This document shows positions 1 to 41,482 of a stretch of DNA of 41,482 nt, in pieces. Made by a program: the position numbers and the translations under genes. Numbering within the stretch: the stretch's first letter is position 1; each line of letters starts with the position of its first letter. The stretch lies in contig MWDV01000076.1 of NCBI GenBank assembly GCA_002070715.1, forward strand, positions 1 to 41,482, in the 5' to 3' direction. The DNA comes from Verrucomicrobia bacterium ADurb.Bin118 (GTDB lineage Bacteria; Verrucomicrobiota; Verrucomicrobiia; Limisphaerales; MWDV01). The notes under the pieces are model-generated. The model saw only the letters and a program-made list of their open reading frames with translations. It was not told the DNA's origin and searched no databases.

Positions 1-2
1 CC

Positions 3-47
3 GTTTTGAACGACGCGCTCTGGAGCCGGCTGGCGACAGGCGAATGA
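3..47 (+). CDS. possible 3' end of an upstream gene (partial)
   Basis: The first bases read open in frame 3 and end at a TGA at 45-47, giving a short tail (VLNDALWSRLATGE). Nothing else supports it and the fragment is too short to name. It could simply be chance. Confidence 0.22.
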   Translation, partial: VLNDALWSRLATGE

Positions 48-384
48 GCGGAACGGAATTTCCGCTGCCGATCCTCCGTTTCCGCACAATCGGGTCATCC
101 ACGCCGCCCTGGGGCGGCGGCATTTCATCGGAAAAACGGGGGAAAATGTTACTGGCGATCGGGATTCAAGAACAACCAGGGAGGTGAATCCTTCAAACCG
201 TCGCAGAACTAGCGATAGCGATTGGTGCCCGCCAATGGACCGCTTAGCGACAATGCGGCTTCCGGTTGCTGCTGAACTCGCGCTTTGCCAAACCCGCTTT
301 ATCTGCTAAATCTGAAGCTGTGCCTGTAAGAACGCCGATCAATCCGCCAATGCGTCGGATTCATCCCGGCGACCGCCGACATCT
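48..384. other. intergenic region upstream of mqnE
   Basis: I see no convincing gene in these 337 bases. Positions 102-119 form a GC-rich inverted repeat (CGCCGCCC, 2-base centre, GGGCGGCG) followed by a weak T run (catttc). It may terminate transcription from the left. No clear promoter for mqnE was recognised, and the ATG at 385 lacks an obvious Shine-Dalgarno sequence. Confidence 0.4.
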
Positions 385-1677
385 ATGAGTTTTTTTGTTC
401 ACCGAAGCGAATTGCGCGACCTCTACGACAAAGTGGCCGCCGGTGAGCGCATTTCCGAGGCCGACGCGCTGCGCCTGTTTGAATCCAAGGACCTGAACGC
501 GCTGGGGGCCATTGCCGATTTGGCGCGGCAAAAGAAAGTGGGCAATCGCGCCAGTTACATCATCAATCGCTACCTGAATTATTCCAATTACTGCATCCTG
601 AGCTGCCAGTTCTGCGCGTTCCAACGCAAGAAGCGGGATAAAGACGGCTTCGAGCTGAGCATCCCGCAGATGGTGCAAAAAGCGCGCGAAGCGTTGCAGC
701 TCGGCATCACCGAACTGCACATCGTCGGCGGTTTACATCCCTCCCTGCCGTTCAGTTATTACACCGACATGCTGAAGGCGCTGCGCGCGCTGAATGATGA
801 TTTGGGGAGCGCACGCGCCCCGCGTGCTGGTTCGGACGCCTCGTCCGAACCTTCGTCCAACAAGCTTTCGGGGGAGGAGTTAGTCAAAAGAGATTTTCCG
901 CGCGGCGCGGGTGCTCCCCGACTTCAACTCAAATGTTTCACCGCGAACGAAATTCTGCATCTCGCGTGGCTTGGCAAAAAATCCACGGAAGAAACCTTGA
1001 GAGAATTGCGGGAAGCCGGTCTGGATTCGCTTACGGGCGGCGGCGCGGAAATTTTCCGCAAGGAAGTCCGCAGCGCGATTGCCAAGGGCAAGGAATCCGC
1101 CGAGGAATGGCTCGCCGTGCATCGCGCCTGGCACCGACTCGGCGGACGCAGCACCTGCACCATGCTCTACGGTCACGTCGAATCGCTGGCGGATCGCGTG
1201 GATCACTTGCGCCAGTTACGCGCGTTGCAGGATGAGACCCACGGTTTTGTCGGTTTCGTGCCGCTGGCCTACATGCCGCAGGACAACGACATTCCGGTCG
1301 AACACGCGCCGACAGCTTTCGATTCCCTGCGCACGCTGGCGGTGAGCCGGATCTATCTGGATAACTTTGATCACATCACGGCGTATTGGGTGGGCTTGGG
1401 CATGAAGCTGGCGCAAGTGGCGCTGAGCTACGGCGCGGACGACCTGCACGGCACAATCATCGAAGAACACATCTTCCACATGGCGGGCGCGACCTCGCCG
1501 CAATTGCAAACCGAAGCGGACATGATCAAAGCCATCCGCGAAGCCGGTCGCATCCCCGTGCAACGGAACACGTTTTACGAGCCGCTCCAGGTACTGGAAA
1601 ACGCGCCTACTGCAACCGAAGCCGAACCGCCGTCGGCAAAGTCGAAGGTTTTAGAAAACAACTTGGCGACGGCGTGA
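385..1677 (+). CDS. mqnE: aminofutalosine synthase MqnE (radical SAM)
   Basis: Radical SAM enzyme of the futalosine route to menaquinone. It joins S-adenosylmethionine to the chorismate-derived product of MqnA to make aminofutalosine. The cluster-binding motif CX3CX2C is present at C70, C74 and C77 (YCILSCQFCAF), followed by ITELHIVGGLHPSLPF and, further on, GLDSLTGGGAEIF, which are typical of the MqnE/CofH group. A linker of about 40 residues (141-180, rich in A, S, G, P, R) interrupts the barrel between ALNDDL and QLKCFTANEI, where relatives run straight through; it is encoded by a palindromic element (804-919). The C-terminal tail after RNTFYEPL is variable, and its coding sequence is repeated at 2366-2524. 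MqnC, a related radical SAM enzyme, is less likely given the sequence after the cluster motif. The family call is firm; whether the insertion affects activity is unknown. Confidence 0.9.
   Translation: MSFFVHRSELRDLYDKVAAGERISEADALRLFESKDLNALGAIADLARQKKVGNRASYIINRYLNYSNYCILSCQFCAFQRKKRDKDGFELSIPQMVQKAREALQLGITELHIVGGLHPSLPFSYYTDMLKALRALNDDLGSARAPRAGSDASSEPSSNKLSGEELVKRDFPRGAGAPRLQLKCFTANEILHLAWLGKKSTEETLRELREAGLDSLTGGGAEIFRKEVRSAIAKGKESAEEWLAVHRAWHRLGGRSTCTMLYGHVESLADRVDHLRQLRALQDETHGFVGFVPLAYMPQDNDIPVEHAPTAFDSLRTLAVSRIYLDNFDHITAYWVGLGMKLAQVALSYGADDLHGTIIEEHIFHMAGATSPQLQTEADMIKAIREAGRIPVQRNTFYEPLQVLENAPTATEAEPPSAKSKVLENNLATA
804..919 (+). repeat. in-frame palindromic element inside mqnE
   Basis: The ends are imperfect inverted repeats of 16 bases (804-819 against 904-919, 13 of 16 matching, GGGGAGC / GCTCCCC at the tips). 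Within it lies a perfect 10-bp stem (829-838 with 842-851, GGTTCGGACG / CGTCCGAACC) around a 3-base loop. The element stays in the mqnE frame and adds about 40 residues to the protein. It resembles in principle the protein-coding palindromic elements of Rickettsia; I recall similar 'GSARAPRAG' stretches in verrucomicrobial proteins but could not search. Confidence 0.7.
1519..1677 (+). repeat. direct repeat copy 1 (functional 3' end of mqnE)
   Basis: These 159 bases, the last 52 codons plus the stop codon of mqnE, recur at 2366-2524 without gaps and with about 15 mismatches. The two copies bracket the toxin-antitoxin pair. Differences in the conserved part are synonymous (GGT/GGC, CAA/CAG, CTC/CTT), and amino-acid changes cluster in the variable tail. 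Confidence 0.85.
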
Positions 1678-1722
1678 GGGTGTAAGTCCGCCACTCGACA
1701 ATGGTAACGTAAATGTAACTAT

Positions 1723-2037
1723 ATGGCTGCGGTTTTTGAAATTCGGGAATATACAATCGAGGGCCGGTCGCCTTTTGCAGAATGGTTTGATCGGTTGGAT
1801 GCCGTAACCGCAGATCGCGTTGGCCGATACATCCGCCGCCTGGAGTCCGGCAACTTCGGCGTGGGCGAGGGCGTATCTGAACTGCGGCTGGATTTCGGGC
1901 CCGGCTACCGCGTGTATTTCGGGCGGGACGGAAAGACGCTTATCATCCTGCTGGGTGGCGGCAGCAAGCGGCGGCAGGGTACGGACATCGCCGCCGCGAT
2001 TACACGGTGGAAACACTACAAACGAACAAAGAACTAA
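1723..2037 (+). CDS. RelE/HigB-type toxin (addiction module killer protein)
   Basis: This 104-residue protein has the pattern of the putative addiction-module killer family (TIGR02683, RelE/ParE superfamily): an N-terminal strand, FAEWFDRLD, an arginine-rich middle (RVGRYIRRLESGNFG), the core SELRLDFGPGYRVYFGRDG, the strand TLIILLGGGSKRRQ and a basic tail. Relatives are mRNA interferases that stop translation. It is toxin-first, with a single base between its stop and the start of the antitoxin gene, as in higBA modules, so the two are almost certainly co-transcribed and translationally linked. The usual arrangement would have the antitoxin repress the shared promoter, but no operator was identified. 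The gene lies between the two copies of the mqnE 3' end. Length and motifs look intact, so it is probably functional. Confidence 0.88.
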   Translation: MAAVFEIREYTIEGRSPFAEWFDRLDAVTADRVGRYIRRLESGNFGVGEGVSELRLDFGPGYRVYFGRDGKTLIILLGGGSKRRQGTDIAAAITRWKHYKRTKN

Positions 2038-2038
2038 C

Positions 2039-2362
2039 ATGGCACTGACACGGGCATACAAAGAAACGGTCATCGCGCGCATCAAGTGCGACCGCAAGTT
2101 CGCGCGGCTGCTTTACGCCGGCGCGATGGATATGCTGCTGGCGGGCGAGACGGCGGAGGCGCTTTCCCGCCTGCGCGATCTGGTTCACGCCGGAATCACC
2201 TTCAAGGAACTTGCGCGTGAAACCGGCTTGGGCGAAAAGACGCTGCACCGCATGTTGAACCATAACGGCAACCCTACTGCGCGCAACCTCGGCGTCGTTG
2301 TTAAAGCTATTGCCGCCGATCTGGGCATCAAGCCGAAGGTGACGTTTGTGACCGCCGCTTGA
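2039..2362 (+). CDS. HigA-like antitoxin (addiction module antidote protein)
   Basis: A 107-residue helix-turn-helix protein of the probable addiction-module antidote type (TIGR02684). Residues about 65-85 form the DNA-binding unit (FKELARETGLGEKTLHRML), followed by NPTARNLGVVVKAIAADLG, the usual tail of the fold. It should bind and neutralise the RelE-type toxin encoded immediately upstream and repress the operon. The ATG at 2039 is one base after the toxin stop; the longer frame opening at 1820 lies inside the toxin gene and is not used. The stop codon sits four bases before the second copy of the mqnE tail, so the module fills the space between the repeats almost exactly. Confidence 0.85.
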   Translation: MALTRAYKETVIARIKCDRKFARLLYAGAMDMLLAGETAEALSRLRDLVHAGITFKELARETGLGEKTLHRMLNHNGNPTARNLGVVVKAIAADLGIKPKVTFVTAA

Positions 2363-2365
2363 GCA

Positions 2366-2524
2366 GACATGATCAAAGCCATCCGCGAAGCCGGCCGCAT
2401 CCCCGTGCAGCGGAACACGTTTTACGAGCCGCTTCGGGTACTGGAAACCGCGCCTACTGCAACCGAAGCCGAAGCACGATCGAGCAAATCGAAGGTTTTA
2501 GAAGACAACTTGGCAACGGCGTGA
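2366..2524 (+). pseudogene. duplicated mqnE 3' end (direct repeat copy 2)
   Basis: This stretch still reads open as the last 52 residues of MqnE (MIKAIREAGRIPVQRN ... LEDNLATA, then TGA) but has no 5' part, so it cannot make an enzyme. It is about 90% identical to 1519-1677. Either this is the original gene end, displaced when the toxin-antitoxin cassette arrived with a homologous end that restored mqnE, or it is a carried-over copy. No integrase gene is nearby. Confidence 0.8.
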
Positions 2525-2781
2525 AGATTTCTCCCTGACAGCAAGAAATACCTGTTGGAATTTTTCCTCAACCCAAACTGGCAAGAATCCCTCACCTCTG
2601 ATCCGGCTGTTTGGGTCGGGAGAACTACTATCCAAGGCATCCGCCCGCTGTAGTTTACGCGCAGCCTACCGACAGGGCGAGTCCTCACTTCAACAGCACG
2701 GCCTGGCCGCAGACAATAGAGCGACGTTTCATCGGTATTCTAAAAGTCCGAATTATTTCGAGAGTTCTTACACATCGCATC

Positions 2782-2811
2782 TTGACAGATTTTTAGTCAT
2801 ATCTCATCTTT
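2782..2811 (+). promoter_or_regulatory. possible promoter of the vapBC pair
   Basis: A perfect TTGACA (2782-2787) lies 24 bases before the vapB ATG in an AT-rich stretch. A 17-base spacer leads to CATCTT, a poor -10 match. If this is the promoter, the transcript would be nearly leaderless. Seen directly: the -35 box only. Confidence 0.35.
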
Positions 2812-3093
2812 ATGACCGTGAGTGCGACATCGAAAACGGATGCAGTTTGGTTCACCACCAAAGGCCAGGTCGTCATCCCTGCCTGGTTGCGGAAACAATT
2901 TCGTATTGAGAATGGGACAAAAGCGGTGGTTCAGGCAACGGCGGAGGGCATCCTCCTCAAACCCGTTACCGCGGTGCTGATCAAACGTGGCCGCGGCATT
3001 CTCAAGCGTAAGGCCGGGAACAAACCCTTGACCGAAGAATGGGCCGAACACAAGCAGCGGGAGTGGGAACTGGAGGCGCGCCATGCCCGCTAA
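2812..3093 (+). CDS. VapB/AbrB-family antitoxin
   Basis: A 93-residue protein with the SpoVT/AbrB (MazE-like) swapped-hairpin signature near its N-terminus: VWFTTKGQVVIPAWLRKQF, followed by IENGTKAVVQATAEGILLKP. This fold binds the operator DNA of toxin-antitoxin modules. The C-terminal part (GRGILKRKAGNKPLTEEW) would wrap the partner toxin. Its stop overlaps the PIN-domain gene by 11 bases, typical of antitoxin-toxin coupling. Because the partner toxin is truncated, the antitoxin is now probably an orphan. Length is normal for the family. Confidence 0.82.
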   Translation: MTVSATSKTDAVWFTTKGQVVIPAWLRKQFRIENGTKAVVQATAEGILLKPVTAVLIKRGRGILKRKAGNKPLTEEWAEHKQREWELEARHAR

Positions 3094-3400
3094 GGTGCTG
3101 GATAGCTTTGCGCTCATCGCCTACTTCCGCGACGAGCCGGGCGCGGAAACGATGGAAAACCTGCTCGTGACCGCCGGAAAAAAGGATAACCCGCTCCACA
3201 TGACCGATGTGAATTATGCCGAGGTCAAATACGCCATTATGAAGCAGGACGGCATGGATGCCTGGGCGGAAGCGGCGAAGATTCTGCAAGGTCTGCCGAT
3301 TGATTTTCATTCCACGAATCGCGCGCTGGCCGACACGGCCGCCGGTTTCAAAGCGCGTTTTAAGATCAGCCTGGCCGACGCTTTCGCCGCCGCGCTGGCG
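3083..3400 (+). pseudogene. VapC-type PIN-domain toxin, truncated by an IS630 remnant
   Basis: The first ~106 residues match PIN-domain ribonucleases: the first acidic residue in VLDSFALIAYFRDEPG, the conserved glutamate in NYAEVKYAIM, and LADAFAAALA with a third acidic residue. VapC toxins cut RNA, often initiator tRNA. Relatives continue with a strand ending in TGD, which supplies the last metal ligand; here the similarity stops at about 3400 and the frame runs on into antisense transposon sequence until 3556. The final catalytic aspartate is therefore missing and the toxin should be dead. No remaining vapC 3' part was found beyond the transposon, so sequence was lost rather than merely interrupted. 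Confidence 0.75.
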
Positions 3401-4064
3401 ACTGATGAAACCGGGCGTTGTCCAGCACGATCACACTGCCCGGCGGCAGCAGGGGCAAGAGCACCTGCGCGAAGTAAGCGTCCACCACTTCGGTATTGCA
3501 ACTGCCTTGCAACACCCGCGGGGCGACTAGTTTGTTATTCCGTGAAGCCGCAATGACACTGGTGCGTTCCCGTCGTTTGCCCGCCACCGCCTCGTAAATC
3601 CGCTCCCCCCTTGGGGCGCGGCCGTATTCCCGATACAGCCGGTGATCCACGCCGCACTCATCGAGGTAATAAACGGGCCGGCCGGCCAGCGTTTCGAGTT
3701 CGCGCCGGAAGAGCCAGCGTTGCACCTCGTTGCGCTCGCGGTATTTTATGAGTTTTTTTAGCGTGAAGCCCAGTTGTCGCAGGCGCACCCACACGGCGTT
3801 ATGGCTGACGCCAAAGATCGATTGGAGTTCTAGGAGGGTGGCGTCCGGATGCTTTTTGACGTGCGCCGAAAGTTCTTCGGGGTCGAGCTTCCGCCAAGAC
3901 CCCCAACTGGTTTTGGGCGGCAGCGCGCCCTGTTGGGCGGCCGCCAGATACCGGTAAACGGAACTGCGGGCCAGATCAAACCGCCGGGCGGCCTCGGCCT
4001 TGGTGCCGCCGTTTTGGACGAACTGAACCACCCGCTTCCGCAAATCCAACGCATAGGCTTTCAT
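3401..4064 (-). pseudogene. IS630-family transposase, C-terminally truncated
   Basis: The N-terminus (MKAYALDLRKRVVQFVQ, then KAEAARRFDLARSSVYRYL) is the paired helix-turn-helix of IS630 transposases, followed by a second DNA-binding unit (SIFGVSHNAVWVRLRQLGF). The catalytic core shows the first aspartate (YYLDECGVDHR) and the second (VIVLDNARFH). The third acidic residue, normally in a YSPDLNPIE-like stretch about 35 residues later, is absent because the gene ends at the vapC joint. Remaining length is about 221 residues against roughly 300-350 usual. It cannot catalyse transposition. Confidence 0.8.
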
Positions 4065-4110
4065 GCCCTCTATCCTATCAGCCTATGTCTCAATGTCAAT
4101 GTGAATCGCT
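3401..4110 (-). mobile_element. IS630-family insertion sequence, 3' end deleted
   Basis: The right edge, at about 4110, joins a mutY fragment and reads TA followed by TAGCGATTCACATTG on the minus strand, compatible with the TA target preference of IS630 elements. The left edge, at about 3400, lies inside the transposase gene and joins vapC, so that end and its terminal repeat are gone. The two flanks belong to unrelated genes, so the element marks a deletion or recombination joint rather than a clean insertion. Confidence 0.65.
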
Positions 4111-4245
4111 ATAACGTTCCCAATACGGGACGACGGTTTTGACCTGCGTTTGTTGCAGCATGATTTCCGAAACCCAGATGGCGTGGGGATCACACGGGCG
4201 CCGCCACGGCAGGTCACGGGCGTTGGCGGCAAACCAATTCAGCAA
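4111..4245 (-). pseudogene. mutY: mutY N-terminal fragment (adenine DNA glycosylase)
   Basis: Translating the minus strand gives a run that is clearly the beginning of MutY: LLNWFAANARDLPWRR, then DPHAIWVSEIMLQQTQVKTV and VPYWERY. These are the hallmark first ~45 residues of the enzyme that removes adenine opposite 8-oxoguanine. It ends abruptly at the IS630 edge and the helix-hairpin-helix and iron-sulfur parts are missing from the window. There is no ATG upstream; a TTG at 4245 is the only plausible start. It is either a relic or the end of a gene split across a rearrangement. The fragment is too short for a standard gene finder. Confidence 0.75.
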
Positions 4246-4328
4246 AAGCGGAACGGGCCGCCGGGTTTTGGAGACAGGATTGGCAGAATTTTTAGGATTA
4301 TTCTTCTAGCGCGGCTTCTGGTGTTGAA

Positions 4329-4355
4329 TCCTGTTCATTCTGTTCATCCTGTATC
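4329..4355. repeat. three tandem 9-bp units
   Basis: Positions 4329-4355 consist of three near-identical 9-mers (TCCTGTTCA, TTCTGTTCA, TCCTGTATC). They sit in an AT-rich, apparently non-coding stretch (4246-4512) with 'aggatt'-type sequence before and 'ccacaaatacacgaagcac' after, a kind of intergenic repeat common in such genomes. No gene was seen there. Confidence 0.5.
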
Positions 4356-4512
4356 AAGTTCGTTTGAATTCGGAAATTTTGTGAACCACAAATACACGAA
4401 GCACACGAAAAGGGAACGGAGAAAATGGCGCACATTTGTCGTGCTGCAATGCAAATGAAGGTGGAAAGAGCGGGAAAAGCACGGGGAGATGAAGGTAGGC
4501 AAATACCGGCTT

Positions 4513-5352
4513 TCAGAATTCGTATGCGCGGAACCGCTGTTGACCCGTTGATGACAGTGAGATCGTGTGGTAAATCCGTCGGCCATCATCGTCTATTCCA
4601 CCGGACGTGCCCGCTCGTAGCGCCCGACAACTTCCAATCCGGGTTCGCTTGATGCTGTCTTTGGTGTGGACGTGCCCGCAGAGAAGTAAGTCGGCTTGGC
4701 AACTCTTGATCCATGCGCGCACTTCTTCAGGGGGCGGGGTTGTGAAATTTTGTTCAATCAACCAGTCTCCCTCGAATTCCTCACGCCAAGGGCTGTGATG
4801 CATCACGATGATTTTGTGCCGGACATGCGAATTCCGCGCCAGATGCCGGCGTACCGCACTCCGATGATGACTCGGCAGTTCTCCCTCCGCCCATCGTATC
4901 GGCAGGTATTGTTCATTGCGCGTTGTATCCAGTGCCACCAACAGGACATCCTTTCCGAGTCTTTTTGCCACGGGGAACGGTTCCCCGGCAACCAGCTGCG
5001 TAGCGGTTTTGCTGGAAAACGTTGGGCGGATGACTTTCAGCAATTTTTCAAAGTTTGCCGTTGGACGTCGCCAAAACGGCGGTATGGGTATGGGTCGAGT
5101 CGACAATGGAAAAATGTCGTGATTGCCGGGAATGATCGTCAAGCGTGTTGCCTCAGTGAGTTTTCGCTTTCGCAGAGCTTGGAAAAATGCTGTGTAAACA
5201 TCCATTTGCGCGCAGTCCACGATGTCACCCGTGATGACAATGTGATCAACCCCACGCTCCACTGCGTCGTCAATCATGGCGAGGCTGCAATGGAAATCAT
5301 CATCAACCGCGCACAGGTGAAAATCGGAAAAATGGGCGATGTGGTATTTCAT
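4513..5352 (-). CDS. calcineurin-like metallophosphoesterase (third gene of GTPase operon)
   Basis: A 279-residue protein with the full set of metallophosphoesterase motifs: HFSDFHL (D-x-H), VITGDIVD (GDxxD), IIPGNHDIF (GNHD), VMHHSPW and LLCGHVHTKD (GHxH). These hold two metal ions and cleave phosphomono- or phosphodiesters; substrates in the family range from cyclic nucleotides to nucleic acids, so the substrate here is unknown. The ATG at 5352 is preferred over an upstream in-frame start at 5397: GGAG lies six bases before it, and the later start leaves a 19-base gap after the membrane-protein gene instead of an overlap. No signal peptide is seen, so it is probably cytoplasmic. Last gene of the operon. 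Base composition is more AT-rich than the flanking housekeeping genes. Confidence 0.85.
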   Translation of the reverse strand: MKYHIAHFSDFHLCAVDDDFHCSLAMIDDAVERGVDHIVITGDIVDCAQMDVYTAFFQALRKRKLTEATRLTIIPGNHDIFPLSTRPIPIPPFWRRPTANFEKLLKVIRPTFSSKTATQLVAGEPFPVAKRLGKDVLLVALDTTRNEQYLPIRWAEGELPSHHRSAVRRHLARNSHVRHKIIVMHHSPWREEFEGDWLIEQNFTTPPPEEVRAWIKSCQADLLLCGHVHTKDSIKRTRIGSCRALRAGTSGGIDDDGRRIYHTISLSSTGQQRFRAYEF

Positions 5353-5371
5353 AAACCGCTCCGGCACTATT

Positions 5372-6331
5372 TTATTTCGAGCCTGAATTGGCTGCATTGC
5401 CGCCCGCGGACCGATTCAGAATTTTATCGAGAATTGTTTTCATCGCGCTTGGCAGCTTTTTGCCAGACTCCTCCACAACGGGAATCAATGCTTTCATCGC
5501 TTCCTTGTTAGCCTCTTTTCGGACTTCACTTCTGCTCAACTCGTTTCCAGCATTTAACAGATATTTGCGGGTAACGAACCCAACCCGGAGCGTGAACAAG
5601 GCATTGATAGTGCCGTCGAACAACGAATTGACAATAAGGCCAGCTCCTAGGGCTGCGGCAACTCCTCCAAAGCCGAGATAGCCGAAAATGCTGCCGGCAT
5701 CCAAGTCGTCAAGCTCATTCGCGATGAGCGAAGCGAGAAAAATCTGGGCATAAATCTTAATGAGCATCGGCAACGGCGGGCGATAGCCAAAGTGTTTCAC
5801 CAACAAACGCACGAGACGGAAGTTCGCAACCAAAACCGCAATGGCGTCCAAACGCCCGTTCTGAGAGATGGCGGTGGTAATGAAGACCAGAACAGCATGC
5901 TCGTGGATAATCTTGGCGGTCGATTTTTTCTGAGCTTTAATCGCCGCGGCCAATGGTTCGCGAATATCACTGCCGAGGCCCATCGCACCAGCCAGCTCCT
6001 CACGCTGTTCGCGTGGTAGAACGTCGGCATCAATCAACTGCCGGGCGACTTTTTTAAGCTTTTCGTGGTCAAGGTTGTTGTTGCCTACCGCCACGTCTTC
6101 AAGGGCGAGAACAGGCTTTGCCAAAGCTCCGGCGAACGGGGCGATGACGAACCAGATGAAGACGGTCATCACAAAGCCGTAGAATCCCCACTCCAGCCAT
6201 GGGGTGACCCCTCCCAGCTTGGCGCCGATCACGAGAATGTTGCCGATGAAGGTGACAAAAAGAAAGATAGCTACCGCCAAGCTGAGCGGAATCCAAAACA
6301 GCCAGAGCGAACGTTTAGTTGGTTTTGTCAT
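5372..6331 (-). CDS. DUF697/YcjF-like multispanning membrane protein
   Basis: A 319-residue membrane protein. Two long hydrophobic segments open it (about residues 9-38 and 46-70); a hydrophilic stretch follows, then a second hydrophobic half with AVLVFITTAISQNGRLDAI, FRLVRLLVKHFGYRPPLP, IKIYAQIFLASLIANELD and a glycine-rich FGYLGFGGVAAALGAG. The second half resembles DUF697, the domain of E. coli YcjF, which is encoded next to the GTPase-like YcjX in the phage-shock regulon. The C-terminus is charged and helical. It starts 12 bases after the GTPase stop and is followed by the phosphoesterase, so all three are probably one transcript. A reasonable guess is that it anchors the GTPase at the inner membrane. 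The family link is by eye and moderate. Confidence 0.7.
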   Translation of the reverse strand: MTKPTKRSLWLFWIPLSLAVAIFLFVTFIGNILVIGAKLGGVTPWLEWGFYGFVMTVFIWFVIAPFAGALAKPVLALEDVAVGNNNLDHEKLKKVARQLIDADVLPREQREELAGAMGLGSDIREPLAAAIKAQKKSTAKIIHEHAVLVFITTAISQNGRLDAIAVLVANFRLVRLLVKHFGYRPPLPMLIKIYAQIFLASLIANELDDLDAGSIFGYLGFGGVAAALGAGLIVNSLFDGTINALFTLRVGFVTRKYLLNAGNELSRSEVRKEANKEAMKALIPVVEESGKKLPSAMKTILDKILNRSAGGNAANSGSK

Positions 6332-6343
6332 GGTAACGGATAT

Positions 6344-8317
6344 TTATTTCATGGACTCGCGGGCTTTGGCCAATGGCAAAGCCAAGTTCCGAAGTGACTC
6401 ATCCATTTGACTGATCAGATTTTCCGTCGCGGTGGCGGTTTCCTCTTCGGGTTTCGCAGTGGCATTAAAATCAGCCATCAAGCGTTGTAGATGTGCTTGA
6501 AAATGTTTTCTCCTCTTTTCGCAGTAAGTCGAAAAGTGGTTGATAATTACTTGGTTTATCCAATTCCCCTTGCGTTTCTCAATTTGCTGCCGCCAGGCTT
6601 TGGCCGCTGACTCGATATGCTTGGCCAGTGTGGAGCCGTCGTAGTCTTTCCCCCCAAACCAATTTTTCCAACCCCTTTCAGGTAGTTTATCATGCGTGAA
6701 CGACTCGCTCTCTATTCTCGGCAAGTCTTCCGCTGATGGCGCGACGGGAGCGGGCAATTGCGATAACTCCAACTCGCCCAAGAATTCATTGACGCGAGTG
6801 ATGGCATCGCTTTCTGCCGACTTGCAGTATTGATTGGCTACTTTCACATACGACGGAAGCTGCAGTGGTTTGGCAAAGTGCTTAATGTCACCTTCAGCAC
6901 CTAACCTGATCGCCGTATTATCCAGTTCACCGTTTACTTCTTTCCCTGTTCGCTTACGGTCGTGACGCTCGCGGAGTCTGGCGACTTCATTTTCCAAACT
7001 GTCCAACCACGGTTTTGCTGCGGCCTCCGCGATTGCGCAAATCTCCCCTCTGACTGCGGTTTCCCAATCGCTGTGGTAGCTCACAGCATCAAGCAACGCC
7101 TGCGCTTCCCTCAACTTGTCGCGCACCTTTTTATGCGCCTCCCGAAGCTGCTTTATTTGTCCAATACTTATTTTCAATTGTTTCTCGGCTTCGCCGAATC
7201 TCTGCCTCAAATATTTCAAACAGTTGTGCTCTTGAATCAAGGCGCGTTCCGCGTGTAAGACATCTGCCAGGTCAGACTCGAATTTCGGAAATTTGGATTG
7301 CGACAACCATTCATCCTGATTTTCGTTCTTGGCATCCCAAGCCAACCCCACGTTCAATCCTAAAACAGTACGTGGCTCTTCGTTTAGCAACTTGATGACT
7401 CGCTGCCTTCCTTCTTCCAGTTGGTCGGCCTCAGCTTTTTTCCGTTTTTCCTCTGGCTGCCAGTGTCGCGCATCAAAAATATTTTGGATCAGCCAAATTG
7501 GCGGCTTTGTGCTTTGTGCAACGATTTCCTTCAGGAAATCGTGTGCCTCCTTGTTCAGTGCCGCCACGGAACTTTGCACAAAGAGGAAAAATTCGGCCCG
7601 GTTCATGACCCACTCGTGAATCGGATCGGTGCGCCAGTTGCTTCGGCTGCCATCCAGCCCCGGCATGTCCACGATGGCTACGCCGTGCCTGAGCAAATGG
7701 TCGCCCTTACACCGAATTACTGTGAGAAGTGGCTCGGTAGTGAGGTCTTGCGTTAAGGTTTCTTCCAACCTCACCGCATTCAAGTGGAGCGTGTCTACTC
7801 GGATTCGTCCTTGGAACTCGTCTTTGCTTCGTATGCCACGCAGATAATCCGCTACCGCGTCAAAGCTTTCGCGGACTTTTGCCAATTTCTGCGTTTCATC
7901 GTCTGTCGCCACGCCTGTTGCATCGTTTTTCCGTAATCGTCGCTGGCTTAAGAAATGATTTATCTCAGGATCGGTTGAGAAATACTGGTCAATGCCCGGT
8001 TCCTCAGCGGAAATTATCAGAGAAGGTCGCCGTGTCGTTTCTTTTCCAAAGCCGGTGGGGCTGACGTATTCGCTCGCCAAGGCGTTGGTCAAAGTGGATT
8101 TGCCAGCCTTGAGCGGTCCGAAAATCACCACAAAGAAAAGCTTGGAATCGAACTGTCTGCGAGCGCGATCAATGTTACGCATCACTAGTTCCAATCTCGT
8201 ATTACGGAGGCTCTGGGTAAAATCAAGCTTCCGCCAGCTTTCGATAACTGCATCCAATTCTTTTAGTAAAATCTCGGTTTGCGGTGTTCTTAGCTTCGTA
8301 GCTTCTGGATTTTGCAT
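6344..8317 (-). CDS. dynamin-like large GTPase
   Basis: A 657-residue GTPase of the bacterial dynamin type. The P-loop is GPLKAGKST (residues 67-75), a likely switch I threonine lies in FGKETTRRP, the G3 motif is DMPGLDG (217-223), and QNIFD (278-282) stands at the G4 place instead of the usual NKxD. A long charged helical region with coiled-coil character (about 375-450 and again near the end) would form the stalk. No transmembrane segment is seen; the DUF697 protein next in the operon may provide membrane contact. The ATG at 8317 is chosen because AAAGGAA precedes it; a TTG start at 8356 would add 13 residues. First gene of a three-gene operon whose start abuts an IS3 remnant. It is AT-richer than the chromosome around it, suggesting transfer. 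Other P-loop families are less likely given the size and the paired membrane protein. Confidence 0.82.
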   Translation of the reverse strand: MQNPEATKLRTPQTEILLKELDAVIESWRKLDFTQSLRNTRLELVMRNIDRARRQFDSKLFFVVIFGPLKAGKSTLTNALASEYVSPTGFGKETTRRPSLIISAEEPGIDQYFSTDPEINHFLSQRRLRKNDATGVATDDETQKLAKVRESFDAVADYLRGIRSKDEFQGRIRVDTLHLNAVRLEETLTQDLTTEPLLTVIRCKGDHLLRHGVAIVDMPGLDGSRSNWRTDPIHEWVMNRAEFFLFVQSSVAALNKEAHDFLKEIVAQSTKPPIWLIQNIFDARHWQPEEKRKKAEADQLEEGRQRVIKLLNEEPRTVLGLNVGLAWDAKNENQDEWLSQSKFPKFESDLADVLHAERALIQEHNCLKYLRQRFGEAEKQLKISIGQIKQLREAHKKVRDKLREAQALLDAVSYHSDWETAVRGEICAIAEAAAKPWLDSLENEVARLRERHDRKRTGKEVNGELDNTAIRLGAEGDIKHFAKPLQLPSYVKVANQYCKSAESDAITRVNEFLGELELSQLPAPVAPSAEDLPRIESESFTHDKLPERGWKNWFGGKDYDGSTLAKHIESAAKAWRQQIEKRKGNWINQVIINHFSTYCEKRRKHFQAHLQRLMADFNATAKPEEETATATENLISQMDESLRNLALPLAKARESMK

Positions 8318-8399
8318 TTTAATTCCTTTCGCAGGGCGTTGACGAAGTTTATCCAAGGTAAAAAAGATGGTGGTCCGGAAAACAGTGGCGGTTTAACTG

Positions 8400-9157
8400 A
8401 ACAGTAGGTTGATCATGGCAAGCCCCCATTTGTTGATCCAGATGCAATGAGAGTTTTGGTTCACGGTTTCAGGGTTTCCGTGCTGGTGTCCGCAGGGAGG
8501 GGCGTAGCCCCGGCCGAAGCGCGCCAGCGCGCCGCGAACATCGTCGGCGCCAGATACGCCAGCGACGAGTGCGGCCTCGCTTCGTTGTCGTCCCGCCGCC
8601 AGTCGGTGGCCAGAACTTCTGCCTCCAACCGGGAGACAAATTCCTCGCGGTTCAAAGGTTCGTCCCGCCACCGGCGGTGAAAGGAGGCCACATACGCGTT
8701 CGCCCACAGACTCCCCGGCGCAATATATCGCGCCCCGATGGCGTTGGCTTTCAGCCATGCCGGCACGGCCAAGGCCACAAATTCAGGCCCGTTGTCACTG
8801 CGCAGATGCGCCGGCACTCCCCGCTGCGCAATCAGTTCCGCCAGCACCCCAATCCCGTCTTTGGCCCGGAAACGCCGGCGCCCGGCCAGCGCCAGACCTT
8901 CCCGCGTCAACTCATCCACCACGCACAAAAACTTCAACCGCCGCCCCTCGCGGGTCGGGTCGCGCACAAAGTCATCGCTCCCAACCTCGTGGGGCCGCGT
9001 GGCCAACCGCCGTTGGCGGCCGTTCTCGCTGAGGCCCAGACGCCGCTGCTTGCCCTGTTGGCGCGGCACTTTCAGCCCTGCCTCCCGCCACAGCCGTTGC
9101 CCCCGCTTGGGGTTCACGCACCGCCCCTCCTGGCGTAACTGGCCCCAGGCGGTCCGA
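8400..9157 (-). mobile_element. IS3-family insertion sequence remnant (5' part lost)
   Basis: The segment contains the second reading frame (OrfB) of an IS3-group element and its downstream end, with AACTCTCATTGCATCTGG and CAAATGGGGGC on the minus strand, typical of such termini. OrfA and the other terminal repeat are missing: at about 9157 the sequence passes directly into a DUF4926 gene. The exact outer edge near 8400 is estimated. Confidence 0.65.
8461..9157 (-). pseudogene. IS3-family transposase OrfB, truncated and catalytically broken
   Basis: About 231 residues match IS3 OrfB: VNPKRGQRLWREAGLKVPRQ, QRRLGLSENGRQRR, the DDFVRD strand with the first catalytic aspartate, FLCVVDELTREGLAL, RSDNGPEF with the second aspartate, then NAYVASFHRRWRDEPLNREE and a final RPHSSLAYLAPTMFAA. 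The third catalytic residue, the glutamate that normally follows 'GYV' in the GYVESF motif 36 residues after the second aspartate, is alanine here. The N-terminal helix-turn-helix part is lost and the frame is fused to 23 codons of DUF4926. The gene is inactive by at least two criteria. Confidence 0.82.
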
Positions 9158-9225
9158 TCCCCGGCACTCAAACCGTGCTCGGGCAGGTCGCACGCAAGGA
9201 TCACATCGTCCAGTTCTTTGATCAT
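9157..9225 (-). pseudogene. DUF4926 gene start, cut by the IS3 remnant
   Basis: The first 23 codons (MIKELDDVILACDLPEHGLS then AGD) match the beginning of DUF4926 proteins, small (~65 residue) proteins of unknown function that are commonly encoded beside DUF6883. The reading frame continues without a stop into the transposase, giving a chimeric frame to 8461. The ATG overlaps the TGA of the DUF6883 relic (ATGA), showing that the two genes were once translationally coupled. No remaining DUF4926 sequence is seen. Confidence 0.65.
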
Positions 9226-9623
9226 ACTCGCGTCTTTCGTTTCAGCGGGTAAGCGGTCACAAATCGCAGCGACCGCTCGCTGCGTTCAATTAAACCATAC
9301 GGAACGAACTCTGGCAATTACACCGTCGGGCATCGTCATATCGCCTTCCACCACGGAGCGGACACCGAGCGGCGTGGTTTCCTCTTTCGTGGTTTCGTGG
9401 TCGCGAGCGTGCTGGCGCAACGCCGCCGCCAGTTTTTCCAGTCCCCGACATCAAACCCGTGGTGGGCGAAGAAGCACGCCTTGCTTTTGCCGGACCGATG
9501 TTCCGGATTTAGCAAGTAGAGAACGATTTTTGTCCTCGGCACTTCGGCTTCACTGGCGAGCGGCAGTTTCAATTGGAGGTTCTCAATTTGCCCCGTCAGT
9601 TCAACGATGCAACCATCTGACAA
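9222..9623 (-). pseudogene. DUF6883-family protein, two frameshifts
   Basis: Starting at a TTG (9623), the frame encodes KLPLASEAEVPRTKIVLYLL, NPEHRSGKSKACFF, then HHGFDVGDW, the usual N-terminal half of DUF6883 proteins. Just after DW (about 9438) one base is missing; in the shifted frame the protein continues as EKLAAALRQHARDHETTKEE, TPLGVRSVVEGDMTMPDGV and RVRSVWFN, then stops. A second shift restores ERSERSLRFVTAYPLKRK, the family's C-terminus, ending at a TGA overlapping the DUF4926 start. Function of the family is unknown; the pair is often found near toxin-antitoxin-like loci. Decay or sequencing error are both possible, but the neighbouring IS-broken partner argues for decay. Confidence 0.65.
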
Positions 9624-9624
9624 A

Positions 9625-11199
9625 TCACGTTTTACGTTTCCCGCTAAACGTCTCCGCCAGGGCCACGGCTTTGAGCATGGCCTTGCTCTTGTTCACCGTC
9701 TCTTGGAATTCCGCCTCCAGTTGGGAGTCGCTCACCCAACCGCCGCCGGCTTGCACGTAGGCATGGCCGTCCTTGAGCAACGTGGTGCGGATGGCGATGC
9801 AGGTGTCCAGGTTGCCGTTGAAACTGAAGTACCCCACGCATCCGGCATACGGTCCGCGCGTGGTTTGCTCCAGTTCGGAGATGATCTGCATGGCGCGAAT
9901 CTTCGGCGCACCGCTGACCGTGCCCGCCGGGAAGGTTGCGCGCATCAGGTCGTAGTTGGTTTTGTCCGCCATCAGTTGACCGCCGACGCTCGATACGATG
10001 TGCATGACGTGGCTGTAACGCTCGATGATCATCAGGTCCTTGACCTGCACACTGCCGGCCTCGCACACGCGCTCGAGGTCGTTGCGCGCGAGGTCTACGA
10101 GCATGACGTGCTCAGCGCGTTCCTTTGGATCGGCGAGCAGTTCCGTTTCCAGCGCGGCGTCTTCCGCGACCGTTTTGCCGCGCCGGCGCGTGCCGGCGAT
10201 CGGGCGGATTTCCGCCCGGCGATCTTCACAGCGCACGTGGATTTCCGGCGAGGCGCCGACCAGGGAAAAGCCGTCCAGTTCCAGCAGGAACATGTAGGGC
10301 GAGGGATTGACCGAACGCGCGGCCCGATAGACATCCACGGGGGAAGCCTGGGTCGCCACGCTGAACCGCTGCGAACCGACCACCTGGATGATGTCGCCGG
10401 CGTCAATATAGCTCTGGGCGGCGGCGACATTGGCGAGGAATTGCTCTTTGGCGACGTTCGATTGGAAGGGAAGAGAGGGAACTTCGCGGGGAACACTCAC
10501 CGGGTGATGTTCGCTGGGTTGTTCCAGCAACGACAGCAGGCGCTCGATTTCCTCCCCCGCCATTTCATACGCCTCGGCCGGGCTGGCGGCTTCATCAATC
10601 GCGGCGTTCACGAGTACGGTAATGGTCTGGGCGACGCGATCGAAGACGAGTAATTGATCGGCCACCAAGAAATACATGACCGGCGTGCGCAACGCATCGT
10701 GCGGCGGACGCGGCACGGCGGGTTCCACGTCGTGGATAAACTCGTAACCGATGAAGCCAATCGCGCCGCCCGTGAAACGCGGCAGCCCCGGCAGCGTGAC
10801 CGGACGGTATTTTTTCATGACGCGTTCGATGACTTCAAGGCCGTCCCGGACGATGGGCGGGCGCGAGGCCTCTTGCGCCCCGTCGCCGGCAGCGTCAGCC
10901 GGGGCGTCTCCCGATCCTCCCGCAACCGAAAAGGCGTCCACCACTTTACCGCCTTCGAGCACCTCCACCCGGTTGCCGGTCTGTTTGATGACCGCGCGCG
11001 GATTGCAACCGACAAACGAATAGCGGCCGAGATGTTCGCCGCCTTCCACCGATTCGAGCAGGAACGATTCCCCCTGCCCGCGAATTTTGCGATAGGCCGA
11101 GAGCGGCGTTTCGATGTCGGCCAGGATACGGCAGGTGACCGGGATCAAGTTGCCTTGCGCGGCAAGTTGCTGAAATTCATCGAGCGTGGGAGCGAACAT
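9625..11199 (-). CDS. trpE: anthranilate synthase component I TrpE
   Basis: Makes anthranilate from chorismate with ammonia supplied by the TrpG glutamine amidotransferase, the first step of tryptophan synthesis. The 524-residue length is normal. The N-terminal domain carries [19 protein letters not shown], which contains the tryptophan feedback site (LLES). The chorismate-binding half shows [56 protein letters not shown] and [12 protein letters not shown]. TrpG is not in this window, and trpB lies 20 kb away, so tryptophan genes are dispersed. The start is one base after the stop of the small membrane-protein gene upstream (TGATATG), implying coupled translation, with no Shine-Dalgarno sequence of its own. 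A para-aminobenzoate synthase (PabB) role is less likely because of the feedback motif. Confidence 0.93.
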
Positions 11200-11200
11200 A

Positions 11201-11743
11201 TCAAGGATTGGGAGGTGAGGTTTTGCTCAACCGGCGCATCCGCCAGATGGCCAGCAGCGTGTAAAAGGCGACCGCAACAGCGTAGGCGACGATGCCCATG
11301 CCGATGGCGAGCGGAATAAGCAGCCGGTGGCTGAAAAGAATGATGGCCCCGCCCACGGCGGCGATTAGCAGAGTGTTGCCGGCCAAGCAGGCCAAGTAAA
11401 CCGAAATCGGCGTATGCTGGATGCGTTCGACATGCCAGTCGCGGTAGGAATGTTCCCCCAACGACTGCATGAGCCAGGCAGATTGGAAATTTCGCGCGGC
11501 CACCAGGACGCTGGCGGTGGCCACCACGATGGCGGAAAACGGCCAAAGCGCCAACACCCCGCACATGACGGCGTTCACGGGCAACCCCCATTTCCAGCCC
11601 AGTTTCTTGGCGAACGGGTTGCCTTCGAGCACAAGGTTGGGTGTGGCCACCCAAGTGCTGAGGAAGTCCATTCCGCGTGCGAACACCAACAGCGCCAGCA
11701 TTCCAAAATACCATTTACTGGCAAAAGGAACGGATTCGTCCAT
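11201..11743 (-). CDS. small membrane protein of unknown function
   Basis: A 180-residue protein with about four hydrophobic segments (roughly residues 10-30, 55-85, 112-140 and 143-170) and a basic C-terminal tail (RMRRLSKTSP). I do not recognise the family. It begins 56 bases after the hisI stop and ends one base before trpE, so it is embedded in a biosynthetic operon and translationally coupled to trpE. That position is consistent with, but does not show, a transport or housekeeping role. The ATG at 11743 is the only plausible start. Codon use matches its neighbours. Confidence 0.75.
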   Translation of the reverse strand: MDESVPFASKWYFGMLALLVFARGMDFLSTWVATPNLVLEGNPFAKKLGWKWGLPVNAVMCGVLALWPFSAIVVATASVLVAARNFQSAWLMQSLGEHSYRDWHVERIQHTPISVYLACLAGNTLLIAAVGGAIILFSHRLLIPLAIGMGIVAYAVAVAFYTLLAIWRMRRLSKTSPPNP

Positions 11744-11799
11744 GGGGATGCGGGAAATGGCCGCGTGGGCGGGGAACGGCCCGGCGCCGTGCGGTTGCC

Positions 11800-12189
11800 T
11801 TATCGTTTCCGATACATCTGTTCCGGAGTCATCAACGGGGGTTCCGTGATTTTACACGTTTCCCCGCCGCCTTCCATGGAACGGAAGAAACAGGATTGAT
11901 AACCCTCGTGACACGCCGGGCCCTTTTGTTCCACCTGAATGAGCAGGCAATCACCATCGCAATCGAACGCCACGTTTTTGACGGTTTGCGTGTTGCCGCT
12001 TTCCTCCCCCTTCATCCAGTATTTCTGACGCGACCGGCTCCAAAAATGGGTTTTGCCGGTGGCGAGGGTTGTTTCCAAGGAGGCCCGGTTCATCCACGCC
12101 ATCATCAATACGCGCCCGGTTTGCCACTCTTGGATGATGGCCGGAATCAATCCGTTCGCGTCGAATTTCAATTGATCGTAACAATTCAT
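11800..12189 (-). CDS. hisI: phosphoribosyl-AMP cyclohydrolase HisI
   Basis: Opens the adenine ring of phosphoribosyl-AMP, the third step of histidine synthesis. The 129-residue, stand-alone enzyme shows GRVLMMAWMNRASLETTL, THFWSRSRQKYWMKGEESGN, the metal-binding DCDGD and the cysteine pair region KGPACHEGYQSCFF that binds zinc. There is no fused HisE pyrophosphohydrolase domain. The ATG at 12189 is chosen; the frame is open further upstream but without similarity. No Shine-Dalgarno sequence is obvious. It lies 106 bases downstream of argS in the same direction. Confidence 0.93.
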   Translation of the reverse strand: MNCYDQLKFDANGLIPAIIQEWQTGRVLMMAWMNRASLETTLATGKTHFWSRSRQKYWMKGEESGNTQTVKNVAFDCDGDCLLIQVEQKGPACHEGYQSCFFRSMEGGGETCKITEPPLMTPEQMYRKR

Positions 12190-12295
12190 GATTTGGTGAT
12201 TGTGCGGGCGAACGTAGCAGACCCCCGGCGCGTAATCACGAAAAAGTTCCCGCGACGGATGGAAAACCGCCGGCCCAGCCCCATGAGTGGGCCGC

Positions 12296-14026
12296 TTACA
12301 TCTGTTCCAGCACCTCGATCCCGAGCACCTCCAACCCCTGCCGCAGCACCCGACCCGCTGCGTCACACAGCGCCAAGCGACTGGCACGCTCCGCCGCCGC
12401 GGCTTTGAGCACCGGGCAATGCTCGTAAAAACGGGTGAAATGGCCAGCCAGTTCGTAAAGGTAATTGCAGAGGTAATTGGGGCGGTATTCCTCCGCGACG
12501 GCTTCCAGCACGATGCCAAAATTCAGCAAATGTTTGGCCAGCGTGGTTTCCTCGGCGGTGCGCAGTTGCAGGGGAACCGGGCGGGGCGGGCCGCCGGCGG
12601 ATTCCGCCGCTTTGCGGAAAATACTCCGGATACGGGCATAGGCGTATTGCAGGTAGGGCGCTGTGTTGCCGGAGAGCGACAACATTTTGTCCCAACTGAA
12701 CACGTAATCGCTCTGCCGGTTGGGCAGGAGATCGGCATATTTGACGGCCCCGATGCCGACGACCCGGGCGATTTCGCGGCGCGCGGCCTCCGCCAGATCC
12801 GGATTCTTTTCCGTGACCACCCGGAGCGCGCGTTCCTCGGCTTCGTCAAGCAGGTCCGCAAGCTTGATGGTTTCGCCTGAGCGCGTTTTGAACGGCTTGC
12901 CATCCTCGCCCAGGATGGAGCCGAACCAGACATGGGCGAGTTTCAGTCCCAGATGACCGGGTTGCCATTTGCGAAACGCGGCAAAGAGCTGTTGGAAATG
13001 CAATTGTTGCCGGCCATCGGTGACGTAGATGACTTCATCGGGCTGCCACGTGGCCATTCGGTAAGCCAGCGTGGCGAGGTCGGTGGTGGTGTAGTTGAAC
13101 CCGCCGTCGCTTTTCCGCACCAGCGCGGGCGTCGTCTTCAACGACGGAATGTCGTCAAAGAAAATCGCCTGCGCCCCATCACTTTCGCGGGCGATGCCTT
13201 TGGCGGCCAGCTCGGCCACGAGACCGGGAAGCTGCGGGTTGTAAAAACTTTCGCCCAATGTGTGATCGAAGGTCACCCCCAGCCGGCCATAGATCGTATC
13301 GAACTGTCCTTGCGAGAGGGCGATCATCTCCCGCCAGAGCGCCAGGTTTTCAGCGTCGCCGGCTTGCAGCTTGACCAGCTCCTGGCGCGCGGCTTCGAGG
13401 ATGGCGGCATCCGTTTTGCACGCGGCGCTGGTCTTTTGATAAAGCCGTTCCATCTCGGCGATGGGATCGGTCTGGAGCGCCACCCGGTTCAACTCCCGTT
13501 TCCATCCCACGAGCAACATGCCGAATTGCGTGCCCCAATCGCCGAGGTGATTGTCCGTGATGACGCGGTGGCCGAGCCGGCGCAACGCGCGCGCGAGGCA
13601 GTCGCCCAGAATCGTGGAACGGATGTGGCCCACGTGCATGGGCTTGGCGACGTTGGGCGAACTAAAATCCACCACGATCGTCCGCGGCGGGACGGCGGGT
13701 TCGAGGAACAGGCGGTCGTCCGTCAGAGCCTCGGTCACCGCCCGGGCCACCGCCTCGGGCCGCAGATGGAAATTCAGGAATCCGGCGCCGGCGATTTCGA
13801 TCTTTTCACAAAGCTCCGACAACTCGAGGTGCGCCCGCACGTCGGTGGCGACTTGACGCGGATTGAGCTTCCGTTGCTTGGCCAGGCCCATCAGACCCGC
13901 CGTTTGGTAATCGCCGAACCGGGGATCGGGACAAGGCCGCACCAGCACCGGGGCCAGGTCGGCGTCGGGCAGCACGGCGCGGACGGCGGCGTGAAGCTTC
14001 GAGCCAATGACTTTGTGCGGCAGCAT
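12296..14026 (-). CDS. argS: arginyl-tRNA synthetase
   Basis: A class I aminoacyl-tRNA synthetase of 576 residues, the normal size. An N-terminal additional domain is followed by the ATP-binding signature SSPNVAKPMHVGHIRSTILG (HVGH in place of HIGH) and, later, GKPFKTRSGETIKLADLLDE, which is conserved in ArgRS enzymes that lack a standard KMSKS loop. The C-terminal helical domain (YLQYAYARIRSIFRKA to YEHCPVLKA) recognises the anticodon. It charges tRNA-Arg in the cytoplasm. A hairpin resembling a terminator (14041-14083) lies just upstream, so argS may have its own promoter inside the ptsN-argS gap. Confidence 0.95.
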   Translation of the reverse strand: MLPHKVIGSKLHAAVRAVLPDADLAPVLVRPCPDPRFGDYQTAGLMGLAKQRKLNPRQVATDVRAHLELSELCEKIEIAGAGFLNFHLRPEAVARAVTEALTDDRLFLEPAVPPRTIVVDFSSPNVAKPMHVGHIRSTILGDCLARALRRLGHRVITDNHLGDWGTQFGMLLVGWKRELNRVALQTDPIAEMERLYQKTSAACKTDAAILEAARQELVKLQAGDAENLALWREMIALSQGQFDTIYGRLGVTFDHTLGESFYNPQLPGLVAELAAKGIARESDGAQAIFFDDIPSLKTTPALVRKSDGGFNYTTTDLATLAYRMATWQPDEVIYVTDGRQQLHFQQLFAAFRKWQPGHLGLKLAHVWFGSILGEDGKPFKTRSGETIKLADLLDEAEERALRVVTEKNPDLAEAARREIARVVGIGAVKYADLLPNRQSDYVFSWDKMLSLSGNTAPYLQYAYARIRSIFRKAAESAGGPPRPVPLQLRTAEETTLAKHLLNFGIVLEAVAEEYRPNYLCNYLYELAGHFTRFYEHCPVLKAAAAERASRLALCDAAGRVLRQGLEVLGIEVLEQM

Positions 14027-14040
14027 GACGGTGACGAATT

Positions 14041-14083
14041 AATAAACCGTCAGATCGTTGAACCGACTCAACGCGCTGACGGT
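14041..14083 (-). terminator. nested hairpin between ptsN-like gene and argS
   Basis: On the minus strand an 8-bp stem (ACCGTCAG with CTGACGGT, positions 14083-14076 and 14053-14046) encloses a second 5-bp stem (GTTGA with TCAAC) and is followed by TTTATTAATT. This looks like an intrinsic terminator for the ptsN-like gene, or an RNA structure in front of argS. The inverted repeats are seen; the role is inferred. Confidence 0.5.
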
Positions 14084-14101
14084 CCGGCAAATCACGAAGC
14101 G

Positions 14102-14569
14102 CTATTTCCTTCCCGTGCTCTCTTTGATGATGGCGAGCATGGATTCCGCGTCCAACGCGTTGTTGAGCGCCGTTCGCAGCTCGGACCGGTGCAGGAGTTT
14201 GGCGATGTTGGCGAGGGTGTGGAGATGTTTCTGAAACTGACCCTGGGGCACCAGGAAAAGCATCACCAGCTTGACCGGTTGGTTGTCGGCCGCCTCAAAA
14301 TTGACCCCCGTCTGCGAACGGCCCAACGCCCCGATAACTTCCGGAATCAGATCGGTCGAGGCGTGCGGAATGCCGACGCCGAAACCGATGCCGGTGCTCA
14401 TCGAGTTTTCCCGCTTGCGGACGGCCGCAATGATTGCGTCGCGGTGTTCGGGCTGGATTTTGCCCGTGTCCACAAGATTACCGACCAGCTCGTCAATCGC
14501 TTCCCACCGGGTGGTCGCTTTGAGCGCGGTGACGATCTGTTCTTTGGTCAGAATATCCGCCAGTTCCAT
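14102..14569 (-). CDS. PTS system EIIA-like regulatory protein (PtsN type)
   Basis: A 155-residue EIIA protein of the fructose/nitrogen (PtsN) type. The phosphate-accepting histidine lies in GIGFGVGIPHASTDLI, preceded by AAVRKRENSMSTG and followed by KLVMLFLVPQGQFQKHLHTL, all characteristic. No permease or sugar-specific EIIB/EIIC gene is nearby, which favours a regulatory over a transport role; an HPr or EI gene is not in the window. The start at 14569 (MELADILTKEQ) matches family length; an in-frame ATG at 14590 adds seven residues. It lies 99 bases after rnc in the same direction. Confidence 0.85.
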   Translation of the reverse strand: MELADILTKEQIVTALKATTRWEAIDELVGNLVDTGKIQPEHRDAIIAAVRKRENSMSTGIGFGVGIPHASTDLIPEVIGALGRSQTGVNFEAADNQPVKLVMLFLVPQGQFQKHLHTLANIAKLLHRSELRTALNNALDAESMLAIIKESTGRK

Positions 14570-14668
14570 AACGGTAAATAACCGGACCATTTCGCCGGAA
14601 CCAACGCGCCATATCAAGACCGAATTCCCGGAACACGCACAGTTTTTCTCGTGCCGTCCCGCCTTCGG

Positions 14669-15397
14669 TCAGACAGCAGCGTCGCCCGACTCGGGCCGCA
14701 TTGTTTTTGCCGCGTCTCTCAGCCGCCGCAGGGCGATCCACGCGGCTTCGCTTTCCGCGGCTTTCTTGCTTTTGCCGATGCCCCGGGCCAGTTCCACCCC
14801 GCCGTAATGAACGGTGCATTCAAACACGCGGTCGTGATCCGGTCCGGTGGCGGAAACCACTTCGTATTGCGGCGCCTCCGGCGAAGTCGCCTGCAAATAT
14901 TCCTGCAATTCGCCTTTGGGATTTTCGATGATCGGGGCCACAGTCAGTTCCTTCAGCGATTGATGGAATTCCCGGTTAATGCACTCGCTGGCGGCGTCAA
15001 AACCGCCATCCAACAACACCGCCCCCAGCACCGCCTCAAAGGCGTCCGCCAAGGCGGAAGGGCGTTCGCGTCCACCGTGCATTTCCTCGCCGCGACTCAG
15101 GATCAAAAACTCGCCCAAACCCAACGCGCGGGCGCGGTCGGCCAGGGAACGGCGGTTGACCAACCGGGCGCGGGCCTTGGTGAGCGGGCCTTCGCCGAAA
15201 CGGGGAAACCGGTCATAGAGGGCGCGCGTCAGGACCAGTTGCAGCACCGCATCGCCCAAGAATTCCAAGCGTTGATTGGTCTGAACGGACGAACCGAGTT
15301 CATGCGCGACCGACGGATGTGTCAGCGCGAGACGCAGCAAGTCGGGATCGCGAAAGCGATAGCCAAGCCGCGTTTGGAGTTCGTCGAATTCAGCCAC
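14669..15397 (-). CDS. rnc: ribonuclease III
   Basis: Cuts double-stranded RNA during rRNA and mRNA processing. The 242-residue protein has the catalytic signature NQRLEFLGDAVLQLVLT and the second acidic cluster ALADAFEAVLGAVLLDGGF. The C-terminal double-stranded RNA-binding domain is at about 160-230 (PKGELQEYLQATS to GIGKSKKAAESEAAWIAL). The start codon is GTG (15397). It follows the zinc-ribbon gene by 21 bases, so the two are probably co-transcribed. Confidence 0.95.
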   Translation of the reverse strand: MAEFDELQTRLGYRFRDPDLLRLALTHPSVAHELGSSVQTNQRLEFLGDAVLQLVLTRALYDRFPRFGEGPLTKARARLVNRRSLADRARALGLGEFLILSRGEEMHGGRERPSALADAFEAVLGAVLLDGGFDAASECINREFHQSLKELTVAPIIENPKGELQEYLQATSPEAPQYEVVSATGPDHDRVFECTVHYGGVELARGIGKSKKAAESEAAWIALRRLRDAAKTMRPESGDAAV

Positions 15398-15418
15398 GGA
15401 GTGAAGGAAAATTACTGT

Positions 15419-16102
15419 CTAACCCACGACGGGGCCGACTGAGTTTTCAACCGGAGACCCTTCCGCTGCCACTGGGTTCTCTTCGGTTTCGCGGGCTATC
15501 GGGTCCTCCGGTGCGACAGCCGTTTCAGAAGGAGGACCGTCCAAGGTCGCCTCCTTATCCGGTGCGGAGGTTGACGACGGTTCTGCCGTTGGATCCGGCA
15601 GGCCGTGTTCGAGCAACATCGCCACGTCGCGCTGGACTTCGTCGAGTTGGTCCAGGCGCAGATCGGGATCGGCGATGGTGAAGAGATCGCCGGTCCGGGG
15701 TTGTTCATAAACGAAGACACGCCGGTCTTCGCGTTGGAGTTGCTCCTTCACCTTGAGCAGCCGTTTGCGCTCCAGCATGACGGCGAGGATGTAGCCGGCG
15801 GGCGCATAGCGGGGATCGTCCCGTTCGATGAGTTTGCGGAGCAGCGATTCGGCGGTGTCCTTTTGGATGGGTTCCGGCGCGGGCGGCGGCGCTTCATAGA
15901 CGCCCTGCCAGTGGGAAATAAATCCCTTCGCAACGACATCGTTGTCGCGGTGGCGGGTTTCCCAGCAAGCCGGGCAGACATCCAGGCGGCGATAATCGTT
16001 CCGGTCGTCAAACAGCAGCGTATGATACGGTTGCTGGTCGGCAAACGGCTGGCCACAGGTTTGGCACGCATGCGCGCGCCCTTGGAGATTCCACTCGTTC
16101 AT
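15419..16102 (-). CDS. zinc-ribbon protein of unknown function
   Basis: A 227-residue protein. Its N-terminus has two CxxC knuckles (HACQTCGQPF and DVCPACWETR) that could bind zinc. The middle (LLRKLIERDDPRYAPAGYIL, LERKRLLKVKEQLQRED) is helical, and the C-terminal ~50 residues are proline-, serine- and glutamate-rich and probably disordered. No enzyme motif is recognised. It is the first gene of a minus-strand run leading into rnc and follows tRNA-Gln by 66 bases. An RNA-related function would suit the setting but is a guess. Confidence 0.7.
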   Translation of the reverse strand: MNEWNLQGRAHACQTCGQPFADQQPYHTLLFDDRNDYRRLDVCPACWETRHRDNDVVAKGFISHWQGVYEAPPPAPEPIQKDTAESLLRKLIERDDPRYAPAGYILAVMLERKRLLKVKEQLQREDRRVFVYEQPRTGDLFTIADPDLRLDQLDEVQRDVAMLLEHGLPDPTAEPSSTSAPDKEATLDGPPSETAVAPEDPIARETEENPVAAEGSPVENSVGPVVG

Positions 16103-16168
16103 TGAAAACCAATTGAACCCGAAAGCGGAACTGCGGCGGAGACGTCACCGTTACGCGTTCGGGTTGAA

Positions 16169-16242
16169 TGGCTGTCCGGCATGGATTCGAACCATGACAA
16201 AGGGCTCCAAAGACCCTTGTGCTACCTTTACACCACCGGACA
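16169..16242 (-). tRNA. tRNA-Gln (anticodon UUG)
   Basis: The minus strand folds as a cloverleaf. The acceptor stem is TGTCCGG/CCGGACA, the D arm GTGT-AAAGGTA-GCAC, the anticodon arm AGGGT-CTTTGGA-GCCCT with TTG at the anticodon, and the T arm CATGG-TTCGAAT-CCATG. The discriminator is G, as expected for glutamine tRNA. CCA is encoded (16169-16171). Confidence 0.92.
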
Positions 16243-16593
16243 GACAGAAGGAAAAATAGCCGCATCCCGGATGGGCGGAAAGGAAAAAACAAAGGCCTGC
16301 GTCCTTCCCGATTTTCCGGTCGGCAAACAATCGAGGAAGGACGAGCGCAAAACCCATGTATCCGGTTGAGTCCGGTTTCCTTTGACAAAATTCGTTATCC
16401 TGATTCGGTTTTGAAAACCGCGCCCAAGCGGTGCGGCGGCAGAAATACCTTGAAGCCCAGTGGGGAAACTTCTTCACTGTTTCCGCATTCTGGATGGTGA
16501 TGGTCCATGCCGGCCTGAAGCTCCGCGATTCCGGTTGAATTCGTTTCCAGTCCGGCCCGGACTCCCAAGTCACCGCCCAGGTCGCACGCACGA
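16243..16593. other. intergenic region between tRNA-Gln and argH
   Basis: No convincing gene is seen. A perfect TTGACA at 16382-16387 on the plus strand could be the -35 of an argH promoter, but 17 bases on the sequence is TCGGTT, a poor -10, and the leader would be about 180 bases long. An open minus-strand frame from 16676 to 16395 shows no recognisable domain and overlaps the argH start, so it is probably chance. Confidence 0.4.
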
Positions 16594-18033
16594 ATGAAAA
16601 AATCAGTTTCAGTTTCCCGCAGCGGCCGGTTCGCCACCGCCCCGGGCGCCGATGTGGCGCAATTTTCCGAATCCATCTCTTTCGATCACCGGCTCTGGCG
16701 GCATGACATCCAAGGGTCGCTCGCGCACGCGGCAATGCTCCACCGGATCGGCCTGCTCACGCGCGCGGAACACACCGCCATCGCGCGGGGATTGAAAGCC
16801 ATCGCCCGCGAGATCGAGCAGGGCAAGTTCTGCTGGCAGCCCGAGCGCGAGGATGTCCACATGAACATCGAAGCCGAATTAACCCAGCGCGTGCCCGCCG
16901 GGGCCAAGCTGCACACCGGACGCTCGCGCAACGACCAGGTGGCGCTTGATATGCGGCTCTGGTTGCGGGATGAGATTTTGGCTCTGCTCGGGGAGGTCAT
17001 CGGTTTGCAACAGGCGCTGGTGCGGCTGGGCGAACAAAACGCCGATGTGCTCATCCCCGGCTACACCCATCTGCAACGCGCGCAACCGGTCTATTTTGCG
17101 CATCATTTGCTTGCCTACGTCGAAATGCTGGAACGCGACAACGAACGGCTCTGGGACGGATGGGACCGGGTCAACGTCTGTCCGCTGGGCGCGGGGGCGA
17201 TTGCCGGTTCAACGCTGCCATTGGACCGCGCGTTTGTGGCCCGGCAGCTTGGATTTGTGGACCTCGAAGGCCGGCCCCGCCTGACCCAAAACTCCATGGA
17301 CGCCGTTAGCGACCGGGATTTCGCCGTCGAGTTTTGCGCGCACGCGGCGTTGTTGGCGGTGCATCTCTCGCGGCTGGCCGAGGACTTGGTGCTTTGGGCC
17401 AGCGCCGAGTTCAATTTCATCCAGATCGCCGATGCCTACACCACTGGTTCGTCACTCATGCCCCAGAAAAAAAATCCGGACGTCGCGGAGCTGGCGCGGG
17501 GCAAATCGGCCCGGGTCATCGGCAACCTCGTGTCGCTGCTCACCCTGCTGAAAGGCTTGCCGATGGCCTACAATCGTGATTTGCAGGAGGACAAGGAACG
17601 GCTGTTCGACACGGCGGACACCGTGCGGGCGACCGTCCGGATTCTGGCGGCGATGCTGCGGCACACGACGGTGAACCGCGCCGCCTGCGCCGTCGCTGCT
17701 CACGATCCGGCGTTGCTGGCCACCGATCTCGCCGATTATCTCGTGCGCCAAGGAATGCCCTTCCGCCGGGCGCATCATGTTGTCGGTGCCGTGGTGGCAT
17801 TGGCGGAGCGGGCGGGCAAACCTCTGAACCAACTTTCGCTGGCGGATTTGCAATCCGTGGATAAAACCTTCGGACGCGAGGCGTTGAAAGTGTTTGATCT
17901 CCGCACGGCAATGGCCCGGCGCCGTCTCCCCGGCGCACCGGGAACGAAACCAGTGCGAACGCAACTGGCGCGCTGGAGGAAGCAGTTGGACGCCCTGCCA
18001 ACTGCCAATCGCCGCCCCGCAAAACCCCGTTAA
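16594..18033 (+). CDS. argH: argininosuccinate lyase
   Basis: Splits argininosuccinate into arginine and fumarate, the last step of arginine synthesis. The 479-residue protein has the superfamily signature GSSLMPQKKNPDVAELARGK, the flexible loop containing the catalytic serine. It also has RSRNDQVALDMRLWLRDEIL and YTHLQRAQPVYFAHHLLAY, which contain the substrate-binding residues and the catalytic histidine (THLQ). The N-terminus reads RSGRF where most relatives have WGGRF, and a C-terminal basic tail (LPTANRRPAKPR) is slightly long. The nitrilase-family gene begins 12 bases after its stop, suggesting co-transcription. Confidence 0.95.
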   Translation: MKKSVSVSRSGRFATAPGADVAQFSESISFDHRLWRHDIQGSLAHAAMLHRIGLLTRAEHTAIARGLKAIAREIEQGKFCWQPEREDVHMNIEAELTQRVPAGAKLHTGRSRNDQVALDMRLWLRDEILALLGEVIGLQQALVRLGEQNADVLIPGYTHLQRAQPVYFAHHLLAYVEMLERDNERLWDGWDRVNVCPLGAGAIAGSTLPLDRAFVARQLGFVDLEGRPRLTQNSMDAVSDRDFAVEFCAHAALLAVHLSRLAEDLVLWASAEFNFIQIADAYTTGSSLMPQKKNPDVAELARGKSARVIGNLVSLLTLLKGLPMAYNRDLQEDKERLFDTADTVRATVRILAAMLRHTTVNRAACAVAAHDPALLATDLADYLVRQGMPFRRAHHVVGAVVALAERAGKPLNQLSLADLQSVDKTFGREALKVFDLRTAMARRRLPGAPGTKPVRTQLARWRKQLDALPTANRRPAKPR

Positions 18034-18045
18034 AACCCATCCGCC

Positions 18046-18906
18046 ATGCCTGCCGCCAAGACCCTCCAAGTTTCCTGTGTCCAACTCCACTGGGCAAAGC
18101 CGCTGGAGCGCAATCTGGAGCGCACGCGGCATTACATCCGGTTGGCCGCCAGCGAAGGCAGCCGGGTGGTGCTGTTCCCGGAGGCCAACCTGACCAGCTA
18201 CGATTTTCCTTACGTGCTCGGGCTGACTTCCGAAGCCGTGCAACGTGCTCTGGATGAAACCCGCCGCGCGGCAGCAGCCGCAGGCATCTGGGTGATCGTG
18301 GGCACACTCAAACCCACTGCGAACCGCCTGCTGAATCTGGCGCATGTCATTTCGCCAACGGGTGACATCGTCCACGAGTATGCCAAGATTCATCTGGCCG
18401 GGCAGGATGAAAAACAATCCTGCCGGGGTGGCGACAAGCTGTCGCTCTTCAAACTGGACGGCGTGCTTTGCACCCTGGCCATCTGCCGCGACGGACGGCA
18501 TCCCGAGGTGTATCGTCTGCCCGCCATGGCCGGCGCGCAGATTCTGTTTCATCCTTCGTGCAGTTCGGACGCCATCGAGGCGGTCTTGTGGAAACGCGTG
18601 TCCGGTCGGGCGCAACAACCTGTCGGTCCGAATAGTGGTATTTTTCATTGTGTCGCCAACACGGTCGGACAAGCTGCGGATGGCCGGCAAACTTCCAGCG
18701 GACAATCATTCATCCGCGAGCCGTCCGGGATGCCGCTGGCCGAGGCGGGCTGGTATCAGGAGGAAATGATCACCGCCGTCCTGGATCTGTCCCGCGCCGA
18801 CCGCGGTTATGCGTTGGACAGCCTGAACGATCCGCCTTTCCTCCGTCGCCATTGGGAACAAATGATTCAAGACGTCAAAGCCCGGGCGGACAGGAAACCC
18901 GAATGA
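18046..18906 (+). CDS. carbon-nitrogen hydrolase (nitrilase superfamily)
   Basis: A 286-residue cytoplasmic amidase-type protein. The catalytic triad is visible as glutamate in VVLFPEANLTSYDF, lysine in HEYAKIHLAG and cysteine in LAICRDGRHPEVYR. Family members cleave non-peptide C-N bonds (amides, N-carbamoyl groups, omega-amides). The substrate cannot be told from sequence here. Being directly downstream of argH could point to arginine- or polyamine-linked nitrogen metabolism, but the family is broad and this is only context. Length is normal and the ATG at 18046 gives a typical N-terminus (LQVSCVQLHW). Confidence 0.85.
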   Translation: MPAAKTLQVSCVQLHWAKPLERNLERTRHYIRLAASEGSRVVLFPEANLTSYDFPYVLGLTSEAVQRALDETRRAAAAAGIWVIVGTLKPTANRLLNLAHVISPTGDIVHEYAKIHLAGQDEKQSCRGGDKLSLFKLDGVLCTLAICRDGRHPEVYRLPAMAGAQILFHPSCSSDAIEAVLWKRVSGRAQQPVGPNSGIFHCVANTVGQAADGRQTSSGQSFIREPSGMPLAEAGWYQEEMITAVLDLSRADRGYALDSLNDPPFLRRHWEQMIQDVKARADRKPE

Positions 18907-19073
18907 GGCTTCGCCCTGAAGCCGCCCCGCCCTGCGCGGCAAACGGCAGCTTTCTCGCGGAAAAACTCTGATCCCGATAAACCCTGACCCGGGTTGGCGG
19001 CGCCGTGTTCCGGGATGGTTTTACTTTTTATTTGTTCCCTTTCGGCTTTAGGCTAATTTAGCGCAATCGCTGA

Positions 19074-19102
19074 TTATGAATTCTCATGGACTAAATTATA
19101 AT
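19074..19102 (+). promoter_or_regulatory. probable promoter of the histidine kinase gene
   Basis: A perfect TATAAT (19097-19102) stands in an AT-rich window of an otherwise GC-rich region. Seventeen bases upstream is TTATGA (19074-19079), a partial -35. The predicted transcription start near 19109 falls just ahead of the ATG at 19120. Confidence 0.5.
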
Positions 19103-19119
19103 TGTGCAACGAGAGAGAA

Positions 19120-20286
19120 ATGGCGGGGTCGGAGCCCGTTCGGCTTTTAATCGGGCGCGTAACAGTGTATAAATACGAAATTATGGCAAAAACCGACAAC
19201 CAGGTTGCGGATCCAGCAACGCACGGACTTGGTTTTTTCGATGTCCTGAATGATTGCTTGGACGGCGGGCTGCTTTGCCTTGATGCCCGGGGGCTTATCC
19301 TGTCGGCGACGGCGGGCGCGCAGCAGATGCTCGGCTTGGCGACCGATCAACTGGTGGGGCACGGTCCCGAAGTGCTGCCCGCCCCCTTGGCCGATCTCAT
19401 TCGCACTGCGCTACAGACGGACAAACCGGCGGCCGAGCACGGGGTCGAACTGCGGTTGCCGGGGCCGGAACCCCGCGTGATCCGGGTCCGTTGGGTGCGT
19501 CCTGATCACGTGCTTTGTCAGAGCGGCTTCATCGTCCTCCTGAATGATCTGACCGCCGTCCGCCGCTGGGAACCGGATCTTGCCCGATTGGACCGGCTTA
19601 CCAGTATTGGCACGCTCTCAGCCGGCATGGCGCATGAAATCAAAAATGCCTTGGTGGCCATTAAAACGTTCATTGAACTTTCGCCCGTTTCGTCGGCCAA
19701 CGCAGAATTGAAGGCCCTCGCCCAACGGGAACTCCAACGCATCGAATCCATCATCAGCCAGATGTTGAAATTTGCCGGGCCCGCGGAACCCCGACTGGCC
19801 CCGGTCCGGCTCTCCGAAATTCTCGATCACTCCCTGCGACTGGCCCGGCATCCGATGGCTCAAAAAGCGATCCAACTGCAACAGGATTTCCAAGCTGCAT
19901 CCGACTGGGTGAACGGCGATGAATGTCAGTTGGAGCAAGCCTTCACCAACCTCATTCTCAACGCCATTGAAGCCATGGACCACGGCGGCACCCTCACGCT
20001 GAATCTCCGCCAGCTTGAAGCGGGAGATGGCTCGGACGCGCCGGGGGATGACGCGCACCCGATGCGCTTGTGCGCGACGGTGGCCGACACCGGCGTGGGC
20101 GTGCCCGCCGAGCACCGGCACCGGATGTTCGAACCGTTCTTCACCACCAAACGCGAGGGCACGGGGCTCGGCCTGGCCATTACCCGCCGCATCTTCGAAC
20201 AGCACCGGGCCGTGGTCCGTCTGGAAAGCGAAGTGAACCAAGGCACGACGTTTCACGTGTGCTTCACTCCGCTGCCCCCGCCCTGA
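19120..20286 (+). CDS. PAS-domain sensor histidine kinase, NtrB-like
   Basis: A soluble two-component kinase of 388 residues. A PAS-like domain (about 40-145, FFDVLNDCLDGGLLCLD onward) is followed by the dimerisation/phosphoacceptor helix with histidine in TLSAGMAHEIKNALVAIKTF. The ATPase shows the N box NLILNAIEAMDH, the G1 box DTGVGVP, FEPFFTTKREGTGLGLAI and a final strand GTTFHVCF. No transmembrane segment is present, so it senses something in the cytoplasm; the layout resembles NtrB. No response regulator is adjacent, making it an orphan kinase. The start at 19120 is preceded by GAGAGA and by a good -10 box; an ATG at 19183, preceded by TATAAA, is an alternative that removes 21 unconserved residues. 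Confidence 0.85.
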   Translation: MAGSEPVRLLIGRVTVYKYEIMAKTDNQVADPATHGLGFFDVLNDCLDGGLLCLDARGLILSATAGAQQMLGLATDQLVGHGPEVLPAPLADLIRTALQTDKPAAEHGVELRLPGPEPRVIRVRWVRPDHVLCQSGFIVLLNDLTAVRRWEPDLARLDRLTSIGTLSAGMAHEIKNALVAIKTFIELSPVSSANAELKALAQRELQRIESIISQMLKFAGPAEPRLAPVRLSEILDHSLRLARHPMAQKAIQLQQDFQAASDWVNGDECQLEQAFTNLILNAIEAMDHGGTLTLNLRQLEAGDGSDAPGDDAHPMRLCATVADTGVGVPAEHRHRMFEPFFTTKREGTGLGLAITRRIFEQHRAVVRLESEVNQGTTFHVCFTPLPPP

Positions 20287-20297
20287 CCCGCGTCGCG

Positions 20298-21317
20298 ATG
20301 CCCATTCCGTCCCCGCCGCCCGCCGTTTCCACCGAACGCGTGCGGCTGGTGGTGTGCAGCGACATTCACTACGCCAGCGCGGCGGAACAGGCGCGGGGCG
20401 AGCATCAGGAACTCGCGATGATTACCAATCCGCTGCTTCGTATCGCCCTCCGCAGTTTTCGTCACTGGATCTGGCTGCGCCATCCCCTCCGGCAAAACGG
20501 GTTGCTGGATGAATTTCTGCGACGCGTTCCGGACTTCGATTACGGGATCGCCAACGGCGATTACGCCGCGGACATGGCGTTTCTGGGCGTCAGTGATCCC
20601 GCGACTTTTGCCGGGGCCCAGACGTGTCTGACCCGGTTGCGCGCACGGTTTGGCGAACGCTTCCGGGCGACCCTCGGCGATCATGAACTCGGCAAGTTAA
20701 GTTTCTTCGGACACTACGGCGGCCTCCGGCTGGCGAGTTGGCACCGGGCCCACGCCGAGCTGGGTCTCGAAGGTTGCTGGCAACTGGACCTCGGCTGTTA
20801 CACGTTGCTGGGCGTGACGTCCACCCTGCTGGCGCTGCCGGCATTTGCCGCGGACATGCTGGAGACGGAACGCGCGGACTGGCAGCGGTTGCGCGCGGAA
20901 CACCTGACGCGCATCCGGGAAATCTTGACCGGGCTGGCGCCCGACCGGCGGTTGATTCTCTTCTGCCACGACCCGACGGCGCTGCCGTTTCTGGGACAGG
21001 AACCCGCGATGCGCGCGCGCTGGCCGCAACTGGAACTGACCGTCATCGGGCATCTGCATTCACCGCTCGTGCTGTGGAAAAGCCGGTTGCTCAGCGGCAT
21101 GCCGCAACTGACCTGTCTGGGCGCCACCGTGGCGCGGATGAGCGGCGCGCTACGGCGGGCGCGCGAGTGGCGACCGTTTCGCGTGCGGTTATGTCCTTCG
21201 CTGGCGGGACTGCAAGTGGAACGCGGCGGCGGCTGGGGTTCGCTGACATTGGATCCAGCGGGCCGGGCACCCTTGGAATGGCACCTCCACCGGTTGCGCC
21301 GGGCGGCGGCGGCTTAA
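20298..21317 (+). CDS. metallophosphoesterase
   Basis: A 339-residue protein of the calcineurin-like phosphoesterase superfamily. Motifs in order are VVCSDIHYAS (D-x-H), GIANGDYAADM (GD), ATLGDHELGKLSFFGHYGG, where GDHE stands in for the usual GNHD/E, ILFCHDPTALPF (H) and TVIGHLHSPLVL (GHxH). The set is complete enough to bind two metals. No signal peptide is evident. It starts 11 bases after the kinase stop, so they may be co-transcribed. Its stop overlaps that of convergent lptD by four bases. Substrate unknown. It is not closely similar to the phosphoesterase at 4513-5352. Confidence 0.78.
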   Translation: MPIPSPPPAVSTERVRLVVCSDIHYASAAEQARGEHQELAMITNPLLRIALRSFRHWIWLRHPLRQNGLLDEFLRRVPDFDYGIANGDYAADMAFLGVSDPATFAGAQTCLTRLRARFGERFRATLGDHELGKLSFFGHYGGLRLASWHRAHAELGLEGCWQLDLGCYTLLGVTSTLLALPAFAADMLETERADWQRLRAEHLTRIREILTGLAPDRRLILFCHDPTALPFLGQEPAMRARWPQLELTVIGHLHSPLVLWKSRLLSGMPQLTCLGATVARMSGALRRAREWRPFRVRLCPSLAGLQVERGGGWGSLTLDPAGRAPLEWHLHRLRRAAAA

Positions 21318-23509
21318 CGGCCAATCAAACCGTAGGGTCGAATGGCGTCATCCCCCACGCGGTAGCGCGGCGCAGCTTTCAGCGATACGGTGAACGCCAC
21401 GGTGTAATCGTCCGCCCCGCCCCGATTATCCCGCACGCGGAAAGTCAACGCCCCCGTCCAGTTGCGGAAATCGCGGTAGAGCGAATACATCTGTTGCTGC
21501 AACCGCCCGCCATCCACGTCGTAATAATGGGTGGCGCGCACGCCCCAGTTTTCATTCAGCCGGTAGAAAACGCTGTTGTAGATGAGGTCGTTGCCTTCCC
21601 CCCAAGCTGGCGCCGGCGCCCAGTAATCGCGCAAATAATAATGGCCGAGGCTCCAGCTCCAGACGTTGCCGGGTTGGACCGTCAGGGTGTGGAAAGCCAT
21701 CCGCCAGCGGCCGCCATCCACGTCGTAGCGGGTTTCAGAAGCGAGCGAGAGCCAGGACCGGGGCCGAAAAACAAACTCCGAATAAAGATCCGCAAAGGTG
21801 GTTTGCCCGTCCTCGGGGTTTAAGCGCCAATCGGTGAACACGGCCCAATCCACGACATTGTCGAGCTGCCCCTCGCGCCGAGTTTGCAGCCGGTTGCGCA
21901 GCCCAAAGCGCAAGACGTTTTGCGCGTCCACGGAATCCACGGCGTTGTAATCGGGATATTCGATGGGCAACAGCAGCAGGCTGGGCAAATCGTCATCAAA
22001 CTGCGGCAGCTCCCCCGGCCGGCGATTGGGGCGGGGCACATAGACATAGTTGACGGACGGCTCGATGATATGCCGCAAGCCGTCGAGTTGGAACAAACGG
22101 TTGGTGGCGCCGGTCCAAGTGCGCGAAGCTTTGAACGAGACTTCGGCGCCGGTGTTGAATACACTGCGGGTCCGTTCCTCCAGTTGGCTGCCGGGCCCGT
22201 GGGTTTCCCCGTAATACGTTAACCGGCCACCAACCCGGGGGGTGACGTTGAGCCAGCCGAACAGCGTCCACGGCAGCAGCACCTGATGGTAGGTATCGGC
22301 GCGGAAAGCCTCGTAGCGCGGTTCCGGGATCGCATTAGTCTCGGCAAACCGGCGCCGGTAAAAACCGGTGGCGCTTTCACTCTCGTAATACAACGGCGAA
22401 ACGCCCAGTTGCTGCCGCCACCCGGTGAATTTGACCTCCGGCAACCGCTCCACGGTATCAAAGAAATCGTTGATGCGCGGCTGGACGTAGAGGTCGAGCG
22501 CGAAATCATCCCAGAATTTTGCGGCCTCGAAGAAGGTGGTCGGCTGGGGATTCTGACGATACGCGCTTTCAAAGAAATCTCGATGCATTGAGGGATCGCT
22601 CTGGTAACGGATCTGCGAGCGCAACGTGAGGTTGGTCCACGGCTCCGCCCGGTAGGCCAGGTGCAACCGCTGGCGATGATGGGAAATGTTGTCGCCGAAG
22701 GCATCCTTCCCCGGCGAATCATCGTATGCGTAGTAGTAACTCAAAGCCGCTTCGCCCCACCGCCCCAGGTGCGCGTTGAAATCCGGGCCCATCCCCACCC
22801 CGCTTTTGGTCCGGTAATCCAAATGCAGTTCCGCGTCCAGGGTGTCGTTGATCAGCCAGGTGTAAGTGCCGAGCAGAAACGCGCCATACCGGCTGCGATA
22901 CCCCGGTACGACGCTGAAATGGTTTCCCGGTCCGTCCAACCGCCGTTTGTAGTAGGGAAAATAAAACGCCGGCACGCTCCCCAGATACAACGTCGCGCGG
23001 CGCATCTCGACGTATTCACCCGGGACGATGGTGATGTGGCTGGCCTGCACCCGCTCGAACGGTTTGGCCACGTCATCCGTGGTGACAAACGCGTTGGTGG
23101 CCGTGTAAATCTGGTTGGTGGCGTCGCCGCTCAGTCCATAAGCTCCGGCAAACACGGGCGCCAGGCCGGTGCGAAACTGCTCGGCCTGCATCTGGCGCGT
23201 CTTGAAATTATACAGGATTCGTTCTCCCACCCAGATTTGGTTGTCGCGTTGAATCCGCACCCGTCCCTCGGCGAGAACCTCGCCCGTCTCCTGATTCACC
23301 GTGGCGCGGTCCGCCGTCAACACCGCGCCGCTATACTTGACGAGGATGGGCGTGGTGGCATGAATGACTCCGGTGTCGGGATCCCAATCCAGCCGGGCGT
23401 CACGGGTGAGTGATTCCACCTCCCAAACCCCCTGAATTTGGGCCCCGGCGTGGAACGGGGCGAGCCCGATCCCGCCCACCAAGGCAAGCATGACGCACAG
23501 TTTTTTCAT
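21314..23509 (-). CDS. lptD: LPS-assembly outer membrane protein LptD
   Basis: Beta-barrel that, with the LptE lipoprotein, inserts lipopolysaccharide into the outer leaflet of the outer membrane. The 731-residue protein begins with a signal peptide (MKKLCVMLALVGGIGLA). An OstA-type N-terminal periplasmic domain follows (ARLDWDPDTGVIHATTPI, TADRATVNQETGEVLAEGRV), and a long barrel with regularly alternating strands rich in Y, W, R and D ends in RVGDDAIRPYGLIGR. No cysteine occurs after the signal peptide, so the disulfide switch that controls E. coli LptD cannot form. Presence of this gene supports a Gram-negative envelope with LPS. It is shorter than the enterobacterial protein (~780). Confidence 0.88.
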   Translation of the reverse strand: MKKLCVMLALVGGIGLAPFHAGAQIQGVWEVESLTRDARLDWDPDTGVIHATTPILVKYSGAVLTADRATVNQETGEVLAEGRVRIQRDNQIWVGERILYNFKTRQMQAEQFRTGLAPVFAGAYGLSGDATNQIYTATNAFVTTDDVAKPFERVQASHITIVPGEYVEMRRATLYLGSVPAFYFPYYKRRLDGPGNHFSVVPGYRSRYGAFLLGTYTWLINDTLDAELHLDYRTKSGVGMGPDFNAHLGRWGEAALSYYYAYDDSPGKDAFGDNISHHRQRLHLAYRAEPWTNLTLRSQIRYQSDPSMHRDFFESAYRQNPQPTTFFEAAKFWDDFALDLYVQPRINDFFDTVERLPEVKFTGWRQQLGVSPLYYESESATGFYRRRFAETNAIPEPRYEAFRADTYHQVLLPWTLFGWLNVTPRVGGRLTYYGETHGPGSQLEERTRSVFNTGAEVSFKASRTWTGATNRLFQLDGLRHIIEPSVNYVYVPRPNRRPGELPQFDDDLPSLLLLPIEYPDYNAVDSVDAQNVLRFGLRNRLQTRREGQLDNVVDWAVFTDWRLNPEDGQTTFADLYSEFVFRPRSWLSLASETRYDVDGGRWRMAFHTLTVQPGNVWSWSLGHYYLRDYWAPAPAWGEGNDLIYNSVFYRLNENWGVRATHYYDVDGGRLQQQMYSLYRDFRNWTGALTFRVRDNRGGADDYTVAFTVSLKAAPRYRVGDDAIRPYGLIGR

Positions 23510-24209
23510 CCGGCGCGCCCAGCAAAGCAGAAGCCCGACACCCTGCCAAGCGGGATTTCATCCACGATCTTCGCCAGCTCTACAAGGAACATGCAGGACC
23601 AAATGTCGTCCCTGCGGACACGCTGCCGACTTCCGCGTCAAGACTGGCACGCAGGTTGCGCCATGCCCGACAGGCAAGCGTATGGCAACGAAGCTCCGCA
23701 TGATGAAGTTTCTTCAGGAAGCGCGCGGTTATGGGCTGGTGACAGGCCGGAAACCGCCCGCCCGGGTAAACAGCCTGCCGGTTCTGGCATCCCGCGCCGC
23801 GCCAGCCCGGGAACATCTCCCGGTCCGACGAAAACTGCCCATTACCATTTGCCCTCACGACGCCGCGAACACACCCCGGCCCGTACCGATTACTTTGATT
23901 TCGCCCGCGTGACCCTCGCGGGCGCCGTCAAACGTCCGCAGCTCATCCATCGGCGAGCGCCTCGCGATTACCTACTTCAGGAGAAAGAATTCTCCGTTTG
24001 GAACTCCGTCGTTTGCCTGTTTTCTAGGCAGCCTGTCGTCACGACCGACAGATTTCAAGGCGCCCCTCCCTCAGTTCAAAATCATGTTTGGCGTTTCATT
24101 CGATCAAAAAAGATCGTGGGCATCAGGATAATTTCCCGGCTCTGCTTCAAGCGCGGCTTCGCCGCAGCCGACCGGCTGCCAAACAATGAAACGACGGGAG
24201 AAAACGGGG
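23510..24209. other. long gap between lptD and the CHAP protein gene
   Basis: Seven hundred bases without a strong gene. A small plus-strand frame at 23682-23912 is listed separately. The rest shows no tRNA-like fold, no repeat and no clear promoter. Several long frames on both strands shift composition without recognisable motifs and are probably chance in GC-rich DNA. Confidence 0.4.
23682..23912 (+). CDS. possible small conserved protein of unknown function
   Basis: A 76-residue frame beginning MATKLRMMKFLQEARGYGLV and ending AANTPRPVPITLISPA. The pattern 'MKFLQEARGY..VT.R.P' recalls short hypothetical proteins I associate with verrucomicrobia, but I could not check this. A start at the internal ATGATG is equally likely. 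No function can be suggested. Confidence 0.3.
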   Translation: MATKLRMMKFLQEARGYGLVTGRKPPARVNSLPVLASRAAPAREHLPVRRKLPITICPHDAANTPRPVPITLISPA

Positions 24210-27200
24210 TTAAGGACAAGCACGGACCGCTGCCGCGCGATAGAACATTTGTGGACCAGCGTTGGTAACGGTAAACGACCAAATCCCGTTTGGGTTGGTG
24301 ACCACATTGGTGCTGCCGGCCTGAATTTCCCAACGCGTCATCTCTTGGACAAGGTTGGTGCAGGCCAATACATAATAGGTCGCTTGGGGCGCGCCCTGGA
24401 AAGTCAGCGTGATGGTATTATCGGGGTTGACGGTGATCGCCAACAACACGTTGGTCTGACTACACGGCTGCTCCGCGCCGACCACCTGCGCCAGCTCACC
24501 GACACTGCCATCGAAGTTCTCGTCGCCCGCATACGCGACCTCCATCTGATTGGTGCCGGACGGCAACGAAGCCAGGCTGGTCGAAGCGGTCCCGCTCACC
24601 AGACGGTTGGTGCTGAAAGGCGTGCGGTTGGCTGAAAAAACTACCTCTCCGGTGGGGATGCCCAAGCCAGGCGGCGACGTACGAACGGTTGCCGTAAAGG
24701 TCACATTCGAACCCACCGCCGAGGGATTGGCTGAAGCGGTCAGTTCCGTGAGCGTTGGGATGGGCGCAACGAACTGTGCCACGGCAGCCGCCGAACTGCC
24801 GCCAAAGGTTGAGTCGCCGGAGTAATCAGCCGTGATCGCATGATCGCCAACGGACAACACCGTCGTGCTGAAGGAAGCGATTCCGTTCGTCACGATTACG
24901 GGGCTGCCCAAAGGTGTGCCGTTGGCGTAAAAGGTCACGGTGCCCGTGGGCAATCCCGCCGCCGGCAATGGGCCGTCCACCAAATCCACGCGCGCGGTCA
25001 AGGTCACGCGCTCTCCGTAGATTGCCGGGAGGGGCGCGTCCAGCGAGGTAAAGGATTCCGGCCCGTTGAGTACCGTCAATTTTCCGGCGCCGGCAAAGCG
25101 CTGGTTATCCTGATAAGCCGCTCCGGACAGGGTTGACCCCCAAGTGCCGGCGCGTTTGAAGGTCAATCCACCGTCAAACGAAAGCGCCCCCACCGTGTTG
25201 GCACCGCCGTTGGTCACCATCGCGCTGCCGTGGAGCTGGAGCGCGCCGAGGGTATGCCAACATGCCCCATTCAACGCGAGACGCGCCCCGCTCTGCACCC
25301 GCACGTCGCCGGTGCTCAAAGCGCCGTTGGCGTTGGCGACCAGCGTGCCCGCGTGAACCACCGTGCCGCCGCCGAACGAGTTGCTCTGGGACAACGTCAA
25401 CATGCCTGAGCCTTGTTTGCGGAGGCCTCCGTCGCCGATGAGCCGGGCGGAAACAATGAACTTCGAGCCGCCGCTGCCCACCTCCAAATCACCGCCTTCC
25501 AAGGAGAGGCGGTAGTGGTTGGTGAGGTAAATCACCGTGCCGTTCTGCGGAATGGGCACCCCGGCGGAGAGCGTGGCGCCGCTGAGGAGATGGATGGTAG
25601 CCTGCGGACTGTCCGCGGCACCGGTGCCGAACGGCAGCTTGTGCGGCAGATCCGAAACGATGGTGGTGACGCCACTCTCCAAGTAGGTCGGTCCCTGGTA
25701 GTGTTCATTGCCCCCCACGTTCAATCCGCCGCCACCCCGTTTGGTGAGTCCCTTACCCGCGAGGAAAATACCCGGCGCGTTGGTCATGCTCAAATAAGCG
25801 CCGTTGGCCACCGTGATCAACGTGGTCCCGCCGGGACCGGTGGTGCCGAGGTTGGTAATGGTGTTGCCTTCCAACTGCACATGACCTCGGGCGACGGTGA
25901 CGCTTTTCCAGCTCGTGTTGGGAATGCCGGTAACCTTGAAGAATCCGATGGCATCCGTGCCCGCCGAAAAAACGGCGTCGCCGCCGCTGACCCAACCGCC
26001 GGTGGCGTTGGTGCCGTGCGCGTTCACGCTCCAGAAATTCCCGGTCCACGCCCCGCCCGGCGAAGGACCGCCCGCGCCGATGGCGGGACCGTTAACATCC
26101 CAGTACCGCAGGTTGCCGCTGGACGCCACGGTGATGTATCTCGCGGCAACTTCCCCGAACCAACCGAGGTCTTCCTGAATCATGCGCCACGCGAACGGGT
26201 AGGTGCCGGATACGACGGGAGCGGTGGCGTTGAATACAAAGGTCGCCGACTGGCCCGGAGGAATGGGTGACGACGGCAAGGCCACCCGGCTGAAGCCCCA
26301 GACGGTGTTGTCCGGCGGACTTTGCGCGCCCAACCGGTGCGGGACGGCGCCGCTGGAAGCCCAGGTTTGGTTGCCGGTATTGTGCATCACCACCGTGGCG
26401 CTGAACACCTGACCGGCGGTCACTGTCGCGGGCGCGGTTACGCTGACCAAGGCGGCATCGTTGGTCGGGGCGGACGGGGTCACGGTAATTTTGGCCCAAA
26501 TCTTCGGACCGAAATAGACGCTGGCGGAACTGCTCATGCGGAAATCCGCCTCGTAATTGCCCGGCGTGGTGGGGGCGCGCAAGGGGATACTGAAGATGTA
26601 AGTACCGCCGGGCGGAATGGAATTCGTCGGAATGGCCTGGTAGGCGGCGCCCAAATGGGGACTGGCGGGGACATCGCCGATGTGATTCAGCGTATAGCCA
26701 TTGGGACCATTGGCTATCCAAGTGGTCGTGCCACTGTTCTTCAGGGTAAAGGTTTTGGTAAAGGTCTGTCCCGGACTCAGCACGCTGCCATCAGGAAAGT
26801 TTTCCGCGATCATCTGCGCGGCATCCGTGCCGCCCCCGCTGTCGCCCTTGTTTTTGGGATTATGCACAAATCCCTGGCAAAGTCCGTAGGCGTAGCCGTC
26901 ATCGCGTTCCACCCGCGAACCGTTGACGCCGGAGCGGGTCATGGTGCCTTTGCAGATCGAACTGTGATTCTGCTCGACGAAGCCAATTTTGGTCGGAGTG
27001 ACATAATCTATTACCGCCACGTGCCCATAAGTGCCGACGTTCCAGCACACCAAGTCGCCCGGCACCGGCACATAACCACTGCCATTGGCATGGCGGGTCA
27101 GGCCCAACTCGGTGGCACTGGGGTAAATGTCCTTCGCGTTGCGGTAGATCGCGCCATAATACCACCCCATCTTGTTCCAAAAGCGTCCGGGCAACTCCAC

Positions 27201-27461
27201 GCACTGCCATTTGAGGCCGACATCCACGCCGTTGTAATAACTGCGCTGGCCCACGTCGCTGCTGTATTTGGAATAGACATTAACCCCGTTGCCGCCGAAC
27301 CACTCGCTGCCGGCCAGCCAAACGGTCCCCGCCCAGCCCGGTTGAAAACTGAGCAGCAGGACCGCGCCCATCACGCCTGACCAAGCCAGCGGTTTGGTGA
27401 AACCACGACGGCTGATGGCGCCGCTGTTGCCGCTCCCTCGTTGAATAAACCCGTTCGACAT
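24210..27461 (-). CDS. giant secreted CHAP-domain hydrolase with Ig-like and beta-strand repeats
   Basis: About 1083 residues. The N-terminus carries ISRRGFTK before a hydrophobic stretch (LAWSGVMGAVLLLSF) ending QPGWAG, matching the twin-arginine (Tat) consensus SRRxFxK. A CHAP amidase/endopeptidase domain follows (about 50-200) with the nucleophilic cysteine in LKWQCVELPGRFW and histidine in NVGTYGHVAVIDY; such enzymes cut peptidoglycan. Next come two Ig-like domains of NBR1 type (about 214-330 and 336-447), then glycine-rich autotransporter-associated beta-strand repeats (about 450-820, including GSGMLTLSQSNSFGGGTVV). Two bacterial Ig-like repeats follow (LPTGTVTFYANGTP / IPTGEVVFSANRTP). 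The C-terminal domain ends in QMFYRAAAVRACP, typical of secreted verrucomicrobial proteins. A TTG one codon upstream is an alternative start. Probably surface-attached or secreted; target unknown. Confidence 0.82.
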   Translation of the reverse strand: MSNGFIQRGSGNSGAISRRGFTKPLAWSGVMGAVLLLSFQPGWAGTVWLAGSEWFGGNGVNVYSKYSSDVGQRSYYNGVDVGLKWQCVELPGRFWNKMGWYYGAIYRNAKDIYPSATELGLTRHANGSGYVPVPGDLVCWNVGTYGHVAVIDYVTPTKIGFVEQNHSSICKGTMTRSGVNGSRVERDDGYAYGLCQGFVHNPKNKGDSGGGTDAAQMIAENFPDGSVLSPGQTFTKTFTLKNSGTTTWIANGPNGYTLNHIGDVPASPHLGAAYQAIPTNSIPPGGTYIFSIPLRAPTTPGNYEADFRMSSSASVYFGPKIWAKITVTPSAPTNDAALVSVTAPATVTAGQVFSATVVMHNTGNQTWASSGAVPHRLGAQSPPDNTVWGFSRVALPSSPIPPGQSATFVFNATAPVVSGTYPFAWRMIQEDLGWFGEVAARYITVASSGNLRYWDVNGPAIGAGGPSPGGAWTGNFWSVNAHGTNATGGWVSGGDAVFSAGTDAIGFFKVTGIPNTSWKSVTVARGHVQLEGNTITNLGTTGPGGTTLITVANGAYLSMTNAPGIFLAGKGLTKRGGGGLNVGGNEHYQGPTYLESGVTTIVSDLPHKLPFGTGAADSPQATIHLLSGATLSAGVPIPQNGTVIYLTNHYRLSLEGGDLEVGSGGSKFIVSARLIGDGGLRKQGSGMLTLSQSNSFGGGTVVHAGTLVANANGALSTGDVRVQSGARLALNGACWHTLGALQLHGSAMVTNGGANTVGALSFDGGLTFKRAGTWGSTLSGAAYQDNQRFAGAGKLTVLNGPESFTSLDAPLPAIYGERVTLTARVDLVDGPLPAAGLPTGTVTFYANGTPLGSPVIVTNGIASFSTTVLSVGDHAITADYSGDSTFGGSSAAAVAQFVAPIPTLTELTASANPSAVGSNVTFTATVRTSPPGLGIPTGEVVFSANRTPFSTNRLVSGTASTSLASLPSGTNQMEVAYAGDENFDGSVGELAQVVGAEQPCSQTNVLLAITVNPDNTITLTFQGAPQATYYVLACTNLVQEMTRWEIQAGSTNVVTNPNGIWSFTVTNAGPQMFYRAAAVRACP

Positions 27462-27472
27462 CAACGGCTTTT

Positions 27473-27501
27473 AAGTAAATTCAGGGGCATGTGGATGTCA
27501 A
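27473..27501 (-). promoter_or_regulatory. possible promoter of the CHAP protein gene
   Basis: On the minus strand TTGACA (27501-27496) is followed after 17 bases by TTACTT (27478-27473), a weak -10. Transcription would begin a few bases before the ATG at 27461, giving an almost leaderless mRNA, consistent with the lack of a Shine-Dalgarno sequence. Confidence 0.3.
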
Positions 27502-27636
27502 CCGCCTCAGAAACCATGTTTGTGGCCAAGCAGATTGTGATCAGGTCAAAGCGCAGACGGGGATGACCACAACCGCACAGCCCTCCCTGATTTTGAAACG
27601 TTGGGCCGCCGCTTTTTCGTCGGGAACGATGTGCGA

Positions 27637-28752
27637 TTACAGACTGCCAGCCCACCAGCGGCTGACCAGTTCCCGGCCACCGAACATCCAGACGACCGTC
27701 GCCATCGCGATGTACGGGCCGTACGGCATCCGGCTGGACCATTCCCGGCGGCCCAGCGCAATGGCCCCCACGCCAACCACGGCGCCGAGCATCGAACTGA
27801 GCATCAACGAAAAGATCACCGCCTGCCAACCGAGGAACGCGCCGATGGCCGCCATGAATTTCACGTCGCCCAGGCCCATCGCTTCGCGCGGCAACACCAG
27901 TTCGCTGGCTTGCGCCTCCAAGTGCGGCACGGTTGCCGGATCAAATTCATCCTCGCCGATGTGCAGCTTTTCTGGGCTGAGCCGGACCATCACCTCCGGG
28001 TAGCCGCGGTCCACCAGTTCCACCGTGCGCGCTTTCAACCGGATCGTGTCCGATTGGCGATAGAACAATTCTTCGTACGGAATGGTTTGCTGCGGCAGGA
28101 TCACGGCGGTTTCCGAAAAGATGACGCGCGTTTCCCCTTCGAGCTTCACCTTCTGTCGTCCGAATACCCATTTGCCGAGCCGCAAAATGCCATAGATCAC
28201 CCCCGCCCCGACCGCGACGCCGATCAGGCTCTCGCGCATGCCGTTGGCGGGGCTTTTTTGTCCGTGCAACGCCGGCAGCAGAAACGATGCGACAAAGCCC
28301 ACCGCCGCGCCGCCGAGGGTGATTTCGTCCGGAATGATGTAATGTTCGAAATCAATAAATGTCGCCACGATCAAACCGGCGATCAAGATGGCGTAAACCA
28401 CCGCCTGCCAGGCGGAGAGCCTGCCGTAACACAACCATACCCCGGCAAACAAGGCCGCCGTCAGCAGCTCCACCCAAAAGTAACGCGCAGCGATGGGCGC
28501 GGCACAATGGCGGCACCGACCGCGCAGATACAGCCAGGTCACCAGCGGAATGTTCAAATACCACGGGATGGCATACCGGCAGTGCGGACAATGAGACGGC
28601 GGGCTAATGAGACTTTGATCGAGCGGCATCCGGTGAATGCAGACATTCAGGAAACTGCCGACGATGCTGCCCCCCACGAAAAAGACCAGCGTCCAGAAAT
28701 GAAACGGCACCGCCGCCCAGTTTTCCGAATTGAAGATCGGCTCAATGCCCAT
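27637..28752 (-). CDS. pilD: prepilin peptidase (type IV leader peptidase, A24 family)
   Basis: Integral membrane aspartic protease that trims and often methylates type IV prepilins and related pseudopilins. The N-terminal domain shows GSFLNVCIHRMP and two CxxC pairs (HCPHCRY and RCRHCAAP) that bind zinc, as in the bifunctional peptidase/methyltransferase. The two catalytic aspartates are in ATFIDFEHYIIPDE and MGLGDVKFMAAIGAFLG. Between these lies a hydrophilic insertion of about 100 residues (KVKLEGETRVIFSETAV to LPREAMG) not found in E. coli PilD; total length is 371 against ~270-290 usual. About eight membrane helices are seen. The first 11 bases overlap the end of aroE. No pilin gene is nearby, so the substrates are encoded elsewhere. 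Confidence 0.9.
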   Translation of the reverse strand: MGIEPIFNSENWAAVPFHFWTLVFFVGGSIVGSFLNVCIHRMPLDQSLISPPSHCPHCRYAIPWYLNIPLVTWLYLRGRCRHCAAPIAARYFWVELLTAALFAGVWLCYGRLSAWQAVVYAILIAGLIVATFIDFEHYIIPDEITLGGAAVGFVASFLLPALHGQKSPANGMRESLIGVAVGAGVIYGILRLGKWVFGRQKVKLEGETRVIFSETAVILPQQTIPYEELFYRQSDTIRLKARTVELVDRGYPEVMVRLSPEKLHIGEDEFDPATVPHLEAQASELVLPREAMGLGDVKFMAAIGAFLGWQAVIFSLMLSSMLGAVVGVGAIALGRREWSSRMPYGPYIAMATVVWMFGGRELVSRWWAGSL

Positions 28753-29785
28753 ACACGTGCTCCGTCAAGGCCCGGCGCATCACCGCCAGCGGGGCGGGTT
28801 GGCCCGTCCAAATTTCCAACGCGCGCGCCCCTTGATACAACAACATGCCCAGACCGTTGGCGGTCCGGCAGCCCGCCGCTCGCGCCGCCCGCAACAAGGC
28901 CGTTTCCGCCGGCTGATAAATCATGTCATAGACCGCGCTTGCCTGTCCCAGATCAAAAGCGCCGGCGGCCACCGGCAGGGGATCATCTACCCGCAATCCC
29001 AGGGAAGTCGCGTTTAACAACAAATCCACCGTCCCACCGGGATACCCGAGTTCCACCCGGCAACCGGGGAAGCGCCGGCTCAATTCGTCGGCCAGTGCTT
29101 CCGCTTTCGCAGCGGTGCGGTTGACGAGAAACAATTTCGCGGCGCCTTCCTCCGCCAGTTTCAGAGCCGCCACCCGTCCCGCGCCTCCGGCGCCGAGCAG
29201 CAACACGGTTGCTCCGCGAAGAGTCACCTCGAGATCCTCCCGTAACGCGCGGGTGATGGCGTCGGCGTCGGTATTAAATCCCAGTGACCGCATCGGGCTC
29301 GCCGCGGGGGCGGACGGTGAGGCCGGTCCCCATTGGCCGGCGGCATCCTGCGTCTCAAACCGGATGGTATTGACCGCGCCCCAAACTTTGGCCGAGTCAT
29401 CCATGGCGTCCACCAGTTCCGCCGCCAGGAGCTTGTGGGGCACGGTGAGGTTGAGACCGACGAAGCGCATGGCTTGCGCGCCGGCAATGGCTTCACGCAA
29501 CTTCGCGGGAGGCACTTCAAAGGCGAGATAACGCCAGTTGAGTCCCAACGCGGCGAGCGCCGCGTTTTGCATGGCCGGCGAGGCGGAATGCCGGACGGGA
29601 AAGCCATAGACCGCGCAGTAGCGCGTGGAGGCGTCAATGGGCGTAGGCAATGCGTCCGGCACGCGGGCAAGGTAGCAATCCACCACCTGGTTCAAAGGCA
29701 AAATTCGCTTTCCGCCTGATCCTTTTGACGATCCCTGCTGCCTGCCGCGAGGCCGTCGCCCGACAAATCCATCAGCGAATCGCAT
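28742..29785 (-). CDS. aroE: shikimate dehydrogenase
   Basis: NADP-dependent reduction of 3-dehydroshikimate to shikimate in the aromatic amino acid pathway. Conserved parts are YGFPVRHSASPAMQNAAL (shikimate site), GLNLTVPHKLLA with the catalytic lysine, NTDADAITRAL, the nucleotide-binding VLLLGAGGAGRVAALKL and NRTAAKAEAL, and a C-terminal GLGMLLYQGARALEIW. The start is uncertain: the ATG at 29785 gives 347 residues, but the first ~40 (R/G/K-rich) do not look like protein and relatives are 270-290 long. GTG codons at 29686 and 29662 and a TTG at 29701 preceded by GGAAAG are likelier. It is divergent from trpB. Confidence 0.88.
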   Translation of the reverse strand: MRFADGFVGRRPRGRQQGSSKGSGGKRILPLNQVVDCYLARVPDALPTPIDASTRYCAVYGFPVRHSASPAMQNAALAALGLNWRYLAFEVPPAKLREAIAGAQAMRFVGLNLTVPHKLLAAELVDAMDDSAKVWGAVNTIRFETQDAAGQWGPASPSAPAASPMRSLGFNTDADAITRALREDLEVTLRGATVLLLGAGGAGRVAALKLAEEGAAKLFLVNRTAAKAEALADELSRRFPGCRVELGYPGGTVDLLLNATSLGLRVDDPLPVAAGAFDLGQASAVYDMIYQPAETALLRAARAAGCRTANGLGMLLYQGARALEIWTGQPAPLAVMRRALTEHVYGH

Positions 29786-29937
29786 TGAAAGATTCCGGGG
29801 CGCGTGCTAGTTCGTTGCCGTGTTTCGATTAGAATCCAAGAATGACGGCCGCTCCATTTCCGCTCCCCTTGGGGGCGGAGGACAAATCGCCGCGAAGCAC
29901 GGCGTGGGTCGCGGGGCCTGGAATAAAACCGTTGGGC

Positions 29938-31161
29938 ATGCGTAACTCGATTTTTTTGAATTTGAACCGGCAGCCCGATGCCCGGGGACACTTTGGCCGT
30001 TATGGCGGGCGTTACGTTCCCGAAACGTTGATGCATCCGTTGCAGGAGTTGGAGGCGGAATACTTCCGGGCGCAACAAGACCCGGAATTTCAGCAGGAAC
30101 TGCAATACTACCTCCGCGAATTCTGCGGACGTCCCACACCGCTTTATTTCGCCGCGCGCCTGACCCGCGCGCTGGGCGGCGCCAAAATTTATCTGAAACG
30201 CGAGGACCTGCTCCACACGGGCGCGCACAAGATCAACAATTGCATCGGCCAGATCCTGCTCGCCCGGCGCATGGGTAAAACGCGCATCATTGCGGAAACC
30301 GGTGCCGGCCAGCACGGGGTGGCCACGGCGACCGTGGCGGCCATGTTCGGTTTGCGCTGCGTCATTTACATGGGCGCGGTGGACTGCGCCCGGCAGGCGC
30401 TCAATGTGGATCGCATGCAAATGCTGGGCGCGGAGGTTGTGCCGGTGACCGCGGGCCAGCAAACCTTGAAAGAAGCGGTGAACGAAGCCATGCGGGACTG
30501 GGTCACGAACATCCGGAACACCCATTACATCCTTGGCACGGCGTATGGGGCGCATCCCTATCCCGTGATGGTGCGGAATTTTCAGCGGATCATCGGCGAA
30601 GAGGCGCGCCAGCAGATTCTGGAGAAAGAAGCGCGGCTGCCGGACCTGCTCATCGCCTGCGTGGGCGGCGGGTCCAATGCCATCGGACTGTTCCATCCCT
30701 TCCTCGCGGATAAATCCGTGAAACTGGTGGGCGTGGAGGCGGGCGGACGGGGGCTCCAACCGGAACAACATGCGGCGCGGTTTCACGGCGGTTCGCTCGG
30801 CGTTCTGCAAGGCACCTGCAGTTACGTGCTCCAAGACGCCGTCGGCCAAATCCAGCGGACGCACAGCGTCAGCGCCGGACTGGACTACGCCGCCGTCGGC
30901 CCGGAACATGCCTGGCTGCGCGACGCAGGCCGCGCCGAATACACCTACGCCACCGATGCCCAGGCGCTCGATGCCTTCCTGAAACTGGCGCGGCTGGAGG
31001 GCATCATTCCCGCGCTGGAAAGCGCCCACGCCATCGCGGAAGCCATTCAACGCGCGCCGCAGATGCCGAAGGACGCGCTCGTGATTGTGAATCTCTCCGG
31101 ACGCGGCGACAAAGACGTGGCGCAAGCGGCGGAACACCTGCGTTTGGCAAAGCCGGATTGA
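29938..31161 (+). CDS. trpB: tryptophan synthase beta chain
   Basis: Pyridoxal-phosphate enzyme that condenses indole with serine to give tryptophan. The 407-residue protein shows [20 protein letters not shown] at the start, [19 protein letters not shown] with the lysine that holds the cofactor, [20 protein letters not shown], the phosphate-binding [12 protein letters not shown] and the C-terminal [11 protein letters not shown]. The ATG at 29938 fits family length; an upstream in-frame ATG at 29842 would add 32 unconserved residues. TrpA is not adjacent, which is unusual because trpB and trpA are normally paired; it must be elsewhere. The [20 protein letters not shown] loop differs slightly from the usual VERQALNVFRM. 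Confidence 0.93.
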
Positions 31162-31297
31162 ACCGCGGCGCCGGCGGCAATACCCAGCGAACAAACCACG
31201 TCGCGCCATCCTGGCGGCAAACGCCAACCGGGCAATCCCGCGACAGGCGGATTGATCAAGCCCGCTGGCGGTCGAAGGAAAGGGACGGTCTTGGGGC

Positions 31298-32044
31298 TTA
31301 CTTGCCCTTGAGCATGGCCAGCCCGTAATCGTGGTTCATCTTGGCGATGAAACTCAGGCTGATTTCCTTCGGACAAACGGCCTCGCAGGCGCCGGTGACC
31401 GTGCAGGCGCCGAATCCTTCCTCGTCCATCTGTTTCACCATGGCCAGCACCCGGCGCTCCTTTTCCGGCTGGCCTTGCGGCAGTAGATTCAGGTGCGAGA
31501 CTTTTGCCGCCACAAACAGGGAAGCGCTGGCATTTTTGCACACCGCCACACAGGCGCCGCAACCGATGCATTGCGCGGCGTCCATGGCGGCCTCGGCCTT
31601 GTCTTTCGGGACGAGCACCGCGTTGGCGTCGGGCGCCGCGCCGGTGCGCACGGAGATGAAGCCTCCGGCCTGTTGAATCCGCTCGAAGGCGCTCCGGTCC
31701 ACCACCAAATCTTTGATGAGGGGAAACCCTTTGGCCCGGAAAGGTTCGACGACTATTTCATCGCCGTCCTTGAAGCTGCGCATGTAGGTCTGGCACGTCG
31801 CCACCGCCCGATGCGGGCCGTGCGGCTTGCCGTTGATGACGAGCGAGCACGTGCCGCAGATGCCTTCCCGGCAATCGTGATCGAACGCAATCGGCGTCTC
31901 GCCTCGGAGGGTGAGGGCCTCATTCACCACGTCCATCATCTCGAGGAACGACATGTTGGGATTCAGATCCGGCGTTTCATAGATCTGGAATCCCCCGGGC
32001 GTGCCGGCGTTCTTCTGGCGCCAAACTTTAAGCTTCACTTTCAT
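31298..32044 (-). CDS. sdhB: succinate dehydrogenase/fumarate reductase iron-sulfur subunit
   Basis: Passes electrons from the flavin subunit to the membrane quinone site. The 248-residue protein has the plant-ferredoxin [2Fe-2S] site [19 protein letters not shown], with a fourth cysteine in AVATCQTYM, and the bacterial ferredoxin clusters [16 protein letters not shown] and [16 protein letters not shown]. The last gene of sdhCAB, 33 bases after sdhA. Sequence style resembles the B-type complex of Bacteroidetes, epsilonproteobacteria and Bacillus. Because menaquinone is implied by mqnE, the direction (succinate oxidation or fumarate reduction) cannot be decided from sequence. Confidence 0.92.
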
Positions 32045-32077
32045 GCGGCGGTGGAATCGTAATGCGTCAATCGGAAA

Positions 32078-34036
<1,959 letters not shown>

Positions 34037-34037
34037 G

Positions 34038-34814
34038 TTACTTCACCAGGTCCTTTCCGGCGGCCGCCACGGCTGCGGCCGGGGGCGCGGCATTGATGAC
34101 TTCCTGCAAATAAGCCTTGCCATGTCCAAACACAAAAACCGAGGTCGGAATGGCGGCGTAACCGAGAAAAAGCACCAGCGCGATTCCCTTGGCGGCTTTG
34201 GTGATGAGCGGCGCGTAGGCGGGGTTGCGCAAGCCGAGGGATTGAAACATCGCCTGGATGCCGTGGCTCAGGTGGAAACACAACAGGCCGACACCCACCA
34301 GATAAAACAAGGACACCGGCACCACGCTGAACCCGGCCACCATCATGGCGTAACAATCCGGATACCCCGTGACCGGGTCTTTGAGCTGCCGGATGAGGAT
34401 GGCGGTGCCGTTGATGTCTTCCAGGCGCACCGTGAAATGCAGCAGGTGATAAATCAGAAAAGCGGCCACGCCCAAGCCGCTGATCAACATGGTGCGCGAG
34501 GCCAGGCTGGCGGCATACGGGGCGTAGCCGCTGCCATAGCGTTCGGGCCGGGCGGCGCGGTTTTCCAGGGTTAACGAAATCGCCGCCCAGATGTGCAACC
34601 CGATCGTGGTGAGCATAAACAAGCGGATGCCCCAGAGCACCTCCCCCAGGGATTGGAGGAAATGGGCGTAACGGTTGATCGCCGCAGGCGGCAGGAAAAT
34701 CTGCAAATTGCCGATCAGATGCCCCACCACAAACAGGCCGAGCACCGCCCCGCTGCCGGCCATGATGTATTTCCGGCCGAGCGTTGACGTGAACAGATTT
34801 GATAACAGCTTCAT
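34038..34814 (-). CDS. sdhC: succinate dehydrogenase cytochrome b subunit (SdhC, B-type)
   Basis: A 258-residue membrane anchor with five hydrophobic segments, in the style of the single-subunit dihaem cytochrome b558 of B-type succinate:quinone reductases. Histidines likely to hold haem are seen in [34 protein letters not shown] and [12 protein letters not shown]. There is no separate SdhD gene. First gene of sdhCAB. The ATG at 34814 ([18 protein letters not shown]) is chosen; the frame is open further upstream but that part contains the promoter and an intergenic repeat and is not protein-like. Confidence 0.9.
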
Positions 34815-34864
34815 CAAAACGCAGTGCCGCACCGGACGGTTGAGACCAGTGCGGAACGGGGCGC

Positions 34865-34894
34865 AAACTACGCGAGAAACAGAGGCCAAGTCAA
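34865..34894 (-). promoter_or_regulatory. probable promoter of sdhCAB
   Basis: On the minus strand TTGACT (34894-34889) and TAGTTT (34870-34865) are separated by 18 bases, about 50 bases ahead of the sdhC ATG. The -35 matches five of six consensus bases and the -10 three of six. Confidence 0.42.
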
Positions 34895-34913
34895 AGCCTT
34901 TTACCTTGGCGCG

Positions 34914-34953
34914 TGGGAAAGACCGGGGACATCGTGACCCCCCCGGTGGTGAA
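34914..34953 (+). repeat. ~40-bp direct repeat, copy A
   Basis: TGGGAAAGAC, GGGGACATCGTGACCCCC and GTGGTGAA recur in the same order and orientation at 36791-36829, with a one-base length difference and few mismatches. Copy A is between sdhC and the PEP-CTERM gene. The 34815-35121 gap otherwise holds only the sdhC promoter and a 7-bp inverted repeat (CCGATTC / GAATCGG, about 35077-35101). Confidence 0.75.
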
Positions 34954-35121
34954 CATTGGCGCGCGGGACGCAGGGCGCTGCTGCATGCGGTCAGGAAGCC
35001 ATCGCATAAATAGCCACTGCCGTTAATAACCGGTAACACCAATCCGCAGATGACGTAGATTGCCCGGATTTTTCCGATTCCCCATCAGCGAGAATCGGCG
35101 GAAGCTGCGGGCCAAAGCCCG

Positions 35122-35826
35122 TTATGAGAGGGCTCCCCGCCTTCGGAAGCGTCCGCCCAGAAGCAAAACCCCGCCCATCAAGAGACGGCAAATGGCCGGT
35201 TCGGGAATCGGGATGATCGTCGGCGTGCCCACGTAAATCCCGCCGCCGGCCACCACCAACGCCGCGTCCAGCATTTCAATCACCCCCTGATGGTTCACAA
35301 ACTCCCCCCAGCCAAATACCGGATCGTTGTAGATTCCCGGGGGCGCGCCATTGGTGTGGCCCGTGTAAAATCCCAGGAAGAACGGCACCTCCGGATCAAA
35401 TCCGTAGTAATTCCCGAAGTCCAACTCCGGGTAAGCGCCCGTCTGGATCGCAGACAAACTGAGGGGATCATTCGGTGATACAAAAAACACGCGGATTCCC
35501 TCGTCCCGAGTCGCCGGAGCGAAAGAGAATATCATGTAGTAAGGACTCCCGGGCGTCATGAGCTGGGGACGCAGAATGAATCCCGTGTAATCGCCAGGGG
35601 TGGGACTCCGCATGACGTGGACGACGGCGCTGAGGCCCGCCGTTGAATAGGTGACGCCGTCGGGGAGGAGGTAGCCTTGGGCCGGGGCCAAGGCGGGGGC
35701 GGCGAGCGCGGCCGCCAGAACCAGTGGCGCCAAAAGGTTGCGCTGCTGGAATAGGCGAATAACCCGGCCGCGGCGGACAGCGGCTCGCCGCAGTGTCTTG
35801 TACGATTTTATATTTTTTTGAACCAC
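35122..35826 (-). CDS. PEP-CTERM sorted exported protein
   Basis: Secreted protein ending in a PEP-CTERM tripartite signal: IPIPEPAICRLL, a hydrophobic stretch (MGGVLLLGG) and a basic tail (RFRRRGALS), which an exosortase would cleave. A hydrophobic export signal is seen near the N-terminus (LLAPLVLAAALAAPALA, then PAQG). The mature part (~160 residues) has no recognised domain. The start is uncertain: the frame opens with GTG at 35826, but a -10-like TATAAA (35812-35807, minus strand) lies inside its first codons and the Mrr stop overlaps it, so translation probably begins further in, for example at a TTG at 35733. No exosortase gene is in the window. Confidence 0.72.
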   Translation of the reverse strand: MVQKNIKSYKTLRRAAVRRGRVIRLFQQRNLLAPLVLAAALAAPALAPAQGYLLPDGVTYSTAGLSAVVHVMRSPTPGDYTGFILRPQLMTPGSPYYMIFSFAPATRDEGIRVFFVSPNDPLSLSAIQTGAYPELDFGNYYGFDPEVPFFLGFYTGHTNGAPPGIYNDPVFGWGEFVNHQGVIEMLDAALVVAGGGIYVGTPTIIPIPEPAICRLLMGGVLLLGGRFRRRGALS

Positions 35827-36656
35827 TCGTGATTAACCGAGATTTCTTCAACCGTTTTTACACGCACCTCAATGCCCAAGCGCAAATCCTTTAACATGAT
35901 GACCAGTTCATCGCCATCAATCATGTCCAACGGAGGGGCTCCATCCCGCTGTGCTTCCAATCGAGCATCGCGGGTAAAGGTGCCGGTGGTGATGAACAGT
36001 CCCTTGTCGGCCCGACCAACCATTGCTCCGCGGAAATCTCGAATAGCGCTTGCCGATATACTGTCACGATAGCGCTTACACTGAAAAATCACATGAAACG
36101 AAAGAATACCACCAAGCTTCACAACGCCTTTGCCGTCAATGCCGCCATCACCAGAACGACCGGTCACCTCAACTTGGATAAATCCAGATTCGCGAAGTAA
36201 TCTCTGGCAGAGGCGCTCAAAAGCTTCCGGGGCCATTTGTTTGAGGGCTTCCAGAGCTTCGTCTTGCCAGCGAAGTTCCCTGACCATTTCCGGCGTTTCC
36301 TGCCCCGCTTCTGCTTCAGCGGCCTCCTCTCTGGCAACACGATCTTCCTGCTGAACAGCACGAGTGACCTCTGCTGGAATTACTTGCTCGGTTGCGATGC
36401 CTCGATCGGAAAGCGCCCAGACCCCCCGATCCGAGTTCTCCAGCAGGCCATATCTCTTCAAATATGTTCGGGCCCAAGCCAAGTTGTAACTGAACTTGGT
36501 GCGATTCCCCCTGTGGATTTGATTGATGTCTTCTTCCGAAAGGTTGAGGATACGGGATACTGATTCCTCCAACTCGGGGATTGATGCTGAACCACCCAAC
36601 TCCCGCAATGCCTGCAGTAAGGGGTTAAAGAGTTCGTCGAATTTTGGTGCGGCCAT
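35808..36656 (-). CDS. mrr: Mrr-type restriction endonuclease-like protein
   Basis: A 282-residue protein with the two Mrr domains. The N-terminal winged helix (about 6-95, FDELFNPLLQALRELGGSAS and YLKRYGLLENSDRGVW) binds DNA, and the C-terminal PD-(D/E)xK nuclease (about 145-260) contains LLRESGFIQVEVTGRSGDGG then IDGKGVVKLGG and FQCKRYRDSISASAIRDFRG, giving the D ... QxK catalytic pattern. Mrr enzymes cut methylated DNA from outside, so it is a candidate defence gene. No methylase accompanies it, as expected for type IV. It is AT-richer than neighbouring sdh and fum genes and lies between two direct repeats, consistent with transfer. A DNA-repair nuclease role cannot be excluded. Confidence 0.85.
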   Translation of the reverse strand: MAAPKFDELFNPLLQALRELGGSASIPELEESVSRILNLSEEDINQIHRGNRTKFSYNLAWARTYLKRYGLLENSDRGVWALSDRGIATEQVIPAEVTRAVQQEDRVAREEAAEAEAGQETPEMVRELRWQDEALEALKQMAPEAFERLCQRLLRESGFIQVEVTGRSGDGGIDGKGVVKLGGILSFHVIFQCKRYRDSISASAIRDFRGAMVGRADKGLFITTGTFTRDARLEAQRDGAPPLDMIDGDELVIMLKDLRLGIEVRVKTVEEISVNHEWFKKI

Positions 36657-36790
36657 ATTGCATTATTTCGTTTGTCGAACAGTAGTATTCGGGAATGTCG
36701 GGCGGGGATAGCCCGCCAAGTGAAACGACCTTGTCATGGCGGCATATTTTCAAGCAGCGCGCCGGGTGTCAATCGAGAAGCCAAGAGGTT

Positions 36791-36829
36791 TGGGAAAGAC
36801 TGGGGACATCGTGACCCCCTAGTGGTGAA
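36791..36829 (+). repeat. ~40-bp direct repeat, copy B
   Basis: Same orientation as 34914-34953 (TGGGAAAGAC TGGGGACATC at the start). It lies between the mrr start and the fumarase alpha gene. Together the copies frame the PEP-CTERM and mrr genes. Confidence 0.75.
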
Positions 36830-36904
36830 GCTCCCGGCGGAAAATGGCGTGGCGGGAACCCCGCATTGGCGCCGCGGCGTGGGCCGCCTACACTGCGCGG
36901 CGCC

Positions 36905-37783
36905 ATGACTGAATTGCAAACGGCTCTGCTTGAATTGATCCGGCGCACGTCGGCGGAGATTCCCGACGACGTCCACCGCGCCCTCCTCGCCGCGGGGGCC
37001 AACGAACAGCAAGGGTCCATCGCCGCCAACGCGATGCAGATCATTGACCAGAACATCGCGCTGGCGAAAAACAAATCCCAGCCCATCTGCCAGGACACGG
37101 GCAGCGTGTTGTTCTACGTGGATTGTCCGGTCGGTTACGATCAGATCACGTTTGCCGAAGCGGCGCGGGAAGCGGTCCGGCAGGCCACCCGGAAAGGGTA
37201 TCTGCGGCAGAACTCGGTGGATTCCCTCACCGGCAAAAACGACGGCACCAACGTCGGCCCGGGCGCGCCGGCGCTGCATTTTCAGCAGCAGCGCGCGCCG
37301 GAGATCAACGTGCGGCTGCTCCTCAAGGGGGGCGGGTGCGAGAACGTCGGCGCGCAATACTCCCTGCCGCACACCGCGCTCGGGGCCAACCGCGATCTGG
37401 CGGGTTGCCGCAAGGTGATTTTGGACGCCGTCCTGCAGGCGCAGGGCAAGGGGTGCGGACCGGGCATCCTGGGCGTGTGCATCGGCGGCGATCGCGCCAC
37501 CGGATATGAATACAGCAAGCAACAACTGCTGCGCCGCCTCGATGACCGGAATCCGGTGCCCGAATTGGACGCGTTGGAACAGGATATCGTCCAGACCGCG
37601 AACGCGCTGGGGATCGGTCCGATGGGGTTTGGCGGCAGGACCACGTTGTTGGGGGCGAAGATTGGCGCGGTCAACCGCCTGCCGGCGTCGTTCTTTGTCA
37701 GCATCAGTTACATGTGCTGGGCGTACCGGCGGCAGGGGGTGACGTTGAACGAAGCGGGCGGCATCGCCCGGTGGCTGTATTAA
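36905..37783 (+). CDS. class I fumarate hydratase, alpha subunit
   Basis: First half of a two-subunit iron-sulfur fumarase (or closely related tartrate dehydratase), which adds water to fumarate to form malate. The three cluster cysteines are in QPICQDTGSVLFY, LLKGGGCENVGAQ and GKGCGPGILGVCIGGD; DSLTGKNDGTNVGPGAP is also typical. Length is 292 residues. The ATG at 36905 is used, since residues encoded upstream are unconserved. The beta subunit follows after 19 bases. It is divergent from sdhCAB, so consecutive TCA-cycle steps are encoded on both sides of the mrr insertion. Confidence 0.92.
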   Translation: MTELQTALLELIRRTSAEIPDDVHRALLAAGANEQQGSIAANAMQIIDQNIALAKNKSQPICQDTGSVLFYVDCPVGYDQITFAEAAREAVRQATRKGYLRQNSVDSLTGKNDGTNVGPGAPALHFQQQRAPEINVRLLLKGGGCENVGAQYSLPHTALGANRDLAGCRKVILDAVLQAQGKGCGPGILGVCIGGDRATGYEYSKQQLLRRLDDRNPVPELDALEQDIVQTANALGIGPMGFGGRTTLLGAKIGAVNRLPASFFVSISYMCWAYRRQGVTLNEAGGIARWLY

Positions 37784-37802
37784 AACCTGCGGGGAGCGAA
37801 CC

Positions 37803-38378
37803 ATGATCAAACTGAATTTTCCCTTTACCGAAGCCGCGGTGCGCGCCTTGAAAGTGGGCGACGAAGTATTGATTTCCGGCGTGGTGTTTACCGGTCGCGA
37901 CGCCGTGCACAAGTATTTGTACGAGGGCGGCCCGTTGCCGCCGGGCGTGAGCCTGCGGGACGGCATCCTCTATCACTGCGGTCCGGTGATGCTGCAACAA
38001 GCGGACGGCACCTGGCAATGCAACGCCGCCGGCCCCACGACGTCCATTCGGGAAGAACCGTATCAAGGCCGGATCATTCGCGATCACGGCGTGCGGGGCG
38101 TGATTGGCAAGGGCGGCATGGGCGAGGGCACCCTGGCCGCCTGTCAGGAACATGGCTGCGTATATCTGCACGCCGTGGGCGGCGCCGCGCAGGTGTTGGC
38201 GGCGTGCATCCGGCGCGTGCGCAACGTTTATTTCCTGGAGCAATTCGGCGCGCCGGAAGCCATTTGGGAATTGGACGTCGTGGATTTCCCGGCGGTGGTC
38301 ACCATGGATGCGCACGGTCGCTCGCTGCACCGAGAGGTGTTCCAGCATAGTCAGGCCGAGTTGGCTCGGCGGCTCTGA
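37803..38378 (+). CDS. class I fumarate hydratase, beta subunit
   Basis: Second subunit (191 residues), matching the C-terminal domain of class I fumarases: GDEVLISGVVFTGRDAVHKY, LYHCGPVM, AAGPTTSIREEPYQGRIIRD, GVIGKGGMGEGT and VYLHAVGGAAQVL. It closes the active site over the cluster in the alpha subunit. GGGGAG lies about seven bases before the ATG, a strong ribosome-binding site. Tartrate dehydratase (TtdB) remains an alternative, but the adjacent sdh operon favours fumarase. Confidence 0.92.
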   Translation: MIKLNFPFTEAAVRALKVGDEVLISGVVFTGRDAVHKYLYEGGPLPPGVSLRDGILYHCGPVMLQQADGTWQCNAAGPTTSIREEPYQGRIIRDHGVRGVIGKGGMGEGTLAACQEHGCVYLHAVGGAAQVLAACIRRVRNVYFLEQFGAPEAIWELDVVDFPAVVTMDAHGRSLHREVFQHSQAELARRL

Positions 38379-38527
38379 GCCGGGGCGGACACCGAGGCCC
38401 GCCTGACTGCGTCTGCCGGCACGCAATGCCCCTGCTCGGGGATCACGGACTGAATGTCTCCGCACACGTGCTTCGGGATGAAATTTTTTCTGTCAGCCGG
38501 CGGGGCGTTTTGTCAGGGTACCTCCCC

Positions 38528-39412
38528 ATGAAAATCTGGTTCGCGTTGCTCGCCGCCGCCGCGATCTGTCGGGCGGAAAATCTGGAACAAACCTACGCGC
38601 CGTACGGCCGTCTGTTGATCACGCCTTTTGCCTCCGCGCCGTTTCCGCATCCCAGCCGCGCCGCAGGGCATCAGTACAAGGACAAATTCTTCCCGGCGGA
38701 GACGCATTACTGCGACAACTCGGTGGCGCTCTTCATTCCGAAGGGCTTTCGCGAAACTCCGCGCGTGGACGTGGTGGTGTATTTTCACGGCTGGGGCAGC
38801 AGCATTGAAAGCACCCTGCGCCGGTTTCAGTTGATCGAACAATTCACGGCCAGCGGCAAAAATGCCGTGCTGGTTTTTCCGGAAGGGCCCAAGCACGCCT
38901 CCGATTCCGCGGGCGGCAAACTGGAAGACCCGGAGGGGTTCAAACGGTTTGTCAACGAGGTGACGGCCACGTTGCGGCGCCAGGCCGGCGGGCAATCTTC
39001 GGCGGAGGAGATCGGTCGCGTCATTCTGGCCGGACACAGCGGCGCCTACAAAGTCATGGCGGCCATCCTGGATCGCGGCGGTTTGCCGGAGCGGGTGCGG
39101 GAGGTGTGGTTGTTCGACGCGTTGTATGCCGAGACCGATAAATTCCTCGCGTGGTGGGACCGGGAGCAGGGACGACTGCTCAACATTTACACCGAGAACG
39201 GCGGCACGAAGCGCAATTCGGAGACTTGGATGGAACGACTGAAACAACGCGGCACGCCCTTTCTGTTCACCTCGGACACCGCCGTCACCGCGGCGGAATT
39301 GAAATCGGGCCGGCTGATTTTTCTCTCCACCGATCTGGGCCACAACGACGTGGTGGAGAAACGGAAGACGTTTGGTGAATTCTTAAAAACGAGTTGCCTG
39401 GACGATCGGTAA
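38528..39412 (+). CDS. secreted alpha/beta-hydrolase-like protein
   Basis: A 294-residue protein with a short signal peptide (MKIWFALLAAAAICRA). The core looks like an alpha/beta hydrolase: VVVYFHGWGSS (oxyanion-hole HG), NAVLVFPEGPKHASDSAGG and VILAGHSGAYKVMAAIL, where GHSGA fits the GxSxG nucleophile elbow. A candidate acid is in VWLFDALYAET and the last histidine in LSTDLGHNDVV. A lipase, esterase or poly(3-hydroxybutyrate)-depolymerase-like activity in the periplasm is plausible but not resolved. The ATG at 38528 is chosen because the signal peptide begins there. Confidence 0.75.
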   Translation: MKIWFALLAAAAICRAENLEQTYAPYGRLLITPFASAPFPHPSRAAGHQYKDKFFPAETHYCDNSVALFIPKGFRETPRVDVVVYFHGWGSSIESTLRRFQLIEQFTASGKNAVLVFPEGPKHASDSAGGKLEDPEGFKRFVNEVTATLRRQAGGQSSAEEIGRVILAGHSGAYKVMAAILDRGGLPERVREVWLFDALYAETDKFLAWWDREQGRLLNIYTENGGTKRNSETWMERLKQRGTPFLFTSDTAVTAAELKSGRLIFLSTDLGHNDVVEKRKTFGEFLKTSCLDDR

Positions 39413-39426
39413 CGTTCCGTCAGTGG

Positions 39427-39444
39427 CCGGCCGACGCTGGCCGG
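39427..39444. terminator. hairpin between convergent genes
   Basis: CCGGCC (39427-39432) and GGCCGG (39439-39444) form a 6-bp GC stem with a 6-base loop in the 33-base space between the stop codons of two convergent genes. There is no T run, so intrinsic termination is uncertain. Confidence 0.35.
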
Positions 39445-39445
39445 G

Positions 39446-39850
39446 TCACGGTTGGCAGGTGATCTGCGACCATTCCTCGCCTTGGGTGGCGGCGTAGAGG
39501 GTGAAGGCCTGTTCGTTTTGAATCAAGACGGCGCGCACCACGGAGGAATCATCGGCCCGGCCCAGGTTCAGCAGGGTGTCGGGAATAATGTCCACCTTCT
39601 TGTGGGCGTACACGAGGGCGAACACGGCTTGGGCAAACGCGCAATAAGGCAGATCCCGATACGCGCCCTCGGCGAAATCCTCAACCAAGTTGGCGAGAAA
39701 TTCGAGTTGATCCGCCAGATGCGGGTACAGCGGCTCTTGGATCTGGGTGAATTCCAGTTTCCACTTGGGCAGCAGACGGAGCACTTTGTCCACGGTCGCC
39801 GGGGTCACGGTCGCCGCGCCGCGATTCACAAACGCCACAATCTCAGGCAT
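39446..39850 (-). CDS. DUF1232-like (YkvA-type) protein
   Basis: A 134-residue protein. The central part, FAQAVFALVYAHKKVDIIPD followed by LLNLGRADDSSVV, matches the DUF1232 pattern (a helix, then 'vDlIPD..p.lG..DD'). Family function is unknown; members are often membrane-associated, but this copy has a longer hydrophilic N-terminus and no clear transmembrane helix. It is convergent with the secreted hydrolase gene. Confidence 0.65.
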   Translation of the reverse strand: MPEIVAFVNRGAATVTPATVDKVLRLLPKWKLEFTQIQEPLYPHLADQLEFLANLVEDFAEGAYRDLPYCAFAQAVFALVYAHKKVDIIPDTLLNLGRADDSSVVRAVLIQNEQAFTLYAATQGEEWSQITCQP

Positions 39851-39975
39851 GGCCGCATTCTACCCGCCCGCCGGGTTGGAGGAAAGATTTTCCGGAGGCT
39901 GCCGTTACCGGTCCGGGATGGGGTTACAGGCAACGCCATCGCAGCCCAGACCGATGGTTGGGCGCGCTGCGGGCG

Positions 39976-41259
39976 TTAATTCCGGGTAGGCAGCGGGACC
40001 AGCTTCCGCCGCAGCGTCAATGTGCCGCCGCCGCCCAAGATAAGGGCGGTCATTCCCGCCAGGAGAAACGCCGGCGCGAACGAATGCGAGGCATCCGCGA
40101 GTGCGCCGGCCAGATACGGACCCAACGCCTGCCCCAAACCAAAGACCAAGGTGACCAAGCCCAAGGCCGCCGGGGCCAAGCGCGGGCCAAACAGGTCGCC
40201 GCTCAATGCCGCCATCAAAGCCGGAATGCTCCACGCCGTGAGCGCAAAGAGCGCGGCGGAGAGATGAATGCTCCCCGGCGTGCGGCTTGCTCCAAAGAGC
40301 AGAAACGACACGCCTTGCAAACCAAACACCCACAGCAACGCCGTGCGGCGTCCCCAGCGATCCGATACTCCGCCCCAGATGAATCCGCTCACGGTGGAAA
40401 CTACGCCGATTTGCAGCCACAAAGCGCCCGCCCGGGCCGGAGTGAAGCCCGCTTCCGCCGTCAAATACCGGACAAAAAATGTGGCGTAGATAATGTAGGA
40501 AAATCCAAACGCAAAATACAACGCGGCCAGCTTCCAGAGCGTCGCGGAGCGATACACCCCGCGCCAGTCACGGGCGGCGGGGGCGGTCGCCGCGGAGGAG
40601 GCGTTGCGTTCGGCTTCTGATTCGCCGATCGGGCGCAGTCCTTTTTCCGCCGGCCGATTACGCAAAAAGAGTGTGGCGGCGGCAAAGACCAGGAGGGTCA
40701 AACCCGCCAGCACATACCAACACACCCGCCATCCTTGATCGCCGCAATGATGCAGGAGGGCGGGAATCAACGGCCCGGCGACCATCAATCCGACGCTGGA
40801 ACCGGCCACGCCGACACCGGCCGCCAAGCCGCGCCGGCGAGCGCCGAACCAAGGCGAAACTAAAGCCATGGCCGGTACGTTGCTGCCCGCGCCGCCCACG
40901 CCGGCCAGAAACCGCCCCAGCACGGCGGCGCCAAAGGTGGGGATCAGCCCTGTCACCGCCATCCCCAGTGCCACGATCAACAGTCCGCAACCGATGACGG
41001 CGCGGGGACCAAAGCGCGCGGCCAGCACGCCGGCGAATCCGACCGTGACCAGGTATCCCACCAGGTTCCAGGATTGGAGAATGCCGGTTTGCGTATTGGT
41101 GAGATGCAAGGCGTGTTGCATCGCCGGCAGCAGGCTCGTGTAACCAAACCGCGCCAGCCCGAGCGCGCTAAAAACAACCAACACGATCAACCCCAGCACC
41201 ACGTAGCCATAGTGACAACGGCGGACGGCAGTTTCCGGTGCGGGATGGTTTGCGTGCAT
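39976..41259 (-). CDS. MFS transporter (YbfB/YjiJ-like)
   Basis: A 427-residue major facilitator with 12 predicted membrane helices. The N-terminus (HYGYVVLGLIVLVVFSALGL, ARFGYTSLLPAMQHAL) and the loop FGARRRGLAAGVGVAGSS fit the YbfB/YjiJ-type or oxalate:formate-type branches. A charged central loop (NRPAEKGLRPIGESEAER) divides the halves, and the second half has a GxxSDRxGRR loop (WGGVSDRWGRRTALL). Substrate unknown. No neighbouring enzyme suggests one. No gene is seen in the remaining 223 bases to the window end. Confidence 0.82.
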   Translation of the reverse strand: MHANHPAPETAVRRCHYGYVVLGLIVLVVFSALGLARFGYTSLLPAMQHALHLTNTQTGILQSWNLVGYLVTVGFAGVLAARFGPRAVIGCGLLIVALGMAVTGLIPTFGAAVLGRFLAGVGGAGSNVPAMALVSPWFGARRRGLAAGVGVAGSSVGLMVAGPLIPALLHHCGDQGWRVCWYVLAGLTLLVFAAATLFLRNRPAEKGLRPIGESEAERNASSAATAPAARDWRGVYRSATLWKLAALYFAFGFSYIIYATFFVRYLTAEAGFTPARAGALWLQIGVVSTVSGFIWGGVSDRWGRRTALLWVFGLQGVSFLLFGASRTPGSIHLSAALFALTAWSIPALMAALSGDLFGPRLAPAALGLVTLVFGLGQALGPYLAGALADASHSFAPAFLLAGMTALILGGGGTLTLRRKLVPLPTRN

Positions 41260-41482
41260 TTGGCCGGGCCACTTTACGCCCGTCCGTCCCCGGTTGACCA
41301 GCAGAAGGTGGACGTATTTTAGCGGCGAACAAAACCAAGACTCTTGCCCCGCTTCGGATCGAAGGTTGGCGCGCGCAAGCGATTGGCGAAGCCGGATTGG
41401 CCTTCAGTTGCCGACACAAGCGAAACAACGCGGCGGACGCATTCGCTTGACGTTCATTCCCACTCATGTTGTAAGCTGCACC

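Follow-up and report, generated by a model that had tools for sequence, protein, structure and literature searches.

The gene for a dynamin-like GTPase (DLP) and the gene for a DUF697-type membrane protein directly behind it form a conserved pair that recurs across bacterial genomes. We read this pair, with a probability of roughly 0.55, as a two-gene dynamin module that moves horizontally and acts at the inner membrane, which it would survey or repair as the DLP counterpart of YcjX-YcjF; a defence role for it is plausible. The metallophosphoesterase gene that stands behind the pair in the genome analysed here makes up a trio with it, and that trio is a local arrangement, not a conserved system.

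The three-gene segment and its products

The window, a stretch of 41,482 nucleotides from Verrucomicrobia bacterium ADurb.Bin118, carries three intact open reading frames on its minus strand, separated by 12 and 19 bp, as an earlier sequence-only reading had described them. With the insertion-sequence remnants on either side, the features are as follows.

3366..4064, minus strand: IS630-family transposase remnant on one flank (HTH_Tnp_IS630 5e-19, DDE_3 partial)
4513..5352, minus strand: calcineurin-like metallophosphoesterase, 279 amino acids, metal-binding motifs complete (Metallophos 4.1e-18)
5372..6331, minus strand: DUF697-type membrane partner, 319 amino acids, two strong N-terminal transmembrane helices followed by a helical DUF697 region
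6344..8317, minus strand: dynamin-like GTPase (DLP), 657 amino acids, G domain at about residues 60-330 followed by a long helical stalk, no hydrophobic segment
8461..9225, minus strand: IS3-family integrase-core remnant on the other flank (rve_3 1.5e-16, rve 8.4e-11)

For the DLP, a start at 8317, with AAAGGAA just upstream, is favoured over an in-frame TTG at 8356. A consensus scan for promoters and terminators around the three genes gave no signal beyond chance, so that the case for their co-transcription rests on spacing. The segment is AT-richer than its surroundings, as had been remarked: its GC content is 50-53.5% and its GC3 55-61%, whereas trpE, argS and rnc, taken as core genes, have 62-63% and 71-77%, respectively. 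The island setting noted at the same time is also borne out, with toxin-antitoxin pairs (MazE-like/PIN and Gp49/HTH) lying farther out than the IS630 and IS3 remnants that flank the three genes. The open reading frames of the PIN toxin and the IS630 transposase overlap convergently (window 3083-4064) and both profile matches are cut off where the two frames meet; the toxin gene may have been damaged when the IS630 element inserted. A truncated DUF6883 domain (9336-9623, minus strand) adjoins the IS3 remnant, and a Mrr-type restriction endonuclease (Mrr_N and Mrr_cat; 35808-36656, minus strand) is found within another lower-GC patch of the window.

The DLP matches Pfam Dynamin_N at 7.5e-16 (59.1 bits; cut-off 27) and keeps motifs G1 to G3 (P-loop GPLKAGKST, ETT and DMPG), which places it in the dynamin superfamily and agrees with the intact P-loop and G3 reported before. 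Its fourth motif does read QNIFD rather than NKxD, and this oddity proved to be a family trait, not a peculiarity of the window copy: all 24 members of the DLP family share GxxK[AS]GKS, DxPG and QS[ST], and their G4 consists of an Asn and then a Trp (QN(x6)W-like) without a conserved Asp, so that a preference for guanine nucleotides is putative throughout the family. In the structure model, helices spanning residues 343-515 and 561-656, mostly with high pLDDT, form a stalk behind the G domain. Fold searches matched the Campylobacter DLP pair, IniA, BDLP and LeoA with low TM-scores, the G domain having been modelled poorly, from four sequences.

Assignment of the membrane partner to DUF697 is sub-threshold by 2.3 bits in Pfam (1.3e-5, 25.4 bits; cut-off 27.7), and its score against TIGR01620 is 16.7 bits (cut-off 160); relatives in the same slot behind a DLP gene carry the DUF697 annotation. 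Its structure model was too poor for use. Hydropathy analysis (Kyte-Doolittle 19-mers) placed two strong helices near the N terminus, with peaks of 2.6 and 2.2, and weaker ones inside the DUF697 region, whereas no 19-mer of the window DLP past its G domain exceeded 0.6. The DUF697-type protein is therefore probably the membrane anchor of the DLP. The idea that solo DLPs carry a membrane segment of their own and paired ones do not was rejected, a strongly hydrophobic segment past the G domain being found in neither group.

Conservation and spread of the DLP-DUF697 pair

The DLP and DUF697 genes were adjacent and in the same order at all 11 pair loci, in genome samples that come from two phyla and include loci in metagenome-assembled genomes (MAGs) that may be chimeric. 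The carriers are Verrucomicrobia-like genomes, one Desulfobacteraceae MAG and a Treponema plasmid. An independent test of the linkage was provided by a profile of DUF697 only (five rows), as this search took no input from the DLP. Across 388 genomes of the phylum, including the window, it returned seven matches above 73 bits, every one of them directly behind a DLP gene on the same strand. For these two genes, the recurrence in other genomes that the sequence-only reading called for was thus found.

The survey of the order added the pairs of genomes G910 and G033. Relative to the window, the DLP and DUF697 proteins are 57% and 66% identical, respectively, in genome G910, 58% and 54% in G033 (Verrucomicrobiales) and 56% and 55% in the Desulfobacteraceae MAG, which was retrieved by scanning genome contigs with the DLP; a genome-contig scan with DUF697 alone retrieved no relative. 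The DLP of G033 is broken by a frameshift (L005 3502-3539), through assembly error or decay. When the two proteins are compared by their identity matrices, r is 0.97 over the 11 pairs and 0.84 over the eight divergent ones (permutation P 0.0004), a correlation that is in part the common descent of neighbouring genes. Conserved adjacency and co-divergence support the earlier suggestion that the GTPase acts through a DUF697 anchor.

In the DLP tree, which includes one row (L101) in the wrong frame, the Desulfobacteraceae DLP nests in the close clade with full support (100/99). This position suggests that the pair was transferred between phyla, contamination of the MAG being the alternative. On the same tree, a single origin of the DUF697 pairing was rejected, as five label changes are needed, at least three of them forced by well-supported branches. 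DLPs of the family stand without DUF697 at 13 loci, so the partner is not obligatory across the family. Among phages and viral contigs, neither DLP nor DUF697 was found.

YcjX-YcjF and the genes behind the pair

YcjX-YcjF, made up of a DUF463 GTPase and a DUF697 membrane protein, is linked to the phage-shock and heat-shock responses. The window pair resembles it in having a GTPase gene directly ahead of a gene for a DUF697-type membrane protein, but the window GTPase combines Dynamin_N with a long stalk and has no Pfam match to DUF463, a domain that a surveyed YcjX matches at 1e-114, and the pair is accordingly not YcjX-YcjF itself. Expression of ycjX and ycjF rises upon phiX174 infection (PMC8125068). 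The analogy between the two, drawn in the sequence-only reading, gained support from our surveys, in which YcjX-DUF697 pairs also occur: the weaker DUF697 matches in Desulfobacterota are either solitary or immediately preceded by a gene for a YcjX-like GTPase, DUF463 being confirmed in genome G750. Moreover, the gene for a membrane protein, here called protein X, can follow the pair of either GTPase type. It stands behind DUF697 in the DLP operon of G392 and in the YcjX operon of G750 (31% identity, E 1e-57), and for that reason the dynamin-like and YcjX GTPases seem to be alternative components of a single design built around DUF697, seen at one locus of each kind. In G750 the YcjX gene starts 52 bp past a gene for a Hhe-type helicase-nuclease (1529 bits, PADLOC), and the Hhe-type, YcjX, DUF697 and protein X genes lie on one strand (L064 2-8639 with L122 11788-18001), possibly as a defence operon. 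On an Azospirillum plasmid (L121 7668-9798), a relative of protein X is encoded directly behind the gene for an HNH endonuclease, and no GTPase gene accompanies them. The suspicion that protein X is related to what lies upstream of the DLP in L041 and L039 found no support (hhalign probabilities of 1-2%).

The gene behind DUF697 varies among the pair loci. On plasmid pTS2 of Treponema saccharophilum it encodes an HNH endonuclease (order dynamin, DUF697, HNH), in G910 a TerB-DnaJ protein 183 bp away and in G107 an uncharacterised membrane protein, with a protein kinase gene upstream of the pair. In G392, protein X ends a one-strand run of genes for a sigma-70-like factor, a caspase (Peptidase_C14), DLP, DUF697 and protein X (L043 4832-11256). 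At other pair loci no co-oriented gene stands close behind DUF697. Ahead of the pair in L041 (2637-9498) are genes of the PP2C phosphatase and vWA types, and ahead of the pair in L038 (936-7169) is a Ser/Thr kinase gene. Two DLPs without DUF697 (L101 3224-9230 and L103 131-6184) close a cassette of beta-clamp-like, PD-(D/E)XK nuclease and DUF932 genes, which resembles a piece of an integrated element. A broader reading of this variety makes DUF697 the shared hub of a wider set of membrane conflict modules that are mobile. In these, a dynamin-like GTPase could be swapped for YcjX, and the phosphoesterase, HNH nuclease, caspase, protein X and nearby Hhe helicase-nuclease could likewise replace one another as accessory or effector gene; we consider this reading possible but doubtful.

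The sequence-only reading itself proposed a three-gene membrane-surveillance or anti-phage module. Taken as an anti-phage system, it would have the GTPase sense infection at the membrane via DUF697, with the phosphoesterase as the effector or clearing a nucleotide signal. The short gaps on a single strand fit such a system, as do the island with its toxin-antitoxin genes and insertion-sequence remnants, the HNH nuclease or caspase adjoining other pairs, and the YcjX-DUF697-X cassette directly behind a Hhe defence gene. The phosphoesterase scores above the PF00149 cut-off (66.9 bits), and its motifs DFH, GD, GNHD, MHH and GHVH supply the DxH, GD, GNH, H and GHxH ligands. Its best NCBIfam matches include the antiphage families DS9_1 (38.3 bits against a cut-off of 420) and DS8 (29.4 against 790), scores so far below the equivalog cut-offs that membership of either family was rejected. 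At the other ten pair loci, some of them on contigs that end within a few kb, no gene for the phosphoesterase was found. Nor did a sample of about 500 genomes, in which some were drawn twice, or the plasmids, phages and viral contigs yield a full-length or close homologue, and the best partial matches covering much of the protein were 26-28% identical. Neither the pair nor the phosphoesterase is present in the phages and viral contigs searched, and a recognised defence neighbour is missing at most pair loci. We therefore reject a conserved trio and regard the phosphoesterase as a co-oriented passenger or accessory gene rather than a conserved member of the module. Lack of conserved co-occurrence, which the sequence-only reading had named as evidence against its own proposal, thus applies to the trio and not to the pair, and an anti-phage system of all three genes is unlikely.

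Other GTPase systems and the proposed role of the pair

The window DLP shares a G domain and helical stalk with the bacterial dynamins (Campylobacter DLP1/DLP2, BDLP, IniA, DynA and SynDLP), among which it has its best fold neighbours, but differs from them in being a single DLP without a membrane segment, in having a separate DUF697 partner and in its QN(x6)W-like G4 without conserved Asp. LeoA/LeoBC, listed as Eleos in defence catalogues, belongs to the same superfamily; Leo systems use several DLP genes and are not known to include DUF697. The window DLP matches PADLOC LeoBC at 2.9e-11, but no second DLP was found in the window or elsewhere in the genome (about 81% complete); with tandem DLP genes missing, Eleos/LeoABC membership was rejected. 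In the GAP1/DO-GTPase conflict systems, too, a GTPase is accompanied by membrane components and by effector genes that vary, and the main text describing them makes no mention of dynamin (PMC7159879). No GAP1, GASH or DO-GTPase gene adjoins the pair, and membership was rejected since these defining partners are missing. The concern that the trio might be an already named system was thus answered in the negative for YcjX-YcjF, Eleos and DS8/DS9. A full-text literature search for dynamin together with DUF697, covering mainly openly available papers, returned no paper. Bacterial dynamins as a kind are already known; what looks new here is that the dynamin has a DUF697-type membrane protein as a separate partner.

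A constitutive dynamin for membrane remodelling or lipid trafficking, unrelated to stress or phage and with a phosphoesterase acting on lipid or nucleotide phosphate, would account for the several Akkermansia-type DLP relatives that stand alone adjoining core genes. The paired form, however, is patchy (3 of 293 genomes in the survey of the order), crosses phyla and lies here in an AT-rich island, which is unlike the usual behaviour of core functions and makes such a dynamin distinctly improbable. That the segment is a decaying island fragment without present function, as the insertion-sequence remnants on both flanks and the frameshifted DLP copy in G033 might suggest, is hardly credible given three intact frames with full motif sets and a pair 55-66% identical to intact relatives.

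For the two-gene membrane module that we prefer, the simplest mechanism, by analogy with known systems, is that DUF697 would recruit the DLP to the inner membrane, and that the DLP, assembling there under the drive of a nucleotide, would stabilise or reshape damaged membrane. The DUF697-type protein would sit in the inner membrane via its N-terminal helix pair and recruit the soluble GTPase, which itself lacks a membrane segment. Membrane stress, caused by phage lysis proteins, envelope damage or foreign pore formers, would be the trigger. The GTPase would then assemble on its DUF697 anchor in a nucleotide-dependent manner and stabilise, remodel or signal from the membrane under damage, in line with proposals for DynA and YcjX-YcjF. 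DynA delays phage lysis (PMC8844932). The pair would move horizontally and acquire different downstream accessory genes; in the window, the phosphoesterase gene is probably transcribed together with the pair, and its product, which may hydrolyse phosphates of nucleotides or lipids, would not be essential to the module.

We know of no partners or triggers for most bacterial dynamins. A conserved, horizontally moving DLP-DUF697 pair provides a concrete partner candidate for a dynamin, and it ties the obscure YcjX-YcjF phage-shock pair to the dynamins. Should the changing third genes prove to be effectors, the pair would form the basis of a modular membrane-surveillance immune platform; otherwise, it would still represent a new way of placing a dynamin at the inner membrane.
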